Notes under the pieces: generated by a model | The model's database searches: none | Seen by the model: only the letters and a program-made list of their open reading frames with translations | Told to the model about the DNA's origin: nothing | Source: Candidatus Saccharimonadota bacterium | GTDB taxonomy: Bacteria > Patescibacteriota > Saccharimonadia > Saccharimonadales > Saccharimonadaceae | Assembly: GCA_946893605.1 (NCBI GenBank) | Contig: OX335598.1 | Span: 372,001 to 436,000, forward strand | Reading direction: 5' to 3' | Length of the DNA: 64,000 nucleotides | Shown: piece after piece, positions 1-64,000 of the stretch | How the letters are laid out: every line of letters starts with the position of its first letter | Numbering within the stretch: position 1 is the stretch's first letter | Translations under genes and position numbers: made by a program

Positions 1-1537
1 TTGACGATTAAAACCACCCTCGATTGGCGAATTCAGGAGAAACTTGAAAATGAAATGAAATCGTTCTTTGCAACGGGTCGACCAGATTCTGTGCGAATTA
101 GTAACGGCGCCGCAACAGTCGAAGACGTTCAGACTGGACAAATCGTAGCACTTGTTGGTAGCCGTGACTTTAACTACACCGGCTTTGGTCAGGACAACGC
201 CGCAGTTTCCTATATCCAGCCAGGTTCCACGATTAAGTCACTTGTCTTTGCTCAATTATTCGACAAACACGACAGCAAGCAAGCATACGGTAGTGGCACA
301 GTCTTAGCTGATGAGAACATTGATAAACTGTACGGCGCAGCTCTGGCTTCGGGACAATAAGTTTATGGGCGCCATCAATATTCGAAGAGCGCTAGCCCTA
401 TCCCGAAACGTCCCGGCTATTAAAGCCGCTTACATTGTTGGTGACGGATCCGCTAAGCCTGTCGTCGAGGGAATCCGCAGGATGGGCGATCCTAACTATT
501 GCCGTCAGGAAGAAAATGCCGGTGGTTACGGACTCGGTGCAGCAATTGGCGCATGTGGAACCAAGCAGACAGAATTGGTGAACGCTTACTCAACATTGGC
601 GCGAATGGGAGTCCAAAAAGATATTTCAAGTGTTATCGAGGTAAAGAACAGCCAAGGTGAAACTCTGAAAAAATGGAAAGACGAAGGCAAGCAAGTTATC
701 GACTCGCAATCAGCGTACATTGTGAACGACATCTTGTCCGACCGAACCCCTGGACTTCACGGCTGGATGGGCGTCAATGGCGTTCGAACCTCTGCAAAGA
801 CTGGTACATCCGACAAGGGTTCACAGCCAAAAGATCTCTGGATTATCAACTACAGTCCAGCTCTGGTTATGGGAATGTGGCTCGGAAACTCCGACACCAG
901 CGTAATTGGTACATCAGCTTCTAACTACGGAATGCCAGTGATTAGAAAGGTTATGGAGTTCGCCCACACCCAGGTTTACGCCAAAGAAGGCAAATGGAAG
1001 TCAGGTCAATGGTATGAGCGACCAAGCGGAATCCAAACTGTCAACGGCGAACTCTACCCGTCATGGTGGAATAAGAGGCAAAGTCAATCTACAGAAAAAA
1101 TCACCTTTGATAAAGTCTCTAAGAAAAAGGCGACAAACTGTACTCCGGATGGCGCAAAGGAAGAGATTGAGGTAACAAAGATTATCGATCCTTTGACTAA
1201 GAAAGAATCAATTACCGTCCCTTCAGGCTACGACGCAAACGCAGAAGATGACGTTCACAAGTGCGACGACACTAAACCGCAAATTGGAGCAATATCATAC
1301 ACCAACAGTGGTAAGAAATATACGATAAATGTCGACGTTACAGCAGGAACTTGGGGCTTATCGGCAATCGAAATTACCGTGGATGGAAAGAGTATTAAGA
1401 GCTCAGAAGTTACTTCAAGCGGCAAGCAGACCGCCACAGTAGAGCTTGATACGACAGGAGCGCACACAGTTTCTGTAACCGTAAGAGACTCGGCATATTA
1501 CACCGCCACTTCAACTGGCAGCATCCAAGTTAACTAA
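1..1537 (+). CDS. Class A penicillin-binding protein, transpeptidase part (5' partial, frameshifted)
   Basis: Cross-links peptidoglycan peptides at the outer face of the membrane. The window opens near the start of the transpeptidase domain, so any glycosyltransferase domain and membrane anchor lie upstream. The active-site motif STIK is encoded at about 226-237, SRN (in LSRNVPAI) near 400, and KTGTS near 800. A beta-rich C-terminal tail of roughly 90 residues follows. The frame breaks between about 330 and 345: frame 1 runs into TAA at 358-360 while frame 2 carries on with DNKFMGAINIRR, as expected for the family. One missing base restores a single protein. A terminator lies just past the stop, inside the opposing gene. 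Family assignment is firm. Whether the frameshift is biological is doubtful. Confidence 0.9.
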
Positions 1538-1542
1538 ATAAA

Positions 1543-2349
1543 CTATTGTTTATTCACCAAATTAATCAGCTCAGCCTCGTGTTGAGCTGATGTTTTTGAG
1601 CGACCATTTGTGCGTTTCTTAGGAACGCTAGTCTTCTGCTTTACAGGTTTTTGCTGTTCAACCACAAGCTTCGCAAACATCATTTTTCCAGCGTCGGTCT
1701 GCAAGCTTCGGATGATCTCAATCTTCTTCGTTTGCCCAATGTAGCGCTTGGCGTTCTCAACAACCACCATCGTTCCATCTTTCAAATAGCCAACTGCCTG
1801 ATGAGAATCTTGTCCCTTCTGCGACAGTTCCAAATCCAGCTCGTCACCAGGCAAATAACTCATCCTCAAACTTTTCGCCAGCTCATTGATATTCAAAACC
1901 TTAACGCCGTCAACTTGCGCCACCTTATTCAAATTGTAATCAAGCGTCAATACCGCCGCGTCCATCTCCTTCGCCAATTTCAACAAGCGAGAATCCACGC
2001 CTTCCGGCACGCGAATATTGTCATCATATAGCTCAAATGAAGACTTCAAAATATCCTTAAGCTCCTTCACGACATCCATGCCGAATCGCGCCCTTTCACG
2101 CTTGTCATGGTCTGCGCCGTCGGCTAATAATTGCAATTCCGTCAATACACTCCTCGGTACAATAATTTTGCCCAGCAGAAATCCGGTCTTCGCCAGCTCA
2201 GTCACTCGCCCGTCCATAAGCACTGACGTGTCGACCAAAATCGGCGCCGCGCCCACAGATGAATTTCGTCGCGGTTTCGCCAAGAAATAAACCTCAGCCG
2301 CCAAACCAAGCAACATCGTAATTATTATCAATCCGTAAAAATCTTTCAT
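1543..2349 (-). CDS. PIN-TRAM domain membrane protein (YacL-like)
   Basis: 268 residues. A single N-terminal membrane segment (about residues 5-24) is followed by a PIN nuclease-like domain starting at VDTSVLMDGRV, with conserved acidic residues in DTS, in the ELQ region and in LTLDYNL. A C-terminal TRAM-type RNA-binding segment and a basic tail (KKRTNGRSK) complete it. This matches the YacL family, which sits near radA in Bacillus; here radA is directly upstream on the same strand. The role is probably RNA-related, but substrates of this family are poorly known. The start is preceded by the Shine-Dalgarno-like AGAAAGGG. The stop is 5 bases from the convergent upstream gene. Confidence 0.85.
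   Translation of the reverse strand: MKDFYGLIIITMLLGLAAEVYFLAKPRRNSSVGAAPILVDTSVLMDGRVTELAKTGFLLGKIIVPRSVLTELQLLADGADHDKRERARFGMDVVKELKDILKSSFELYDDNIRVPEGVDSRLLKLAKEMDAAVLTLDYNLNKVAQVDGVKVLNINELAKSLRMSYLPGDELDLELSQKGQDSHQAVGYLKDGTMVVVENAKRYIGQTKKIEIIRSLQTDAGKMMFAKLVVEQQKPVKQKTSVPKKRTNGRSKTSAQHEAELINLVNKQ
1565..1597 (+). terminator. Rho-independent terminator inside the opposing PIN-TRAM gene
   Basis: ATCAGCTCA (1565-1573) pairs perfectly with TGAGCTGAT (1583-1591) across a 9-base loop, followed by GTTTTT. It serves the rightward penicillin-binding protein gene, which ends at 1537, but lies within the last codons of the convergent leftward gene. Confidence 0.75.
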
Positions 2350-2360
2350 TTTTTCCCTTT

Positions 2361-3709
2361 CTATTGTAAATAGTCAATTAGCGCCTGCCGCATATCGCTG
2401 ACGCCTTTTATAAATTTATCTTTATGAACTTTTGGCGCAATCGCATAAGTGAAGCCCAGCTTCTTCGCCTCTTTAATTCGAGCTTGCCAATTCGTCGCCG
2501 AGCGAATCTCACCGCCCAAACCAATCTCGCCAAACACTACAGCACCTTCATCCAAACTTCGCCCAGCACTAGCGCTAGCAATCGCCATCGCCACAGCCAA
2601 ATCAGCAGCTGGATCATTCAGCTTTAATCCGCCAACAACATTGACATAAATATCTTTGTCCGCCAATTTCAACTTCGTTCGCTTCTCCAAAACCGCCACC
2701 AACAGATTCAATCGATTCAAATCAAAACCGCTCGCCGTGCGCTTAGGATAGCCAAAATTCGTCGGATTAACTAGCGCCTGAATCTCCACCAAGAGCGGAC
2801 GTGCGCCTTCCATGGTCGCCAGTACAATTGAGCCATCCAGATTCTGACGCTCCGCCAGAAGTTCCGCCGACGGATTCTTAACAATTCTTAGCCCCTGCTC
2901 GTCCATCTCAAAAATCGCCGCTTCATTAGTCGAACCATATCGATTCTTCTGCGCCCGAACAACTCGAAAACCACCATATCGATCGCCCTCAAAATTCAGC
3001 ACAACGTCCACCAAATGCTCTAATATTTTCGGACCAGCAATCGAGCCCTCTTTGGTGACGTGACCAACCAAAATCACCGCCGTACCCGAAGCTTTGGCAG
3101 CACGAATAATTACATTTGACGAGTTGGTGATCTGACTAACCGACCCTGGAGCTGAGGAAATCTCACTGAGAGAAATTGTCTGAACCGAATCGACAATCGC
3201 CAGATCATATCCGCCTTGCTGAATTGACGCGCAATATCTTCCGCGCTATTACTGGACGCCAGCTGCATTTTTTCCGAATCAGCCGCACCCAAACGCTCCG
3301 CACGAAGCTTCACTTGAGAAACCGACTCCTCGCCGCTCACATATAGCACCGATTTTGTCTTGGCAATATGTGCCGCAACTTGTGCCAAAAGCGTACTTTT
3401 GCCGATTCCAGGCTGCCCCGCAACCAACACCACGCCGCCAACCAGAAAACCGCCACCCAAAACAGCGTCCAAATCGTCAATTCCAGTACTTAATCTTTCT
3501 AATCCAGATTCAGAAGCAGCTTCACGAATGCTAGACGTTTTCAAGGCTTTGCCGCGCCCAGCCGATTTATCGACAACAGATGACCCGCCAGAAGAAACGA
3601 CCTGCTCGACTAGCGAATTCCATTCCCCGCAATTTTCACACCTGCCAGCCCACTTTGAAAAGCTAGCTCCGCACTGCTGACAAATAAATTGACTTCTAGC
3701 TTTCGCCAT
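2361..3709 (-). CDS. radA: DNA repair protein RadA (frameshifted)
   Basis: RecA-related ATPase of recombination intermediate processing. In order it carries a four-cysteine zinc finger (CQQCG and CENCGEW near the N-terminus), a Walker A motif GQPGIGKST, the RadA hallmark KNRYGS, and a Lon-protease-like C-terminal domain. The frame breaks near 3215-3230: one frame ends in unrelated residues, while the other continues GGYDLAIVDSVQTISLSE, which is the expected Walker B region. The start ATG overlaps the stop of the upstream gene as TAATG, so the pair is translationally coupled. With the PIN-TRAM gene downstream this resembles the radA-yacL arrangement of Firmicutes. Confidence 0.93.
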
Positions 3710-4689
3710 TATTTCGCCCCCTCCAAACTATCCAAACTTTTATTCAATTCATCAATCTGCACGCCTAATTCCCTGAGCCGCAAAACATCGGAATTGTAAG
3801 AATTGATCTCAGAATTCAAATTGGCACGCCTTTCGTTCAACTCCGAGAGTTCCGCCTTCAAGGCTTGACGTTGACTATAAAAATCACTCTGCGACAAAAA
3901 TCCGCCACTAACGCCCGCTCGCCGATTAAAGTCCGCCACGCGACTATTATAATCCGCCAAATCAGTTGAATATTGCGATAATTCTCTGTTCAATTTTTCC
4001 TTTCGAACCTTCAACGACTCACTCAATTTCTGCGCTTCATTTTCTCTGGATTCAAATTTTTCTTGATATTGTGCGTGTAATTTCACAACTTCAGACCGAT
4101 CAGTAAAATACCGTCGATAATATTCTTCCAGCTCGTCGCCTAAATTGGCAAATTCCGTCCCTAAAATCGAGTGCAGCTCGTTAGCTCTTGTTCCGGGTTG
4201 CGCACGATCATAATACTCCATCCGCTCGGACAATTTCTTATTTTTCACATTATTATAAGCCTGCTCCAAAAGCTCGCTCAAATGAGACTTCTCCGACGCG
4301 CTCAACCTTTCCCAAGCAGCGTGCAACATCTCATGCGCCGCCGTCACTTCCTTCACGCCGTCAAGCTCAGAATTGGTCACGTTATAAATATAAATATCCC
4401 TAGACGACGGATTGTAACAACCCAAAATCGCATTTCCCTTTTCCACGCGACGGCAATCTTCGTTAAATTCATTCGCCGATTTAATTTGCGGATTAGAAAC
4501 ATAGAACATTTTCCTGCCAACATCCGACATCTTTACGCGATCAGCAATAGCGACAATTTCCACGCTCGGCTTATATTGCCACAGCGTAATCTCGTCAATA
4601 ATTTGCTGACGATTCGCCGTCACAAAAACCGCAACAGAAAGCACAATTATCGGCGTGAGGACGCTGAATATTTTACGCACGATTGACAT
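3709..4689 (-). CDS. Membrane-anchored HExxH protein with coiled coil
   Basis: 326 residues. One N-terminal membrane segment (about residues 9-27) precedes an extracytoplasmic domain with AAHEMLHAAWERL, a zinc-metallopeptidase-like HExxH motif, and two cysteines that could form a disulfide (EDCRR, LGCYN). The C-terminal half is a long Glu/Lys/Arg-rich coiled coil (about residues 190-320). I do not recognise a named family. It may be a surface protease or a protein that kept only the fold, since a third zinc ligand cannot be fixed by eye. It lies between clpC and radA, overlapping clpC's end by 17 bases and touching radA's start. Confidence 0.75.
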   Translation of the reverse strand: MSIVRKIFSVLTPIIVLSVAVFVTANRQQIIDEITLWQYKPSVEIVAIADRVKMSDVGRKMFYVSNPQIKSANEFNEDCRRVEKGNAILGCYNPSSRDIYIYNVTNSELDGVKEVTAAHEMLHAAWERLSASEKSHLSELLEQAYNNVKNKKLSERMEYYDRAQPGTRANELHSILGTEFANLGDELEEYYRRYFTDRSEVVKLHAQYQEKFESRENEAQKLSESLKVRKEKLNRELSQYSTDLADYNSRVADFNRRAGVSGGFLSQSDFYSQRQALKAELSELNERRANLNSEINSYNSDVLRLRELGVQIDELNKSLDSLEGAK

Positions 4690-7130
4690 TAATCACCACC
4701 TTATTATTATCAATTTTAGCCTCCAGCGTGTCGCCAGGTTTTGCTTTATTGGACAATAAAACATCGCTCAATGGATCCGCCAGCTCCGACTGAATTGTTC
4801 GTCTTAAAACTCGCACGCCGCGTTGCTCATCAAATCCCCGATCAATCAACCAACGCTTCGCCGAAGAAGTAATATCAAGCGTCATTCCATGTCGACCAAC
4901 GGCTTTGATCAAGTCAGACGTGAGATTGTCAAAAATCTTTCGCACGACCGAACGAGAGAGCGACTTAAATGTAATCACGCTATCAAATCTACCAATCAAT
5001 TCTGGACGCAAAAACTCCTCAAGCTCACGTAGAGCGGCACGCGAATTTTTCTCGTGACGATTTTCACTAGCCAACTTTTTCTGTCCAGACGCACCAAATC
5101 CCAGCTCCGAATCCTGAATCATTTGCTCGGCGCCGACGTTACTCGTCAAGATAATAATCGTCTGCCGAAAACTCACCGTTCGTCCGTGAGAATCGCTCAA
5201 CTTGCCATCCTCCAAAATCTGCAAAAGTAAATTCAGAACGTCAGGATGCGCCTTTTCAATTTCATCGAACAACACCACGCTATATGGCCGACGACGAACT
5301 CTATCCGTTAATTTCCCGCCATCCTCATAGCCAACATAACCAGCCGGCGCACCAACCAGCCGACTAGCCGTGTGACGCTCGGAAAACTCGCTCATGTCGA
5401 TTTTAATCAAGCTATCATCGCCGCCAAAAACTTCCCGCGCCAGAACTCGCGCCAATTCCGTCTTACCAACTCCAGTCGGACCCAGAAAGATAAACGACCC
5501 AAGCGGCCCACTCTGACGATTTAGCCCAGCTTTATTGCGACGAATCGCGCGCGCCAGCTGCTCAATCGCTTCATTCTGACCAAGAACGCTCTGGCTTAGT
5601 CGTTTTTCCAAGCGAATCAAATCTTTCATCTGATTTAACGATAATCTGTCAATCGGAATATTCGTCATTGCCGAAACCGCTCGACGCAAATATTCATCGG
5701 TCAACACCGGCTCATCACTGGCTTCATCTCCCAGCGCTTCGGCTTGCAATTCCAATTGCTTCATTTGCATCTTAAACTCTGCGGCTTTTTCATAATCCTC
5801 AGCCTCGACCGCGGCGTCAATTTTTCCAGCCAATCGCTTAATTTGGCGAGCCAACTTATCCTTACGCGATAATTTTATTGGCGAACTAGACTTCAATAAA
5901 CTAGCTGCCTCGTCAATTACGTCGATCGCTTTATCTGGTAAAAATCGCTCCGTCACGTAACGCTGACTCAAATCCACCGCCTCAGTCAGCATTTCGTCAG
6001 GAATTTGAACTTGATGATGCTTAGCTAATTTTCCTCTCAAACCTCGCATCATCTCCACCGCCTCTTCTGGCGATGGCTCATTGATCGTCACCGACTGGAA
6101 GCGCCGTGACAACGCAGCATCTTTTTCGATATGTTTTCGATATTCATCAAACGTCGTCGCGCCAATTAGTCGCACCTCGCCTCTTGACAACGCTGGCTTC
6201 AATACATTCGCCGCATCCATCGAGCCTTCAGCCAGACCAGCGCCAACCAACAGATGTAACTCATCAATAAACAAAATAACTTCTTGATGTTTTTTGGCGA
6301 CCGCCAGAACTTTTTTGCAATCGCTCCTCAAATTGCCCGCGATATTTCGTCCCCGCAATCATCGCCGTCAGATCCAATTGAAAAAGTCGCTTACCCTTCA
6401 AAAATTCGGGAACTTTATTATCAGCAATCCTCTGCGCCAAACCCTCAACAACCGCAGTTTTACCGACGCCAGGTTCGCCAATCAGCGCTGGATTATTCTT
6501 ACTCCGCCGACCTAAAATCGTGATCATTCGCTGAATTTCCGACGCTCGACCAATCACCGGATCCAAAAATCCTTCGCTGGCACGCCGCGTCAAATCGACA
6601 CCGAATTTCTCCAAAACTCGCAAATCGCCAGAATTTTGACTTGTCGTGCTGCGTTCACTCTGCAGAGATTCAAACTGCTGTTTATCAAACACATCTTCCA
6701 AACTTCCACGCAGATTGTCAATGTCAACGTTCATATCCCGCAGCAATTTAGTCGCTCGCGCCTCGTGCTGCTGCAGCATTCCATAAACAATGTGTTCTGT
6801 GCCAATTTTTTCCTGCCCAAATTCAACCGCTAATTGCCAAGCAATTCTTATCAATTCAACAACTTCAGCGCTCAAACCCTTACTTACAACCGTAATCACC
6901 AGCGGCTTTGCGGTCAGGTTCAACGCCATTTCCGCACGATCCAAAGTTACGCCGTTTTCCGCCAAAATCTTCGCGCCTAGCGACGAATTTTGCGCCAACA
7001 CACCAAGCAAAATATGCTCCGTGCCAACATATTCGCTCCCCTCATTATGCGCCAGAAAACCAGCTCGCCCCAAACTGGCTCGAGCCGTTTCCGTCAGCCG
7101 AGGTTCTAATTCAGAAAAATCTTCTGACAT
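4673..7130 (-). CDS. clpC: ClpC-type AAA+ unfoldase (frameshifted)
   Basis: Hsp100 ATPase that unfolds proteins for the ClpP protease. Two Clp-N repeats (about residues 5-150, each with a GTEHI motif) precede the first AAA domain with Walker A GEPGVGKT (218-225). After a middle segment with a UVR-like helix ([10 protein letters not shown]), the second AAA domain has [10 protein letters not shown] and a C-terminal D2-small domain. The frame breaks at 6311-6316, a run of six T (A on the coding strand); five would read [11 protein letters not shown] as expected. The start at 7130 is chosen because AGGAGG precedes it and MSEDF begins the first Clp-N repeat. The upstream extension in the open frame lacks family similarity. 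Confidence 0.92.
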
Positions 7131-7170
7131 ATCGCCCTCCTTTCGTTTTCGGCGATTCGCAGAAGGCAGC

Positions 7171-8291
7171 CTATTCCGCCACCTCCTCAACTACGCTCAT
7201 CAAGCTATCCTCAATATTCTTTCGAGGTTTTGGCTCTGCCTTAACAGGAGCTTTTGCTTCGATGTCTAACTCATAGCCAGTCAATCGACTTGCCAAGCGA
7301 ACATTCTGTCCAGCACGACCAATTGCTATTGATTGCTGATCTTCGCTAACGTAAACCGTCGCACGCTTCTCATCTTCATTGACAGTCACACTCAAAACCT
7401 CTGCTGGGCTCATCGCATTAGCAATAAATCCAGCCGCATCTTCCTCGTATGGAATAATGTCAATTTTTTCCTGCTCGCCAATTTCATTCATCACAGCCTG
7501 AACGCGGGCGCCGTGACCACCAACAAACGTACCAACTGGATCAACGCCAGGTAGCGCTGAAGAAACCGCCAATTTAGTTCGGCGACCAGCTTCGCGAGCG
7601 ATTGCCTTAATCTCAACCGCACCAGTTTCCATCTCTGGGACTTCTTGATTGAACAAGAATCGCACAAACTCTTCATTGCCGCGACTAAGAATCAATTGCG
7701 GACCGCGACCTTCGTGCTCAATGTCCTTAATATACACCTTAATTCGACGACCAACGCCGTAATATTCACCAGGAATTTGCTCGCTCTGAGGCATAATTCC
7801 GACAGCCTTGCCCAGCTCAATTCGCACAACACGTGGCTCAACTCGCTGAACCGTACCGATAACAACCGTACCGATTTTATCCTCAAATTCCGTCAAAACA
7901 ACTTCACGCTCAGCTTCACGCAAACGCTGCAAAATCACTTGCTTAGCAGTCTGAGCCGCAACTCGACCAAAAGTCGTCACGTTATGAGTTTCCATCACAA
8001 CTTCACCGCTAAGTTCAGCCGCAGGATCTATTTCTTAGCTTCCTCTAGATCGATTTGATTGGCGTCATTCTCAACTTCTTCAACAACAGTTTTAACAACC
8101 GACACAACAGCCGTACCGTTATTGATATTCAAGCTAGCGCGAACCAACTGATCACGCGTACCGTTATCACGACGCCAAGCTGCCGCAATCGCCTGCTCAA
8201 TCACGCTCAAAACTGTTTCTTCTGGCAAGTTTTTTTCCTCAGCAATCGTACGCACTGCCAACGTCAACTGCTTAATGTTCAAGTCTTCCAT
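7171..8291 (-). CDS. nusA: Transcription termination/antitermination factor NusA (frameshifted)
   Basis: RNA polymerase-binding factor for pausing, termination and antitermination. The N-terminal domain ([19 protein letters not shown]) is followed by an S1 domain and two KH domains ([15 protein letters not shown] and [17 protein letters not shown]); there is no long acidic C-terminal repeat. The frame stops at TAG after LEEAKK near 8035; adding one A to the AAA run restores [14 protein letters not shown] and joins the two halves. The start at 8291 has AAGGAG a few bases upstream. clpC follows 40 bases downstream on the same strand. Confidence 0.93.
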
Positions 8292-8407
8292 TATATTCTC
8301 CTTCTTATTAATTATATCTTTTTCCGTCTCAAACTTCCATAAACGAAAAACTCCGACCTGCCGGCCGGATGAGTACTTTCTCATTGTATTAAAAATTTTT
8401 CATTTTG

Positions 8408-9100
8408 TCAATTTACTTCCACACATTTTTCCAGAATTCCCGACATCGCGCTTTTTTCAGCTTCCGTTACCCACAAGCGATATCTGCGTTTCACAGCCAC
8501 TTGTCGCGCAATATATTGGCACCTAAAAGGCTTATTGCTCGGTAGCCAAGTTGCCGCGTCGCCGTCACCTTTGGCTTGGTTTGCCGGACCGTCAACCGCC
8601 AACAGATTTAACGGATCGTTCGCTAACTTCTCTCGTTCTTCTGGAGAAATTTGCTGCGCGCCCTTTTGCCAAGCATCGCTCAAAGCCACTACATGATCAA
8701 TCTGAACCTTAGAACTAGTTTTTTCGCCGCGCTGAAATTGGATTACTTGACCGGTGTACGGATCATTCAGCACACCCGACAAAACTCGACATTTTTCATC
8801 AATTTTCTCATCTGTCAAATCTCGCGCCAGAATCACTTCCCGCACAGAGCAGCCGTTAATTTTGCCCCAGCCGTTGCCGAATTGCTTTCTGGAATAACCA
8901 GTCTTTGGCGCACGTCCTTTAACTTCTATCTTTTCCAATTCCGATTTGGCGTTCGAATTGCCAAATAATTCTCGTTGTGTTGAAGTTTGAATTGTCTGAG
9001 GCTCGGGTTGTGAAATTCGCGAAGCCCAAACCGCCACGCCAGCCACCAGAATTACCAGCGCAATCACCACTTGCCGACGTCGTATTTTATTCACCCTCAT
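8408..9100 (-). CDS. Membrane-anchored HNH nuclease, DUF1524/GmrSD C-terminal type
   Basis: 230 residues. An N-terminal membrane segment (about residues 9-26) would place the rest outside the membrane. The HNH core is VQIDHVVALSDAW, then NDPLNLLAVDGPANQAKGD, the Asp-His and Asn residues expected for metal binding and catalysis, followed by TWLPSNK. Two cysteines (NGCS, EKCR) may form a disulfide. Such secreted nucleases in reduced-genome episymbionts are thought to degrade external DNA for nucleotide salvage or uptake; that role is inferred here. The start codon lies 6 bases from a TATAAT box shared with the divergent aminopeptidase gene. Confidence 0.85.
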   Translation of the reverse strand: MRVNKIRRRQVVIALVILVAGVAVWASRISQPEPQTIQTSTQRELFGNSNAKSELEKIEVKGRAPKTGYSRKQFGNGWGKINGCSVREVILARDLTDEKIDEKCRVLSGVLNDPYTGQVIQFQRGEKTSSKVQIDHVVALSDAWQKGAQQISPEEREKLANDPLNLLAVDGPANQAKGDGDAATWLPSNKPFRCQYIARQVAVKRRYRLWVTEAEKSAMSGILEKCVEVN

Positions 9101-9123
9101 GACTGTATTATAATTAAACTATG
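9098..9123. promoter_or_regulatory. Bidirectional leaderless promoter with palindromic -10
   Basis: ATTATAAT at 9107-9114 contains TATAAT on both strands, offset by two bases. The rightward box (9109-9114) ends 6 bases before the ATG at 9121; the leftward box (9107-9112) ends 6 bases before the ATG at 9100. Both genes would therefore start transcription at or next to their first codon. Confidence 0.7.
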
Positions 9124-11630
9124 ACTAAAGTTCCACGCCTACTCGACACATTCACACCAAATCATTACAACTTAACTCTCGATCTAACGCGCGCCGAGGA
9201 AAAAGAATTTTCTGGTACAGTTATCATTTCTGGCGATTCCATCGGCGAATCAATTTCGCTACATTCCAAAGGTTTAACAATTCAATCAGCCACAATCGAC
9301 GATCAGCCCGCCGACGTTTCATTCGGCGAGTTTGACGGAGTGAGATTATCTCAGCCGAACCCGAAATGGAAATCACACAATTTGCATCAATTTTTCTGGA
9401 ACCATCACCGACGCAATGCACGGTTTATATCCTTGTTACTTTACTCACGACGGCGTTAAAAAACAGCTTTTCGCGACTCAATTTGAATCGCATCACGCCC
9501 GCGAAGTTTTCCCTTGCGTTGATGAGCCGGCCGCCAAAGCTGAATACGATTTAACACTAATAACTCGCCCAGGGATAACAATTTTGGGAAATATGCCCGT
9601 AAAACACCAAGAAGAAAATGGCGATTCTCGCACGACGACATTTGAGAAAACCCCACGAATGAGCAGCTATCTTCTGGCTTTTGTCATTGGTGAATTGCAC
9701 AAAATCCGCTCGCACCAAGTCTGGCGTCGAGGTCAACGTCTGGGCAACGCCAGCTCAGAATGAAAATACATTAGATTTTGCGTTAGACATCGCCACTCGT
9801 TCAATCGATTTTTATGACGAATATTTCGGCGTCAAATATCCATTGCCAAAATCCGATCACGTCGCTCTTCCCGATTTTTCCTCTGGCGCCATGGAAAACT
9901 GGGGTTTAATCACTTACCGAGAAAGTTGTTTGCTTGCGGACCCAGAATTGACCCCAGAATCATCCAGGCGCTTCATTGCCACGGTTATCGCGCACGAGCT
10001 CAGCCATCAATGGTTCGGCAATTTGGTTACCATGCAGTGGTGGAACGACTTGTGGCTCAACGAAAGCTTCGCCAATATGATGGAATATGTAGCAATTGAC
10101 GCGCTTCAGCCGGATTGGCATATGTGGGAAGATTTTGCCACGAATGAAGTAACGGCCGCACTCAGGCGCGACAGCTTGGACGGCGTTCAATCAGTTCAAG
10201 CCGACGTTAATCATCCAGACGAAATCAGCACTTTGTTCGACCCGGCGATTGTTTATGCTAAGGGCGGACGGCTGCTTGTTATGGTTAGAAAACTTATCGG
10301 TGAAAAGGCATTTCGCGCTGGACTTAAATCATATTTTGAAAAATTCGCGTATAAAAACACCGTCGGAAATGACCTATGGCAAGAATTGGAGTCGGCGAGC
10401 GGTCAGCCAATCGTCAATCTAATGAACGCTTGGATTTCCCAACCCGGTCTTCCTGTCATATCAGTTTCAAGCAGTCACGACGCGGCGATTTTAAGTCAGG
10501 AGCGATTCTTCATCGGCGAGCACCAACCATCCGACGCGTTATGGCCGATTCCATTATTCGCAAATCAACCGCTTGACGTAAAAATCTTGAATCAAAAAGA
10601 AACCGCCGTTTCCATTGAAAAGCCATTGCAATTAAACTGCGGCTTAAGCGCCCACTTCATCACCAAATATGACGAATCCACTCGCGAATATTTATTGAAA
10701 AACATTACAGAATTGCCAACCTTAGATAAGATTTGTATCTTACAGGACGCGACAATACTCGCTCGCGCTGGATTTGAAAATTCGGCGTCACTACTTCCAT
10801 TAGCGTTATCCTTAAAAACCGAAACCAACGAAAAAGTCTTCGGTATGACGGCTGGTGCTTTGACGGAACTGCGAAAATTCGTCGATGATAATGACGCCGC
10901 CAGAGATTCATTAAAGAAAATTTCTGGAGAATTTGCGCGCGCCACATTTGAGGAATTGGGCTGGGATGAAAAAGATGGAGAATCTGACGACGACCGCGAA
11001 CGACGCACCACGGCTTTGAGTTTGATGATGTATAGCGAAGATAAAGAAGTCTTGAACGAGGCAAAAACGCGTTTTGACAGCAACAAACTGGAAGACTTAC
11101 CGACAGAAATTCGAGCTTTAATTATCAGCGCAAACGTAAGACATTTCGAGACGCCAGAGATGATTGAAAATCTCTTTGCTACGTATAAAAACACTCCGTC
11201 AAATGACCTGCAGAATGATATTGCAATTGGACTAACTTCTACTAAAAACTCTGAAACAGCAGAAAAAATTCTTGCCAACATTAAAGATTCCAATATTATC
11301 CGCCCGCAAGACGCCAGTCGTTGGTTTGTGTATTTGATTCGGACCAGAGAAAGCCGTCAGATTGCTTGGAATTGGCTAAAGGAAAACTGGACGTGGGTCG
11401 AAGGTACGTTTGGCGAAGATAAAAGCTATGATGATTTCATTCGCTATGCAGCTACGGCACTGCTAACGCCTAATGAGCTTGACGATTTCCGACAATTCTT
11501 TGAACCGATGATGGATATTCCAGCCCTCACCAGAACGATTAAGCTGGGAATTACCGAAATATCCGCGCGAGTTGAGTTGATTGAGCGAGCTAAGGCGGAC
11601 GTGCTCTCTGCTTTGCAAACAACACTGTGA
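9121..11630 (+). CDS. pepN: M1 family aminopeptidase N (multiple frameshifts)
   Basis: Zinc aminopeptidase releasing N-terminal amino acids from peptides. The exopeptidase motif GAMENWGLITYRE and the zinc site HELSHQWFGN with the downstream glutamate in WLNESFANMMEY are all present near 9885-10080. A helical C-terminal ERAP1-like domain follows. The frame breaks around 9360-9400 (probably two indels between LSQPNP and FSGTITDAMHGLYP) and again near 9700, in the A-run of CACAAAATCC. Correcting them gives one protein of about 835 residues, normal for the family. Translation appears leaderless, with TATAAT six bases before ATG. Confidence 0.92.
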
Positions 11631-11660
11631 TATATTATGCCACATTTTTGACAAAATCTA

Positions 11661-11689
11661 TTGACATTTTATTCTATTAGTGGTATAAA
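11661..11689 (+). promoter_or_regulatory. Cassette A promoter (extended -10)
   Basis: TTGACA (11661-11666), a 17-bp spacer and TATAAA (11684-11689) preceded by TGG, which forms an extended -10. This is near-consensus sigma-70 geometry. The same layout recurs at 19862, 38768 and 61891. Confidence 0.8.
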
Positions 11690-11696
11690 TAGACAC

Positions 11697-11917
11697 AGCT
11701 TTTGTTGACAGAACAATCGTTTTGTCCGAAAGCGCACTTTGACAAGCAGATGTAAGATTATAAGACGAAACTTAAGCATGAAGCGAGGTTTTGGTTGTTG
11801 ATAGAAAATTAATTGACAATTGAAATCTCGTTTCATGCTGGCTAGATGGCCGTATGAAGTTCTTTGTTGAAAGGCAAAGATGGCGACAGTCGCTGCGAGA
11901 AAGAGAAGGGAAAGAAA
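11697..11917 (+). promoter_or_regulatory. Structured 5' leader of cassette A
   Basis: The predicted transcript starts AGCTTTTG. GCTTTTG (11698-11704) pairs with CGAAAGC (11727-11733), enclosing an inner hairpin of GACAGAAC (11707-11714) with GTTTTGTC (11719-11726). A second long hairpin spans 11775-11839: an 18-bp outer stem with three G-U pairs and an inner 8-bp stem. Because several pairs are G-U, the complementarity suits RNA better than DNA. Two short overlapping ORFs follow: ATG-GCC-GTA-TGA at 11846-11857, then a 23-codon ORF from 11854 to 11925 that overlaps the main start. This could couple translation of the main ORF to the leader. No known riboswitch class was recognised. Confidence 0.6.
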
Positions 11918-12469
11918 ATGCTTGAGGAAGCAAATACTTCGACAATCTCACTGGAAGATGGAACTCTTGTAAGCATTAAAGGCTCTAGGGGTATCATCAC
12001 ATCTATCGATGAAGGTCGCAGGTTTTACGTCAAAGACGGAGAAGATCTTGATGTCACGGTAGGAAATGACCACCTCTTCGCGTTAAAGGGAGAGATGGTC
12101 ATCAACCCTGACGGATCGTATCTCAAAATCAAAGGATCAGACGTGAGATTGAAAATGGGTGATAAATTGATCCTAGTTTCAAGAGGAACAATCCACCTCT
12201 TCGACGACATGGGAGAGGTAGTGATCGGTGGCGAGGGAATCATAGTCAAACACGAAGACGCGACACTTTTCACTCAGAAAGGGGACGCCACTTGCTACAG
12301 GTCCGACAACGTGCCCTGGTATAAAGACAAAGAGGTTCTTATGCATGGATGGCAGATCCATGCAATAGTTAACGACAAGTCCATACTAATGTCGCCTCTT
12401 TCTCCGACCGATATGAAGCCTGCGCTGGAACAGTCAGCGGAGGAGGCTTTAGGTTTGTCGGAGGGGTAG
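11918..12469 (+). CDS. Cassette A product, unknown 183-residue protein
   Basis: I do not recognise this protein. It has no signal peptide or membrane segment. Short alternating hydrophobic and polar stretches with many Gly-Asp turns (SLEDGTLVSIKG, INPDGSYLKIKG, VVIGGEGIIVKHEDA) suggest an all-beta, possibly repeated fold. The C-terminus is acidic and Ala-rich. The start at 11918 is preferred over the open TTG at 11864 because AGAAGGG lies 7 bases upstream. Codon use seems richer in G/C-ending codons than the surrounding genes. It sits alone between two convergent genes with its own promoter and terminator, like cassettes B, C and D. Confidence 0.7.
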   Translation: MLEEANTSTISLEDGTLVSIKGSRGIITSIDEGRRFYVKDGEDLDVTVGNDHLFALKGEMVINPDGSYLKIKGSDVRLKMGDKLILVSRGTIHLFDDMGEVVIGGEGIIVKHEDATLFTQKGDATCYRSDNVPWYKDKEVLMHGWQIHAIVNDKSILMSPLSPTDMKPALEQSAEEALGLSEG

Positions 12470-12505
12470 AATACGAGCTGTTCTAAGCAAGTCTCCTGAC
12501 GGGTA

Positions 12506-12619
12506 GCGATAAGCGGACGGTGATATCGAACTGATGTCACACCCGGCATCTAATCTTATATCTTCATCTGCTTGTCGCTATTCCTTGAAATTATTAAGTC
12601 CCAACTGGGGCTGTTTTTT
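12506..12619 (+). terminator. Cassette A 3' structured region and terminator
   Basis: GCGATAAGC (12506-12514) pairs with GCTTGTCGC (12570-12578), enclosing GTGATATC (12520-12527) paired with GATGTCAC (12533-12540). The terminator proper is AGTCCC-AACT-GGGGCT (12597-12612) followed by T6 at 12614-12619, ending just before the convergent gene's stop. Confidence 0.7.
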
Positions 12620-12624
12620 ATACC

Positions 12625-13612
12625 CTAATCTAGTACTACGCACTCCTCGACTACGGGCGGATTTCCATCGACAGAAATTACCAGCATTTGCATATCACAG
12701 CCTTCATATTGCGCATTTTTGGCAATGAACATCTCTGCAGAAAAACACATTTGTTGCTGTTTTTTATTTGTAATTGCTGCTGCCGTCGCCAAAATTGTCA
12801 TTTTTACGATATTTGACCTCTGTAAAATATAAAACATTATCTTTTTTACTAACAATATCAATTTCACAATATCGCGTCCGCCAATTCCGCTCTATGATTT
12901 CATGACCATCAGCCACCAACCAATCCGCCGCTGCTTGCTCACCTTTATCGCCAATTTGACGCGTCGTGTCTTTTTGCTGATTTTTAGACTTTCCGTTATC
13001 AGATACATTCTGCGAATTCGCCTCAACATTAGCATATTTAGCCAACGGCGCAAAGCTCAGCCGATGTAGCGGAGTTACGCCCAGATTATCAATAGCCGCT
13101 CGATGCTTCGCCACTCCATAACCAACGTGCGAAGAAAAATCATATCCCGGATAAACATTATCCTGCTCCGCCATAAATTTATCGCGAGCCACCTTTGCAA
13201 TAATCGACGCCGCCGAAACGCTCGGAATCAGACCGTCGGCTTTCGCTATAATTGTTACGTACTTTTCTAGCGGTGTGCCCGCCAAAAAATTGACCGTCCC
13301 ATCGATAATAATCTCATCAAACTTCGAGCCGTTTTTCTGACATTTCGCTTGAATTTCTTTGACTGCGCGCCGTGTCGCCAACTTAAGCGCCTCGCTCATT
13401 CCTATTTCATCCAGCTCCTCAGCAGAAACCCAGCCCAACGCCCAGACCGGCAGCATACTCGCGTTTTTCCTCATCAAGCAATTCACGCCGCTTTTTGGTC
13501 AATTTTTTACTATCATCAAGCCCTCAATTTCAGCGCCACCCAAAACCACTGCACCAATCACCAACGGCCCAGCCCACGCGCCGCGCCCGACTTCATCAAT
13601 TCCCAGAATCAC
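12625..13612 (-). CDS. rnhB: RNase HII fused to a YraN (UPF0102) nuclease-like domain (frameshifted)
   Basis: The N-terminal part is RNase HII, which removes ribonucleotides and RNA from RNA-DNA hybrids: GIDEVGRGAWAGPLVIGAV carries the catalytic Asp-Glu pair and ASIIAKVARD the later acidic residue. After HRLSFAP and a linker of about 30 polar residues, the same reading frame continues into a YraN domain (GDKGEQAAADWLVADG, RNWRTRYCEIDIV, YFTEVKYR) of the restriction-endonuclease-like fold. The link between the domains has no frame break, so the fusion looks real. Breaks occur near 13525 (GLDDSKK), near 13440 (an extra G in GGG) and near 12785 in the YraN tail. GTG at 13612 is the only in-frame start downstream of a stop, overlapping the upstream gene. 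Confidence 0.85.
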
Positions 13613-14093
13613 CCGACAGTCTTCCCTTTTTCGTCATAAAATCCGCAATAATCCAGCCAATCCAAATTGTTGCCGCGCCTAATGTATTCGCCAAAATATC
13701 CCAATTCGTGTCGTCCAATTTTATGCTCGCCAAACCCGCCTTGACCATAAATAATTCCACCAACTCATTAATACAACCCAACGCCGAAACTAAAGCAAAG
13801 ACTGAAAACGCCATCACCAGCCAATGCGCTCGCCATTTCATCGACGAAACCAAATACGCCCAGAACAGCCCCGTAAATAGCCCACCGCCCACAAAGTGCG
13901 TCGTAAAACTAGTGTCCTGCCCGTCAATTAACGGCGATGGCAAATACCAAGATATGAAAAACAACAAACACGCTATGTAAAGTAGCCAGCGATATTTTCG
14001 CTCACTATCAAAGCCATTTTTCTTCAAAACATAAGGAGCCGCCACAGCCAAAGTCGTCGGAACAAGGACGGATATATAATGAAATATTGCCAT
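13596..14093 (-). CDS. Polytopic membrane protein, VanZ/DUF2238-like
   Basis: 165 residues with about five hydrophobic segments. The segment HFVGGGLFTGLFWAYL followed by CINELVELF and NWDILANTLGA resembles the conserved Glu and Asp-Asn positions of VanZ-like or DUF2238 membrane proteins. The family call is tentative and no reaction can be assigned. The ATG at 14093 lies exactly 6 bases from TATAAT (14100-14105 on the complement), so translation is probably leaderless. Its end overlaps the start of the RNase HII gene, suggesting coupling. Confidence 0.65.
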   Translation of the reverse strand: MAIFHYISVLVPTTLAVAAPYVLKKNGFDSERKYRWLLYIACLLFFISWYLPSPLIDGQDTSFTTHFVGGGLFTGLFWAYLVSSMKWRAHWLVMAFSVFALVSALGCINELVELFMVKAGLASIKLDDTNWDILANTLGAATIWIGWIIADFMTKKGRLSGDSGN

Positions 14094-14112
14094 ATTGAGA
14101 TTATAACATGAG

Positions 14113-14142
14113 AAAACCGCCTCAGATTAAGAGACGGTTTTT
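14113..14142. terminator. Bidirectional terminator after rplS
   Basis: AAAACCGCCTC (14113-14123) pairs with GAGACGGTTTT (14131-14141), with a T-run on either strand. It ends the leftward rplS transcript. Confidence 0.7.
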
Positions 14143-14162
14143 AATGATTAACCAATTGACTA

Positions 14163-14684
14163 TTACGCGTCTTTATGGCGAGCTGCAACTTCAGCAGCCT
14201 TAGCGTCAAGTTCAGCCTGAGCGGCATCTTTTTCAGCTTGTTTTGCAGCAGCAGCCTGAGCAGCTTCTTCCTTCAAGCGTTCAGCTTCCGCTTCTGCCTT
14301 AACGTCATGAATGTCATTGACAGCGGCGCGATCGAAATTCTTAGCCGTCAAGCGAGCTGACTTACCGCTACGCTGGCGAAGGAAGCTTAAGAACTTGCGG
14401 CGAACCTTAGCGCGACGAACAATCTCAATCTTCTCAATCAGTGGACTGTGCATCAAAAATGATTTTTCAACGCCAACACCTGAAGCAATCTTTCGAACCG
14501 TAATTCGTGATGTGTGTGACTTTTTATTATCGGTGCGGATAACAACACCCTCGAACATCTGAATACGCTCTTTGTTGCCTTCCTTAATTTTCTGGTAAAC
14601 ACGAACTGTGTCACCGCTGCGAGCATCGACAACTGCTTGCTTTTTTTGTGCTTGGTTGATTTTGTTGATTAACTCAAAACTCAT
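14163..14684 (-). CDS. rplS: 50S ribosomal protein bL19 with C-terminal extension
   Basis: bL19 sits at the 30S-50S interface. The N-terminal 110 residues match the family (DTVRVYQKIKEGNKERIQ, FEGVVI, SRITVRKIASGVGVEKSF, KVRRKFLSFLR). The protein is 173 residues, longer than the usual 115 or so: after residue 115 it has an Ala/Glu/Lys-rich helical tail (EAEAERLKEEAAQAAAAKQ). A Shine-Dalgarno-like AGGAAAA precedes the ATG. The gene stands alone, with its own leader and terminator, as bL19 genes often do when autoregulated. Confidence 0.95.
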   Translation of the reverse strand: MSFELINKINQAQKKQAVVDARSGDTVRVYQKIKEGNKERIQMFEGVVIRTDNKKSHTSRITVRKIASGVGVEKSFLMHSPLIEKIEIVRRAKVRRKFLSFLRQRSGKSARLTAKNFDRAAVNDIHDVKAEAEAERLKEEAAQAAAAKQAEKDAAQAELDAKAAEVAARHKDA

Positions 14685-14790
14685 AATTTTTTCCTATCTT
14701 CCGAACTCGCTCCGACTGGCCACGCAGTTGTACCTCTGCGGCTCCACATCAAACAAGGCTCGAATATTTAACTCTCGTACAATTACATAA
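14685..14790 (-). promoter_or_regulatory. Possible bL19 leader RNA
   Basis: The 5' region of rplS holds a hairpin with CGCAG (14723-14727 on the + strand) pairing CTGCG (14736-14740), then GC-rich sequence before the ribosome binding site. Position and structure fit an autoregulatory ribosomal-protein leader, but no known leader motif was matched. Confidence 0.3.
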
Positions 14791-14848
14791 GATAATAACA
14801 CAAATCTGAAGAAATATCAATTAAATAAAATTGGAGTATAATATATTT

Positions 14849-15977
14849 ATGGATTACAATAAATTAGCACTCGAACTACACGAAAAATACAAAGGTAAAA
14901 TTACGACTAGCCTCAGAGATAAAGAAGAGCTTAATCGCGACAAACTTAGCGCCTATTACAGCCCTGGTGTCGGCGCAGTCAGTCAAGCAATTGCCGAAAA
15001 TCCAGCCGATTTGCCAAAATACACTTGGACAAACAATCTAGTCGCCGTAATCTCAGACGGCTCAGCAATTTTGGGCTTAGGCAATTTGGGACCAAAAGCC
15101 GCCATGCCAGTCATGGAAGGAAAAGCTTTGCTATTTAAGCATTTTGCCGATGTCGACGCCGTGCCAATTGTGTTAGACGTCCACGAGCCAGAAGAAATTA
15201 TTGCCACCGTTAAAGCTATTGCGCCAAGTTTCGGAGCTATCAACCTCGAAGATATCGCCGCACCAAAATGCTTTGAAATTGAAGAACGATTGAAGGCAGA
15301 ATTAGATATTCCAGTCTTCCACGACGACCAACACGGCACGGCTGTCGTTGTGATGCTGTGAGCTTAATTAACGCCGCTAAATTGACAGGACGAAACCTGG
15401 CAGATTGCAAATTCGTGGTCATCGGCGCAGGCGCAGCTGGCACAGCAATCATCAAATTGTTAAATCTTTACGGAGCAAAAAACATCGTAGCGGTGGATAG
15501 TCGAGGAATTGTCGGAAAATCACGCACTGATTTGAACGCTGAGAAAACCGCGCTATTGGAATACGTCGACGCATCACAATCTGGCTCAATTGAAGACGCC
15601 ATCACCGACGCAGACGTATTTATCGGCGTATCGCGCGCAGGACTTCTCACTCCAGAATTAGTTAAGAAAATGGCGAAAGATCCAATCGTATTTGCACTAG
15701 CAAATCCTGTTCCAGAGATTATGCCAGATGTCGCCAAACAAGCCGGCGTCGCAATCATCGGTACAGGTCAGCGACTTTCCAAATCAGGTCAATAACCTAG
15801 CCTTCCCGGAATTTTCTGCGGCGCATTAGATCACGGAGTTAAGAAAATCACCGATCAGCACAACTAGCGGCTGCTGAAGCACTAGCTAACCTGGTCGAAA
15901 ATCCAACCGTCGATAAAGTCGTCCCAACTGCATTTGATGAGGGTGTAGTTGAAGCTATTGCGAATGTCATTAGATAA
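14849..15977 (+). CDS. NAD(P)-dependent malic enzyme (multiple frameshifts)
   Basis: Oxidative decarboxylation of malate to pyruvate. The short bacterial form begins YKGKITTSLRDKEELNRDKLS-type sequence with the catalytic tyrosine in YSPGVG, then GLGNLGPKAAMPVMEGKA and FHDDQHGTAVV. The NAD domain has VIGAGAAGTAI. The frame breaks near 15355, 15775, 15812 and 15865; read across these it continues DFPNQVNNLAFPG, ending with PTAFDEGVVEAI. Four breaks in 1.1 kb could mean a decaying gene, but at least two fit missing homopolymer bases. ATG at 14849 lies 6 bases after TATAAT, so TTG at 14831 is rejected as the start. Confidence 0.88.
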
Positions 15978-15979
15978 GC

Positions 15980-17551
15980 CTAAGCACCAGCACCGTACTT
16001 AGCCGCATCACGAGAGTTTCCATCTATAAACAGAGCCACTAATGATTCCTGGTTCTGTTTATCGCAAGCTCCCAAAAATAGCACCATTTCAGTCACTCCA
16101 GCTTCCTGAAGAGATTTTTTAGTCTCACTTTCATCAGACATATCCTCAACGCTGAATTTTGACACATAAACCCTCTTGGCGTTATGCGTTTGTTCTTTCC
16201 AGGCGTAAATTATAAATGGATAAAGCTCTTTTAATCTATTATTTAAGCCAATTGGCAAACCAACAGACTTATCTTCTGAAGTTGCTACACATTTAGCAGC
16301 CATAGTTAATTTGTCCTTAATAATAGGTAGAATGTCCCGCTTCTTCTCGTCGTTTTCGTATCCAGTCATTTTATGCTCGACCTTTTTAGCCTCTTCGGTG
16401 CGCGCGTCAATTACTGCGACCACAGTACCATCACCACCACGCTCAACATGCAGTACATCCACAATAGAATCTTCTTTAAGCCACGGAAACGTCTCGCTAT
16501 CAAGTATCACAGCATCTCCCGCCTTCAATCCAATTTCTACCAACTGAGAGCTGCTTTTTTCGATTGTCAGCTTCGGTTTGTTTGACCTTTTTCTCTTAGC
16601 GACTTTTTTCAAAGACCTACTCGCAATTTCACCCGCCGCTTCGTAGGTTCTGAATTTTTCAGAAAGAACCTTTAGCTCGCCTTCTAGAATTGACTTCATT
16701 TTTTCTTCCACCGCAGATTTGGCAAGAGTCTGTGCATTTGGACAATTTTCCTCGAATACAATTTCCGTATATTCACGAGCCAACAATTCCTCGTCCAGAT
16801 CTCTCATCTCGTTTACACAGTCAAGTATGACTTTAGCCCACTCCAAGTCTCTTTCATAATTAAAGAAGGCTTCAATGCGCTCCATACGCACACCACTTTC
16901 ATTCCCAGACATCGCCTCAAGCTCATCGGCTTTAAGCATTGAAAAATTTGTCAATAACTCAACCAAGTGATGTGTCTTTTCGCGAACTGGATCGTATTCA
17001 GGTCGACTCACTCCAAATTCTATAGGCGGAAAAGCGCTGTCTTTTCTATAAATCCCATCAATCACGGACCTCTTAGTTTCTAGTGTGAGTTGCATATATT
17101 CAGAGTCGGCAACATCTGGGCTGAGATTGTTATTCCTCTGAAATTTCTTTACTGTAGGAATTTTACATCCTTCAAGATTGCAGTATTTCGGAACATTAAC
17201 TTCCGCTATATTAGCAGGAAAAATCTTATCTAACGACGATATAAAAGCATCTAGTGAGGCTTTATATTCCTTATTAAATTCCTCTTTCAATCGAGAACTC
17301 ACTTCGTCAAAATCGTAGCGGATATCCAAATATTCAGGAGACTGGTCGTATACATCCTTAGCCTTCTTAAGACTATCAATTACAGGCTCATATTTCTCAA
17401 CCAAGTCCTTAAATATGGATGAATCTTTGGGGGCGTCTTTATATATACATTCAAGAAAACTGATGACAGTATCAAAAATTTCACAGACAGAGTCTTTCTC
17501 AGACTCTGAAGATTCGCTATCGTAACAAGAGTGTTCCGGAATTTCGCTCAT
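15980..17551 (-). CDS. Unknown 523-residue acidic protein
   Basis: I do not recognise this protein. No signal peptide or membrane segment is visible. The N-terminal 60 residues are very acidic and serine-rich. The next 260 are mostly helical with charged repeats. A basic stretch (KKVAKRKRSNKPKL, near residue 315) separates these from a C-terminal domain with beta-like segments (GDAVILDSE, DGTVVAVIDARTEE). A cytoplasmic scaffold or nucleic-acid-linked role is possible but unsupported. It follows pilB on the same strand and has its own promoter, overlapped by a perfect palindrome that includes its start codon. The 3' end is 3 bases from the convergent malic enzyme gene. Confidence 0.7.
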   Translation of the reverse strand: MSEIPEHSCYDSESSESEKDSVCEIFDTVISFLECIYKDAPKDSSIFKDLVEKYEPVIDSLKKAKDVYDQSPEYLDIRYDFDEVSSRLKEEFNKEYKASLDAFISSLDKIFPANIAEVNVPKYCNLEGCKIPTVKKFQRNNNLSPDVADSEYMQLTLETKRSVIDGIYRKDSAFPPIEFGVSRPEYDPVREKTHHLVELLTNFSMLKADELEAMSGNESGVRMERIEAFFNYERDLEWAKVILDCVNEMRDLDEELLAREYTEIVFEENCPNAQTLAKSAVEEKMKSILEGELKVLSEKFRTYEAAGEIASRSLKKVAKRKRSNKPKLTIEKSSSQLVEIGLKAGDAVILDSETFPWLKEDSIVDVLHVERGGDGTVVAVIDARTEEAKKVEHKMTGYENDEKKRDILPIIKDKLTMAAKCVATSEDKSVGLPIGLNNRLKELYPFIIYAWKEQTHNAKRVYVSKFSVEDMSDESETKKSLQEAGVTEMVLFLGACDKQNQESLVALFIDGNSRDAAKYGAGA

Positions 17552-17589
17552 AAACTGATATTTTATCAGTTTATGGCTATAAAGTCAAT
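17549..17589 (-). promoter_or_regulatory. Promoter with palindromic operator at the start codon
   Basis: A 12-bp perfect inverted repeat (CATAAACTGATA at 17549-17560, TATCAGTTTATG at 17564-17575) is separated by 3 bases. On the leftward strand -35 TTGACT (17584-17589) and -10 TAAAAT are 17 bp apart, and the palindrome covers the -10, the predicted start site and the ATG. This is the expected layout of a repressor operator. The -35 overlaps the pilB stop. Confidence 0.65.
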
Positions 17590-19211
17590 TATATTACTCT
17601 GTTAACTTCTTCTAGTGTTGTTTCGCCACGAAGAGCTGCCAACACGCCAGCCTGAAGTAACGTCACCATGCCATCTTCTTTTGCAGCCTTTTCAATCGCT
17701 TCCGTATGAACATCCTCAACATCGCCACGCAAAAATTTCTGAATATTCTCGCTCACGACCAGTTGCTCCATTACTGGAATTCGCCCCTTATAACCGAACG
17801 GCACGTCGTCTGTCGGCACCGCACGCCAAAGCTTAAACGTATCCAAATCTGGGCAATCAACATTCTCTGGCAAATCCTTCAAGACTTCTTTTACCCACTT
17901 GCGAGTCGCCTCATCTGGCTCATACTCTTCCTTGCTATCATCCCACAATCTCCTCACTAGTCGCTGAGCAATCACCAGCCGAACCGCCGAGCTAAAAATC
18001 GGGTTTTGTCCAATCATATCGATCATACGACTAAACGCCGCCGCAGTCGAATTGGCGTGAAAGCTGGACAACACCAAGTGTCCCGTAATTGACGCCTGAA
18101 TTGCAGTCTTCGCAGTTTCATTGTCACGAATCTCACCAACCATCACCACGTCTGGGTCAAGACGTAAAACACTGCGCAAACCATCAGCAAACCTCTGTCC
18201 ATTTGTCGTATCAATTGGAATCTGAGCAATCCCAGGAATCGTATTTTCTACAGGATCTTCCAGCGTAATAATCTTTCGATCCTGAGTATTAAGAGCATTA
18301 AGAATGCTATATAACGTCGTAGACTTTCCCGAACCAGTAGGACCAACCATCAATAACATCCCGCGCGGATGAGAAATAACTTCATCAATTTGCTCGCGCT
18401 CTTTCTTTGAAATACTCAATAGATCCAAGTTCAGCATTGACTCGTCAAAATTAAACAATCGAAGCACTAAGTCCAAGCCATACACCGTCATCACGGCTTC
18501 CACACGCAAATTCAGCACGTGCGATGCGCCATCTCTATGAATTTCCTGCTGCATATGTCCAGACTGAGGCTCCCTGGAAGCGGTAGAAATATTCGCACGC
18601 GATGCCAAAGTCGCCATAATCACTCGATATCTATCCCTGCTAAGCTCCGCCACTGTATGCAAGGCTCCATCAACACGCATACGAATTCGAATCGACTCGC
18701 GCTGATTTTCAATGTGAATGTCTGACGCGCCCAACAAATCCGCTTGGTCAATCAAATAATTAAACACGTCATTTGTACCCACTGAAGCCAAAGTCTGAGT
18801 AACCTGCGCCAGAGTATCGCTATCGCCCTCCTTGGCAATTTCGATGTTATCGTAAATCACTTTTTTTGGCGGATCAAACCTAAGCATAATTGACCGAAAA
18901 GCCGAACCAGAAATTAAGAAGAAGAAGATTCGCTTGCCATTTTCAACATACTGATCTCGCATCCGCTTCATCAACGATTCAGAAGTTTGCGACGTAACAC
19001 CAAATCGATAAGACTGGTCTTCCTCGTTAAACGCCAGCGGGACCAGCCGACCCTTATACATCTCTTCTATCGTTAAAACATCCTTAAGCAAAGGTAAAGT
19101 CTCTTCAAATTCCCGCCCATCAAGATATTGAAGTCCTAAAATTGACGCTCGACGACGAGTCGCTTCCTCATCCTGCTCACGGCGTCGCGCCTGAATTTTA
19201 TCTTCGTCCAT
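17589..19211 (-). CDS. pilB: Type IV pilus assembly ATPase, PilB/GspE family
   Basis: Hexameric ATPase that drives pilin polymerisation. The 540-residue protein has an N-terminal MshE-like region, the conserved ASDIHIE (161-167), Walker A GPTGSGKS (289-296), the Asp-box LEDPVE, Walker B MVGEIRDNETA and the His-box ITGHLVLSSFH. The tetracysteine zinc motif of many PilB proteins is absent. Type IV pili are used by Saccharibacteria for host attachment and motility, and this is probably that ATPase. No pilin or PilC gene lies nearby. ATG at 19211 is 6 bases from TATAAT, so the message is probably leaderless. The divergent neighbour is a TrmH-type gene. Confidence 0.92.
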   Translation of the reverse strand: MDEDKIQARRREQDEEATRRRASILGLQYLDGREFEETLPLLKDVLTIEEMYKGRLVPLAFNEEDQSYRFGVTSQTSESLMKRMRDQYVENGKRIFFFLISGSAFRSIMLRFDPPKKVIYDNIEIAKEGDSDTLAQVTQTLASVGTNDVFNYLIDQADLLGASDIHIENQRESIRIRMRVDGALHTVAELSRDRYRVIMATLASRANISTASREPQSGHMQQEIHRDGASHVLNLRVEAVMTVYGLDLVLRLFNFDESMLNLDLLSISKKEREQIDEVISHPRGMLLMVGPTGSGKSTTLYSILNALNTQDRKIITLEDPVENTIPGIAQIPIDTTNGQRFADGLRSVLRLDPDVVMVGEIRDNETAKTAIQASITGHLVLSSFHANSTAAAFSRMIDMIGQNPIFSSAVRLVIAQRLVRRLWDDSKEEYEPDEATRKWVKEVLKDLPENVDCPDLDTFKLWRAVPTDDVPFGYKGRIPVMEQLVVSENIQKFLRGDVEDVHTEAIEKAAKEDGMVTLLQAGVLAALRGETTLEEVNRVI

Positions 19212-19262
19212 ATGAAAATTATACCAAAAAGCTTACGGTTTGACGAGTGATATAATAGTAAT

Positions 19263-19823
19263 ATGAATCCAGAAATTACTCTGTTAGTCCACAATATTCG
19301 CTCGACGCATAATGTTGGGGCAATTTTTCGCACAGCCGAAGGATTTGGCGTAAAAAAGATTATTCTCAGTGGTTACACGCCGTATCCAGAATTGAGTTTA
19401 TGTAGCAAGGCGCCTGCTTGCGCGCTTATCGATGGAGAAATTCGATCTGAAGATCCTCGCCTGCCGCATATTCGCGAAAAAATCACCAGCCAAATTCATA
19501 AAACTGCTTTGGGTGCGGAAAGTTTGGTGCCGTTTGAGTTTTACGAGGATATCAATGATTGGATTAAAGAGAATCAGCAAACAGAAAACTTGCCAATCAT
19601 CGCGTTGGAGCAATCAAAAGACAGCGTGATGCTATCAGAATTTCAGCCGCCTGAAAAATTTGCGCTGCTACTCGGAGAAGAAGTCCACGGAATCACGCCG
19701 GAACTTTTAGACAACTGCGATTTCACTGTAGAAATCCCAATGTTCGGTCAAAAAGAATCGTTCAACGTGTCGGTCGCAACAGGAATTGCGCTATTTGGAC
19801 TGATTTTCCCGAGAATGAGATGA
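19263..19823 (+). CDS. SpoU/TrmH family RNA methyltransferase
   Basis: 186 residues, a short SPOUT methyltransferase that transfers a methyl group from S-adenosylmethionine to tRNA or rRNA ribose. The three SpoU motifs are visible: NVGAIFRTAEGFG (motif 1, with the catalytic Arg), LLGEEVHGI (motif 2) and IPMFGQKESFNVSVA (motif 3). No N-terminal substrate-binding domain is present, so the exact target nucleotide cannot be told. The ATG lies exactly 6 bases after TATAAT (19251-19256). It is followed by cassette B. Confidence 0.88.
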   Translation: MNPEITLLVHNIRSTHNVGAIFRTAEGFGVKKIILSGYTPYPELSLCSKAPACALIDGEIRSEDPRLPHIREKITSQIHKTALGAESLVPFEFYEDINDWIKENQQTENLPIIALEQSKDSVMLSEFQPPEKFALLLGEEVHGITPELLDNCDFTVEIPMFGQKESFNVSVATGIALFGLIFPRMR

Positions 19824-19861
19824 TCTCAACAACGAATAAATAAATCCCTCAAGTCTGATTA

Positions 19862-19890
19862 TTGACTTTATTAAACATATGTGTTATATT
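19862..19890 (+). promoter_or_regulatory. Cassette B promoter (extended -10)
   Basis: TTGACT (19862-19867), a 17-bp spacer and TATATT (19885-19890) preceded by TGT. Geometry matches the promoters of cassettes A, C and D. Confidence 0.8.
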
Positions 19891-19896
19891 TGTATG

Positions 19897-19948
19897 AGCT
19901 TTCTCTGAATCTCCCGAGAAAGTAGTCCTACTTGGAAGGAATAAGAAG
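19897..19948 (+). promoter_or_regulatory. Cassette B leader with 5'-terminal hairpin
   Basis: The predicted transcript begins AGCTTTCTC. GCTTTCTC (19898-19905) pairs with GAGAAAGT (19916-19923), and AAGTA-GTCC-TACTT can form a second small hairpin. The ribosome binding site GGAAGGA (19934-19940) lies 8 bases before the ATG. Confidence 0.6.
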
Positions 19949-20242
19949 ATGTCATTTGACATTGCGCTCATTCTTACAATCATGTGTACCATGTACATCG
20001 CGTGGTATGGATACGTGTCGCCTTCGGGCGTTAGTCTGAAGATACACACGCTAGCCATCGCTTCAGCGACATGGCTGACTGCGTTCTTCGCATACTATAT
20101 GGCAGCAGAAGCACCACTACGCCCACAGCACCAAACAGTGCTGATACTCATGTGGTACCGTGCGGTAGCCTTGACCTACGCTACCCTTTACGAGAGGGGT
20201 CGCAGCGAAGTGAGGAATGAACTGCGGGACAAGTCCCGCTGA
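19949..20242 (+). CDS. Cassette B product, small membrane protein
   Basis: 97 residues, no recognised family. A first hydrophobic helix (about residues 4-21) is followed by VSPSGVSLK, a second (about 34-52, ending in FFAYYMAAEAP) and possibly a third (about 64-79), then a basic and acidic tail (ERGRSEVRNELRDKSR). It is probably an integral membrane protein with its C-terminus in the cytoplasm. Codons are richer in G/C at the third position than in neighbouring genes. The gene sits alone between two convergent genes. Its last codons form a GCGGGAC-AA-GTCCCGC hairpin. Confidence 0.7.
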   Translation: MSFDIALILTIMCTMYIAWYGYVSPSGVSLKIHTLAIASATWLTAFFAYYMAAEAPLRPQHQTVLILMWYRAVALTYATLYERGRSEVRNELRDKSR

Positions 20243-20244
20243 CA

Positions 20245-20305
20245 GATAGTTAGCCCGCCAGAGCAATCAGCTCCGGCTGAGGCCTCTGTCAGCGGGCTAA
20301 CTATC
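20245..20305 (+). terminator. Cassette B 3' elongated hairpin
   Basis: GATAGTTAGCCCGC (20245-20258) pairs over 14 bp with GCGGGCTAACTATC (20292-20305). Inside, CAGAG pairs with CTCTG and CAGC with GCTG. The T-tract is weak (ACTTT). The right arm reaches the stop codon of the convergent dnaE. Its GCCCGCC/GCGGGCTA core is shared with the 3' hairpin of cassette D. Confidence 0.6.
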
Positions 20306-23300
20306 ACTTTAGAACTACACACTCTTCACCCAGAGTGTTTTTTAATTGGCTTAATAAATTGTCATTAGCATCCACCTTAAACGGCAGGCGCATGGCTGAT
20401 TTTTCTTTCTCGCCCAGTACCAAAACCACGTCAGTCGTGCCAGCATTCTCGCCGCAAACAGACTTCATTTTCACCAACCGCGAATGGTCATTCGGATCTT
20501 TAATATACACAAATAACTTTGAAGCGGGAATTTCTGGCGCAACATTAACAGGCGCCGAATGAGTTTTTGGCTGCGGTTTGGCGGCGTCATTCTTCACGGT
20601 AGACTTCGGAGAAGCTCCATTTTTCTGATTACGATAAGCTTCACGGCGCTCTTTTTTAACGGCAGAGCTAATTTTTGGCGCATCCATTTTACGGCCAGTC
20701 GACTCATAGCCATTGATATCGTTATCCGTAATCACAATAATATCATCGGCAATTAGTTTACTTTCATTGCCCAAATTTCCGTCACGATCTCGAGCTGAAT
20801 TTTTACCAGAAACTCGAATCACTGCGTCCTGAACCAGCTTAGCGCCAACTTTCTCATACAGATTTGGAAAAACAATTATCTCACCCTCGCCGAACTTATC
20901 CTCAATTCCCACAAACGCCATTTTTGAACCGCTTTTTGTGACAATTGTACGAACCGTGCTAATAATTCCCCCGACCGTCATCATTCGACTGTCGTATTCA
21001 GGAACTAATTGCGTCAATGGTTGAGTTTGCTCGCTCAAATACGTTTCATATCTATCAAGCGGATGCGCCGAGATATACAGTCCCAACAATTCCCGCTCCC
21101 ACATCAAGCGCTCTTTATCGTCGTGTTTCACAGGAGCCTTCTGGAGATGAAGAGTCGATTGGACACTCGCCGCATCATCGCCGCCCAACATTCCAAACAA
21201 ATTGGTCTGCCCACTGGCGGCTTCTTTTTGGAGCTTGGACGCAAATGACGTAATGGAATCCAGATTGAACAACAAATCAGATCGATCGCCCATATCATCA
21301 AACGCACCAGACTTAATAAGCGACTCCCAGGCTTTTCTATTGAACTTACCGGTTGAAACACGTCTAGCAAAATCCTCAACCGACGTGAACGGTCCATCTT
21401 CGCGCGCTCGCAGAACTTCCTCAACCGCACCAACGCCAACTCCCTTCACTGCCGACATTCCGAAACGAATTTTATTCTCATTCGGCACCACTGCAAATTC
21501 AACGAACGACTCGTTTACATCAGGACTCAGTACACTAATTCCCATATGCTTACATTCGGTGATTTCAATTGCCAGACGATCAGTGTCATCATGGTCGCTA
21601 GTCATAAGCGCCGCCATAAACGCGTCGGGATAATGCGCCTTCAAATAAGCCGTCCAATAAGCAATCAAACCATAACAAGCGGCGTGCGACTTATTGAAAC
21701 AATAGTTGGCGAACTCTTCAAGCTGAGTCCAGAACGTTTCCGCAATTTCCTTAGTTGCGCCACCAACTTTAACCGCGCCCTCGACGAACTCAGGCTTAAC
21801 CTTTTTCATCAAGTCAATTTTCTTCTTACCAACAGCCTTTCTCAACGTGTCAGCCTGACCACCAGTAAATCCACACCATTCCTTAGAAATCTGCATAAAC
21901 TGTTCCTGATAGACCAAAATTCCGTAAGTATTTTTCAGCGAGTTTTTCATTCCAGAATGCAAATAAGTTATTTCTTCTTCGCCGTGTTTGCGCCTAATAA
22001 AGCTGTCAATAAACTGCATCGGGCCCGGACGATAAAGGGCTACCATAGCAATAATATCTTCAAACGTAGTCGGCTTTAGTCCGCGCAAATATCGCTTCAT
22101 TCCTGCAGATTCCAACTGGAATACGCCAGTCGTGTCGCCGCGCTGAAACAGCTCGTAGGTCTTTTTATCATCAAGCGGCAACTCCGAAAGATTAATTTCT
22201 TTCTTGTAAGCTTTTCGGATAATCCTCATGGCGTTATTGATAATCGTAAGGTTCGAAAGCCCCAAAAGTCCATCTTCAATAGACCCAGCTCTTCAACTTC
22301 GCCCATCGGGAACTGAGTCGCCACCACGCCTTTTTGCGCCATTTCAAGTGGGATATAATTGACCAGCGTATCTGGCGCGATCACCACACCACAAGCATGA
22401 ACGCCGTGGCTACGAATCGTTCCCTCCAACTGAATTGCATAATCCAAAACTTCCTTCGCGGTCGGATTATTTTCATATTCATTCCTAAGGTCTGCGTCTT
22501 CTTTAATACTCACGGACAACGGAATATGTCGCCCCTGGCTTGGCGGTGGGACTAACTTCGCCAAGCGGTCGCTCTCAGCGTACGGAACTTCCAAAACCCT
22601 GGCAACATCACGCACTGCCATACGACCAAACATCTTACCGAACGTTGCGATATTACTGACGTGATCCTCGCCATATTTTTTCGCACAATATTCAATCACT
22701 TCATCGCGACGCGTATCCTGAATATCGACGTCGATGTCGGGCATAGAAATACGATCAGGATTCAGGAATCGCTCAAATAGCAAACCGTATTTTAGAGGAT
22801 CAAGATCTGTAATGTTCAATGCATACGCAACAATCGAACCAGCCGCGCTACCACGCCCTGGACCAAAAACAATTCCTTGAGATTTTCCCCAGTTAATAAA
22901 GTCCTGGACGATCAAGAAATAACCTTCATAGCCCATATTTCCCATCACGCCAAGCTCCATCTCAGCGCGCTCACGAACCTCATCAGACAACCTCGGGATA
23001 ATCTCGTCAGGATCCAACTTTTCAGCCTCCTCCTTCGAAGCTCCATTGTAACGCTGCAATAAACCTTGGTATGTCAATCTAAGCAGATACGAATGTTCGT
23101 TCTCGCCGTCTGGTAATGGATATTTTGGAATAAGAATTCGCCCAAGCTCAATCTCAACGTCACAGCGATCAGCTATTTTTTTCGTGTTGCGAATAACTTC
23201 AGGAAAATCCTCGCCCCAGTGATCAATAATATCGCGCGGATCCGTCAAATGAAGCTCAAAATCCTTCAAGCTCATTCGCTTTTCGTCGCTAAGATATGAA

Positions 23301-24043
23301 CCCGTCCCAACACAAAGCAGAATCTCGTGCGCGTCTTGATATTCGTGCGTCAAATAGTGACCATCACAAGTCACCACCATTTCAATATCAAGCTCTTTTG
23401 AAAGCTTAATCAAGCCCTCGTTGATCTTCGCCTGCACGTCCCAGTGCGTGTTCGACTTCGGATGTCCGTGGTCCTGCAGCTCCAAATAATAGCGATCGCC
23501 AAAAATTGACTTATACCATTTGGCAATCTCACGAGCGCGATCATAATCATCTTCTTTCAGCGCCACGCCAATTTCACCGCTTGCACAACCACTCAGAACA
23601 ATCAGCCCCTCGTTCAATTCCTCCAGCAAATCATGGTCAATTCGCGGTTTATAATACATTCCCTCCAGATTAGCGCGCGTCGACAACTTCATCAAATTAT
23701 GAAAACCCGTGTTATTCATCGCCAGCACGGTCAAGTGAAAACGCTGCTTGTCCTTGCCCGGATCGCGGTCAAATCGCGAACGAGTCGCCACGTAAGTTTC
23801 AATTCCGATAATCGGCTTAATTCCCGCTTTTTTGGCGGTCTTGTAATAGTCCAGAATGCCACTCATCGTGCCGTGATCAGTTACGGCGGCAGCCTCCATT
23901 CCGAGCTCCTTAACCTTATCGACCAGGTCATGAATCTTGGTCAATCCGTCCAGCACCGAGTGGAAGGTGTGATTATGGAGATGCACGAAATCTGACGGCT
24001 TCAAAGCCGCCGACGATGATTGTTCGCTTTTCCCCTCAGTCAT
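20304..24043 (-). CDS. dnaE: DNA polymerase III alpha subunit (frameshifted)
   Basis: Replicative polymerase of about 1,245 residues. The N-terminal PHP domain starts HLHNHTFHSVLDG and keeps TDHG, IGIET, RFHLTV, SGCASGE and CDGHYL, so its metal ligands look intact. The catalytic aspartates are in PDIDVDIQ. A helix-hairpin-helix region and a C-terminal OB-fold segment (MMTVGGIISTVRTI) follow. The frame breaks at 22264-22267: four A on the + strand where five would give MDFLGLSNLTIINN. ATG at 24043 lies 8 bases from a TATAAT box, so ATG rather than the more upstream TTG is chosen. The stop overlaps the 3' hairpin of cassette B. Confidence 0.95.
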
Positions 24044-24062
24044 TAATAACAATTATAGCACG

Positions 24063-24359
24063 CTATTGACGACGTTGCATTGTCTCAATTAAGTGGTTGA
24101 TAAAATCAGCCAACGGCGGGAAAATGTCGGCAAATTGCCCCAAAATCCAAATCAATATGGCGATCAACAACGTCGCGCCCAAAGCACTTCCAAGGCCAAA
24201 GAAAATTCCGCGAACAAAATTCACCCAGTAAACCTGATGGCGAGATTTATGAAAATCAAAAAACAAATCCTCCAAAATCGCCTTGCGGGCACCATTTTCG
24301 TTATCACGAACGACTTTTTTTGTTAGCTTATTTGGCTGTTCTTTGGCTGACTTTTTCAC
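24063..24359 (-). CDS. DUF5665-like small membrane protein
   Basis: 98 residues. A basic N-terminus is followed by VYWVNFVRGIFFGLGSALGA and a long hydrophobic helix ending in LGQFADIFPPLADF. This pattern resembles DUF5665, a small membrane family common in Patescibacteria; function is unknown. It overlaps the upstream gene by 32 bases in another frame and lies just upstream of dnaE. Confidence 0.7.
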   Translation of the reverse strand: MKKSAKEQPNKLTKKVVRDNENGARKAILEDLFFDFHKSRHQVYWVNFVRGIFFGLGSALGATLLIAILIWILGQFADIFPPLADFINHLIETMQRRQ

Positions 24360-24615
24360 TCTTTCTTACCTTTTTCTTTGAGAAAAATTTCGAGAAAAAT
24401 CCGCTCTTTGAAGCGAAGCTTTTGGCTAATTCCACGCCAATTGAAACCGTACTTACAATTCCATTTAAGTTAGCAATTCGCTGGCTTATCGCCTCCACGT
24501 TCTGCTGAGTTTGGCGAATTTGGCGCGTTAATTTGATGATAGAAATTGTCATAGCGATCATCATGATGACAAAAATCACCATCAAAATCACTAATATAAT
24601 AAGCAATCCGTTCAT
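24328..24615 (-). CDS. Small single-span membrane protein
   Basis: 95 residues: a hydrophobic N-terminal helix (about residues 3-27), a short coiled-coil-like stretch (LTRQIRQTQQNVEAISQRIANL), and a lysine-rich tail. It resembles DUF948-type proteins in layout, without firm similarity. TATAAT ends 7 bases before the ATG, so its transcript has at most a 1-base leader. It overlaps the following gene. Confidence 0.65.
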   Translation of the reverse strand: MNGLLIILVILMVIFVIMMIAMTISIIKLTRQIRQTQQNVEAISQRIANLNGIVSTVSIGVELAKSFASKSGFFSKFFSKKKVRKSEKVSQRTAK

Positions 24616-24630
24616 GCTATTTATTATACA

Positions 24631-25522
24631 TTATTTTAGACGATCCGTCAGATGAGCGCGCAATTTATCGCCAAAATTAGGATCACGCAGCCCAAAGTCG
24701 ATCACCGTTTTTAGATATTCCAATTTGTCGCCAGTATCATAATAAGTGCCGTTCGTAATCTCCACGCCATAGAAATCAAATCCATCGTCAATCATTTGTT
24801 GCATAATTGGCTGAATTGTAAACTCGCCGTTGCCGTCAAATTCTTCCTTGGCTTTGTCTAGATAGCCGAAAATCTCGCCCGGAAGTAAATAGCTACTGAC
24901 GCTAGCCAAATCAGAAGGCGCGTTCTCCTTGCCCGGCTTTTCAACGATATTCGTCATTTTTATAACGCCGTCTTTCACCCCTTGACCATTAATGACTCCA
25001 TAACGATCAAATTCCGCATCATCGGTGATTTTCTTACACGACAGAACCGCTCCATCTAAGCTTTCTGACGCCTCGATCATCTGCTTGAAACGGCTTGGGC
25101 TAGCCGCAATAAAGTCGTCTGCAAATGTAAATCACAGGTTCATCATGATGAATCAAATGTGAGGCGCAAGCCAAAGGCGTTGCGTTGCCGTACGGACCTT
25201 TTTGGCGAATATAAATAAAGTTCGCCATCTCAGCCAAATTCTGCACCGCGTCAATGAACGGTTGTTTTTTAGGACCGCCAGCGCGCAAATTAGCCAAAAG
25301 CTCCTCATTCGGCTCGTCAAAATGGTCCTCGATTGCTCGCTTATTCGCGCTACCGATAATGATGATATCTTTAATGCCAGCCTCAACTAATTCCTCGACG
25401 ACGTATTGAATAATCGGCTTATCAATCAGCGGCAACATCTCCTTTGGCATGGCTTTAGTTTGCGGCAAAAATCGCGTGCCAAAACCGGCAGCAGCGATGA
25501 TAGCCTTAGTTGGTTTTCTCAT
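24631..25522 (-). CDS. galU: UTP-glucose-1-phosphate uridylyltransferase (frameshifted)
   Basis: Makes UDP-glucose for cell-surface glycans. The nucleotide-binding signature AAGFGTRFLPQTKAMPKEML starts the protein, and QYVVEELVEAGIKDIIIIG follows. The frame stops near 25110 after DEPVIYI; a one-base correction restores FADDFIAASPSRFKQM, the family's metal-binding Asp region. The C-terminal half keeps GEFTIQPIMQQMI. The ribosome binding site is AGGAG. It is transcribed leftward after gatB. Confidence 0.93.
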
Positions 25523-25557
25523 ATTTCAGCTCCTATTCCCTATTATTTTCAGCAATT

Positions 25558-27006
25558 CTAAAGTTTCTCGCGAATCAGTTTTTGCGCAAGGCTTGGGTTG
25601 GCTTGACCCTTAGACTTCTTCATGACTTGCCCAACCAAATAACCAATAGCCTTATCTTTTCCAGCCTTGATATCTGCAATTGACGCCGCCGAAGCTGGAT
25701 CATTCAAAACCTCGTCAACGATTGCAGCAATCGCCGACTCATCAGAAACCTGCAACAAATTCTTCTCTTCAGCAAGCTTACGCGGATTTTTCGCGCCAGC
25801 CAGAAGCTCATTAAATAACTCCTTCGCATTCGTGCTGGAAACTTCAGATTTCTCTGTCATTTCAGCCAATTCTATCAAATCGTCAACCGCCACGCGTATA
25901 GATTCATTATCCGTTTGCGCGTCATTTTCATCAGAAGTTGTCAATGCGCTCGCAAACCAATGCGCGACTCGCTTAGCGGAAGCCTCGCCCGACTTTTCCT
26001 GAACTTCCAATGTAATCTGGGCATAATCCTGATTAGACAAAAGCGAATTGATAACAGATTTATCCAAGTTTAGCGCGCTCCATTTTTCCCTATATTCACC
26101 CGGAAGCATCGGCACTTTGGACTGAATTTCAGCAATCACCTCGTCAGTCAACACAACTGGCGGAATATCTGGATCTGGCATATAACGATAATCCTGCGCG
26201 TCTTCCTTTGACCTCTGAGAAATAGTTATCTGCTTGTCATCATTCCAACCCCTGGTCTCCTGAACAACTTCTTCGCCACGCTCCAAGACATCGACTTGGC
26301 GCTTGAACTCATACTCGGCGGCCCTTTCAACACTACGGAAGGAATTGAGGTTCTTAATTTCTGCGCGCTTTCCAAGCTCTGTCGCACCCTTCTTTGCCAC
26401 CGAAATATTAACGTCAAATCGCATATTTCCGTGGTACAAATTACCATAAGTCACGCCCGCGTAAACCATCAATTTATGAAGTTCCGAAACGTAAGCTTTG
26501 GCCTCTTCAGCCGAATGCATATCCGGCTCAGAAACAATCTCAATCAGCGGCGTGCCAGCGCGGTTAAGGTCGACCAACGAATAGCCGTCGTGATGCGTTA
26601 ATTTACCAGCATCTTCCTCCATATGGGCATGGTCAATTCGCACACGTTTCAAAGAACCATCTTCCAGCGGCGCATCGACATATCCAGCCAAAATAATCGG
26701 ATTATACATCTGTGAAGTCTGATAGCCCTTTGGTAAATCTGGATAAAAATAATGCTTTCGATCAAATCGGCTAACGTGTGCAATTGGCGAATTCAAGGCT
26801 TTTCCAGCACGAACCGCCAACTCAACAGCGTGCTTGTTCAAAACTGGCAACATCCCCGGCAAACCAAAGTCAATCTGATGCGTCTTGCTATTCGGCTCAG
26901 CGTCACGAGCGTCATTATCGGCCGGGCTAAATAGCTTGGTTTTTGTCGCCAGCTGAACGTGGCATTCGATACCAATTGTCATTTCATAATCGTCATATAC
27001 ACTCAT
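25558..27006 (-). CDS. gatB: Asp/Glu-tRNA amidotransferase subunit B
   Basis: Kinase/tRNA-binding subunit of GatCAB, which turns Glu-tRNA(Gln) or Asp-tRNA(Asn) into Gln-tRNA or Asn-tRNA. 482 residues, full length. The signatures IGIECHVQL, DRKHYFYPDLPKGYQ, RAGTPLIEIVSEPD and YRYMPDPDIPP are present, followed by the helical and YqeY-like tail domains ending in IGYLVGQVMKKSKG. It is separated from gatA by one small gene, all with overlapping ends, so the complex is co-translated. Confidence 0.96.
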   Translation of the reverse strand: MSVYDDYEMTIGIECHVQLATKTKLFSPADNDARDAEPNSKTHQIDFGLPGMLPVLNKHAVELAVRAGKALNSPIAHVSRFDRKHYFYPDLPKGYQTSQMYNPIILAGYVDAPLEDGSLKRVRIDHAHMEEDAGKLTHHDGYSLVDLNRAGTPLIEIVSEPDMHSAEEAKAYVSELHKLMVYAGVTYGNLYHGNMRFDVNISVAKKGATELGKRAEIKNLNSFRSVERAAEYEFKRQVDVLERGEEVVQETRGWNDDKQITISQRSKEDAQDYRYMPDPDIPPVVLTDEVIAEIQSKVPMLPGEYREKWSALNLDKSVINSLLSNQDYAQITLEVQEKSGEASAKRVAHWFASALTTSDENDAQTDNESIRVAVDDLIELAEMTEKSEVSSTNAKELFNELLAGAKNPRKLAEEKNLLQVSDESAIAAIVDEVLNDPASAASIADIKAGKDKAIGYLVGQVMKKSKGQANPSLAQKLIREKL

Positions 27007-27425
27007 TATAATGCTCCCAAATCTTTTAATGCCTGTTCAAAACTCGCCATAGCTCGACGAAAACTCTGCGCCGTTACCGTTACGTTGGTTTCGTGGGCAA
27101 TTTGATTACGCAATTTATGCGCCGCCCAAAGTCCATTTTCATCGCTCCAATATCCCTTGCGAGATTTCATACGTTCGCCCATCGTTTCGCCAGCCACGCC
27201 GCAGTCGCGCATAGCTTTGTCTAGCAACTTATCCGCTTTCATTATCGCCATCTGCATACTTTCCGATTTTCTGGTTTCGACATTGCGCAAAATTTGCCGC
27301 CAAACCCTCTGATACATTTCCTTGTCAATTTGACCGCGGCCACGAGAAGTCAATTGAATGAAAATCATCAGCAAGACGCCGATAATCAACGCCGCAACAA
27401 CTATCGCAACCATCAATCCGTCCAT
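27006..27425 (-). CDS. Small membrane-anchored protein between gatA and gatB
   Basis: 139 residues. An N-terminal membrane helix (about residues 4-24) precedes a soluble helical domain with WRQILRNVE, KADKLLDKAMRD and a conserved-looking GYWSDENGLWAAHKLRNQIAHE, which resembles HEPN/DUF4145-like 'RN-xx-AH' motifs. Function unknown. Start and stop overlap both gat neighbours (TGATG at 27423-27427), so it is translated with the amidotransferase. The HEPN-like reading is a guess from the RNQIAHE motif. Confidence 0.7.
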   Translation of the reverse strand: MDGLMVAIVVAALIIGVLLMIFIQLTSRGRGQIDKEMYQRVWRQILRNVETRKSESMQMAIMKADKLLDKAMRDCGVAGETMGERMKSRKGYWSDENGLWAAHKLRNQIAHETNVTVTAQSFRRAMASFEQALKDLGAL

Positions 27426-28795
27426 CAAATCTTCTCCACTTCCGAAACCAGCTTCAGCAAGTTCTTGTCCGACTTGTAATCGCCGATAAGCTGCACGCCA
27501 ATTGGCAAACCTTCATCGCTATTTCCAGCTGGCGCGGCAACCGCAGGAAGTCCAGCCAAACTTGCCGGCACAGTCATAATGTCCGCCAAATACATTTTTA
27601 TCGGATCGCTAGCGTTCTCCCCAATCTTAAACGCAGGAGTCGGCGCAACCGGCATCAATAGCGCATCATATTCGGTAAATAACTTCTTAAATTCGTCAAT
27701 CAACAACGTCCTGGCTTTTTGAGCCTGCATATAATAAGCGTCAAAGAATCCACTTGACAATACGAAACTTCCTATCATAATTCGTCGCTTATTTTCAGTC
27801 ATGAAACCTTCATTTCGACTGCGACCGTAAAGTTCCGCCAAAGTTTTCACTTCCGCTGCTCGATGGCCATATCGCACTCCGTCATATCGCGCCAAATTTG
27901 AAGACAATTCCGCCGGCACAATTATGTAATACATCGCTAGAGAATGTTGCATCATACTCAAATCTACTTCTTCAATTTCGTAGCCAAGCTGCTTCAATTT
28001 CTCCGCATAATCAAGCGTTTTTTGGCGGACTTCCGCGTCCACGTCATCGGTCATGCACTGTTTAACTAGACCTATTCTTTTCTTTGCAAATTCTGGCTGA
28101 TTATTCCAAAAATCAGGCAAAGTCGTCATATCTTTATCATCGCGACCAGTCATAATTTCCATCACCAAATCAGCATCTTCAGCATTTGTAGCGAAACAGC
28201 CAATTGTGTCCGTGCTTGACGCCATTGCCACTACGCCATAACGGCTAACTGCCCCATAAGTCGGCTTAATTCCAACCACGCCATTAAAGCTGGCTGGCTG
28301 ACGAATCGAACCACCAGTATCCGTACCAAGCGCGAACGGAACCACGTCAAGCGCCGTAACTACCGCCGATCCGCCAGATGATCCACCAGCAACTCGCGTT
28401 TTATCCGCAGCGTTCTTAGTTGGACCAAACGCCGAGTTTTCCGTCGAACCGCCGTGCGCAAAAGCATCCAAGTTGGCCTTACCAATGCAAATCGCACCTT
28501 CCGCTTCCAATTTCTCAACAGCTGTCGCCTGCAATGGCGCATTAAAGTTTTCTAGCATTTTTGAAGCGGCAGTCGTTGGTGCACCAAACGCCAAAAAATT
28601 GTCCTTCACAACAAATGGCACACCCACCAATCGTCCAGAAATCTCACCAGTATCAACCTTGGCTGCTCGCTCTAGCGCACGCTCTTCCGTCAAGCTAAGC
28701 AGCGCATTATATTCCTCAATTTCACGCGCTCGTCGCAATGCTTCTTTTACGTTCTCGACCGCACTCTTGCCAATAAAATCACTAATCTTACTCAT
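27425..28795 (-). CDS. gatA: Asp/Glu-tRNA amidotransferase subunit A
   Basis: Amidase subunit that releases ammonia from glutamine. 456 residues. The amidase signature triad is intact: the lysine in FVVKDNF, the serines in GGSSGGSAV and the following TDTGGSIRQPASF. The C-terminal part PALAGLPAVAAPAG-type region fits the family. It overlaps gatC by the TAATG stop-start at 28795. Confidence 0.96.
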   Translation of the reverse strand: MSKISDFIGKSAVENVKEALRRAREIEEYNALLSLTEERALERAAKVDTGEISGRLVGVPFVVKDNFLAFGAPTTAASKMLENFNAPLQATAVEKLEAEGAICIGKANLDAFAHGGSTENSAFGPTKNAADKTRVAGGSSGGSAVVTALDVVPFALGTDTGGSIRQPASFNGVVGIKPTYGAVSRYGVVAMASSTDTIGCFATNAEDADLVMEIMTGRDDKDMTTLPDFWNNQPEFAKKRIGLVKQCMTDDVDAEVRQKTLDYAEKLKQLGYEIEEVDLSMMQHSLAMYYIIVPAELSSNLARYDGVRYGHRAAEVKTLAELYGRSRNEGFMTENKRRIMIGSFVLSSGFFDAYYMQAQKARTLLIDEFKKLFTEYDALLMPVAPTPAFKIGENASDPIKMYLADIMTVPASLAGLPAVAAPAGNSDEGLPIGVQLIGDYKSDKNLLKLVSEVEKI

Positions 28796-29082
28796 TACAA
28801 TACCTGCGGAACTTTCACTTGATTATTCTGCTTTTCTGGCGCCAAATCAAGCAACTTTTCAACAGGAATCCCCGCTTGAACTTCATCTTCGCGCCAAACA
28901 TTGCTCAGTCCCGTAACTTGATAAGTCGGCTCAACACCCGACACGTCAAGCTCGCCCAACTGCTCAATATAGCCAATTATATTTTCCAAATCTTGGCGCA
29001 GTCCGTCGGTTTCGTCATCAGTCAATGCCAGACTACTCAAACTCGCCAAGTGCTGAATATCGCTGGTAGAAATAGTTATCAT
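28795..29082 (-). CDS. gatC: Asp/Glu-tRNA amidotransferase subunit C
   Basis: 95-residue linker subunit of GatCAB. HLASLSSLALTDDETDGL and the following IIGYIEQLGELDVSGVEPT segment fit the family. It is the first gene of the gatC-gatA-x-gatB operon. The ATG at 29082 lies exactly 6 bases from TATAAT (29089-29094 on the complement), so the operon message appears leaderless. Confidence 0.95.
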   Translation of the reverse strand: MITISTSDIQHLASLSSLALTDDETDGLRQDLENIIGYIEQLGELDVSGVEPTYQVTGLSNVWREDEVQAGIPVEKLLDLAPEKQNNQVKVPQVL

Positions 29083-29099
29083 ATCAATATTATACCACT

Positions 29100-29130
29100 A
29101 AAAAAAGCCGCCCATCAAAGTGAGCGACTT
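29100..29130 (-). terminator. Terminator after the 29148 membrane protein gene
   Basis: On the leftward strand AAGTCGCTC (29130-29122) pairs with GGGCGGCTT (29113-29105), followed by a run of seven T (29106-29100). It separates the upstream gene from the gatC promoter. Confidence 0.75.
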
Positions 29131-29147
29131 TATTTTTCCAAGTTTTA

Positions 29148-29939
29148 TTACATTGAGTAGTCTTGGTAGTTCTTGTAGCGACTGTAATCTGATGGAACAG
29201 TCTTTACTGAGCTGCCCGTATCGTGCGCTTTAACAGCGATTGTGATAGCGCCAGTCAATAATACGACAGAAGAAGCCACAATCAACATCAAAGACAAAGC
29301 CTTTGACATGTTGCGTCCTTTGACAATTTGACAAATGAAGTAAGCGCTAGTAGCAACAATTGCAAGAGCTAACGCGTATGGCAAGAATTCACCCAAGTAC
29401 AAACTCTTATAGAATTCGCCGCCGTCACCAACGCCGATAAACAGCAATGAGTTGATCAAAATGCTTACTAATCGAGCAACCAAGTCAACGGCTGGAATAA
29501 TCAAAACCGCCAAACCACCGTAAGTTACCAATTTGTAAGCTGTTCGCTTTGTGTAGCCTTCACGCTCCGGAACAGCTTTTGATACGCGGGAGAATAGAAC
29601 TAGTGACAATACAGCCAAAAGCACAGCAAACACTGACGCTGCAACAATTCCTGTTCCCTGAGTTACCATTGATGGCGCGAAAAATCCGCCGACGCTTCTT
29701 AATAACATTGATGTTGAGTTCATCCACAAACCAAACACCTTGGTTATGATGTCAATCAGCAACATGATTGAAACAATTGCCGAACCCATTGCTAAAGCGT
29801 ATTCCAAAGTTAGCATCTTTGCTTTGCCCTTATTTGGGTCTTCATATGCGTATTGTGGATATGCTTGGTAAGCATTTGGTTGCATCGGCATTTCTGGTTG
29901 CGCGACGTTTGTTGGCTGTGGTTGTTCTTTTGTTGCCAT
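29148..29939 (-). CDS. Polytopic membrane protein with Pro/Gln/Tyr-rich N-terminus
   Basis: 263 residues. The N-terminal 38 are Gln-, Pro-, Tyr- and Ala-rich (AYQAYPQYAYEDP), then about five membrane helices with short loops follow. Layout resembles DUF5671-type membrane proteins, which is a tentative call. The tyrosine-rich tail SDYSRYKNYQDYSM ends it. An AGGAGG ribosome binding site precedes the ATG and a clear terminator follows. Function unknown. Confidence 0.75.
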   Translation of the reverse strand: MATKEQPQPTNVAQPEMPMQPNAYQAYPQYAYEDPNKGKAKMLTLEYALAMGSAIVSIMLLIDIITKVFGLWMNSTSMLLRSVGGFFAPSMVTQGTGIVAASVFAVLLAVLSLVLFSRVSKAVPEREGYTKRTAYKLVTYGGLAVLIIPAVDLVARLVSILINSLLFIGVGDGGEFYKSLYLGEFLPYALALAIVATSAYFICQIVKGRNMSKALSLMLIVASSVVLLTGAITIAVKAHDTGSSVKTVPSDYSRYKNYQDYSM

Positions 29940-29969
29940 AATCCCTCCTAATCTAATAATATTTTTATT

Positions 29970-31937
29970 CTACATCGTATGACGAATTTCTGCAATTAAA
30001 TCACGCAGCTCCGCCGCTTTTTCAAATTCCAAATTAGCACTATGCAGTTCCATTTGCGCCGTCAGATCTTTAATCAAAGCCGGATATTCGTCTTTTGGAA
30101 TTTTCTTCAGGTTGAGCTTTGGCTTTTTATCAGATTCTTTTTGCGGAATAATCGAGCGCAAACCATCGTCAATTTTCTTCTGAATAGTTTGCGGCGTAAT
30201 ATTATGCTCTTCGTTATATTTCTGCTGAATTGCCCGACGTCGATTCGTTTCGTCAATTGCTCGACGCATACTATCCGTAACATTGTCGCCGTACATAATA
30301 ACTCGCCCATCAACGTGCCGCGCCGCCCGTCCAATCGTCTGAATCAAAGCCTGCTCACTACGTAAGAAACCTTCCTTGTCGGCGTCCATAATTGTCACCA
30401 AACTAACTTCTGGAAGATCCAGACCTTCACGCAATAAATTAATTCCAACCAGCACGTCATACGTTCCAAGTCGCAAATCTTTCAGAATATCGCCACGCTC
30501 CAGCGTATCAATTTCGCTATGCAAATACGCCGTCCTCACGCCGTTTTCCGTCAAATAAGCGCTCAAATCCTCCGCCATTCGCTTGGTTAATGTCGTCACC
30601 AACACGCGATGACCTTTCGCAATTGTCTGGCGAATTTCCTCCATCAAATCATCGACTTGCCCGTCGGTCGGTCGAACTTCAATTGGCGGATCAAGCAACC
30701 CAGTCGGTCGAATAAGCTGCTCAGCTGGCTTTGGCGAATGAGAAAGCTCATAATCTCCCGGCGTGGCGGAAACATAAATTGCCTGATGAATATGCTGATT
30801 GAACTCGTCAAATCGAAGTGGGCGATTGTCCAATGCGCTTGGAAGACGAAAACCATGCTCAACCAAAACTTCCTTACGGGCTCGATCACCGTTGTACATT
30901 CCCCGAACTTGCGGCAATGTCATGTGCGATTCGTCAACCAAAAGTAGCCAATCGTCCGGAAAATAATCAATTAAAGTCGCAGGCTGCTCGCCAGGTTCTC
31001 GGTCGGTCAAATAGCGCGAATAATTCTCAATTCCCTTCACAAAACCAGTTTCCTTTAACATCTCCAAATCATATTTGGTGCGCTGACTTAGTCTTTGCGC
31101 CTCTAAAAACTTGCCGTTATCTTCAAACCATTTCAGCCGTTGATTAAACTCGTTCTCAATTCCGACAATCGCTTTTTCAATTCGCTCACGTGGCGTCGAA
31201 TAGTGGCTGGACAGGAAAATTGTCGGGTGGTCTGGCCGGTCAAAATCTCGCCAGTCAAAGGGTCAATCTTCGTCAGCCGTTCAATCTCATCGCCAAAGAA
31301 TTCCACGCGAACCGCAGTGTCTTGACCTGCCGGAAAAATATCCACGACATCGCCGCGCACCCGAAAAGTTCCGCGCGCAAAATCGACGTCGTTGCGTTTA
31401 TACTGAATGTCGGTCAATAGGCGGATAAACTTGTCCTGAACTCGGCGCTCACCAACGGTTAATTTAATAGCCATATCGGCGTAAGTTTCTGGCGAACCAA
31501 TACCGTAAATACAACTCACGCTCGCCACGATAATTACGTCGCGGCGTGTAAGCAGCGCAGAAGTTGCCGCGTGCCTAAGCCGATCAATTTCGTCGTTGAT
31601 TTTCGAATCTTTCTCGATGTAAGTGTCGCTTGAAGCAATGTACGCCTCTGGCTGGTAGTAGTCAAAATAGCTAACAAAATAATGGACTTCATTGTCCGGA
31701 AAAATTCCTTAAACTCAGAAAAAGTTGCGCCGCCAAGGTCTTATTATGCGCCAAAACCAACGTCGGCACATTGCGCTTAGCGATAATATTCGCCATCGTA
31801 AACGTCTTCCCTGAACCAGTCACACCCAGCAAAGTTTGCTCGCGCTGACCTTTTTCCAAACCATCAACCAACTGAGCAATTGCTCGCGGCTGATCGCCCG
31901 TGGGCTGATATGAAGAAGAGAGGCGAAATTTATTCAC
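29970..31937 (-). CDS. uvrB: UvrABC excinuclease subunit B (frameshifted)
   Basis: DNA-damage-loading helicase of nucleotide excision repair. Walker [14 protein letters not shown], the reconstructed beta-hairpin region [10 protein letters not shown], and helicase motifs [17 protein letters not shown] and QTIGRAARH are present, with a UVR motif at the C-terminus. Frame breaks fall near 31725, 31700 and 31215; the first two fit lost bases in T/C runs ([18 protein letters not shown]). GTG at 31937 is the likely start: TAAAAT lies exactly 6 bases upstream, and the sequence AGAGAGG-N13-CCTCTCT around it can form a hairpin holding the start codon. Confidence 0.94.
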
Positions 31938-31964
31938 CTCTCTATTTTACTATATTTATGAAAA

Positions 31965-32564
31965 CTAGTCTTGATTATAGGTTTGAGACGAGCCAGAAAC
32001 TTCACATTTGCCATCAACCAAGCGACTCGGAACCGACGCCGACTTCAAATCTGAGCATGGCATGCCGCCTTGCTGTGTGCCCGCAACAATTGCAATTTCA
32101 CCAGTGCCGTTCTTTGGTCCGATAATAGTATAAGCGTTTGTCAAGCCATATACTGCCGCATATTTTCCGTATGCACGGTCAATGATTGGCTCATATACAG
32201 AACCCTCACGTTCTGGGATTGGCTGACCAACTTTAGACTTCAAGAACTTCTTCAAAGAACTGTCAATATCCAATTTATCAACATCGCTTGCTGAAGTTAA
32301 ACGAATGCCCGTGCCGTCGCCTTTGGTTCGGAAATCTTTATACTCTTTCTTTGCCTCATTTGACGGCTCCTCGCCTTCACCGCGAGTTTTTTCCAATGAA
32401 TCAGATGAATCCTTCTTTGTCTGGCTACTTTTTACCGAAGCGCTAGAATCTTTATCTTTATACACAGCGCCAGCAATTATCCAAGTAGCCATAGCAACAA
32501 TGATTATGCCCATAGTAATCACTGCCGCGATCAGCCATTTATTAGCCGTTGATTTGTTCTCCAT
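31965..32564 (-). CDS. Membrane-anchored extracytoplasmic protein, unknown
   Basis: 199 residues. A short basic N-terminus and one membrane helix (about residues 9-31) lead into a Ser/Lys/Glu-rich linker and a soluble domain (residues about 85-199) with two cysteines (MPCSDL, GKCEVS) that may pair. No family recognised. A type II membrane orientation is likely. GGAGG precedes the ATG. Divergent from the LOG gene. Confidence 0.7.
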   Translation of the reverse strand: MENKSTANKWLIAAVITMGIIIVAMATWIIAGAVYKDKDSSASVKSSQTKKDSSDSLEKTRGEGEEPSNEAKKEYKDFRTKGDGTGIRLTSASDVDKLDIDSSLKKFLKSKVGQPIPEREGSVYEPIIDRAYGKYAAVYGLTNAYTIIGPKNGTGEIAIVAGTQQGGMPCSDLKSASVPSRLVDGKCEVSGSSQTYNQD

Positions 32565-32684
32565 AAAACCTCCATTTAGATTGTGCTTTGATTGTATATG
32601 ATGGATTATTTGCCGTCAACGTATTGTAGCCATAGGCATTTTATGATATAGTAATAAAGTTAAAATCATAAAATAAAAAGGATA

Positions 32685-33355
32685 ATGATGACACCGAAAA
32701 ATGTTTGTATTCCGCGCGAATTACAGCTTCAGGCTGCGATGTTCAGATTAGGGAAAGTTGATGACGAGATTCATGCTGGCTATGAAATTCTCCAAAAATA
32801 TCATAAAACCGTAACTTTTTTGGGTCGGCCAGGATAACTGAAGATAACGAATATTATCAAAAAGCCAAAGACTTAGCGTTTCAGCTAGCTAAAGAAGGCT
32901 ACACAATCATCACCGGCGGCGGCGGCGGAATTATGGAAGCGGCAAACCGCGGCGCCATGGAAGCTGGCGGAGAATCAGTCGGATTCAACATTCGCTTGCC
33001 ACACGAGCAATCCTTAAACAACTACACAACAGATTCGTTCGCATTCACTCACTTCGCACCACGAAAAATCGTTATGACACTTCTGGCTGACGCGTATGTT
33101 TGTTTCCCTGGTGGATTTGGTACAATGGATGAAATTTGTGAGATTATCACATTGACACAAACTAAGAAAATGGCGCCAGTGCCAATTGTTCTGTTTGATA
33201 AAAAATTCTGGGGCAAATGGGATGATTTTGTGCGCGAAAATATGCTTCCAAATAAGCTAATTTCTGACGGCGATGAAAAAATTTACACAATCACCGAAGA
33301 TATTCCAGAGGTAGTTAACTTGATCAAAAATCAGCGAACTTGTTGCGACCGATAA
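32685..33355 (+). CDS. LOG family protein (frameshifted)
   Basis: Rossmann-fold protein of the 'lonely guy' family, whose characterised members hydrolyse nucleoside 5'-monophosphates to free base and ribose phosphate. Motifs GGGGGIMEAANRGAMEAG and PGGFGTMDEICEI carry the catalytic Arg and Glu. The frame breaks near 32821 in a run of six T; seven would give TFFGSARITEDNEYYQKA. The start at 32685 (or 32688) has AAAAGG upstream. The C-terminus includes the less usual NQRTCCDR. Cytokinin synthesis should not be inferred from the family alone. Confidence 0.85.
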
Positions 33356-33835
33356 TTATTTCTTAGGTTTCGGCTCAATCCAACAAATTCCACCCTGGCA
33401 GACCACTCGCTCTACGGTTGGATTGTACGTGCGCGGGTGGTTTTTATATCGGCGCGTAATCTCAAATCCCAGACCTCGCTTACCATACGTTGTTTGCTGC
33501 TTCCCAGAGGCAACTGGCAGTGATAATTATTTATAATGTCAATTGGATTAAACGAAATCACTTGCCCATCAACGTCCAAAAGCACCCACTCCAGAAGCCT
33601 TGAAAGCAGCGCCCATTTGTCCACTTTCGGCGCAATAGCCATTAGTGATTGATAAATTTCTTCTGCCGTAGCGTTTGACGGATCCAGACCTAGAGATCGA
33701 ATAATTGAGTGCGCTCTAGCCAATATTTCCGCAATCAATCGCACATCGCTATCATCCCTAGTCATTTGCCTAAGCTCGGTTAATGCTCGACGCTTTTTGC
33801 GTCACCGCCAACAATTTTCCCAAATTTTGCGCCAT
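33356..33835 (-). CDS. Unknown protein at the end of the sugar-phosphate operon (frameshifted)
   Basis: About 158 residues after joining frames. The start MAQNLGKLLAV overlaps the kinase stop (TAATG). A break in the A-run near 33797 leads to KRRALTELRQMTRDDSD, and another near 33500 leads to TTYGKRGLGFEITRRYKNHP and a cysteine-containing end (VVCQGGICWIEPKPKK). The middle is helical, and the basic C-terminal 50 residues could bind nucleic acid. I do not recognise it. Convergent with the LOG gene, whose stop it abuts. Confidence 0.55.
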
Positions 33836-34797
33836 TATAATTCCCTTTCTTGAATTGGCATAGCATGAAGCACCGTGCCAGCATATAAAATTCCAGCCTT
33901 TGCTCCAATTTTCATAACCACCGAGCTAGCATTCGCACTGCCCATAATCACAGAGTTTTTCAAATTGCTACTTCGCGCCCATTCACTCAAAAATCCTGAA
34001 GCGAAAGCGTCGCCCGCGCCAGTTCTGTCAATTGACGGTCTGTCGTCGTACATCAGCGCTCGTACGATCGTTTTTCCGTCGCTTGCAATTGAGCCATTTA
34101 CTCCATCCGTCACCAAAACGACCGGAACTAATCTCAAACCTCTTCTAACCAAGACCTCCAAATCCTCGCCAGACACCAACTGTTGCATTTCTTCTTTGTT
34201 CAAAGTTAAAACATCGACATCGGACAATAATCCCAACAATTTATCCTTTTGCGCCAATTCTCTCTTCCCGGGATTAAAGCAGATTTTCATATCGCGACGC
34301 TTGGCTTGTTGGAATAATTTATGAAGCATTGACATATTTCCCGCCAAAGTTGAAACGTATAGCCAATCCGCGTCCTCTTCAGACAAATCAAAATCCGCCT
34401 CATGATAATGCGTTGAAGCACCACGGTACGTTAAAATTGTTCGCTCGCCATTTGAAGCCAATAATAACACCGAATATCCCGTACTGTATTTTGGCGAATA
34501 TCGCACCAAATGCGTGTCAATATTCTCCTTGTCCAAATCTGCAATTACCGCTTGCCCCGCTGGATCATGACCGATTGCTCCCATAAAACTAGCGTAATGC
34601 CCTTGCCTGGAAAACGTTACCGCGGCGTTTGTAGCGCCACCACCAGTCGAGAAATGAATCTGGTTTACGTCAGCCTTTGCCCCCAAATCCAACCGCGCAA
34701 AACAATGTTCCGGACTTTCGCAAACTGGCGTCAGTGCGTCTGATTGACTTAAAAATACGTCTTGAATCGCCGCACCAACAGTGATGATTTTTGCCAT
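33835..34797 (-). CDS. PfkB family carbohydrate kinase
   Basis: 320 residues, ribokinase fold. The N-terminal substrate-binding region (STGGGATNAAVTFSRQG) and the C-terminal ATP/anion-hole signature DRTGAGDAFASGF with its catalytic Asp are intact. The exact sugar cannot be read from sequence; context between fructose-bisphosphate aldolase and pentose-phosphate genes favours a phosphorylated or free hexose or pentose, and 6-phosphofructokinase activity is conceivable because no PfkA is seen here. It overlaps the aldolase gene end. Confidence 0.88.
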   Translation of the reverse strand: MAKIITVGAAIQDVFLSQSDALTPVCESPEHCFARLDLGAKADVNQIHFSTGGGATNAAVTFSRQGHYASFMGAIGHDPAGQAVIADLDKENIDTHLVRYSPKYSTGYSVLLLASNGERTILTYRGASTHYHEADFDLSEEDADWLYVSTLAGNMSMLHKLFQQAKRRDMKICFNPGKRELAQKDKLLGLLSDVDVLTLNKEEMQQLVSGEDLEVLVRRGLRLVPVVLVTDGVNGSIASDGKTIVRALMYDDRPSIDRTGAGDAFASGFLSEWARSSNLKNSVIMGSANASSVVMKIGAKAGILYAGTVLHAMPIQEREL

Positions 34798-35708
34798 TAA
34801 ACCACCGCCTTTCGTACGGAATTAAATGCCTTAATCTTTGACTCCACCACTTCCTGTACGGCAGCATAAACTGGCGGCATTAATTTAACGATAGCATACT
34901 CGTTTGGATTTTCTCGCAAGGTTTTCTCCAAAGTCGTTCGAAAAGCGTAGCGCATATCAGAATTGATATTGATTTTAGAAACGCCAATTTTCGCAGCATC
35001 CTCGAAATAATGTAGCGGTGTACCAGACCCGCCATGTAACGAAATTTGACAATAAATCGCCTCACGAATATCAGCCAACAGATCCAAATCCAACACTTTC
35101 GGAACTGGATATTTGCCATGCAAATTGCCAATCGCCGCCGCAAAAGTATCAATTCCAGTTGCCTCGACAAACGCCCGGGCACCGTCTGATGTAGAAAAAG
35201 TCTTTTTTATTTCTTCGTAATTTATATCTTCCGTATGAACATTTGAGCTACCGCCAAAATAATGCGGCTCAGACTCCACTAGCGCGCCAGTAAACTTGGC
35301 ATACTCAACAACTTCACGAGTCTTCGCAATGATTTCCTCGTCGGAAGCGTCGTGATTTGCCTGAGAAATATCAATATGAATAAACTCATATCCAGCGTCA
35401 ACGGCTCGCTTACAACCCTCAACCGTCGGACCGTGATCCAAATTCAAGTACATTTCAATTCCGTACTCGGCCTTATAATTGTCCACCAAATCACGGACGT
35501 TCTCTAGACCCATAGCCTTCACTTCGGCGTCAGAAACCTCAACCAACACTGGCGATTGAAGCTTTTGTGCCGCCCGCGCCACCGCAATCAGCGTTTCTTG
35601 ATTGTCAATATTAAACGCCCCAACCGCAAAACGCTGCGCCCGTGTCCGCTGCATTAAATGACGCGCCCGCGTGGTGTTTTTCCGAATCTCTGAAATCGAT
35701 AATCCCAT
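34797..35708 (-). CDS. fba: Class II fructose-bisphosphate aldolase
   Basis: Zinc-dependent cleavage of fructose-1,6-bisphosphate to two triose phosphates. 303 residues. Zinc and substrate ligands appear in order: NLDHGPTVEGCKRAVDAG, GALVESEP, IGNLHGKYP, LHGGSGTP and ININSDMRYAF. It follows the transketolase pair and precedes the PfkB-type kinase on the same strand. Confidence 0.94.
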   Translation of the reverse strand: MGLSISEIRKNTTRARHLMQRTRAQRFAVGAFNIDNQETLIAVARAAQKLQSPVLVEVSDAEVKAMGLENVRDLVDNYKAEYGIEMYLNLDHGPTVEGCKRAVDAGYEFIHIDISQANHDASDEEIIAKTREVVEYAKFTGALVESEPHYFGGSSNVHTEDINYEEIKKTFSTSDGARAFVEATGIDTFAAAIGNLHGKYPVPKVLDLDLLADIREAIYCQISLHGGSGTPLHYFEDAAKIGVSKININSDMRYAFRTTLEKTLRENPNEYAIVKLMPPVYAAVQEVVESKIKAFNSVRKAVV

Positions 35709-35787
35709 ACTGCCCCTAAAATACTTATGGTAATTATATCAATTACCGCCCGCTATGCCAAGAGAATAGTAGCTCCTGGCGGGTTTT

Positions 35788-36746
35788 TCACTGGAGAAAA
35801 TTGACAACACCACGAACAATTGAATCAACGTCCAGGCCGTGCTTTTCCCACAATTCAGACATTTTACCCGACTCGCCAAATGTATCATTGACGCCGTTCG
35901 CTTCATCTTCACGGGCAAATTCTCACTAAGAACTTCTGCCACATGACCAAATCCACCAGAAATCTGCCCTTCTTCCGCCGTAATAACAGCTTGGCATTTT
36001 TGAGCCGCGTCAAGCACAGCGTCCTCGTCCAGCGGCTTAATCGTCGGAAAATGAATCACTTCCGCCTGAATGTCATATTCATTCGCGAGCTTTTCCGCCG
36101 CCAACAGCAATTGATAAGTCATCACGCCAGTTCCAAACAAGGCAACATCTTTGCCGCGCCTCAACGTATAGCTTTTTCCAATCTCAAAAGTAGATTGATT
36201 TAAGAATAACGGCGTTTTTTCTCTTGGTAATCTTACGTAATTCGGGCGTTTATCTCCAGCCATTGCCGCCGCCATTAGCTTAGCCTCATTAGCGTCGCCT
36301 GGCGCCAAAACCACCATATTAGGCAAACTTCGCATCAGCGCAATATCTTCCAGCATTTGATGCGTTGCGCCGTCCGTACCGACATTTAACCCCGCATGAG
36401 AACCCACCAGCTTAACTGGCTGATTGTTCAGGCAAATAGTCGTGCGAATCTGCTCCCAGTTGCGACCCGGGCTAAACGCCGCATAGCTGGCTGCAAACGG
36501 AATATTTCCCATAGCCGCCAATCCAGACGCCACGGTAACCAAATTCTGTTCCGCCACGCCAACTTCAATTGCCCGCGGTTTCCCGATTTCCTCATAAAAC
36601 TTACCAAAGCCAACGCTCTCCATCAAATCCGCACTCAGCGCCACCACCAAATTATTTTTCTTCGCAATATCCACCAAGCCTTCGCCAAAACCAACGCGAA
36701 TTGCCGCAAGTTCTGAATTCTGCCAATTCTCCATTAAGAAACTCAT
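35788..36746 (-). CDS. Transketolase, C-terminal subunit (frameshifted near the end)
   Basis: Pyrimidine-binding and C-terminal half of a two-gene transketolase. The glutamate that activates thiamine diphosphate lies in AIEVGVAEQNLVTVASGLA. The frame breaks near 35910; the corrected frame continues NDTFGESGKMSELWEKHGL and stops at 35788, the expected end of the family, whereas the uncorrected frame runs on to 35739 with unrelated residues. Its ATG overlaps the stop of the N-terminal subunit gene (ATGA at 36743-36746). Confidence 0.92.
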
Positions 36747-37579
36747 TTGCCGCCTCCTTCACTCAATTGAACAAGCGCCCGCTCCGCCTCCTCGGCGTTT
36801 GGAGATTTTCCATGCCAACGGTAATCATATTCCATAAAATCAACGCCACGACCAGGAATTGTATGAGCAATTATCACGCTCGGCTGCTGAGAATTCTTTG
36901 CCTTATCAATCGCCTGAATTATTGCCGAATGATTATGTCCGTCAATTTCCTGCGCATCCCAGCCAAAGCTTCGCCATTTGTCCGCCAAATCCCCCAGCGG
37001 CATCACCTTTTCCGTATCGCCACCAATCTGAATATTATTTCTATCAACAATCGCAATCAAATTCGACAGATTATATTTTTTCGCAAACATCGCCGCTTCC
37101 CAAATATTCCCTTCATCCAGCTCGCCATCGCCCAAACTACAGTAAACGAATCGCTCAGAATTGCCGCCCAAATATTGCAATGAATACGCCATGCCGGCTG
37201 CCTGGCTCAAACCGCAGCCCAGAGGACCGCTAGTTGTTTCAATTCCCGGTAAACTACCGCGTTCTGGATGACCTTGAAGCTTAGAGCCAAATTTTCGCAA
37301 ATTAGCCAACTCTTTTTTATCGAAAAATCCCCGCTCCGCCAGCGTGGCATATAAAAGTGGCGCATAATGACCATTGCTCATCACGAAAATATCCCGATCT
37401 TCCCAATTAGGATTCTCAGGATCTAGTCGCATGGCGTGAAAATACAAAACTGCCATAACGTCAGCGAATCCCAAACAGCCAGCCGAATGACCCGAGCCAG
37501 CCTCGGATAGCTCACGAATAACAGACTTCCGCAGCTGTTGCGATATTTTCTTCAATTTCGCTATTTGGTCGGCATCCAT
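36743..37579 (-). CDS. Transketolase, N-terminal subunit
   Basis: 278 residues, the thiamine-diphosphate-binding half. SGHSAGCLGFADVMAVLY, then GPLGCGLSQAAGMAYS and the ThDP motif GDGELDEGNIWEAAMFA ending near NNIQIGG are present. With the C-terminal subunit it moves two-carbon units between pentose and hexose phosphates. Overlaps rpe upstream (TAATG). Confidence 0.94.
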   Translation of the reverse strand: MDADQIAKLKKISQQLRKSVIRELSEAGSGHSAGCLGFADVMAVLYFHAMRLDPENPNWEDRDIFVMSNGHYAPLLYATLAERGFFDKKELANLRKFGSKLQGHPERGSLPGIETTSGPLGCGLSQAAGMAYSLQYLGGNSERFVYCSLGDGELDEGNIWEAAMFAKKYNLSNLIAIVDRNNIQIGGDTEKVMPLGDLADKWRSFGWDAQEIDGHNHSAIIQAIDKAKNSQQPSVIIAHTIPGRGVDFMEYDYRWHGKSPNAEEAERALVQLSEGGGK

Positions 37580-38229
37580 TAAAGCACGCTCGTTTTATTA
37601 ATCTCCTGCTGCAATCTGGAGAAAATGGTGCGCGGATCTGACGATTTCTGAATAACGCCGCCAACGTTCAAAACGTTAACGCCGCCCTGAACCAAACTGT
37701 ACGCATTGTCCACCGCCACTCCACCGTCCCAGCCGATTTCAACATTTGGATTAATAGCCTTAATAAGTCGTATTTTTTCTAGTTGCATCAAACTAGCAGT
37801 TCCGCCAAATCGTCCCAACTCACCGCTAAAAATCATCACATGATCCGCAAGCTTTATCAATTCCTCAACGGTTCGCGGCACTGTCGGCTTTAATAGTGCT
37901 AGTCCCGCCATAATTCCAGCCTGACGAATCTGCATAAGCGCAGTCTTCACATCTCCCGTCGCCTCCGCGTGAATAATAATCATATGCGGTCTTAAGGCAA
38001 TCAACTTCGGAACATACTCAGCAACATCATTAACCATTGCATGAATATCAATCATCCAACCCTCTGGCGCCCATAATTCTGAAATTCCAACAGTCAAAGT
38101 TGGAGCAAATTCGCCATCAGAAATGTCAATATGCACACGCTCAACAAGCCCGGTTATTTTATTAACTTGCTCTTTGTATTGTTCGGCATTTTCTGCCAAA
38201 ATTGCTGGTGCGATTACAGAATTACTCAT
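37579..38229 (-). CDS. rpe: Ribulose-phosphate 3-epimerase-like protein
   Basis: 216-residue TIM barrel. APAILAENAEQY, VHIDISDGEFAPTLTVG, DIHAMV, IIIHAEA and the C-terminal EIGWDGGVAVDNAYSLVQGG match the epimerase family, with the metal-binding Asp and His positions. Some residues differ from canonical Rpe, for example DGEFAP where DGHFVP is usual, so a related sugar-phosphate epimerase is possible. Four-base ATGA overlap with the rpiB-like gene. Confidence 0.85.
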   Translation of the reverse strand: MSNSVIAPAILAENAEQYKEQVNKITGLVERVHIDISDGEFAPTLTVGISELWAPEGWMIDIHAMVNDVAEYVPKLIALRPHMIIIHAEATGDVKTALMQIRQAGIMAGLALLKPTVPRTVEELIKLADHVMIFSGELGRFGGTASLMQLEKIRLIKAINPNVEIGWDGGVAVDNAYSLVQGGVNVLNVGGVIQKSSDPRTIFSRLQQEINKTSVL

Positions 38230-38679
38230 GACAATTCATCCAATTGCGCATTACGCCTATTAAATCGCGGAGCATTCGCATAAGGAGTGTTTAGCCACGT
38301 TTCCACAATTCCCCTCCACGCCGATTCGTTATCTTCCAAAACTCGCGCTGGCAAACATAGAACATTTGAGTCGTTATCTTGGCGCGTCATCTTTGCCTCA
38401 AACGCATCCCAAATTACACTGGCACGAATTCCTTTGAATCGGTTGGCCGCCATACACATTCCTTGACCACCGCCGCAAATTAATATCGCACGCGGATCTT
38501 TGCTATCATCACCAATGACCCTTAACGCCGCCGCCTGCGCGAATTGTGGAAAATCGTCATCAGGATTTAATTCTACACCGCCGACGTCTTGAACGTCATA
38601 GCCATTCTTAACCAAATAAGCAAAAACTTTTTCCTTCAACATAAAGCCACGATGGTCAGATCCGGAGGTAGATTTTCAT
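38226..38679 (-). CDS. rpiB: RpiB/LacAB family sugar-phosphate isomerase (frameshifted)
   Basis: Interconverts ribose-5-phosphate and ribulose-5-phosphate. The family's GGGQGMCMAANRFKGIRAS (with the catalytic Cys) and NVLCLPARVL are visible. The start is at 38679: MKIYL, then an extra C in CTCCGG breaks the frame, and correction gives GSDHRGFMLKEKV, the conserved N-terminal motif. TATACT lies exactly 6 bases before this ATG, so the whole rpiB-rpe-tkt-fba operon appears to begin with a leaderless message. Confidence 0.88.
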
Positions 38680-38767
38680 AATTTTAGTATAAGCGTTTTC
38701 GGTGATTTTTGCAAGGAAAAGTTAGGTATTTCATCAGAGGTAGAATGTAGATATTTGACAAAGAGTA

Positions 38768-38796
38768 TTGACATTTCGCGGCTAGTATGCTATATA
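38768..38796 (+). promoter_or_regulatory. Cassette C promoter (extended -10)
   Basis: TTGACA (38768-38773), a 17-bp spacer and TATATA (38791-38796) preceded by TGC. The same geometry appears in cassettes A, B and D. A second TTGACA lies 14 bases upstream. Confidence 0.8.
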
Positions 38797-38803
38797 TACA
38801 TTT

Positions 38804-38902
38804 AGCTTTTCAAGCCGAAAAGCAAACTCGCGGAGAGTTCACTCCGCTTGAGGTCGCGGCTTTGAAAGGCTGCACCTCAAAATTTCTCTGAAAGGAGAAA
38901 TC
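38804..38902 (+). promoter_or_regulatory. Cassette C leader: four consecutive hairpins, ribosome site enclosed
   Basis: The predicted transcript begins AGCTTTTC. GCTTTTC (38805-38811) pairs with GAAAAGC (38817-38823). Next come GCGGAG/CTCCGC (38830-38847) and TTGAGGT/ACCTCAA (38848-38880) with an inner GCGGC/GCTGC stem. Last, ATTTCTC (38882-38888) pairs with GAGAAAT (38895-38901), which includes part of the AGGAG ribosome site before GTG 38903. Nearly every base is paired, as expected of a regulatory leader. No known riboswitch class recognised. Confidence 0.6.
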
Positions 38903-39253
38903 GTGTCTACTACCCGTAGTATGCTCATCACTCTGCTGCTTGCCCTGTTCGGGTTGACCGGGTTGACCGGATGTGCAGACGTCAGCGACGTCTGGGCTCA
39001 GGACCTTGTCAAGGCGGGGTTCACCGACCCCACCGTTGTCAAGAGTCCGGGGGAAGCCGCGGGGGTCGTCATGGCCTCAGCGGGCAGCTGTCGGATTAGG
39101 TTTGTCATCGACAGGCAGATAGACGAAGTCTACGCCGAGGTTCCGGGAAGTGATATCTCTGATGAGCCTTCATTCGTGAGGAGCCCATCACTCGAAGTCT
39201 TGAGGCAGGACGAGAGGTTTTCGTCCTGCTTCGGAGGATCCGAGGAGGACTGA
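38903..39253 (+). CDS. Cassette C product, small lipoprotein
   Basis: 116 residues with GTG start. A classic lipoprotein signal (TTRSMLITLLLALFGL, then LTGCADVSD) places the lipid-modified Cys at about residue 25. The mature part is about 90 residues, acidic, with two more cysteines (GSCRIRF, FSSCFGG) that may pair. No family recognised. Codons are strongly G/C-ending (Val mostly GTC, Asp mostly GAC, Lys only AAG), quite unlike flanking genes, which suggests a foreign origin or special expression. Expected location: outer face of the cytoplasmic membrane. Confidence 0.75.
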   Translation: MSTTRSMLITLLLALFGLTGLTGCADVSDVWAQDLVKAGFTDPTVVKSPGEAAGVVMASAGSCRIRFVIDRQIDEVYAEVPGSDISDEPSFVRSPSLEVLRQDERFSSCFGGSEED

Positions 39254-39266
39254 GATTGAGATGCTT

Positions 39267-39362
39267 CGCGCCAGCAGAAGGCGCGCTAAGATAAATACTC
39301 TGTAAAACCGCCGGAAATCCCGGCGTCCCCGCACCACCACGGTGCGGGGTTATTTCCTTTTT
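39267..39362 (+). terminator. Cassette C 3' hairpins and terminator
   Basis: Three hairpins in a row: CGCGCC/GGCGCG (39267-39285), CGCCGG/CCGGCG (39309-39325) and CCCCGCACC/GGTGCGGGG (39327-39349). The last is followed by a T-rich tract to 39362 and is a strong rho-independent terminator. Confidence 0.8.
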
Positions 39363-39373
39363 GGAAGATGGCC

Positions 39374-40396
39374 TTATTCACTCTTTTTCAGATAATACGC
39401 CACATCCGCCACCAACTCGACCAAGCGATTAGAATAGCCCCATTCATTGTCATACCAGACCATAACCTTGATCAAATTACCACCAACTACCTTCGTCAAC
39501 GGAAGATCGACAATTCCAGAATATGAATTGCCAATGAAGTCGCGGCTGACTAAAGGTTCCTCAGAAACACCCAAAATGCCTTGATAGAAATTACTCTGGG
39601 CGGCTTTTTTGAACGCGTCATTTACCTGCTCGACAGTCACATCTTTCCTGAGAAGCGCCGTCACGTCACTAAGCGACACCACTGGAGTCGGTACGCGCAC
39701 GCTAAGTCCGTCAAATTTTCCAGTTAGCTGCGGCAAGGTTTTAGTTACAGCAATTGCGGCGCCAGTCGTAGTCGGGACAATGTTTTCGGCGGCGTTGCGA
39801 CCTTCTCTAAGATCCTTGGATAGCGCGTCCTGAAGCTTTTGGCTAGCCGTATAACTATGCACCGTCGTTAGCATTGACTTTTCAACGCCAAACTCCGCGT
39901 CCAAAATCGCCATAACCGCGCCCAGAGAATTGGTCGTACAGCTAGCGTTAGACACGATTGGCGTCGCGTTTTTTACCTTGTCATCGTTAGTTCCCAAAAC
40001 GATCGTATCGACTCCCTCAGACTTCGTCGGACCACTGATAACCACACGCTTTGCGCCAGCCGTTAAGTGCTTGCCCGCGCCATCTTTATCGGTGAAAAAT
40101 CCTGTCGATTCAATCACCACATCAATATTCAAATCTCGCCACGGCAGATTTTCTGGATCTTTCTCAGCCAACACCTTAACCGACTTACCCTCAATAATCA
40201 GCTCATTTTCCGTAAAATCAACTTGGCGCCCGTACTCGCCGTAATTGCTATCATGCTTCAACAAATACGCCAAAGTTTTCGTGTCAGTCAAATCATTGAT
40301 CGCAACAATTTCCAAGTCGCTTCGCTCGTTCGCAATCTTAAACGCATTGCGTCCGATTCGCCCGAAGCCGTTAATTGCTATTCTCGTTACAGCCAT
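39374..40396 (-). CDS. gapA: Glyceraldehyde-3-phosphate dehydrogenase, type I
   Basis: 340 residues, full length, intact. NAD-binding INGFGRIGRNAFK at the N-terminus, catalytic Cys153 in SNASCTTN, and WYDNEWGYSNRLVEL at the C-terminus. Catalyses phosphorylating oxidation of glyceraldehyde-3-phosphate in glycolysis. GGGAGGG precedes the ATG, so unlike many neighbours it has a leader. Divergent from rel. Confidence 0.97.
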   Translation of the reverse strand: MAVTRIAINGFGRIGRNAFKIANERSDLEIVAINDLTDTKTLAYLLKHDSNYGEYGRQVDFTENELIIEGKSVKVLAEKDPENLPWRDLNIDVVIESTGFFTDKDGAGKHLTAGAKRVVISGPTKSEGVDTIVLGTNDDKVKNATPIVSNASCTTNSLGAVMAILDAEFGVEKSMLTTVHSYTASQKLQDALSKDLREGRNAAENIVPTTTGAAIAVTKTLPQLTGKFDGLSVRVPTPVVSLSDVTALLRKDVTVEQVNDAFKKAAQSNFYQGILGVSEEPLVSRDFIGNSYSGIVDLPLTKVVGGNLIKVMVWYDNEWGYSNRLVELVADVAYYLKKSE

Positions 40397-40466
40397 ATCG
40401 CCCTCCCTGTTAGATATTTTCGCTTTAGCTTTTCTTAATTATACTACAAAGTTGTATAATATAAAT

Positions 40467-41982
40467 ATGACGCGCGAAGAGTTATTGTCAATTGCTGAAC
40501 AAAAATACGACGAAATGCCAGTATTGGTTTTAGCGAGCGCAATCGATTACGCCACGGAAAAGCACGCTGGACAAAAGCGCAAAAGTGGCGAGCCATACAT
40601 TAATCACCCATTGGCGGTGGCGGGAATTCTGATTGAATGGGGCATGGATATTGATACGGTCGTGGCGGGAGTTCTGCACGACACAGTCGAAGATACCGAC
40701 GCAACTTTAGACGATTTGGAAAGTTTGTTTGGACGCGATGTGGCGTTTCTGGTGGATGGCGTAACTAAAGTTTCACAAGCTCGTGCCGGAATGCGAAATT
40801 TGGATAGTTATTTACCACACACGAAGGACAATTTGACCAAGTTGATGATTGCCGTGGGTGAAGATGTGCGCGTGATAATTATCAAGCTAGCCGACCGCCT
40901 GCACAATATGCGAACCTTGCAATTTATGACGCCAGAAAAGCAGAAAAAAATTGCCAGAGAGACAATTGAGGTTTTTGCGCCGCTGGCCGACCGCTTAAAT
41001 ATGGGGCGAGTTCGCGTTCAATTGGAAGAGCTGAGTTTTAGATATTTGATGCCGAAAGCTTTTCAGGAAACCAAAAATTTGATGGACAGTCGACTGAAAA
41101 AATCGCAACGAAAACTGGATCACGTTCGCCGTGAAGTTGAAGCGCGACTAAAGGCGGAAAAGCTGGTTTTCCAGATGGACGGACGCGTTAAGAGCGTTTA
41201 TAGTCTGTTTAAGAAATTGGACAAAGTTGGCGATATTGATAAGATTTACGATTTGATTGCCCTGAGGATAATTGTCGATGATTTATCAACTGGATATTTG
41301 GTTCTGGGAATTCTACATGATATGTATCAGCCGATGTACGAGAGGATTAAAGATTACGTTGCTAATCCAAAACCAAATGGCTATCAAAGTCTTCACACAA
41401 CCGTACAAACGCCAAGTGGGCAAATTGTCGAGTTCCAGATTCGAACCAAAGAAATGCACGAATATGCTGAGCGTGGTTTGGCCGCCAGCTTCCATTATAA
41501 TGAGCAAAAATTGACCGACGCCTATAAAAAAGGAAAAATCGGAACTATGCCAGCCGATTTGTCGTGGATTCGCGAACTTCAGGAGGCTGCTGCCTTAATT
41601 AGCGAAGGAAAGCGATTCGACTCCAACAAATTCCGAATGAAGCTGTTTTCTGACAGGATTTTCGTATATTCACCAAAGGGCGACATTTATGATTTGCCTC
41701 GCGGGGCATTTCCCTTGGATTATGCCTACCAGATCCTCCGACGTGCGGCGCGCGCAGAGTGGATTTAAGATCAACGGCGTAATGAAGCCGTTCAATTACA
41801 AATTGAGGCACGGCGACACAATTGAAGTCTTAACAAGCAAATCCGCTCGTCCAAAACCAGATTGGCGGGACGTCATAATTACACCACACGCCAAAGATAA
41901 ATTGCGCTTACAATTATCCCGCTCAAACGGCATCTTACAACAATTAACTGGCGGCGTTTCCTCGTTCTTCCGACACAAGTAA
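40467..41982 (+). CDS. rel: RelA/SpoT-type (p)ppGpp synthetase/hydrolase, short form (frameshifted)
   Basis: Makes and degrades the alarmone (p)ppGpp. The HD hydrolase domain has HDTVEDT and KLADRLHNM. The synthetase domain has YDLIALRIIV, NGYQSLHTTV and EFQIRTKEMHEYAERG. A TGS domain follows (FAPKGDIYDLPRGA-like YSPKGDIYDLPRGAFPLDY, then GFKINGVMKPFNYKLRHGD). It ends at about 505 residues with no ACT domain, shorter than classical Rel. The frame breaks near 41735-41755 between DYAYQ and GFKING. ATG is 6 bases after TATAAT (40455-40460), so the long upstream extension in the open frame is rejected. Confidence 0.93.
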
Positions 41983-42024
41983 CGCTCGCCAGTCTCTCGA
42001 TTTTAATCAGCAATCAAACGCGAT

Positions 42025-42555
42025 TTATTTTTCGTTCCAACGAGTAATTGATTCGCGGATAATTTGCTTTGCCCTTTCTACATCGCCAAATCCCTTGACT
42101 ACTGTTGAGCCAGGCTTCTTCAAATCCTTGTAGTGATTGAAGTGGTGTTCAATTTGCTTCAACAATTGTGGAGGTAGGTCTTCTAGTGAGTTGATTGCAT
42201 TGCCAGTGTTTCGGTCGTCGGCTGGCACAACAATAACCTTGTCGTCAACTTCATTGTCATCAACGAATTCCAACACGCCGATAACTTTTGCTTCCATAAA
42301 AATACCAGTTGTCAGCGGCTCGTCGGTGATAATTAGCGCGTCCAATTCGTCGCCGTCTTCATCCAAAGTCTGTGGAATGAAACCGTAGTTTGTTGGCTTT
42401 GCAAAAATAGCTGGCTCAACACGATCCAACTGCATCACTGCAAGCTCACGATTCCACTCGATCTTATGACTTGATCCCTGTGGAATCTCAACAACTACAT
42501 TTACGATGCCATTTTCGACATCACCAGGTGTTAAAATTTGATTAAAATCTGCCAT
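42025..42555 (-). CDS. ppa: Inorganic pyrophosphatase, family I
   Basis: 176 residues. Hydrolyses pyrophosphate to drive biosynthesis. The signature DGDELDALIITDEPL carries the metal-binding aspartates, preceded by NYGFIPQTL, with IVVPADDRN and HFNHYKDLK later. An AGGAG site precedes the ATG. It follows trxB directly. Confidence 0.96.
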   Translation of the reverse strand: MADFNQILTPGDVENGIVNVVVEIPQGSSHKIEWNRELAVMQLDRVEPAIFAKPTNYGFIPQTLDEDGDELDALIITDEPLTTGIFMEAKVIGVLEFVDDNEVDDKVIVVPADDRNTGNAINSLEDLPPQLLKQIEHHFNHYKDLKKPGSTVVKGFGDVERAKQIIRESITRWNEK

Positions 42556-42558
42556 TTT

Positions 42559-43491
42559 TTACTCCTCTCTGGCTTTTTCTTGTAAATATTCACGAATCTG
42601 CAGCGCTGCCACCGCACCTTCACCAACCGCCGAAGCGATTTGCATAGTTGACCCCGAGCGTACATCGCCAGAAGCAAAAACGCCAGGAATATTAGTGTGC
42701 AGATGTTCGTCGGTAATGATGTGTCCACCCAAATCCAACTCAACATCCGAATTTGCCAGGAATTGCGTGTTCGGAATTAGCCCAATAAACACAAACAATC
42801 CGTCAGCGGTAAATTCTTTCTGCTCGCCGTTTTGGGTCGACTTAACGCCGTAAAATTTATCGTCCTTGACAATAATTTCATCAGTCGTTGCACCGATGTG
42901 AACGGTAATTTTTCCATCATCGACATACTTCTGCAAATCTTTTTGCAAGATGTCACTGGCGCGCAACTTACTGCGAACTAGCAGATCAATGTGGCTAGCG
43001 TATCGCGTCAAAAATATTGCTTCCTGCACGGCAGAATTTCCACCGCCGACAACGATTAGATTTTTATCACGATAAAACGCACCGTCGCAAGTCGCACAGT
43101 AATGCACGCCTCGACCATATAATTCATCTTCGCCCGGAACGCCTAATTTGCGATGATTCGAGCCAGTCGCTAGCAAAACTGACTTCGCGCGAACAGATTG
43201 ACCGTCAATTGTCAGCTCCAACTCGCCATCAACTTGCTTCAATTCCGTCACGTCGCCATACTCAATCTTCGCACCAAATCGCTCCGCTTGTTGTTGCAAT
43301 TCAGATGCCAATTTCATTCCCGTAACGCCCTCAGCAAATCCAGGATAATTGTCAATTTGATCAGTAATCGCCGCCATTCCGCCGACCACGCCACGCTCAT
43401 ACAATGTCGTGTCGACATCTTCACGCGACAAGTAAATTGCCGCCGTTAACGCGCTTGGACCAGCGCCAACAATAATAACATCTTTAGACAT
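42559..43491 (-). CDS. trxB: Thioredoxin reductase
   Basis: 310 residues, FAD/NADPH flavoprotein that reduces thioredoxin. FAD site VGAGPSALTAAIYLSR, redox pair Cys132-Ala-Thr-Cys135 (CATCDGAF), NADPH site VVGGGNSAVQEAI and the C-terminal FAD-contact GVFASGDVRSG. It overlaps the upstream FKBP gene by 8 bases. Confidence 0.96.
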   Translation of the reverse strand: MSKDVIIVGAGPSALTAAIYLSREDVDTTLYERGVVGGMAAITDQIDNYPGFAEGVTGMKLASELQQQAERFGAKIEYGDVTELKQVDGELELTIDGQSVRAKSVLLATGSNHRKLGVPGEDELYGRGVHYCATCDGAFYRDKNLIVVGGGNSAVQEAIFLTRYASHIDLLVRSKLRASDILQKDLQKYVDDGKITVHIGATTDEIIVKDDKFYGVKSTQNGEQKEFTADGLFVFIGLIPNTQFLANSDVELDLGGHIITDEHLHTNIPGVFASGDVRSGSTMQIASAVGEGAVAALQIREYLQEKAREE

Positions 43492-44161
43492 TGAAACCTC
43501 GCGATCGATAATATTGCTTCATCACTTCTGGCATTTCCGGCTCTGGAATATCAGCCGGCTTTTCAATAGCCATCACCACAAACTTAAGCGGAGAATTTGC
43601 AGGAATTTTATCGCCCTGAGCTTTGTCGCCATAAGCCTTGTCGGCTGGAATTGTTAATTCACGCACGCCGCCAATTTTCATGCCAATCAAACCCTCTTTC
43701 CAACCCTGAATAACTGCAGTATTTGCTGGGCCGTCCATATTGAGCGGAGCTTTCAATTTGCCGTCAGCGATTGATTGATCGAAAATCTCACCCTTAGCAT
43801 TCCAGCCAATGTAATAAACAGCCAACTTGGTGTCGTCCTTAACTTCAGCGCCTTCGCCCTCAACCAAATCTTCCTTAACAAGCTCTTTCACGTCACCGGC
43901 TTCAAACGCGCCAACTCGTGAGCTAAACTCAGAAAACTTGCCGTAATATTTTTGACTCAATTCATTAGCCTGAGCCTCTACTTTCTTTTTTCGCTCGTTA
44001 GTAGCCTTGGTGTATTCATCCTTAGCTTTTTCAAACGCGGCTTGATCTTTGGCTTCATTTCCAGGCGCCACCATCATAGCGACAAATCCGCCAACGGTCC
44101 CTAGAAACATCATGCCGGCAATAACCCAAATACCTATTCTCTGGCCTTTTGTAGTTGCCAT
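43484..44161 (-). CDS. Membrane-anchored FKBP-type peptidyl-prolyl isomerase
   Basis: 225 residues. An N-terminal membrane helix (about residues 9-31) is followed by a charged helix and then an FKBP domain (YYIGWNAKGEIFDQS, VIQGWKEGLIGMKIGG, RELTIPADKAYGD, PLKFVVMAIEK). It likely assists folding of exported proteins on the outer face of the membrane. AAGGAGG precedes the ATG. In one operon with trxB and ppa. Confidence 0.92.
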   Translation of the reverse strand: MATTKGQRIGIWVIAGMMFLGTVGGFVAMMVAPGNEAKDQAAFEKAKDEYTKATNERKKKVEAQANELSQKYYGKFSEFSSRVGAFEAGDVKELVKEDLVEGEGAEVKDDTKLAVYYIGWNAKGEIFDQSIADGKLKAPLNMDGPANTAVIQGWKEGLIGMKIGGVRELTIPADKAYGDKAQGDKIPANSPLKFVVMAIEKPADIPEPEMPEVMKQYYRSRGFNV

Positions 44162-44219
44162 ATTCCTCCTTTATTTACCTTTCAATTATAGCAATTTTTA
44201 TCAAGCGCAACAAATCACG

Positions 44220-46733
44220 TTAAACCTGAGCGGCGTCAAATTCTTCCGCAGCCATCGCGGCAATCTCCTCAATAATCGGCGCAATGTCTCTATCTTCCAG
44301 CGTCCGCTTGACGCTCGTAAACTTTACATTCAAAGTTACAGTTTTTGTCGAATCGTCATTTTTTGGCTGATATATCGCAATTGGCGTTATGTCAATTTGC
44401 AACTCACCGTGTTTTTTCGCAACTTCTTCAGCGCAAGCATAAACCTTCGCATAATCAACATTCGAATCCATCTTCAATGAAATGTCTCTGGCGGTCGACG
44501 GGAATCGACTTAACGGCTGGTAATTATAGCCCTGATTTTTACTCAGATTTTCTTGCAATTTTTCAATGTCAATAGAAAACGCCGCGGTGTAATCTGGCAA
44601 TTTGAAATTACGTCTGGCAGACTGAGCCAGCTCGCCAACAATCCCCAAATTGTCACCATTCTTCGCCACAATCCAAGCGCTGCGTTTCGCATCAAATGGC
44701 GCTGGGACGTCGCTGTCAGATTCCGCAATCTTCACAAAATCAACCTCAACACTCAAATCTTTCATCAGCCTTTCAGCAATTTTCCTCACCTTATAAAACG
44801 GCGCGCCAGCTTGAGGTTTTTTATTCGCATAAACTCCGTCAATGAAAGTCTTTTCAATCGGCAAATTCTCATCGTTAAAACCTAATTTCTTATCGTGAAT
44901 TTTGCCAATTTCAAACAACATAAATTCATCATGCCCAGATTTTATATTGGCATGAACTTTATCTAACAAACTCGGCAAAATGCTAATTCGGTAATATTGC
45001 AAGTCTGGACTAAGTGCATTACTCAAGCGATACGCACGGCTCGGATCTTGCTCGGAATTTTTCAAAACGCGCTCATGAACAAAGCTATATGTCAAAACTT
45101 CGTTCGCTCCAGCTCGCGACAAACTTTGGCGAATTCTCTGTTTCAATTCACGACGCTTATTCTTCAAAGCAGGCTTAATGCTTCGCTCTGGCAAATGACG
45201 AGGCAATCTATCAAAACCATACAGTCGCCCAACTTCCTCAACGACATCCTCAGGAAGCTCAATATCTGTTCGCCAAAATGGACTGTAAACCATCACGCCA
45301 GCTTCGCCATATTTATTACCATCGTCAACGATAAATTCAACATTCTTTAGTAGTGTCTCAATCTCATTCTCGGCAAAATCAACACCCAGACGTTCTTCGA
45401 CAAACCTTTTAGGAATCAACAATCCACCGTGCCAGTGCTTACCATCGACCAACACTTGTCGCAATGAAGAATGATTCTTAAATAGCATAGGACTAGCTTG
45501 AACACCACCAACCATACCAATTAACCATTTTAAGACAGGGTCAATTTGTGCTGGCGATTGCCCCTTGTTGAAACGGGTCAGCGCATCTGTAAAAATCCCG
45601 TGGCGCATAGCTGTGCGACGTAGCGCGTACATATCAAAATTAGCACATTCAAGGACAATATTCTTCGTTTCAGCCGAAACTTCAGTGTCAGCGCCGCCCA
45701 TAATTCCAGCTAGCCCAATCACACCTTCGCCATCAACAATCACAATATCGCCAGACGTCAATTCATATTCCTTGCCATTAAGCAAACCAACTTTCTCGCC
45801 ATCGTGCGCCATTCGCACGCCAAGTTTATGCCCGCGCAACTTGTCATAATCATAAGCGTGGGTCGGTTGCGCCGTCATAAACATTACGTAGTTTGTCGCG
45901 TCAACGATATTGTTAATTGGCTTGCCGCCCATCGCAACTAATTGACATTGCAGCCACAACGGACTTGAATGGATATCTACATTTTTTATAGCAATCGCAG
46001 AGAATGCGGGCGCAAGCTCATTAGCTTCGTTAAACACTTCAAGTTCTAAGCCATCGCTATCTGCGAATTCTTGAATAGCATTATACCAGTCAGGACTATT
46101 AAACTGCCGATGAAAAATACCAGCAATTTCGCGCGCCACACCGAGTTGCCCAAAACAATCCGGCCTGTGCGTAAACATCTTATTCTCAATTTCCAGCACG
46201 TAATCGTCCAGTCCAAACACTTCCGCAAAACTCGCGCCAGCCTGAAGTGTAACGCCTGCTGGAATATCACGCTCATTAATCTCGATAATTCCCTCGTGAT
46301 CCGTACCAATCGCCAGCTCGTCAGCCGCCGCCAGCATACCCTGGCTTAGGATTCCACGCAGCGGTCGCGCATCTAGCACGAATGGCTCGGCATCATCAAA
46401 ACTTGCTGGGACGGTGCTTTTTGGCGGCAACCAAATTGCCCACATATCAGCATGAACGTTCGGCGCACCGCAAACCACTTGCACGTAACCATTATCATCC
46501 CTTGGGACGTCAGCTACGCCACCATCGTCAATTTTAGTCACGCTCAAACGATCCGCATTCGGATGCTTTTCGCACTCAACAACCCGCACAATGCGCGCGC
46601 CACCATATTTGGCCTTCAAGTCAATCACTTCCTCGACACCACCAAGCTGCTGATTGACACGCGACACCAACTCATCAACTGGCGGCAACTCAAAATTAAT
46701 CAATTGTTTTATAAGATTTAAGCTAACTTTCAT
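44220..46733 (-). CDS. pheT: Phenylalanyl-tRNA synthetase beta subunit
   Basis: 837 residues from the chosen start MKVSLNLIKQ. An EMAP-type tRNA-binding domain (CEKHPNADRLSV) is followed by B3/B4 editing, B5 and core domains and a C-terminal FDX-ACB anticodon-binding domain (YQPLSRFPSTARDISLKM). The start is preferred over upstream MPVRW because TATAAT lies 9 bases before it and the family begins this way. The partner pheS lies about 9 kb away rather than adjacent. The first 34 bases around its start are repeated 500 bp away. Confidence 0.95.
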   Translation of the reverse strand: MKVSLNLIKQLINFELPPVDELVSRVNQQLGGVEEVIDLKAKYGGARIVRVVECEKHPNADRLSVTKIDDGGVADVPRDDNGYVQVVCGAPNVHADMWAIWLPPKSTVPASFDDAEPFVLDARPLRGILSQGMLAAADELAIGTDHEGIIEINERDIPAGVTLQAGASFAEVFGLDDYVLEIENKMFTHRPDCFGQLGVAREIAGIFHRQFNSPDWYNAIQEFADSDGLELEVFNEANELAPAFSAIAIKNVDIHSSPLWLQCQLVAMGGKPINNIVDATNYVMFMTAQPTHAYDYDKLRGHKLGVRMAHDGEKVGLLNGKEYELTSGDIVIVDGEGVIGLAGIMGGADTEVSAETKNIVLECANFDMYALRRTAMRHGIFTDALTRFNKGQSPAQIDPVLKWLIGMVGGVQASPMLFKNHSSLRQVLVDGKHWHGGLLIPKRFVEERLGVDFAENEIETLLKNVEFIVDDGNKYGEAGVMVYSPFWRTDIELPEDVVEEVGRLYGFDRLPRHLPERSIKPALKNKRRELKQRIRQSLSRAGANEVLTYSFVHERVLKNSEQDPSRAYRLSNALSPDLQYYRISILPSLLDKVHANIKSGHDEFMLFEIGKIHDKKLGFNDENLPIEKTFIDGVYANKKPQAGAPFYKVRKIAERLMKDLSVEVDFVKIAESDSDVPAPFDAKRSAWIVAKNGDNLGIVGELAQSARRNFKLPDYTAAFSIDIEKLQENLSKNQGYNYQPLSRFPSTARDISLKMDSNVDYAKVYACAEEVAKKHGELQIDITPIAIYQPKNDDSTKTVTLNVKFTSVKRTLEDRDIAPIIEEIAAMAAEEFDAAQV

Positions 46734-46744
46734 ACTGATATAAT
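46711..46744. repeat. 34-bp direct repeat, copy 1 (pheT start/promoter)
   Basis: This stretch encodes the first codons and promoter of pheT. It matches 47211-47244 at 31 of 34 positions, exactly 500 bp away, and all three differences are transitions. Confidence 0.8.
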
Positions 46745-46903
46745 TATACCATCTTACCGGCAAGTAATCGACCTTAGAAAACTACAAATAACAAAGGTAA
46801 AATGCTCTAGGGCAAAATACAGCCATCCTTGAGCAGGCAGAGATAATCCTCAAGGACACCTCTTCGCGCTCGGAGGGGATCATTCCTGAATTATAATATA
46901 GCT
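46745..46903. other. Intergenic region upstream of pheT with hairpins, no gene
   Basis: No ORF of note. TCCTTGAG pairs with CTCAAGGA (about 46826-46856), and CCTC with GAGG just after. It could be a leader or terminator of either neighbour, or part of the inserted 500-bp segment. At its right end TATAAT (46892-46897) serves the next ORF. Confidence 0.4.
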
Positions 46904-47221
46904 ATGAACTACGATAGATACCTAAAATTGCAGACTCGCCTAGAATGGTTTTATGATTTTCATCCAGAGTTTTTTAATTATATTTCGCCCAAGCAGAAGA
47001 AACTACTGCAGGATACATTCTTGTACGATACGCCCGACGAACACTATCCGGAGTCGTTGCGGGATTTTTATGATAAAAATATTGACAATCAGCCAACACT
47101 TCATAACGATATGTTCTTAGCGGTAGATGCTTTATATAAAGCGGCGGGAGCTGGAAGCTTGTTTGATTATGATAATGTGTTTTTCTTCGTACAAACACGC
47201 CACCAAGCTTATAAGATTTAG
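46904..47221 (+). CDS. Small unknown protein between two repeat copies
   Basis: 105 residues, rich in Tyr, Phe, Asp and His (EWFYDFHPEFFNYI, DYDNVFFFVQTRHQAYKI). No membrane segment and no family recognised. TATAAT ends exactly 6 bases before the ATG, which supports a real, leaderless gene. Its stop lies inside copy 2 of the repeat, so the last codons derive from the duplicated sequence. Confidence 0.55.
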   Translation: MNYDRYLKLQTRLEWFYDFHPEFFNYISPKQKKLLQDTFLYDTPDEHYPESLRDFYDKNIDNQPTLHNDMFLAVDALYKAAGAGSLFDYDNVFFFVQTRHQAYKI

Positions 47222-47244
47222 GCTAACTTCCATGCTGATATAAT
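47211..47244. repeat. 34-bp direct repeat, copy 2
   Basis: Matches 46711-46744 with three transitions. Read leftward it still encodes a pheT-like MEVSLNLI. Read rightward it provides the -10 box (47239-47244) of the next gene. Confidence 0.8.
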
Positions 47245-47250
47245 AAACTC

Positions 47251-48150
47251 ATGATTCACAACTTACATTCAGCATATTCTTTACCAGCAAACCACGATAC
47301 ATGTCACCTATTTGAGCATCTGATTATTAGGCGATTCTTAAAGGAAACGGAAAAAGTTGGCGGCAACCGAGCTTTTGCTGGAGAGTTGGATGGCACGACT
47401 AGCGAATCAAGCGTATTTTTTGCGTCCGCACTATTCACAAGCGAGTCTAATACATTATTTGAAGAGATCATCAACGATATTACGCCTTTTGAGAAGCCTC
47501 TTATTCAACAGTCCATCTCACACATAGAAGCCGAGATGCAATCCAACATTGACATAACAGACATGACGCTACTACAAGAACAGCTCGCTCTTTGTCAAAA
47601 ATATTTTATCGATAGTCAAAAAACCATTCCCAGCAATTCACACCCAAAATCTAAGATTTCTCCTCTTAAAATCAGCCATAGTCCGAAGGATTTTACAGAC
47701 GTTAAGATTGATATAGAAATTGCTGACGCTAGCGATGAATTGACTGCCGCATTTTTCTGCACATACCCAATACTTTTAGATCTAGTGCGCGACATTTGTT
47801 TCGATAAAATCTCATCCTACCCATCCAGCCCCGGAAAGTTTATAGCGTACCATGACGGCAATTACACCAGCCAAACCTACACCGTAAAAAATACAGACCT
47901 TGCTCGACTGAGCTCAAGTGAAACTATACAGGCATATTTACAAAACTTTAACATATCCTCACACGCAGCCGACCTAAGAAACCTTGCCGAAGCTTTCACG
48001 TCCGACCCATTTTATATTTCAGTGCCCATATATTTTTATCAACAAACCGCTACGCCACTATCCAGAAATGACCTAGCGAAAACTATAAACGTCGCAAACA
48101 TGAACGCAATCCTAAAACAAATAAAGGCGACGATAATCCTGGATCATTAG
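47251..48150 (+). CDS. Single-domain M16-like (HXXEH) peptidase homologue
   Basis: 299 residues. HLFEH at residues 19-23 is the inverted zinc motif of M16 peptidases, followed by GGNRAFAGELDGTTSESSVFF, which resembles the family's strand region, and by glutamates 93 and 95 (SHIEAEMQ) at about the right distance for the third zinc ligand. Classical M16 enzymes have two such halves or a partner subunit; this one is short and alone. No signal peptide. TATAAT is exactly 6 bases before the ATG. Activity is uncertain. Confidence 0.65.
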   Translation: MIHNLHSAYSLPANHDTCHLFEHLIIRRFLKETEKVGGNRAFAGELDGTTSESSVFFASALFTSESNTLFEEIINDITPFEKPLIQQSISHIEAEMQSNIDITDMTLLQEQLALCQKYFIDSQKTIPSNSHPKSKISPLKISHSPKDFTDVKIDIEIADASDELTAAFFCTYPILLDLVRDICFDKISSYPSSPGKFIAYHDGNYTSQTYTVKNTDLARLSSSETIQAYLQNFNISSHAADLRNLAEAFTSDPFYISVPIYFYQQTATPLSRNDLAKTINVANMNAILKQIKATIILDH

Positions 48151-48219
48151 TTCTAACTAATTTTCTAGCAGAAAGAAAAGATTCTGAAGAGGAAATATTA
48201 ACGCCGCCAATATGCAAGC

Positions 48220-48561
48220 TTACTGGCAAACCTTAAACTCAATACCAATCACTCCATAAATCTTTTGGTCTTCAATAGAATAAAATTCATAAATTTGATT
48301 TTCCAACCATTCGACATTATCACCGCCGAACTTTCGCGGATTATTATGGGAAAATAAGTCACGAAATGTCGCGTATCTCAGCAAACCAACAACCTCAGCG
48401 GTAACAGTTTGCTCAGAATTATCTCTATTTGTAAAAATAATCCGATCCCCAATCTGGATTTTCTGTCGTTTGGCGTCATATAGTCGCGACTCGATAGTCT
48501 TATTGCCAGAAATAATAGCGCTAAACGGCTCGGTCGCCAATTTTAATTGGTGTGTGGTCAT
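48220..48561 (-). CDS. ASCH domain protein
   Basis: 113 residues from MTTHQLKLATEPFSAI. The pattern KLATEPFSAIISGNKTIESRL followed by GDRIIFTNR and AEVVGLLRYATFRDLF matches ASCH/PUA-like RNA-binding domains. Small ASCH proteins may bind modified nucleosides or RNA; the substrate is unknown. The start has AAAGG upstream. Convergent with the M16-like gene. Confidence 0.8.
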   Translation of the reverse strand: MTTHQLKLATEPFSAIISGNKTIESRLYDAKRQKIQIGDRIIFTNRDNSEQTVTAEVVGLLRYATFRDLFSHNNPRKFGGDNVEWLENQIYEFYSIEDQKIYGVIGIEFKVCQ

Positions 48562-48646
48562 AAAATTATTTGCCTTTCTTGCTATAATTAAACCATCATA
48601 TAAATAAATATTCAAATATCTACACTTCCATAAGAAAGGCTATCAA

Positions 48647-49213
48647 ATGACCAAAAAACTATTAGAAATCGAACGCAAACGCCAGCTAACGGGCAATATT
48701 GAAGAGCTAATCGGGCGGTTGCAAAACATCGGTTTTGAGTTAAAGAGTAATCTTCGCGAAATTGATACGTATTATTCTCGTCCTGATGTCGATTTTATGC
48801 AGACGGTTGAATGCTTGCGGATTCGCCAGCGCGATAGTTTTGCTGAGGTAACATATAAGCCAGCAACGACCGCTGTGACGCATACGGAAAATAATGTAAT
48901 CATTAAGCCCGAGACAAACCTGCCAATTCAGCCCGAAGATGCGGCAACCGCCAAGCAGCTACTGGCAAACCTCGGTATGGTGCAACTGGTCGAGGTCAAC
49001 AAGTATCGTCGCTCGTTTCAGTACTCTGACTTTCCGCAAGCAACGGTAGCCATCGACAAAATCAAAGACGCTGGGACTTTCGTGGAAGTTGAGGTTTTAT
49101 CGGATGATGAAACCAGTGCGCTGATGATGATTAGTGAAATTGAAACCAAACTCGGTCTGGATTCAATGGAAATTGTGACGCGACCTTATCGAGACATTTG
49201 TATGGGCTATTAA
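48647..49213 (+). CDS. CYTH domain phosphohydrolase/cyclase-like protein
   Basis: 188 residues. The defining ExExK motif is EIERK at residues 7-11, followed by DTYYSRPDVDF, ECLRIRQRDSFAEVTYK and VEVEVL with further metal and triphosphate-binding charges. CYTH proteins act on triphosphates (thiamine triphosphatase, tripolyphosphatase, class IV adenylate cyclase). AAAGG precedes the ATG. The 3' flank contains the left copy of the 17-bp repeat. Confidence 0.88.
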   Translation: MTKKLLEIERKRQLTGNIEELIGRLQNIGFELKSNLREIDTYYSRPDVDFMQTVECLRIRQRDSFAEVTYKPATTAVTHTENNVIIKPETNLPIQPEDAATAKQLLANLGMVQLVEVNKYRRSFQYSDFPQATVAIDKIKDAGTFVEVEVLSDDETSALMMISEIETKLGLDSMEIVTRPYRDICMGY

Positions 49214-49224
49214 GAACGCTGACG

Positions 49225-49241
49225 CCACAAAACTTCACAAC
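49225..49241. repeat. 17-bp direct repeat, left copy
   Basis: CCACAAAACTTCACAAC, identical to 52105-52121. Lies just after the CYTH gene and bounds the accessory island. Confidence 0.65.
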
Positions 49242-49408
49242 CCGATCCTATATGTAAGCTTCACTTACCCGAGCTTCCATAGGAATATTACCCACCTCAA
49301 ATCGCAGACACCCCTGCCGAGAAACAATATTGTATACTAATTATAGTTTTATTTTAAGCAGTACTATATTACTACGAACCATTATTCACAAATTCAATAG
49401 AAGAATTA

Positions 49409-49888
49409 CTACCAGATCTGTTTAGTTAATTTGTGTGTACCATTATATTGGCGTGCGAGCGGTAACTTTTCAGGAATTAATATTTTAATATCCTGTTCGA
49501 CTTGCTCCATATCGTCTGCGGCGTGCATGTAGTTGGGATAGCTCATCTGTTTTTCACGATCAAATTCACAAGGTACTGCGAATCGATCGCGAATAGCCAT
49601 CTTTACATCCATTAAAGTATCTACTGCATCAACACCAATCACACCAAAAAGTTCTCACTGTTGTACCTATCAGACGAGCCGCCCCCGAATTTTCCAAATA
49701 TCATTTAGATCTCCCTTTATATCGAATAATATTGGCTGGTGTTCTCGGAGACGCAAGTAGTCCATAAAAACATCTTTAGCCCAGAGCAGCTCTAGATCAT
49801 GCTCAATCTGTCTACGCACCTCTACTTCGCATGGACCGCCTATACCCTCTGATTTGATATATCCAAAACTTAGCTCTTTATTAGTCAC
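49409..49888 (-). CDS. Unknown island protein (frameshifted)
   Basis: About 155 residues across two frames: MTNKELSFGYIKSEGIGG, EVEVRRQIEHDLELLWAKD and LREHQPILFDIKGD, then after breaks near 49685 and 49640 GVDAVDTLMDVKMAIRDRF and ending NGTHKLTKQIW. Acidic and helical, no membrane segment, no family recognised. Its start overlaps the Nudix gene end by 8 bases, suggesting a shared function. Confidence 0.45.
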
Positions 49889-50372
49889 GAGCAGCCTCCT
49901 GGTACGCCTGTAAAATTGTTTTTAGATCCACGCTGTGGCGGAAATTTATATTATCAACCTCACTCAGATCAACCCACTCTGGCGTACCGTTAGTGTAGGT
50001 CTTCTCACTGTCAGTTATATTATCGTTATTGATTTGCCCATACAGTTGACTATGAGTGAAATACAGTTGGATTGACTGATTGGCTTGCGCCTCAGCGTTG
50101 CGCTTGAAGAAAGTAGTTGCTTGGTGAATGATTTTATCTGGCGTGATAGCCAGTCCAGTTTCCTCCTTAACTTCACGGACAATTGATTCCTCGATCGTTT
50201 CACCTTTCTCGACGCCGCCGCCAATTAGACTATAACCGTCCCATTGCCTAGTTAAAAGAATCTTATTATCCTCAATAACAACTGCATACACGCCGACGCG
50301 AATATTTAATTCGTCAACGGGAACGGTGTATTGATTGCCGAAGACGTCTTTACAGATGATGGTTTTAGTCAT
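49881..50372 (-). CDS. Nudix hydrolase
   Basis: 163 residues. The Nudix box reads GGGVEKGETIEE and then REVKEETGL, with the catalytic glutamates in place. It hydrolyses a nucleoside diphosphate linked to another group; the substrate is unknown. N-terminal CKDVFGNQYTVPV is followed by GVYAVVIEDNKILLTRQ. The position inside the island next to nucleotide-modifying proteins suggests house-cleaning of a modified nucleotide, which is an inference. AAGGAG precedes the ATG. Confidence 0.88.
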   Translation of the reverse strand: MTKTIICKDVFGNQYTVPVDELNIRVGVYAVVIEDNKILLTRQWDGYSLIGGGVEKGETIEESIVREVKEETGLAITPDKIIHQATTFFKRNAEAQANQSIQLYFTHSQLYGQINNDNITDSEKTYTNGTPEWVDLSEVDNINFRHSVDLKTILQAYQEAARD

Positions 50373-50383
50373 GAAACTGCTCC

Positions 50384-51134
50384 TTATTTATAATAATTTG
50401 TCTTATCTATTACCTTTGCATTAAAAAATCCAGCTTTTCGTTCACAACAAGCATAACATTCACCACAATGATATAATACTCCATTTTCAAATACCGGCGT
50501 CCAGCATGTCATCGTCCGCTCATCTGGAATATTATTTTCTTTTGCCCATAAAATCTCGTCGTGTTTGCTAAACGGTTTCTTGGATATTTCCTCGTCAATA
50601 TTTATCGATAGTATATTCCACTCAACTTCTTTTGTCATCTCGCAGATTGCTAAGGTGTTAATTCGATTTATCGCAACACTTGCGATACTGTCAGTTTCAA
50701 TAACACCATTGCAAATCGTTCGAACATTTCCATCAAGTGAAGCGGCATATTGTACAGCAAGCATTTGCATAATAAAGTCTCGCATCGGATAGCGATGAAC
50801 TCTGGCATATTCTTGCAATCGGTCTTTAATTTCTTTTGGAGGCACGCTTATTTTTGGCATAAACACATCATGAAATGAGGACGCCCCAAACGTTTTTTGA
50901 AAATAGTTCGTAAAAACTCAACAGACGCTAATTCTCCGTCACGATTGCGTGATCCGCGATCAATATAAACATAGAAAGCTCTATCTCATAATCTTTATTA
51001 AAACGAGCCGCTGTAATCATTGAATCGTAGCCAAATGGAAATCAAAATAACAGCCTTCTTGTTCTCTGGAAGTTTCCTGATATCCAACCGCGTTTATCTA
51101 AAAGCAATTTGTTATACATACGTAACTGATTCAT
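50384..51134 (-). CDS. QueC-like PP-loop protein (frameshifted)
   Basis: Reading across frame breaks (near 51025, 50955 and 50885), the protein begins MNQLRMYNKLL, then NKKAVILIS and GYDSMITAARF, a PP-loop ATPase motif close to SGGxDS, and ends with a zinc-type cluster TCWTPVF plus CGECYACCERKAGF, very like the C-terminus of 7-cyano-7-deazaguanine synthase QueC. The intact ORF 50384-50866 covers the C-terminal two thirds. QueC makes preQ0; relatives also act in antiphage systems and protein or nucleotide modification. No other queuosine genes are nearby, so a different substrate is likely. It may be a pseudogene. Confidence 0.6.
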
Positions 51135-51135
51135 T

Positions 51136-51867
51136 TTACATCTCTTTCGTTTTTATACGCAAAGTGAACACTTTGTGCCGCTTCATAGGTATTCTCCCAT
51201 AGATATGTACGTCCGTTACTAAACCATCAAACCTACCCGTCTCAATCTTTATAGACAGTTTTTCTCTAAAGCCTTTCGGACTTTGCTGCCTAACATCGAT
51301 ACAACAGTTAGATCGCCTGCTCCTTTTGAAAACCATCCCATGAACGCATAAACAATGTTAAGTCAAGATAATTCTTACCAAGTCTTTGGTTAACTCTAAA
51401 CTGCAATGCAGTAATACACGGTAGATAATCATTCCATGGGCTATTCAATACCGCAATATAGTCTTCATATGTCGGAAATACCATTACAGCCTTTTTTGAT
51501 TCCGGGATCTTTGCTAATCGCTCAATGACAAATTCCATCATTTTTCCTCTTTCTCTAGTCGTTTTTTGTAGCTTTTTGCACCATTACGAAAAGAAGGTGT
51601 AATGTCAAAATCTTTCATTGTATCAGAGTCAAAGACGACAGCTTTCATAGCGTCAATTTTTGCCTTGTCGCCATATTTTTTAATTAATTCATCGTCTGGA
51701 TTTGCTACGCCAGCAGTAAATCTTAAATTTCTTACAGCAAATCTACCTCTGTTTTCATCTAGCTCAAATTGACCATTCTTTAATATTGTTTCTACCATAT
51801 CAAGCCACAGCTCTCCGAGCGTTTCTCCATATACAGAATATCCAACATTTTCAACTTTTGTAATCAT
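51136..51867 (-). CDS. Thymidylate synthase family protein, possibly dCMP-type (frameshifted)
   Basis: Joined across breaks near 51540, 51315 and 51255. N-terminal YGETLGELWLDMVETIL and GRFAVRNLRFT lead to SYKKRLEKEEK, VIERLAKIPESKKAVMVF, the catalytic-Cys region YLPCITALQF and LTLFMRSWDGF. The next segment SKGAGDLTVVSML aligns without gaps to the ThyA loop whose Asn177 selects dUMP, but has Asp there, as in dCMP hydroxymethylases. The end has KIETGRFDGLVTDVHIYGR, the family's substrate His-Tyr region. First gene of the island, AGGAG before ATG. Frame breaks make activity uncertain. Confidence 0.6.
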
Positions 51868-51922
51868 TCTATCTCCTTTATGATTAAAATTAGCTACCAA
51901 AAAAAGTGACCACATGCTAGTC

Positions 51923-52021
51923 GCTAAACTTCTACAAATAAGCTTCGAAACTTATCTGCGCATATGGTCGCATCAATGTTTCGAAGCACTATCCATATAT
52001 GCTTCTTTGTAGAAGTTTAGC
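51923..52021. repeat. 99-nt imperfect palindrome at the island's right end
   Basis: GCTAAACTTCTACAAA (51923-51938) pairs perfectly with TTTGTAGAAGTTTAGC (52006-52021), and CTTCGAAAC (51943-51951) with GTTTCGAAG (51978-51986). No T-tract. Lies between the thymidylate-synthase-like gene and the right 17-bp repeat. Confidence 0.7.
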
Positions 52022-52104
52022 AATGCTATTGTAGCAAATACAATATAAGGTGTAAATAATTAATTCACAGACGATAACATATATCCTATCTCTCTGCGAT
52101 ATAA

Positions 52105-52121
52105 CCACAAAACTTCACAAC
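52105..52121. repeat. 17-bp direct repeat, right copy
   Basis: CCACAAAACTTCACAAC, identical to 49225-49241. Sixteen bases before the -10 box of the next gene. Confidence 0.65.
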
Positions 52122-52148
52122 TTCACTCGCAACCAATATAATATACCC

Positions 52149-53184
52149 ATGGACACTTCACAAAAAAATCGCATTATAAAAATTACCATTTGGGCGGTCT
52201 GCTCAATTGTCGTTACAGCAACCTTATTAGTCGCTGCAGCTTTCTTTTTGGCCAGCAACATCCAAGCAGTTGCAATCTTCAAGCTCTGAGAAATTGAGCT
52301 ATAACGACGCCATCGCCACTGCAAATCGTACTGTTAGTGAAGACACTTCAAATACCGATGTTAGATCAGAATGTCGATCTATTATTAAAACCCACGGCAA
52401 AAAAACCGCCAAAGCCGTTATGATGATTCACGGTGTAAGCGCATGCCCACAGCAATTTGCAGACTTGGGCGACACCTTTTTCAATGCCGGCTATAACGTC
52501 TATATTCCCCGTGTCCCCAGCCACGGTCTGACAGATAACAAACGACACGGAGAAATCACTATTCCAGCAATGGCACAATTTATGAACTCCAGCACCAGCA
52601 TAATTAGCGGTTTGGGTGATGAAACGGGAGTTGTAGGACTTTCTGGCGGCGCAAATATGGCGACTTGGATTACGCAATACAACAGCCAAACCATATCACG
52701 AGCACTACTTCTATCACCTTTTTATCAGCCTTCAGCGTCAGAAACTCCTTCCTGGAAAATCCCGCTTTTACGAAATCTTTATGGACGTAATATCTTTCCA
52801 GATTCGTTCACGGGTAGCAATTTGTCATATCGCGCTCTTGGAAAATATATAATAATCGCCAAGAACTATAAATCCGACCTAAAAGCTCCAGGACTAAAAT
52901 ACGTCGGGGTTGTAACGAGCGAAAACGACACCGCAATTGATAAAAATCTCGCAGTCAACATACCTAAGCAAATGGCTGCAGCTTCTGGCGCCAAATTCCA
53001 ATATTATTCAATTCCGGCCTCATTTGACATCGGTCACGACATTGTAGCCTTAAACCAAGACGAGGTTAAAAAGCACGCTGACAAATTATATCCGTTCTAT
53101 TTGGATATGTACGAAGGAAAACGTAAAATTAGAATCAAAATAGAAAATCACTATTTACCTCGCGCAGTTAAGATTCGCGCCTGA
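52149..53184 (+). CDS. Membrane-anchored alpha/beta hydrolase (frameshifted)
   Basis: The start MDTSQKNRIIKITIW lies 6 bases after TATAAT (52137-52142). A membrane helix (IVVTATLLVAAAFFLAS) follows, then a one-base break near 52285, and the hydrolase domain from SEKLSYNDA on. The nucleophile elbow is GLSGGAN, with an N-terminal oxyanion region MMIHGVSACPQQF and a plausible catalytic His in IGHDIVALN. It resembles lysophospholipase or carboxylesterase proteins and would act outside the membrane; a host-lipid role is inference. Its 3' end overlaps the convergent HIT gene by 34 bases. Confidence 0.8.
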
Positions 53185-53612
53185 ATTTCATCCAGCTGAG
53201 CATCGTCCATTTTTGGACCGTCAGCCGTGGTTAACCAGCCAGGATATTCCTCATAAAACGCTTGCTCGTGTGACACTGGCGAACCAATTCCCTTTGCCAA
53301 ATCGCCATGAAGCGGCATCAATTTGGCGTGCACATGCGCCACGCCCGTGCCCTCAAAAATCAGCGCTACTCGTGGGGTATCAAATGCTTTTTCCAAAATA
53401 CCAGCAACTTTTTTCACCGCCAGCATCATTTCGGAATATAAATTATCGTCCAAAGAAAATACGTAATCGCCCGGATTCTGCTTCGGAATCACCACAGTAA
53501 AACCTGGCGTATTCGGAAACGGTGTTAAAAATGCTAGGAATTTCTCATCTTCCCAAATTTTCCAAGATTTCATTTTTCCAGATACGATGTCGTCAAAAAT
53601 TGTGTGATTCAT
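53151..53612 (-). CDS. HIT family protein
   Basis: 153 residues. Nucleotide-binding hydrolase or transferase of the histidine triad type: TPFPNTPGFTVVIPK, then HVHAKLMPLH with histidines 93, 95 and 102 near the triad pattern. The residue between the second and third histidines differs from canonical HxHxHxx, so activity could be altered. Start at 53612 has AGGAG upstream, overlapping the stop of the RclA-type gene. A 232-nt copy of its 5' end lies at 55103-55334. Confidence 0.85.
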   Translation of the reverse strand: MNHTIFDDIVSGKMKSWKIWEDEKFLAFLTPFPNTPGFTVVIPKQNPGDYVFSLDDNLYSEMMLAVKKVAGILEKAFDTPRVALIFEGTGVAHVHAKLMPLHGDLAKGIGSPVSHEQAFYEEYPGWLTTADGPKMDDAQLDEIQARILTARGK

Positions 53613-53622
53613 AATTACTCCT

Positions 53623-54945
53623 TTATGCAAATAAATCGTTTAATGCCTCACTCACCGTTGGATGAGTGAATATTTGGTCACGCAGCACAGTATATGGCAG
53701 GCCATTATCCATTACAGTTTTGATAATATTAATGACTTCTGGTGAGTTACGACACAATAAACTAGCACCTAAAATTTGTTCAGTGTTTACATCAATCACC
53801 GCACGCAGCAAGCCTGTTGTAGCATTATCAACATGCAGGCGTGGAATCGCCATAGCAGGCAGCTCTTTTACAATAATTTCGCACCCCGTCGCACGCGCCT
53901 CAGCCTCTGTCATACCCACCCGACCTAGCGGCGTTTGCATAAAGACCGTGTACGGCAAGGTTTTTTGTTTGGCGCGAGTGTACAGACCGTCACCCAGCAA
54001 CTGGCTTCTCACAATCCGAAAATCGTCCAGCGACGCATAGGTAAATTGTGGCCCGCCCGTTACATCGCCCATTGCCCAAATATGCGACCGACTAGTACGA
54101 AGTGTTTCATCAACCACAATTGCCCCGCGCTCATCCGTCGCTACACCGGCAGCTGGTAAATTCAAGCTCATCGTTGCCGGGCGACGGCCCGTAGCCATCA
54201 AAACCGCATCATAACCAGCGTAATCATCATGATTTACTGTGCGAATCGTCGCAGTAGACTCACCCTCAATCGCTGTCACATCCACACTAAACACAATCTC
54301 AATACCCTGTGCCTGCAATGCTTCAGTAGCAGCCCGAGCAATTGCCGGATCTTCACGCGTAAGTAAGGCATCACCCCGCTCAAACACCGTTACTTTTGTA
54401 CCAAGTTTGGCATAAGTTGAGGCAAATTCTAACCCAATATAACCGCCACCAATGATAGCTAGCTGTTTTGGCTGCGTCATTCTATCCAGCAATTCAGTAC
54501 TGGTATACACAAACGGCTTATCAACACCTGGAATATCTGGGATGATTGATTCCGCACCGGCGTTAATAAAAATCTGCGGTGCACTAACTACTAGCTCGTC
54601 GCTACCCGCCACAACCTTCACAGTACGATCATCTACGAACGATGCCTCACCCTCAATAACGCTCACTGTTTCACGATCCGCAAGCATATGATAGTTCTTC
54701 TCATTCAACCGCGCTACCACTGTTGTCTTATGTGCCATCGCCTCATCAAAACTTTGATGATGTTCGGCTGCATTGACTAGCACCTTAGTAGGAATACAAG
54801 CAATATTAATACAGGTGCCGCCATACATCTTTGGCGACCGCTCCACTAGCGCTACCTTTTTTTCCGCATTTGCCAGCGCTACCGCCAATGTTTTGCCAGC
54901 TTTGCCAAAACCAATGATGAGTGCGTCAAATTGTTGTGTATCCAT
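53623..54945 (-). CDS. rclA: RclA-family flavoprotein disulfide reductase
   Basis: 440 residues, intact. FAD motif IIGFGKAGKTLAVALA, redox cysteines 45 and 50 in YGGTCINIACIPTK, NAD(P) motif IIGGGYIGLEFAS, IWAMGDVTGGPQFTY and the dimerisation end DQIFTHPTVSEALNDLF. These segments closely match RclA of E. coli as I recall it. Characterised relatives reduce hypothiocyanous acid, the lactoperoxidase product in saliva, or Cu(II). A very strong GGAGGAGG site precedes ATG 54945. Composition appears more G/C-rich than neighbours and both flanks carry recombination scars, so recent acquisition is likely. Confidence 0.88.
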   Translation of the reverse strand: MDTQQFDALIIGFGKAGKTLAVALANAEKKVALVERSPKMYGGTCINIACIPTKVLVNAAEHHQSFDEAMAHKTTVVARLNEKNYHMLADRETVSVIEGEASFVDDRTVKVVAGSDELVVSAPQIFINAGAESIIPDIPGVDKPFVYTSTELLDRMTQPKQLAIIGGGYIGLEFASTYAKLGTKVTVFERGDALLTREDPAIARAATEALQAQGIEIVFSVDVTAIEGESTATIRTVNHDDYAGYDAVLMATGRRPATMSLNLPAAGVATDERGAIVVDETLRTSRSHIWAMGDVTGGPQFTYASLDDFRIVRSQLLGDGLYTRAKQKTLPYTVFMQTPLGRVGMTEAEARATGCEIIVKELPAMAIPRLHVDNATTGLLRAVIDVNTEQILGASLLCRNSPEVINIIKTVMDNGLPYTVLRDQIFTHPTVSEALNDLFA

Positions 54946-55067
54946 TTTACCTCCTCCTATCTTTTTTAGCGATCTCTCTCGCTGCAACAAATTCTCTATC
55001 GGCACACAGAACTGCTTCTTTTATTACAAGTTTTTGAGCTACTACTATTATCGTGTGTAATAGCTCC

Positions 55068-55108
55068 TTAAAACTGTTCCAAAAAGTCCAACTTGCCACT
55101 TTCAAAAT
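55068..55108 (-). repeat. Duplicated 3' end of pheS
   Basis: 40 of 41 bases match 55991-56031, the last codons of pheS. It joins directly to the duplicated HIT fragment at a shared CAAAAT. Confidence 0.85.
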
Positions 55109-55334
55109 ACCAGCAACCTTCTTCACCGCCAGCATCATTTCGGAATATAAATTATCGTCCAAAGAAAATACGTAATCGCCCGGATTATGCTTCCGGAATC
55201 ACCACGGTAAAACCTGGCGTATTCGGAAACGGTGTTAAAAATGCTAGGAATTTCTCATCTTCCCAAATCTTCCAAGATTTCATTTTTCCAGATACGATGT
55301 CGTCAAAAATTGTGTGATTCATAATTACTCCTTT
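55103..55334 (-). pseudogene. Duplicated 5' fragment of the HIT gene
   Basis: About 97% identical to 53394-53624, with five substitutions and one inserted base that breaks the frame. It includes the HIT ribosome site and start codon and is preceded by a TATAAT box, but the coding part stops at the junction with the pheS fragment, giving a chimeric reading frame that is not a real protein. Confidence 0.85.
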
Positions 55335-55352
55335 TGAAGTAATTATAGCATT

Positions 55353-55985
55353 TTACGAAGTTTTCAGGTCGGATAATTTAAGTTCCATTCTACGGCAAAC
55401 CAGAACTAGCCACATCGTCGCAAAAATCCCCAATAAAACTTCTACTATCACAAACCAAAACTTGCCCATCGCGTAACCTTGTGCCGCTATAATTGCCGCA
55501 AAAATCGGAAAACTGAAAGATGAGATTCGCTCACGATGAGTTAAATAGCTCAAACTCGATGGCAAAAGAAACATCAAAAGCACCATCAATATCACGATGC
55601 CACGCGAGAAAACAAAATGCGCCGCGTGCATTGTATCGTTCGGGCAAAGCGCCACCCCTATCATACAAATCGCAAACAGTGAAAGTATCCAGCCAGATAT
55701 CCGAGCAGAGCGAATTTGACCAAGTTTAAGATAACCACGATTCATAAAAAAACCAATCGTCGCCATAATCAAACCAGATAAAAACACTCCCGAATTGAAC
55801 GAAAATGCGGACAAACGATTCGAGGTGGTTTCACCCAATCTGCTCAAACTCCAGTTCGTCCACCGAGTATCATCAGAAAGCAACATCGCCACAACCAAGC
55901 CCACAGCCAAAACGACACCATTAAGAATACAGAGCGCCTGAAGGCGATTCTTACACAAAAAATCCTTAATCTGTCGAAGTTTCAT
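55353..55985 (-). CDS. DUF998 family membrane protein
   Basis: 210 residues, about six membrane helices. WTNWSLSRLGE near the N-terminus and VALCPNDTMHAAHFVFSRG, with its conserved Cys-Pro and His, are typical of DUF998. Function unknown. It lies between pheS (6 bases downstream of its stop) and the HIT fragment. Confidence 0.82.
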   Translation of the reverse strand: MKLRQIKDFLCKNRLQALCILNGVVLAVGLVVAMLLSDDTRWTNWSLSRLGETTSNRLSAFSFNSGVFLSGLIMATIGFFMNRGYLKLGQIRSARISGWILSLFAICMIGVALCPNDTMHAAHFVFSRGIVILMVLLMFLLPSSLSYLTHRERISSFSFPIFAAIIAAQGYAMGKFWFVIVEVLLGIFATMWLVLVCRRMELKLSDLKTS

Positions 55986-55990
55986 ATTGC

Positions 55991-57034
55991 TTAAAATTGT
56001 TCCAAAAAGTCCAACTTGCCACTTTCAAAATGACGGACATCTTCGATTCCATACTTCATCATAACCAAGCGGTCGATTCCGCAGCCAAAAGCAAATCCCG
56101 TATATTCATTCGGGTCAATTTGCGCCGCCCGAAGAACATTCGGATGAATCATTCCACAGCCCAATAGCTCAATCCAACCTTCACCAGAGCAAACTTTACA
56201 TTCAGGATTTTTTCCTTCACAAAACGGACAGCTTAACGCAAACTCGAAGCTAGGCTCAGTGAATGGAAAGTAAAATGGATTAACACGAACGTCTAGTTTC
56301 TTGCCGTAATATTCCTGCAAAAATTCTTGCAACGTAGCAATCAAATTGCCAACATTAACCCGACGCGAAACGTACACGCCTTCGACTTGATAAAATGTAT
56401 GCTCGTGGCGCGCATCCAAATCTTCGTTACGGAAAACGCGATCAGGAACGATAGCGGCAATAGCCTCGCCTTTTTCCAAATTGTCGCGATATTTCATCAA
56501 CACACGATTTTGCATAGTCGACGTATGCGCCGGCGCAATCAAACGATCGCCATTAGAATCAGTTTCCTCGGTCATAAACGTGTCGTAATCGTCGCGCGCT
56601 GGATGACCTTTTGGAAAATTTAGACTCTCGAACATATGGAATTGATCGTCAATTTCTCTGGATTCTTCCGTGACAAAACCCATGCGATTAAAAATCTCAG
56701 AAATGCGCTCAATTTCAGCACTCAGCGGATGAATCGTACCTTGTTCACTTGGCAAAAGTTCAGGCTTTGGCGAATTCACATCCATCGGCGCCGTAACGTC
56801 AATCGGTTTCAAATCAACTTTTTCCAGCTCTTCCAGTCGCGCAGCGATAGCCTGTTCAATCGCTTGCTTCAGCTCGTTAATCTGCTTGCCGAACGGACCA
56901 CGCTCAACTGGCGGCAATGACTTGATTTGATCATACAATTCCCTAAGTCGTCGATCACGTAAAAACTCACGCGGAGATTTAGATTGCGAAACCGCCAAAA
57001 CTATTTCTCTTCTCAATTCGTCTAAATCAACCAT
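55991..57034 (-). CDS. pheS: Phenylalanyl-tRNA synthetase alpha subunit
   Basis: 347 residues. N-terminal coiled coil, class II motif 2 VFRNEDLDARHEHTFYQVEG, and motif 3 GCGIDRLVMMKYGIEDVR. A cysteine-containing insertion (CPFCEGKNPECKVC) before GWIELLGCGMIHP could bind zinc; such an insertion occurs in some PheS lineages. Together with pheT it charges tRNA-Phe. Its last 41 bases are duplicated at 55068-55108. Confidence 0.96.
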   Translation of the reverse strand: MVDLDELRREIVLAVSQSKSPREFLRDRRLRELYDQIKSLPPVERGPFGKQINELKQAIEQAIAARLEELEKVDLKPIDVTAPMDVNSPKPELLPSEQGTIHPLSAEIERISEIFNRMGFVTEESREIDDQFHMFESLNFPKGHPARDDYDTFMTEETDSNGDRLIAPAHTSTMQNRVLMKYRDNLEKGEAIAAIVPDRVFRNEDLDARHEHTFYQVEGVYVSRRVNVGNLIATLQEFLQEYYGKKLDVRVNPFYFPFTEPSFEFALSCPFCEGKNPECKVCSGEGWIELLGCGMIHPNVLRAAQIDPNEYTGFAFGCGIDRLVMMKYGIEDVRHFESGKLDFLEQF

Positions 57035-57035
57035 T

Positions 57036-57272
57036 TTATCGTCCTTGCATTAAAAACATTACAATCACCGCACCAGCCATAATAGCAATTAAAATCCACG
57101 CCCACGCCAAAGTCGTCGTCTGTTTCGTGCCTTCCAAATATCTTATGTCGTCGACGCCGTCCATAGTTGCCTTTTCTTGCAAACTCGAAGCCTTCGCCTT
57201 CTCTCTTAATTCCGCCGCAATTCGCTCTTGCAATTCACTGCGCTGATCCTGCTGATTTACAAATAATCCCAT
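57036..57272 (-). CDS. Small tail-anchored membrane protein
   Basis: 78 residues. A charged, Gln/Glu-rich N-terminal half (QDQRSELQERIAAELREKA) is followed by a single C-terminal membrane helix (TLAWAWILIAIMAGAVIVMFLM). No family recognised. TATACT is exactly 6 bases before the ATG. It starts the pheS transcription unit. Confidence 0.7.
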   Translation of the reverse strand: MGLFVNQQDQRSELQERIAAELREKAKASSLQEKATMDGVDDIRYLEGTKQTTTLAWAWILIAIMAGAVIVMFLMQGR

Positions 57273-57329
57273 AACTACAGTATAGCAAATTATGTTATAA
57301 TAGTCGTGATATTACTTTAAGGAGGGAAT

Positions 57330-58265
57330 ATGGCTACGAAGAAAACTTCAAAGAAAGCCCCAGTTAAAGCCGCAGAAAAGAAAACCGCTGCCGCTAAGAC
57401 TGAAACCAAAACGACCGTCAAGCGCGTCGTTGCTGAATCTACCGCTAAAAGCAAGCGTGTCGAACTAGATTCTAAATTACCAAACAACTTAATTAACATA
57501 GTTATTGCGGAAGTCATCGGTACGTTCATTTTGACACTTGCCGCATTATTCGCATCAGATATTTTGTCATCGATGTATGTCGGTTTTGCGTTGATGTTTA
57601 TCGTTGCAATTATCGGCAACATTTCTGGCGCACACGTAAACCCAGCTGTCACATTTGGTCTATGGACAATGCGTAAACTAAAGACTGTACTTGTACCATT
57701 TTACTGGGGTGCACAATTCCTCGGTGCAATGGCGGCTATCGTACTTGTCGGTTCATTAACAAACGGCGGCTTTGCCCTAAGCTTCGACCAATTTACTGCA
57801 TTCTCTTGGAATATCTTCGCGATGGAATTAGTCGGTACCGCTGTATTTGTATTCGGCATCGCCGCAGTTTTGCAGCGCAAAGAAATCAAAGCAGCTGGTC
57901 AAGCTTTTGGAATTGGCCTGGCATTGATGATTGGTCTTGTCGTATCTGGCTCAATCTCTTCGTACATTAAAAGTATTGCTATTGCAAAAATCCAAAAAGA
58001 TCAAAGCACTACTCAAACTGAGAAAAACGGCCGCACTTACCCACGCGAGATCTACATCTCAGGCGCAACTTTAAACCCAGCAGTTTCTTTGGCTGTTACA
58101 GAGAAAACCGACTCTCAGCTACGCAGCAACGGAGTATTGCCAGCTGAAGGCGAAAAAAGCTATTCACGCTTTAGCCTGGAAGTAATTGCCGCTACCCTAA
58201 TCGGCGCAGCATTAGGCGGTAACCTATTTCTACTCGTCAACTACCGAAACAAAGACGAAGAATAG
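57330..58265 (+). CDS. Aquaporin/glycerol facilitator (MIP family) with lysine-rich N-terminus
   Basis: 311 residues. Both pore motifs are present: GAHVNPAVTFG and GATLNPAVSLA, with about six membrane helices. It conducts water or small neutral solutes. The first 48 residues are a Lys/Ala/Thr-rich tail (TKKTSKKAPVKAAEKKTAAA) unusual for MIP proteins, and the loop before the second NPA is long and charged (QKDQSTTQTEKNGRTYP). AAGGAGG precedes the ATG. A terminator follows. Confidence 0.93.
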   Translation: MATKKTSKKAPVKAAEKKTAAAKTETKTTVKRVVAESTAKSKRVELDSKLPNNLINIVIAEVIGTFILTLAALFASDILSSMYVGFALMFIVAIIGNISGAHVNPAVTFGLWTMRKLKTVLVPFYWGAQFLGAMAAIVLVGSLTNGGFALSFDQFTAFSWNIFAMELVGTAVFVFGIAAVLQRKEIKAAGQAFGIGLALMIGLVVSGSISSYIKSIAIAKIQKDQSTTQTEKNGRTYPREIYISGATLNPAVSLAVTEKTDSQLRSNGVLPAEGEKSYSRFSLEVIAATLIGAALGGNLFLLVNYRNKDEE

Positions 58266-58283
58266 ATTATAACTTCACAATAA

Positions 58284-58314
58284 AATATCCCGCTTAATCG
58301 GCGGGGTATTTTTT
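58284..58314 (+). terminator. Terminator of the aquaporin gene
   Basis: AATATCCCGC (58284-58293) pairs with GCGGGGTATT (58301-58310), followed by T6. Confidence 0.8.
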
Positions 58315-58317
58315 ATG

Positions 58318-59388
58318 TCAATCTTCCTGAGTCGGCCGATCAATCAGCTCCGGCTGCGCTTGATTATCGCCGCCAGAAATTCGCACGACATCCTTATCAA
58401 TCTTCCCTAGTTCCTTATACGTATTGTTATAATGACCAACGGTTGTGCTAAGACTCTTGCCCATTTTCGTCATCAACTCGTCAAACTTTTTAATATGAAC
58501 GCCCAATTGACCAACTCGAACTTGAATATCCTTAGCTTGCTCTTCAATTTGTAGACTACGAAGCCCCTGAAGAACGGTCTGTAGGTACGCCAAAAAACTA
58601 GTCGGACTAACAATAATCACTCGCTTATCTCGGAACGCATATTCAATCAAATCGCGACTCGAACCGCCCTGACCGACATTGTTAATCAGAAGATCGTAAT
58701 ACAAAGATTCGCTAGGAATAAACATAAAAGCAAAGTCCATTGTGTTTTCGCGCGGACGAATATATTTACTAGTTTCGTCGATTCGCCCCTTAAGGTCAGC
58801 CTTCACCTTATTTAGCCACATTTCACGCTCAGATTTTGTCTCGGCGTTAATCATCCGATTGTAATTCTCCAAAGAAAACTTACTGTCCACCGGCAATATT
58901 TGACCCTTGTCCAAAAAAATAACCGCGTCAACAATTTCACCGTCCTTGAAGCGATATTGCATTTGATATTGCTTGGCTGGCAAAACGTTATCCAACACAC
59001 TCTCCAGATAAAACTCCCCAAAAACGCCACGCTGCTTTGGATTTTGCAACACGTTTTGCAAGGTTTTAAGATCGGTCGCCACATCAACCACGCGCTTATT
59101 GGTCTCATCCAATTTTGCCAATCGCCGCGTCACATCAGCCACCAACTTCGCGCTCTCTGACAATTGTTTCTGCACGGAAGTCTGAACTTGCGCGTTACTT
59201 CGCTCCAACTTATCACTGACGGATTCATTCAGTTTCGCAATCGTCCGCCCCAATTCCACAACATCGGTTTTAATTAGCTCGACGGATGATTGATTTTTTA
59301 GCTCGCTGATTTTTGATTGCAGGACAAATAAAGTCGCGCCCAAACCAATAGTAATAACAATTAAGAGAATAATGATAATGATTTCCAT
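58318..59388 (-). CDS. rmuC: DNA recombination protein RmuC
   Basis: 356 residues. An N-terminal membrane helix (about 3-24), a coiled coil (about 28-120) and the RmuC nuclease-like domain with RGVFGEFYLESVLDNVLP, DAVIFLDKGQILPVDSKF and FMFIPSESLYYDLL. RmuC proteins limit inverted-repeat-induced rearrangements. Convergent with the aquaporin gene. Confidence 0.93.
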   Translation of the reverse strand: MEIIIIILLIVITIGLGATLFVLQSKISELKNQSSVELIKTDVVELGRTIAKLNESVSDKLERSNAQVQTSVQKQLSESAKLVADVTRRLAKLDETNKRVVDVATDLKTLQNVLQNPKQRGVFGEFYLESVLDNVLPAKQYQMQYRFKDGEIVDAVIFLDKGQILPVDSKFSLENYNRMINAETKSEREMWLNKVKADLKGRIDETSKYIRPRENTMDFAFMFIPSESLYYDLLINNVGQGGSSRDLIEYAFRDKRVIIVSPTSFLAYLQTVLQGLRSLQIEEQAKDIQVRVGQLGVHIKKFDELMTKMGKSLSTTVGHYNNTYKELGKIDKDVVRISGGDNQAQPELIDRPTQED

Positions 59389-59406
59389 ACACTTAGTGTA
59401 CAGTGA

Positions 59407-59901
59407 TTATAACGCCAAGACAACTCGTGCTAAGATCGCGAATAAAGTCATAAATAAAATTGCTGCGCCGTTGCCACGAATTCTATTCAACCAGATTAAC
59501 GACAAGTACACCAAAACTGTCGCCAAAATTACCCATAGCAATGACAAAACCCAAGATCCGCCAGCCCATAATGTAGCGCCCCACAATGACACAGTTGCCG
59601 CGATTACCACTAATAGAGGTCGCTTAATGCCAAATACCGCCAACACCGGCACCAACATAATTCCCGCCAGAACTAACGCAACGTAAGATGCGATGCTTGT
59701 GCTGTTTGCACAAATAGAAATATGCTCAGCGTTCGCGCAAAATACGGGTGTAATCATAAATTTATCAAACGCAAGCGCCAGTAACCAGATAGCCACGCCG
59801 CTAGCGACTAAAATCGCCAAAATCCTCAAGAAAACTCGCCTTGAAAATGGATATGTGTAATCTGATATTTCTTCACGGAAAATAGCTGACAATAATTTCA
59901 T
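59407..59901 (-). CDS. Polytopic membrane protein, unknown
   Basis: 164 residues from MKLLSAIFREE, with about four membrane helices and a loop holding two cysteines (VFCANAEHISICAN). No family recognised. TACAAT lies exactly 6 bases before the chosen ATG, which is preferred over the upstream alternative. Confidence 0.7.
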   Translation of the reverse strand: MKLLSAIFREEISDYTYPFSRRVFLRILAILVASGVAIWLLALAFDKFMITPVFCANAEHISICANSTSIASYVALVLAGIMLVPVLAVFGIKRPLLVVIAATVSLWGATLWAGGSWVLSLLWVILATVLVYLSLIWLNRIRGNGAAILFMTLFAILARVVLAL

Positions 59902-59946
59902 ACGTAAATTGTAACGTAAACTTGTCAATATTGCAAATGTATATGC

Positions 59947-60429
59947 TTAAATATTATGCTTTTTCAGGAGACTCATCGGCTTATACCAAACAACCCCTAC
60001 GCAAGCAATCAATAATCCGCCAATAACGTCAAGCGGCGTATGCACCAGAGCAATGACTCGACCGACGCATATTAGAATCGTCATAACCAGACAAACAACA
60101 GCTAGTCGCCAACTCTTTGCTCCGAAAAATACCGCCAAAGTAATCGCCATTGTAAATAACGCGTGATCGGACGGAAAACCCGGATTATTAAGGAATGACG
60201 CGCCGGCAGACACACCCAGAATCTCGAACGGGCGCATTTGATCTGGTTGATAAATTGACCCGATAATTTTTGCCGCCACGTAAGCAGTCAAACCAGCCAT
60301 CAACACTTGGCTATAAACTTGATACTTCTCTTTATTTGGAACCAATTTTATCAGCGCGTACGCACCAATTAGCACGACCGGCACCACCAGTCCGTCAGCA
60401 ATCAGCTTCACAATCCATTGCAAATCCAT
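59947..60429 (-). CDS. PAP2 family phosphatase
   Basis: 160 residues from MDLQWIVKL, about five membrane helices. The PAP2 motifs are YQPDQMRPFE, NPGFPSDHALF and GRVIALVHTPLDVIGG, with the catalytic histidines. It likely dephosphorylates a lipid such as undecaprenyl pyrophosphate or phosphatidic acid at the membrane surface. TATACT lies exactly 6 bases before ATG 60429. Confidence 0.9.
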   Translation of the reverse strand: MDLQWIVKLIADGLVVPVVLIGAYALIKLVPNKEKYQVYSQVLMAGLTAYVAAKIIGSIYQPDQMRPFEILGVSAGASFLNNPGFPSDHALFTMAITLAVFFGAKSWRLAVVCLVMTILICVGRVIALVHTPLDVIGGLLIACVGVVWYKPMSLLKKHNI

Positions 60430-60508
60430 ACTATAAGTATATCGCGTCAACGACCGCCAGTAAACGCTTGCGGAAATCATTTTTCTATAGTACAATTATG
60501 TTTGCCGT

Positions 60509-60582
60509 TGGGATGTCGCCAAGTGGTAAGGCAGCGGGTTCTGGTCCCGCCATTCGGGGTTCGAATCCCTCCATCCCAGCCA
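60509..60582 (+). tRNA. tRNA-Gln (anticodon CTG)
   Basis: Cloverleaf with acceptor TGGGATG/CATCCCA, D stem GCC/GGC, anticodon stem GCGGG/CCCGC with loop TTCTGGT (anticodon CTG), T stem with GGTTCGAAT, discriminator G and an encoded CCA (60580-60582). Together with GatCAB in the same window it fits indirect Gln-tRNA formation. Confidence 0.95.
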
Positions 60583-60603
60583 AGTTTGAAATTTAGCAGC
60601 CAA

Positions 60604-61023
60604 TTATTTGGCTGTTTTTTTCGTCGATAAATTTGCGCAAATCAATAAAATCCACATCATAAATACCAGAAAAATCGCAGCCACATTATTCACATTCTTT
60701 ATCGTTGCACCAAATATCACCGCCGCGTGCCCATTCACAAACGCCAAAAAACTAATTACCGTCATAATCCCCAAACTCAAAAAACCAGCCATTCTGCTCG
60801 TCAGAGTAATTCTTTTTGGCATATTCATATCAATTAAAAACGGCAACGACGTTAGCTCGGCAACAACCAATATTATCGCAATCGGAAGACTTAAATATGG
60901 CGTAATTCCCGCAGAGGTAAGGACCGCAGAAAACTTCTCAAATGTAAATAATTGACATAATAATGGCACCATTATCAATAGTCCTGTAATCAATTTAACA
61001 ACTTTATTCACTTTTCTAGACAT
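60604..61023 (-). CDS. DoxX-like four-helix membrane protein
   Basis: 139 residues with about four membrane helices. FTFEKFSAVLTSAGI and the segment VVAELTSLPFLI with a membrane Glu resemble DoxX/MauE-type proteins; the call is tentative. TTGAGC and TATACT are 17 bp apart, and the -10 lies exactly 6 bases from the ATG. 61030-61187 upstream holds only this promoter; I see no other gene there. Confidence 0.65.
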   Translation of the reverse strand: MSRKVNKVVKLITGLLIMVPLLCQLFTFEKFSAVLTSAGITPYLSLPIAIILVVAELTSLPFLIDMNMPKRITLTSRMAGFLSLGIMTVISFLAFVNGHAAVIFGATIKNVNNVAAIFLVFMMWILLICANLSTKKTAK

Positions 61024-61187
61024 AATTTCAGTATAGCTTGCGCGTCAAAAAAGCTCAAGCTTGTTGTATTTTTTACGAAAGCACTTGCACTTTTTATAAA
61101 AACGTCATAAAGTTAAATCAGCGAACGTTACAAAAATAAACACCATAAAACAGTATCTTTCGCTCTACGACAAATCCACCACAACTT

Positions 61188-61215
61188 AAAATACCCCGTC
61201 TCTATGGGGTATTTT
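61188..61215. terminator. Bidirectional terminator at the end of trmD
   Basis: AAAATACCCC (61188-61197) pairs perfectly with GGGGTATTTT (61206-61215). The stop codon of trmD lies within it. Confidence 0.8.
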
Positions 61216-61870
61216 TATTGGTCAATATCCGCGACTGTTCAGCGCGCCACTCGGCAATTTTTCCGTGGTGTCCGCTCAATAAAACATCCGGCACACGTAA
61301 ACCTTTAAACTCCTCAGGTCGTGTATATTGTGGAAATTCCAACGTTTCTCCATCTGAAAAACTTTCAATTTCCGCAGACTTTTCGCCGCCCAAAACTCCA
61401 GGAATCAATCTAACAATAGAATCAATCATCATCATCGCAGCCAACTCTCCGCCCGTCAGCACAAAATCACCGATACTCCATTGCTCATCAACTAGTTCCA
61501 AAATTCGCTCATCAACACCCTCGTATCGCCCGCAAATAAATATCACACCCCTGTCATCATCGGCTTCTTTCTGAGCTTTAGCCTGCTTCCAGCGTTGCCC
61601 GCGCGGACTCATTAATACCACCTTCGCCGTTTCATCCTGAGATTTCGCAAACTCCACCGCTTTCCATAACGGCTCAACCATTAGAAGCATTCCATCTCCA
61701 CCGCCATACGGCGTATCATCCACCTGACGCCGCGGACCTAGGCCAAACTCCCGCAAATTCACTGTCGTAAGCTCCACGATACCGTCTTTCTGAGCCTTCC
61801 ACATCATGGAATTATTAAAAACTCCCGTTGTCATTTCTGGGAAAAGTGTAATTACCTGAAACTTTCTCAT
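61202..61870 (-). CDS. trmD: tRNA (guanine-37-N1)-methyltransferase
   Basis: 222 residues. SPOUT-fold enzyme methylating G37 next to the anticodon, which prevents frameshifting. VITLFPEMTTGVFNNSM, DTPYGGGDGMLLMVEPL, ICGRYEGVDERILE and IGDFVLTGGELAAM (the knot that binds S-adenosylmethionine) are all present. TACACT lies 7 bases before the ATG. Divergent from cassette D, whose -35 is 20 bases upstream of the trmD start. Confidence 0.96.
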   Translation of the reverse strand: MRKFQVITLFPEMTTGVFNNSMMWKAQKDGIVELTTVNLREFGLGPRRQVDDTPYGGGDGMLLMVEPLWKAVEFAKSQDETAKVVLMSPRGQRWKQAKAQKEADDDRGVIFICGRYEGVDERILELVDEQWSIGDFVLTGGELAAMMMIDSIVRLIPGVLGGEKSAEIESFSDGETLEFPQYTRPEEFKGLRVPDVLLSGHHGKIAEWRAEQSRILTNKNTP

Positions 61871-61890
61871 CTGTTACAGTGTAGCAAGTA

Positions 61891-61919
61891 TTGACTTTTT
61901 TGTCCAGGTATGATATATA
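61891..61919 (+). promoter_or_regulatory. Cassette D promoter (extended -10)
   Basis: TTGACT (61891-61896), a 17-bp spacer and TATATA (61914-61919) preceded by TGA. Same geometry as cassettes A, B and C. Confidence 0.8.
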
Positions 61920-61925
61920 TGTATT

Positions 61926-61977
61926 AGCTTTTGTTCAACCGAACAGAAGTAGCCCTTACATAGAAAGGACAACTACA
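61926..61977 (+). promoter_or_regulatory. Cassette D leader with 5'-terminal hairpin
   Basis: The predicted transcript begins AGCTTTTG. GCTTTTGTTC (61927-61936) pairs with GAACAGAAGT (61941-61950) over a 4-base loop. The AAAGGA ribosome site lies 9 bases before the ATG. Confidence 0.65.
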
Positions 61978-62109
61978 ATGGATACCACCATCTCCATTTT
62001 CATCGTCATTATCCTCATCGTCGCCCCCCCGATCATCGCGAAGGTCGCTGCCGGCGGTCTCGTCGACTTCCTTGTCGCGAAGTATCTGAACAAGAAGGAT
62101 GGTGAGTGA
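61978..62109 (+). CDS. Cassette D product 1, 43-residue membrane peptide
   Basis: A single membrane helix (ISIFIVIILIVAPPIIAKVA) with a central Pro-Pro kink, then a short amphipathic part and a basic-acidic tail (YLNKKDGE). No family recognised. Codons are G/C-ending (ATC, GTC, AAG), unlike neighbours. Its stop overlaps the start of a second small ORF. It could be a membrane peptide toxin, a small regulator or a phage-type peptide; nothing decides between these. Confidence 0.65.
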   Translation: MDTTISIFIVIILIVAPPIIAKVAAGGLVDFLVAKYLNKKDGE

Positions 62110-62222
62110 GTCAAAACTCAGTGGTGTTCCTGGCGGGAGTCATGGCGCTCCCACCGGGATTCATCATTTTCTGGATCGACACGCTCCAACTACCCTTCCC
62201 GCTAGAGGATGTTGGCGGTTGA
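62106..62222 (+). CDS. Cassette D product 2, 38-residue membrane peptide
   Basis: GTG start overlapping the first ORF's TGA as GTGA, with AAGGA 7 bases upstream. The peptide starts MSQNSVVFLAGVMALPPGF, continues with one hydrophobic span ending FIIFWIDTL, and closes with an acidic tail. It also carries a Pro-Pro in the helix, like product 1. Too short for family assignment. The four-base overlap implies coupled translation of the two peptides, perhaps as partners. Confidence 0.55.
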   Translation: MSQNSVVFLAGVMALPPGFIIFWIDTLQLPFPLEDVGG

Positions 62223-62250
62223 GTCTCTCGACCCATCACAAAGGGCTAAC

Positions 62251-62318
62251 GCCCGCCAATGAGAATAGCTCGCCTTGAGACATTAAGTCTCGGCTTGAGC
62301 CTCTTGGCGGGCTATTTT
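62251..62318 (+). terminator. Cassette D 3' elongated hairpin terminator
   Basis: GCCCGCCAA (62251-62259) pairs with TTGGCGGGC (62304-62312). Further stems inside (GAG/CTC, GCTC/GAGC, GCC/GGC, GAGAC/GTCTC) give one long interrupted hairpin, followed by TATTTTC. The core resembles the 3' hairpin of cassette B. Confidence 0.7.
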
Positions 62319-62349
62319 CATGTCTTTTTGCAGAAATTATTCCCCACCA

Positions 62350-62379
62350 AAAAACCGTCCTTATTGGGACGGTTTTTTA
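62350..62379. terminator. Bidirectional terminator after khpA
   Basis: AAAAAACCGTCC (62350-62361) pairs over 12 bp with GGACGGTTTTTT (62368-62379). It ends the leftward rnc-khpA unit and backs up cassette D. 62380-62461 holds no feature I can support. Confidence 0.85.
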
Positions 62380-62461
62380 GCACAAATAAGGCTCTCAATG
62401 GTTTCCCATTGTCTCGCATAGAGCTGTTCTCGCATAATGTCTGTGCTTGAACTGGTTTTAA

Positions 62462-62851
62462 TTATATATCAAGATCGTCGAGTTCTGCAAGCTCTTTTCT
62501 GGTGTTTTCTGCGTAAGATGATTCATTTTCCACAGTTTTATCTGTTGAGTTATCCACAGAAGCATGATCATTATAGCTATTGCTCTCACGCTCACCAGAA
62601 AAACCATCATTGTTAACGATCTTCAAGTTATATCGAGCGTCATTCTTTGCGCCCAAAGCTCGCAGAAGTGTACGCAAACTCTGTGCCGTACTGCCGCGCT
62701 TACCAATAACTCGACCCAAATCTGCTGGATTAACTGTCAATGTTAGTAAAACGCCCTTTTCATCAATTGTTCGATCTACTACAACATCTTCTGGATGTCC
62801 AACCAACGCCTTTACAGTATATTCTACAAACTGCTGATCTATTGTTGACAT
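62462..62851 (-). CDS. khpA: KH-domain RNA-binding protein KhpA-like
   Basis: 129 residues from MSTIDQQFVEYTVKAL. The KH core is LGRVIGKRGSTAQSLRTLLRA with the GxxG loop (GKRG). A polar, acidic C-terminal extension of about 45 residues (DHASVDNSTDKTVENE) is longer than in typical KhpA. It probably acts as an RNA chaperone linked to cell growth. GGAGGAGG precedes the ATG, so the upstream open extension is not used. Confidence 0.9.
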   Translation of the reverse strand: MSTIDQQFVEYTVKALVGHPEDVVVDRTIDEKGVLLTLTVNPADLGRVIGKRGSTAQSLRTLLRALGAKNDARYNLKIVNNDGFSGERESNSYNDHASVDNSTDKTVENESSYAENTRKELAELDDLDI

Positions 62852-62921
62852 TCTGCCCCTCCTCCTGGAATTAAACTGTATTTTCATTATACACGAGCAG
62901 TTTACGCCGTGCAAACTTTAA

Positions 62922-63638
62922 TTATTTCTCGCCAGATTCTTTATATTTAGCAATTGCAGCACGAGCAGCTTGCTGTTGAGCAACTTGCTTAGATGGACCA
63001 ATGCCTCGCCCCATCATATTATCGCCAACAAAAACCCCAAGGGTAAAGACCTTATCATGATCTGGACCTTCTTCGCTCAGGACTTTATATATTGGCGTTT
63101 GATTGTCAACTCGCTGAGAAATCTCCTGCAAATATGACTTCGGATCACGCCAACTGCCCGACTCTAAAATTCCATCCAACTTAACAATTATATGCTTGTG
63201 AATAAAATCGCGAGCATCGTCAAAGCCACGCTCCAAATAAATAGCGCCGATTACCGCCTCAAACGCATTAGCTAAAATCTGTAAATGTGCTCGCTCCGAG
63301 CCGTTCTTCTCACCCTTTGACATGCGAATCAGCGGACCATAGCCCAACTTATCGCCAGCATCGCCAATACTTTCTGTTCGCACCAAAGCTGCCCGCCAAG
63401 CAGTCAAAATTCCCTCTGGCTCAGAAAAATGCGTAAACAAATATTCTGTTACCGCCAATTCCAAAACCGCATCGCCTAAGAATTCCAAGCGCTCATTGTG
63501 GTGATGAACGGATTTTCGATGCTCATTCACATAACTACGATGAGTCAAAGCTGTAATCAGCAAATCCAAATTCGTAAATTCAAAACCTAATTTTTCGCGC
63601 GCAAAATCTTGATATGGCGCAGTGTTCATTCCGTTCAT
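62922..63638 (-). CDS. rnc: Ribonuclease III
   Basis: 238 residues. Catalytic signature NERLEFLGDAVLELAVTEYL and the later acidic pair in ANAFEAVIGAIYLERG, followed by a dsRNA-binding domain (DPKSYLQEISQ to KQVAQQQAARAAI). Processes rRNA and structured RNAs; the hairpin-rich cassette transcripts in this window are possible substrates. Start touches the stop of the Nudix gene. Confidence 0.96.
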   Translation of the reverse strand: MNGMNTAPYQDFAREKLGFEFTNLDLLITALTHRSYVNEHRKSVHHHNERLEFLGDAVLELAVTEYLFTHFSEPEGILTAWRAALVRTESIGDAGDKLGYGPLIRMSKGEKNGSERAHLQILANAFEAVIGAIYLERGFDDARDFIHKHIIVKLDGILESGSWRDPKSYLQEISQRVDNQTPIYKVLSEEGPDHDKVFTLGVFVGDNMMGRGIGPSKQVAQQQAARAAIAKYKESGEK

Positions 63639-64000
63639 TTATAAATTCTCCTGTCTAATTCGTTTCATCGCCAAAAGAATCAGCTTGCCAATATCTTCAT
63701 ATTCAACTTCATCCAGCGCCTCATGAAAACTAAACCATTTAAGACCATTCATCCACTCTTCCTTTTGGAGTTTCTCATTAGGATCCAACGCCTTAACTAG
63801 ATAAACTTGCGTCGTCATCAATACCAATTTATCGATTCGACGATAACGAAAATTCACCTTGCCTAGCCAGCCGTGCAGCTCAATTTTCTTCAGTCCAGTT
63901 TCCTCACCGATTTCCCTACGAGCCGTCACTTGAGCTGTTTCACCTGGCTCAATGTGCCCTTTTGGAATTGTCCAGCGGTCGCGAGCGTCTTGATATAGCA
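63639..64000 (-). CDS. Nudix hydrolase (5' end beyond the window)
   Basis: The visible 120 residues include DRWTIPKGHIEPGET and ARREIGEETGLKKIE, a complete Nudix box, then a C-terminal half with YRRIDKLVLMTTQVYLV. The start lies to the right of the window. It is directly followed by rnc. This type often resembles diadenosine polyphosphate hydrolases, but the substrate cannot be read from sequence. Confidence 0.88.
   Translation of the reverse strand, partial: LYQDARDRWTIPKGHIEPGETAQVTARREIGEETGLKKIELHGWLGKVNFRYRRIDKLVLMTTQVYLVKALDPNEKLQKEEWMNGLKWFSFHEALDEVEYEDIGKLILLAMKRIRQENL

Follow-up and report, generated by a model that had tools for sequence, protein, structure and literature searches.

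What might a small Patescibacteria genome do with a thymidylate-synthase-like (ThyA-like) gene directly followed by a QueC-like gene? The pair lies in a stretch of 64,000 nucleotides (the window) of a Saccharibacteria-like Patescibacterium with a single-contig genome of 0.70 Mb, elsewhere in which a canonical ThyA with DHFR is present. An earlier note proposed that the two genes, together with a Nudix hydrolase and a further protein, form an undescribed module that makes or uses a modified cytosine nucleotide. The present analysis gives an even chance to the reading that the window holds one copy, now decaying, of a small operon that has spread horizontally in Patescibacteria and whose two-enzyme core would make a modified pyrimidine nucleotide.

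State of the locus in the window

The genes run on the minus strand in the order ThyA-like, QueC-like, Nudix. The ThyA/dCMP-hydroxymethylase-like remnant (51140..51867) is broken by about four frame changes and passes through all three frames, with LPCITALQF (bearing the catalytic Cys), RSWD and KGAGDL all legible. By itself this piece scores 16.7 bits, below the PF00303 cut-off of 24.3, whereas its intact relatives lie above it (27.7-34.5 bits), including two that are 74-78% identical to the window protein (31.3 and 27.7 bits); the assignment to the ThyA family and the motifs named for it earlier (LPCITALQF, RSxD and KGAGDL) are thus borne out. In the remnant of a QueC-like (PF06508) PP-loop ATP pyrophosphatase (50384..51134), about four frame changes likewise interrupt the first half. 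Its C-terminal 160 aa, which include PxR(N/D) and the zinc cysteines, stand in a single open frame, and the open piece at 50866-50384 matches the Pfam QueC family at 38.3 bits (cut-off 22), with the PP-loop upstream in other frames, as expected of the QueC-like protein with PP-loop and Cys cluster that had been placed here. The Nudix hydrolase (49881..50372, 60.5 bits), gene 3 of the operon, is intact and was also correctly recognized. The fourth protein had been counted in the set and does not belong there: it is broken (49409..49888, minus strand; two ORF pieces of 72 and 77 aa), gives no family match in Pfam, NCBIfam or PHROG and has no counterpart after the Nudix gene in the intact operon of locus L041; it is a broken passenger of the slot and not part of the conserved unit. 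Beyond it, an intact CYTH-domain gene (48647..49213, plus strand) lies on the strand opposite to the operon. Its membership in the operon is doubtful, and it is probably a resident neighbor, because it also occurs in a sister genome (G005) independently of the pair.

About eight breaks were counted in the pair, all of them frame changes and with no in-frame nonsense seen, which is compatible with sequencing error or with recent decay. The earlier note proposed to correct the frames with accurate reads, but the copy in the window seems to be degraded and not simply misread. G005 lacks the ThyA-like and QueC-like genes and yet keeps the same Nudix gene (90% DNA identity), which makes decay more probable than sequencing error, and error as the sole cause is made less likely by the good ORF coverage of the remaining window. 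Loss in progress is thus the simpler and likelier reading. The ThyA-like gene was found in none of eight same-genus genomes. Across the flanks G005, itself a genome of this genus, is about 94% identical to the window and shares its neighboring genes, namely CYTH to one side and HIT with a flavoprotein reductase to the other, but its slot holds other genes. The pair is AT-rich, with a GC content of 36.5% against 44.7% for the window. In the sister genome (locus L116, 2420-5398) the slot is occupied by other genes of clean-up type, namely two further Nudix-like genes and a Maf-like gene, which suggests a hot spot for nucleotide clean-up genes. Also in the window, part of the HIT-family gene at 53151-53630 is duplicated as a fragment at 55060-55330, ahead of the next gene.

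Relatives and linkage of the pair

Relatives of the ThyA-like protein were sought with the broken window protein, read through its frame changes with no base restored, in searches of related genomes and in one scan of 84,980 species; the scan was pattern-limited, and the counts are lower bounds. At least 16 loci were obtained, counting the window. Their hosts are Patescibacteria, except for two labeled only 'bacterium' and for L041, a MAG of about 0.9 Mb deposited under an uncultured Clostridia label. In L041 the ThyA-like (Asp), QueC-like and Nudix genes are intact and in the window order, at about 78, 69 and 62% identity, respectively; L039, a same-family relative, was deposited as Candidatus Saccharibacteria. 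Of 380 genomes of the phylum, about 5 carry close family members; full-length QueC-type genes number roughly 20 in these 380, which is the background for the linkage described below. A phage origin was rejected, as three pattern-limited scans of viral contigs returned no relative and the phage and plasmid matches are remote, reaching about 30% identity at most. Islands often adjoin tRNA genes, and in three loci a tRNA gene lies no farther than about 300 bases from the ThyA-like gene.

The neighborhood comparison proposed with the original observation supports a linked pair: a QueC-like gene is adjacent to the ThyA-like gene or one gene away in 13 of the 16 loci, spread over distinct Patescibacteria lineages and L041, on which ground a chance neighborhood was rejected. 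The pair is intact in about a dozen other genomes, and an overlap of a few to 20 bases between its two frames is frequent (7725 vs 7744 in L029; 8318 vs 8321 in L034). Three loci, one of them at a contig end, have the ThyA-like gene with no QueC-like gene adjacent, and some QueC-like genes of the clade stand without a ThyA-like gene (L079, L080). The Asp-bearing ThyA-like proteins form one group in the tree (support 86/92, and 100/100 for the four closest). The QueC-like tree likewise joins the window to L041 (100/100), and in it the N-type loci mostly fall into one group. The main groups recur in both gene trees, which suggests that the two genes move together. In two of these clusters (L036, 9261-10580; L037, 2958-4391) a second QueC-like gene is paired with HAM1.

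The ThyA-like protein

The ThyA-like proteins retain the catalytic Cys, the substrate Arg/Asp and the sugar-binding His/Tyr; Cys150, Arg174, Asp177, His221 and Tyr223 are invariant in the set, and S175 is nearly so. At the column of the canonical ThyA Asn (Asn-177 in E. coli), a gap-free alignment (hhalign probability 98.5) places an Asp in the window, and intact relatives share the same KGAGDL, so that the residue first read from an ungapped alignment is real. Its interpretation as a dCMP-type, cytosine-reading position could apply to the window's clade but does not extend to the family, as only five of the 16 proteins carry Asp (window, L039, L040, L041 and G554) and the other 11 carry Asn. 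Unlike canonical ThyA, with its phosphate-site Arg-Arg pair, these proteins have Lys-Lys, or Lys-Arg in the most distant member. The ELLW motif, which carries the catalytic Glu in ThyA, is absent from 14 of 14 proteins, whose N-terminal half gives no confident profile alignment; the one-carbon chemistry may therefore differ, and an FAD-dependent dCMP enzyme is among the structural neighbors.

The ThyA-like protein of L041 is modeled by AlphaFold with a pLDDT of 90.7, and the model matches the MilA CMP hydroxymethylase first (3e-12), followed by thymidylate synthases and the phage dCMP hydroxylase 9iqu; a ThyA/CMP-hydroxymethylase fold is thus predicted. As a precedent, the mildiomycin pathway pairs a ThyA-fold hydroxymethylase, MilA, with the N-glycosidase MilB (PMC5175136, PMC4081090), and the ribose preference of MilA is due to Lys at Arg-126' and Ala at Ser-167 (PMC5175136). 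The proteins described here resemble MilA in fold, in the Lys at the Arg-126 position and, in the window's clade, in the Asp at the base-reading position, and a gene of nucleoside-phosphate N-hydrolase type, kin to DNPH1, adjoins in four loci. However, most members carry Asn, sequence identity is about 18%, and Ser is kept where the ribose enzymes MilA and BcmA have Ala, so that the ribonucleotide-type signature is incomplete. The sugar-site signals are accordingly mixed, with Lys as in ribose-using MilA and Ser as in deoxyribose-using enzymes. To our knowledge, a QueC-like partner, a kinase or a CYTH protein has no part in the mildiomycin pathway. By sequence, the best PDB match is T4-type dCMP hydroxymethylase (E 0.0027), which shares the catalytic Cys and, with the window's clade, the Asp. 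However, that similarity is weak, and the present proteins differ in the Lys-Lys in place of the Arg pair, the missing ELLW, the mostly Asn base-reading position and their non-phage setting. Two structures known by their PDB titles, a phage dCMP hydroxylase (9iqu) and a riboflavin-dependent monooxygenase with dCMP and FAD (9iqc), are similar in size and fold (TM 0.65-0.75).

Membership in PF00303 would also be expected of a merely divergent thymidylate synthase with chance neighbors, and 4 of 13 host genomes have no other full-length ThyA or ThyX, although these assemblies are perhaps incomplete. This is a very improbable explanation, considering that the remaining nine hosts possess a separate ThyA or ThyX, and the ThyA-like protein is therefore not the housekeeping synthase there; the Lys-Lys pair, the variation between Asn and Asp and the linkage to the QueC-like gene speak against it as well.

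The QueC-like protein

The intact QueC-like proteins (about 250-303 aa) score 43-62 bits against PF06508 (cut-off 22) and keep the SGGxDS loop, PxR(N/D) and the four zinc cysteines of QueC; S32-G-G-x-D36, C210, C226 and C229 are invariant and C223 is nearly so. The AlphaFold model from L041 (pLDDT 90.5) matches QueC (2e-8) and Cap9 (6e-7), predicting a QueC/Cap9 fold, so that the structure predictions suggested earlier returned the anticipated fold for both partners. Unlike QueC, the 7-cyano-7-deazaguanine synthase, all 13 of 13 proteins lack the deazaguanine-reading YPDC motif and have YHCS, PHSS or similar instead; the Tyr and Asp of this motif hold deazaguanine in QueC and Cap9 (PMC13329287, PMC13279940). 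In addition, QueD is absent from 13 of 13 host genomes, and the hosts thus do not seem to make preQ0, though TGT is present in 10 of 15. The lost motif and the absent QueD rule out queuosine or preQ0 synthesis.

QueC-fold enzymes have recently been shown to be reused in phage defense, and Cap9 and QatC share with the present family a QueC scaffold reused outside queuosine synthesis. It could be imagined that the QueC-like protein attaches a base derived from a pyrimidine to a partner protein, in the way that deazaguanine is attached to the CD-NTase by Cap9 in type IV CBASS. A PDB profile search does place Cap9 as the best match of the QueC-like family (1.7e-9), with QatC also matching, and the scattered distribution, the tRNA-adjacent loci and the lack of the genes in sister genomes would suit an anti-phage module. 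However, in Cap9 the deazaguanine motif is intact and the partner is a CD-NTase, whereas no CD-NTase with an N-terminal glycine was seen among the neighbors here, and none of the ThyA-like and CYTH proteins in the set starts with Met-Gly, the acceptor in CBASS and Qat. QatC of qatABCD is about 400 aa long, with extensions (PMC13329287, PMC13279940); the present proteins are shorter and have a ThyA-like partner, and no qatA, qatB or qatD partner was recognized among the neighbors. As a PADLOC scan of nine proteins found no defense family besides the QueC-like proteins themselves, and as the partners are nucleotide enzymes, an anti-phage role is quite unlikely. In a published survey of QueC proteins (PMC13329287), thymidylate synthase, ThyA and CYTH go unmentioned, and no module of QueC with thymidylate synthase or CYTH was found in the open full-text literature.

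A model for a modified pyrimidine nucleotide

Beyond the pair, partner genes vary between loci. Custom profiles run over the loci place a CYTH gene downstream of the QueC-like gene in eight loci besides the window, HAM1 in four, NDK in three and a DNPH1-like gene in four, and, together with Pfam, thymidylate kinase and Nudix in several loci each; in L033 and L034 the thymidylate kinase lies between the ThyA-like and QueC-like genes. The DNPH1-like family matches DNPH1, the hydroxymethyl-dUMP N-hydrolase, in the PDB (profile E 7e-6). The linked enzyme families act on pyrimidine nucleoside phosphates, and this pyrimidine chemistry of the partners, together with the lost deazaguanine recognition, suggests that the PP-loop enzyme uses the product of the ThyA-like enzyme.

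Taken together, the pair probably constitutes an undescribed pathway to an unusual pyrimidine nucleotide, in line with the module first surmised for this locus, now that the pair recurs across loci and the predicted folds have been obtained. The model proposes that the ThyA-like enzyme would place a substituent on C5 of a pyrimidine nucleoside monophosphate, possibly of uracil type in the Asn majority and of cytosine type in the Asp clade, which includes the window. At the expense of ATP, the QueC-like enzyme would then activate a carboxyl or carbonyl on this product and join an amine or similar nucleophile to it. Kinases would raise the product to the di- or triphosphate, or the DNPH1-like enzyme would release the base, and the pyrophosphatases would remove unwanted nucleotides; in the window lineage the pathway would be in the course of being lost. 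That this amounts to a new two-enzyme chemistry, in which a 5-substituted pyrimidine nucleotide made by a ThyA fold undergoes ATP-driven, QueC-like conversion to an amide, nitrile or conjugate as a pyrimidine counterpart of the deazaguanine pathway, is put forward tentatively.

The product might alternatively be a modified dNTP that is incorporated into DNA (or RNA), as with hydroxymethyl-dCTP of T4 or in phages with hypermodified thymine, while CYTH, HAM1 and Nudix enzymes destroy the normal nucleotide. The nearness of the ThyA-like protein to T4 dCMP hydroxymethylase, the thymidylate kinase between the pair genes and the NDK and HAM1 neighbors fit such a scheme. However, it is an unlikely one: the pattern-limited scans of viral contigs yielded no relatives, no DNA polymerase, glycosylase or nuclease recurs as a partner in the neighborhoods, and the phosphate-site Lys pair is like that of ribose-using MilA and BcmA (PMC5175136). 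A nucleoside-like small molecule is somewhat more likely as the product than a base incorporated in DNA or RNA, because of the MilA fold, the DNPH1-like partner and the glycosyltransferases close to some loci. Further, the bacteria that carry the pair have small genomes and presumably scavenge nucleotides, and the pair could serve salvage or sanitation by turning a host-derived modified pyrimidine nucleotide into a usable one, for which HAM1, Nudix, HD and DNPH1-like enzymes, all of sanitation type, would be suitable companions. Such a role is rather improbable, however, as so rare a gene set would be odd for a general need and an ATP-using PP-loop enzyme suggests synthesis.

If the proposed synthesis of an unusual pyrimidine nucleotide is correct, Patescibacteria might use its product as a metabolite, a nucleic-acid mark or a defense signal. 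A QueC group without the deazaguanine motif, linked to a ThyA fold and kinases, indicates a substrate outside deazaguanine chemistry and points to a nucleotide chemistry of Patescibacteria that is directly testable with two small proteins.

Other ThyA-like genes were observed in further settings. In L026 (7366-8592) a shorter ThyA-like protein (207 aa) adjoins a DNPH1-like gene; their cluster, which looks biosynthetic, also has Nudix, aminotransferase-like, dehydrogenase-like and glycosyltransferase-like genes. In another Patescibacterium (L027, 6342-8360) a ThyA-like protein of 391 aa lies beside a deoxycytidylate-deaminase-like gene. On a Leptospira plasmid (L020, 7704-10265) a ThyA-like gene whose base-reading position holds Asp (PHD) is followed by two unknown proteins, possibly forming another nucleotide-modifying operon.
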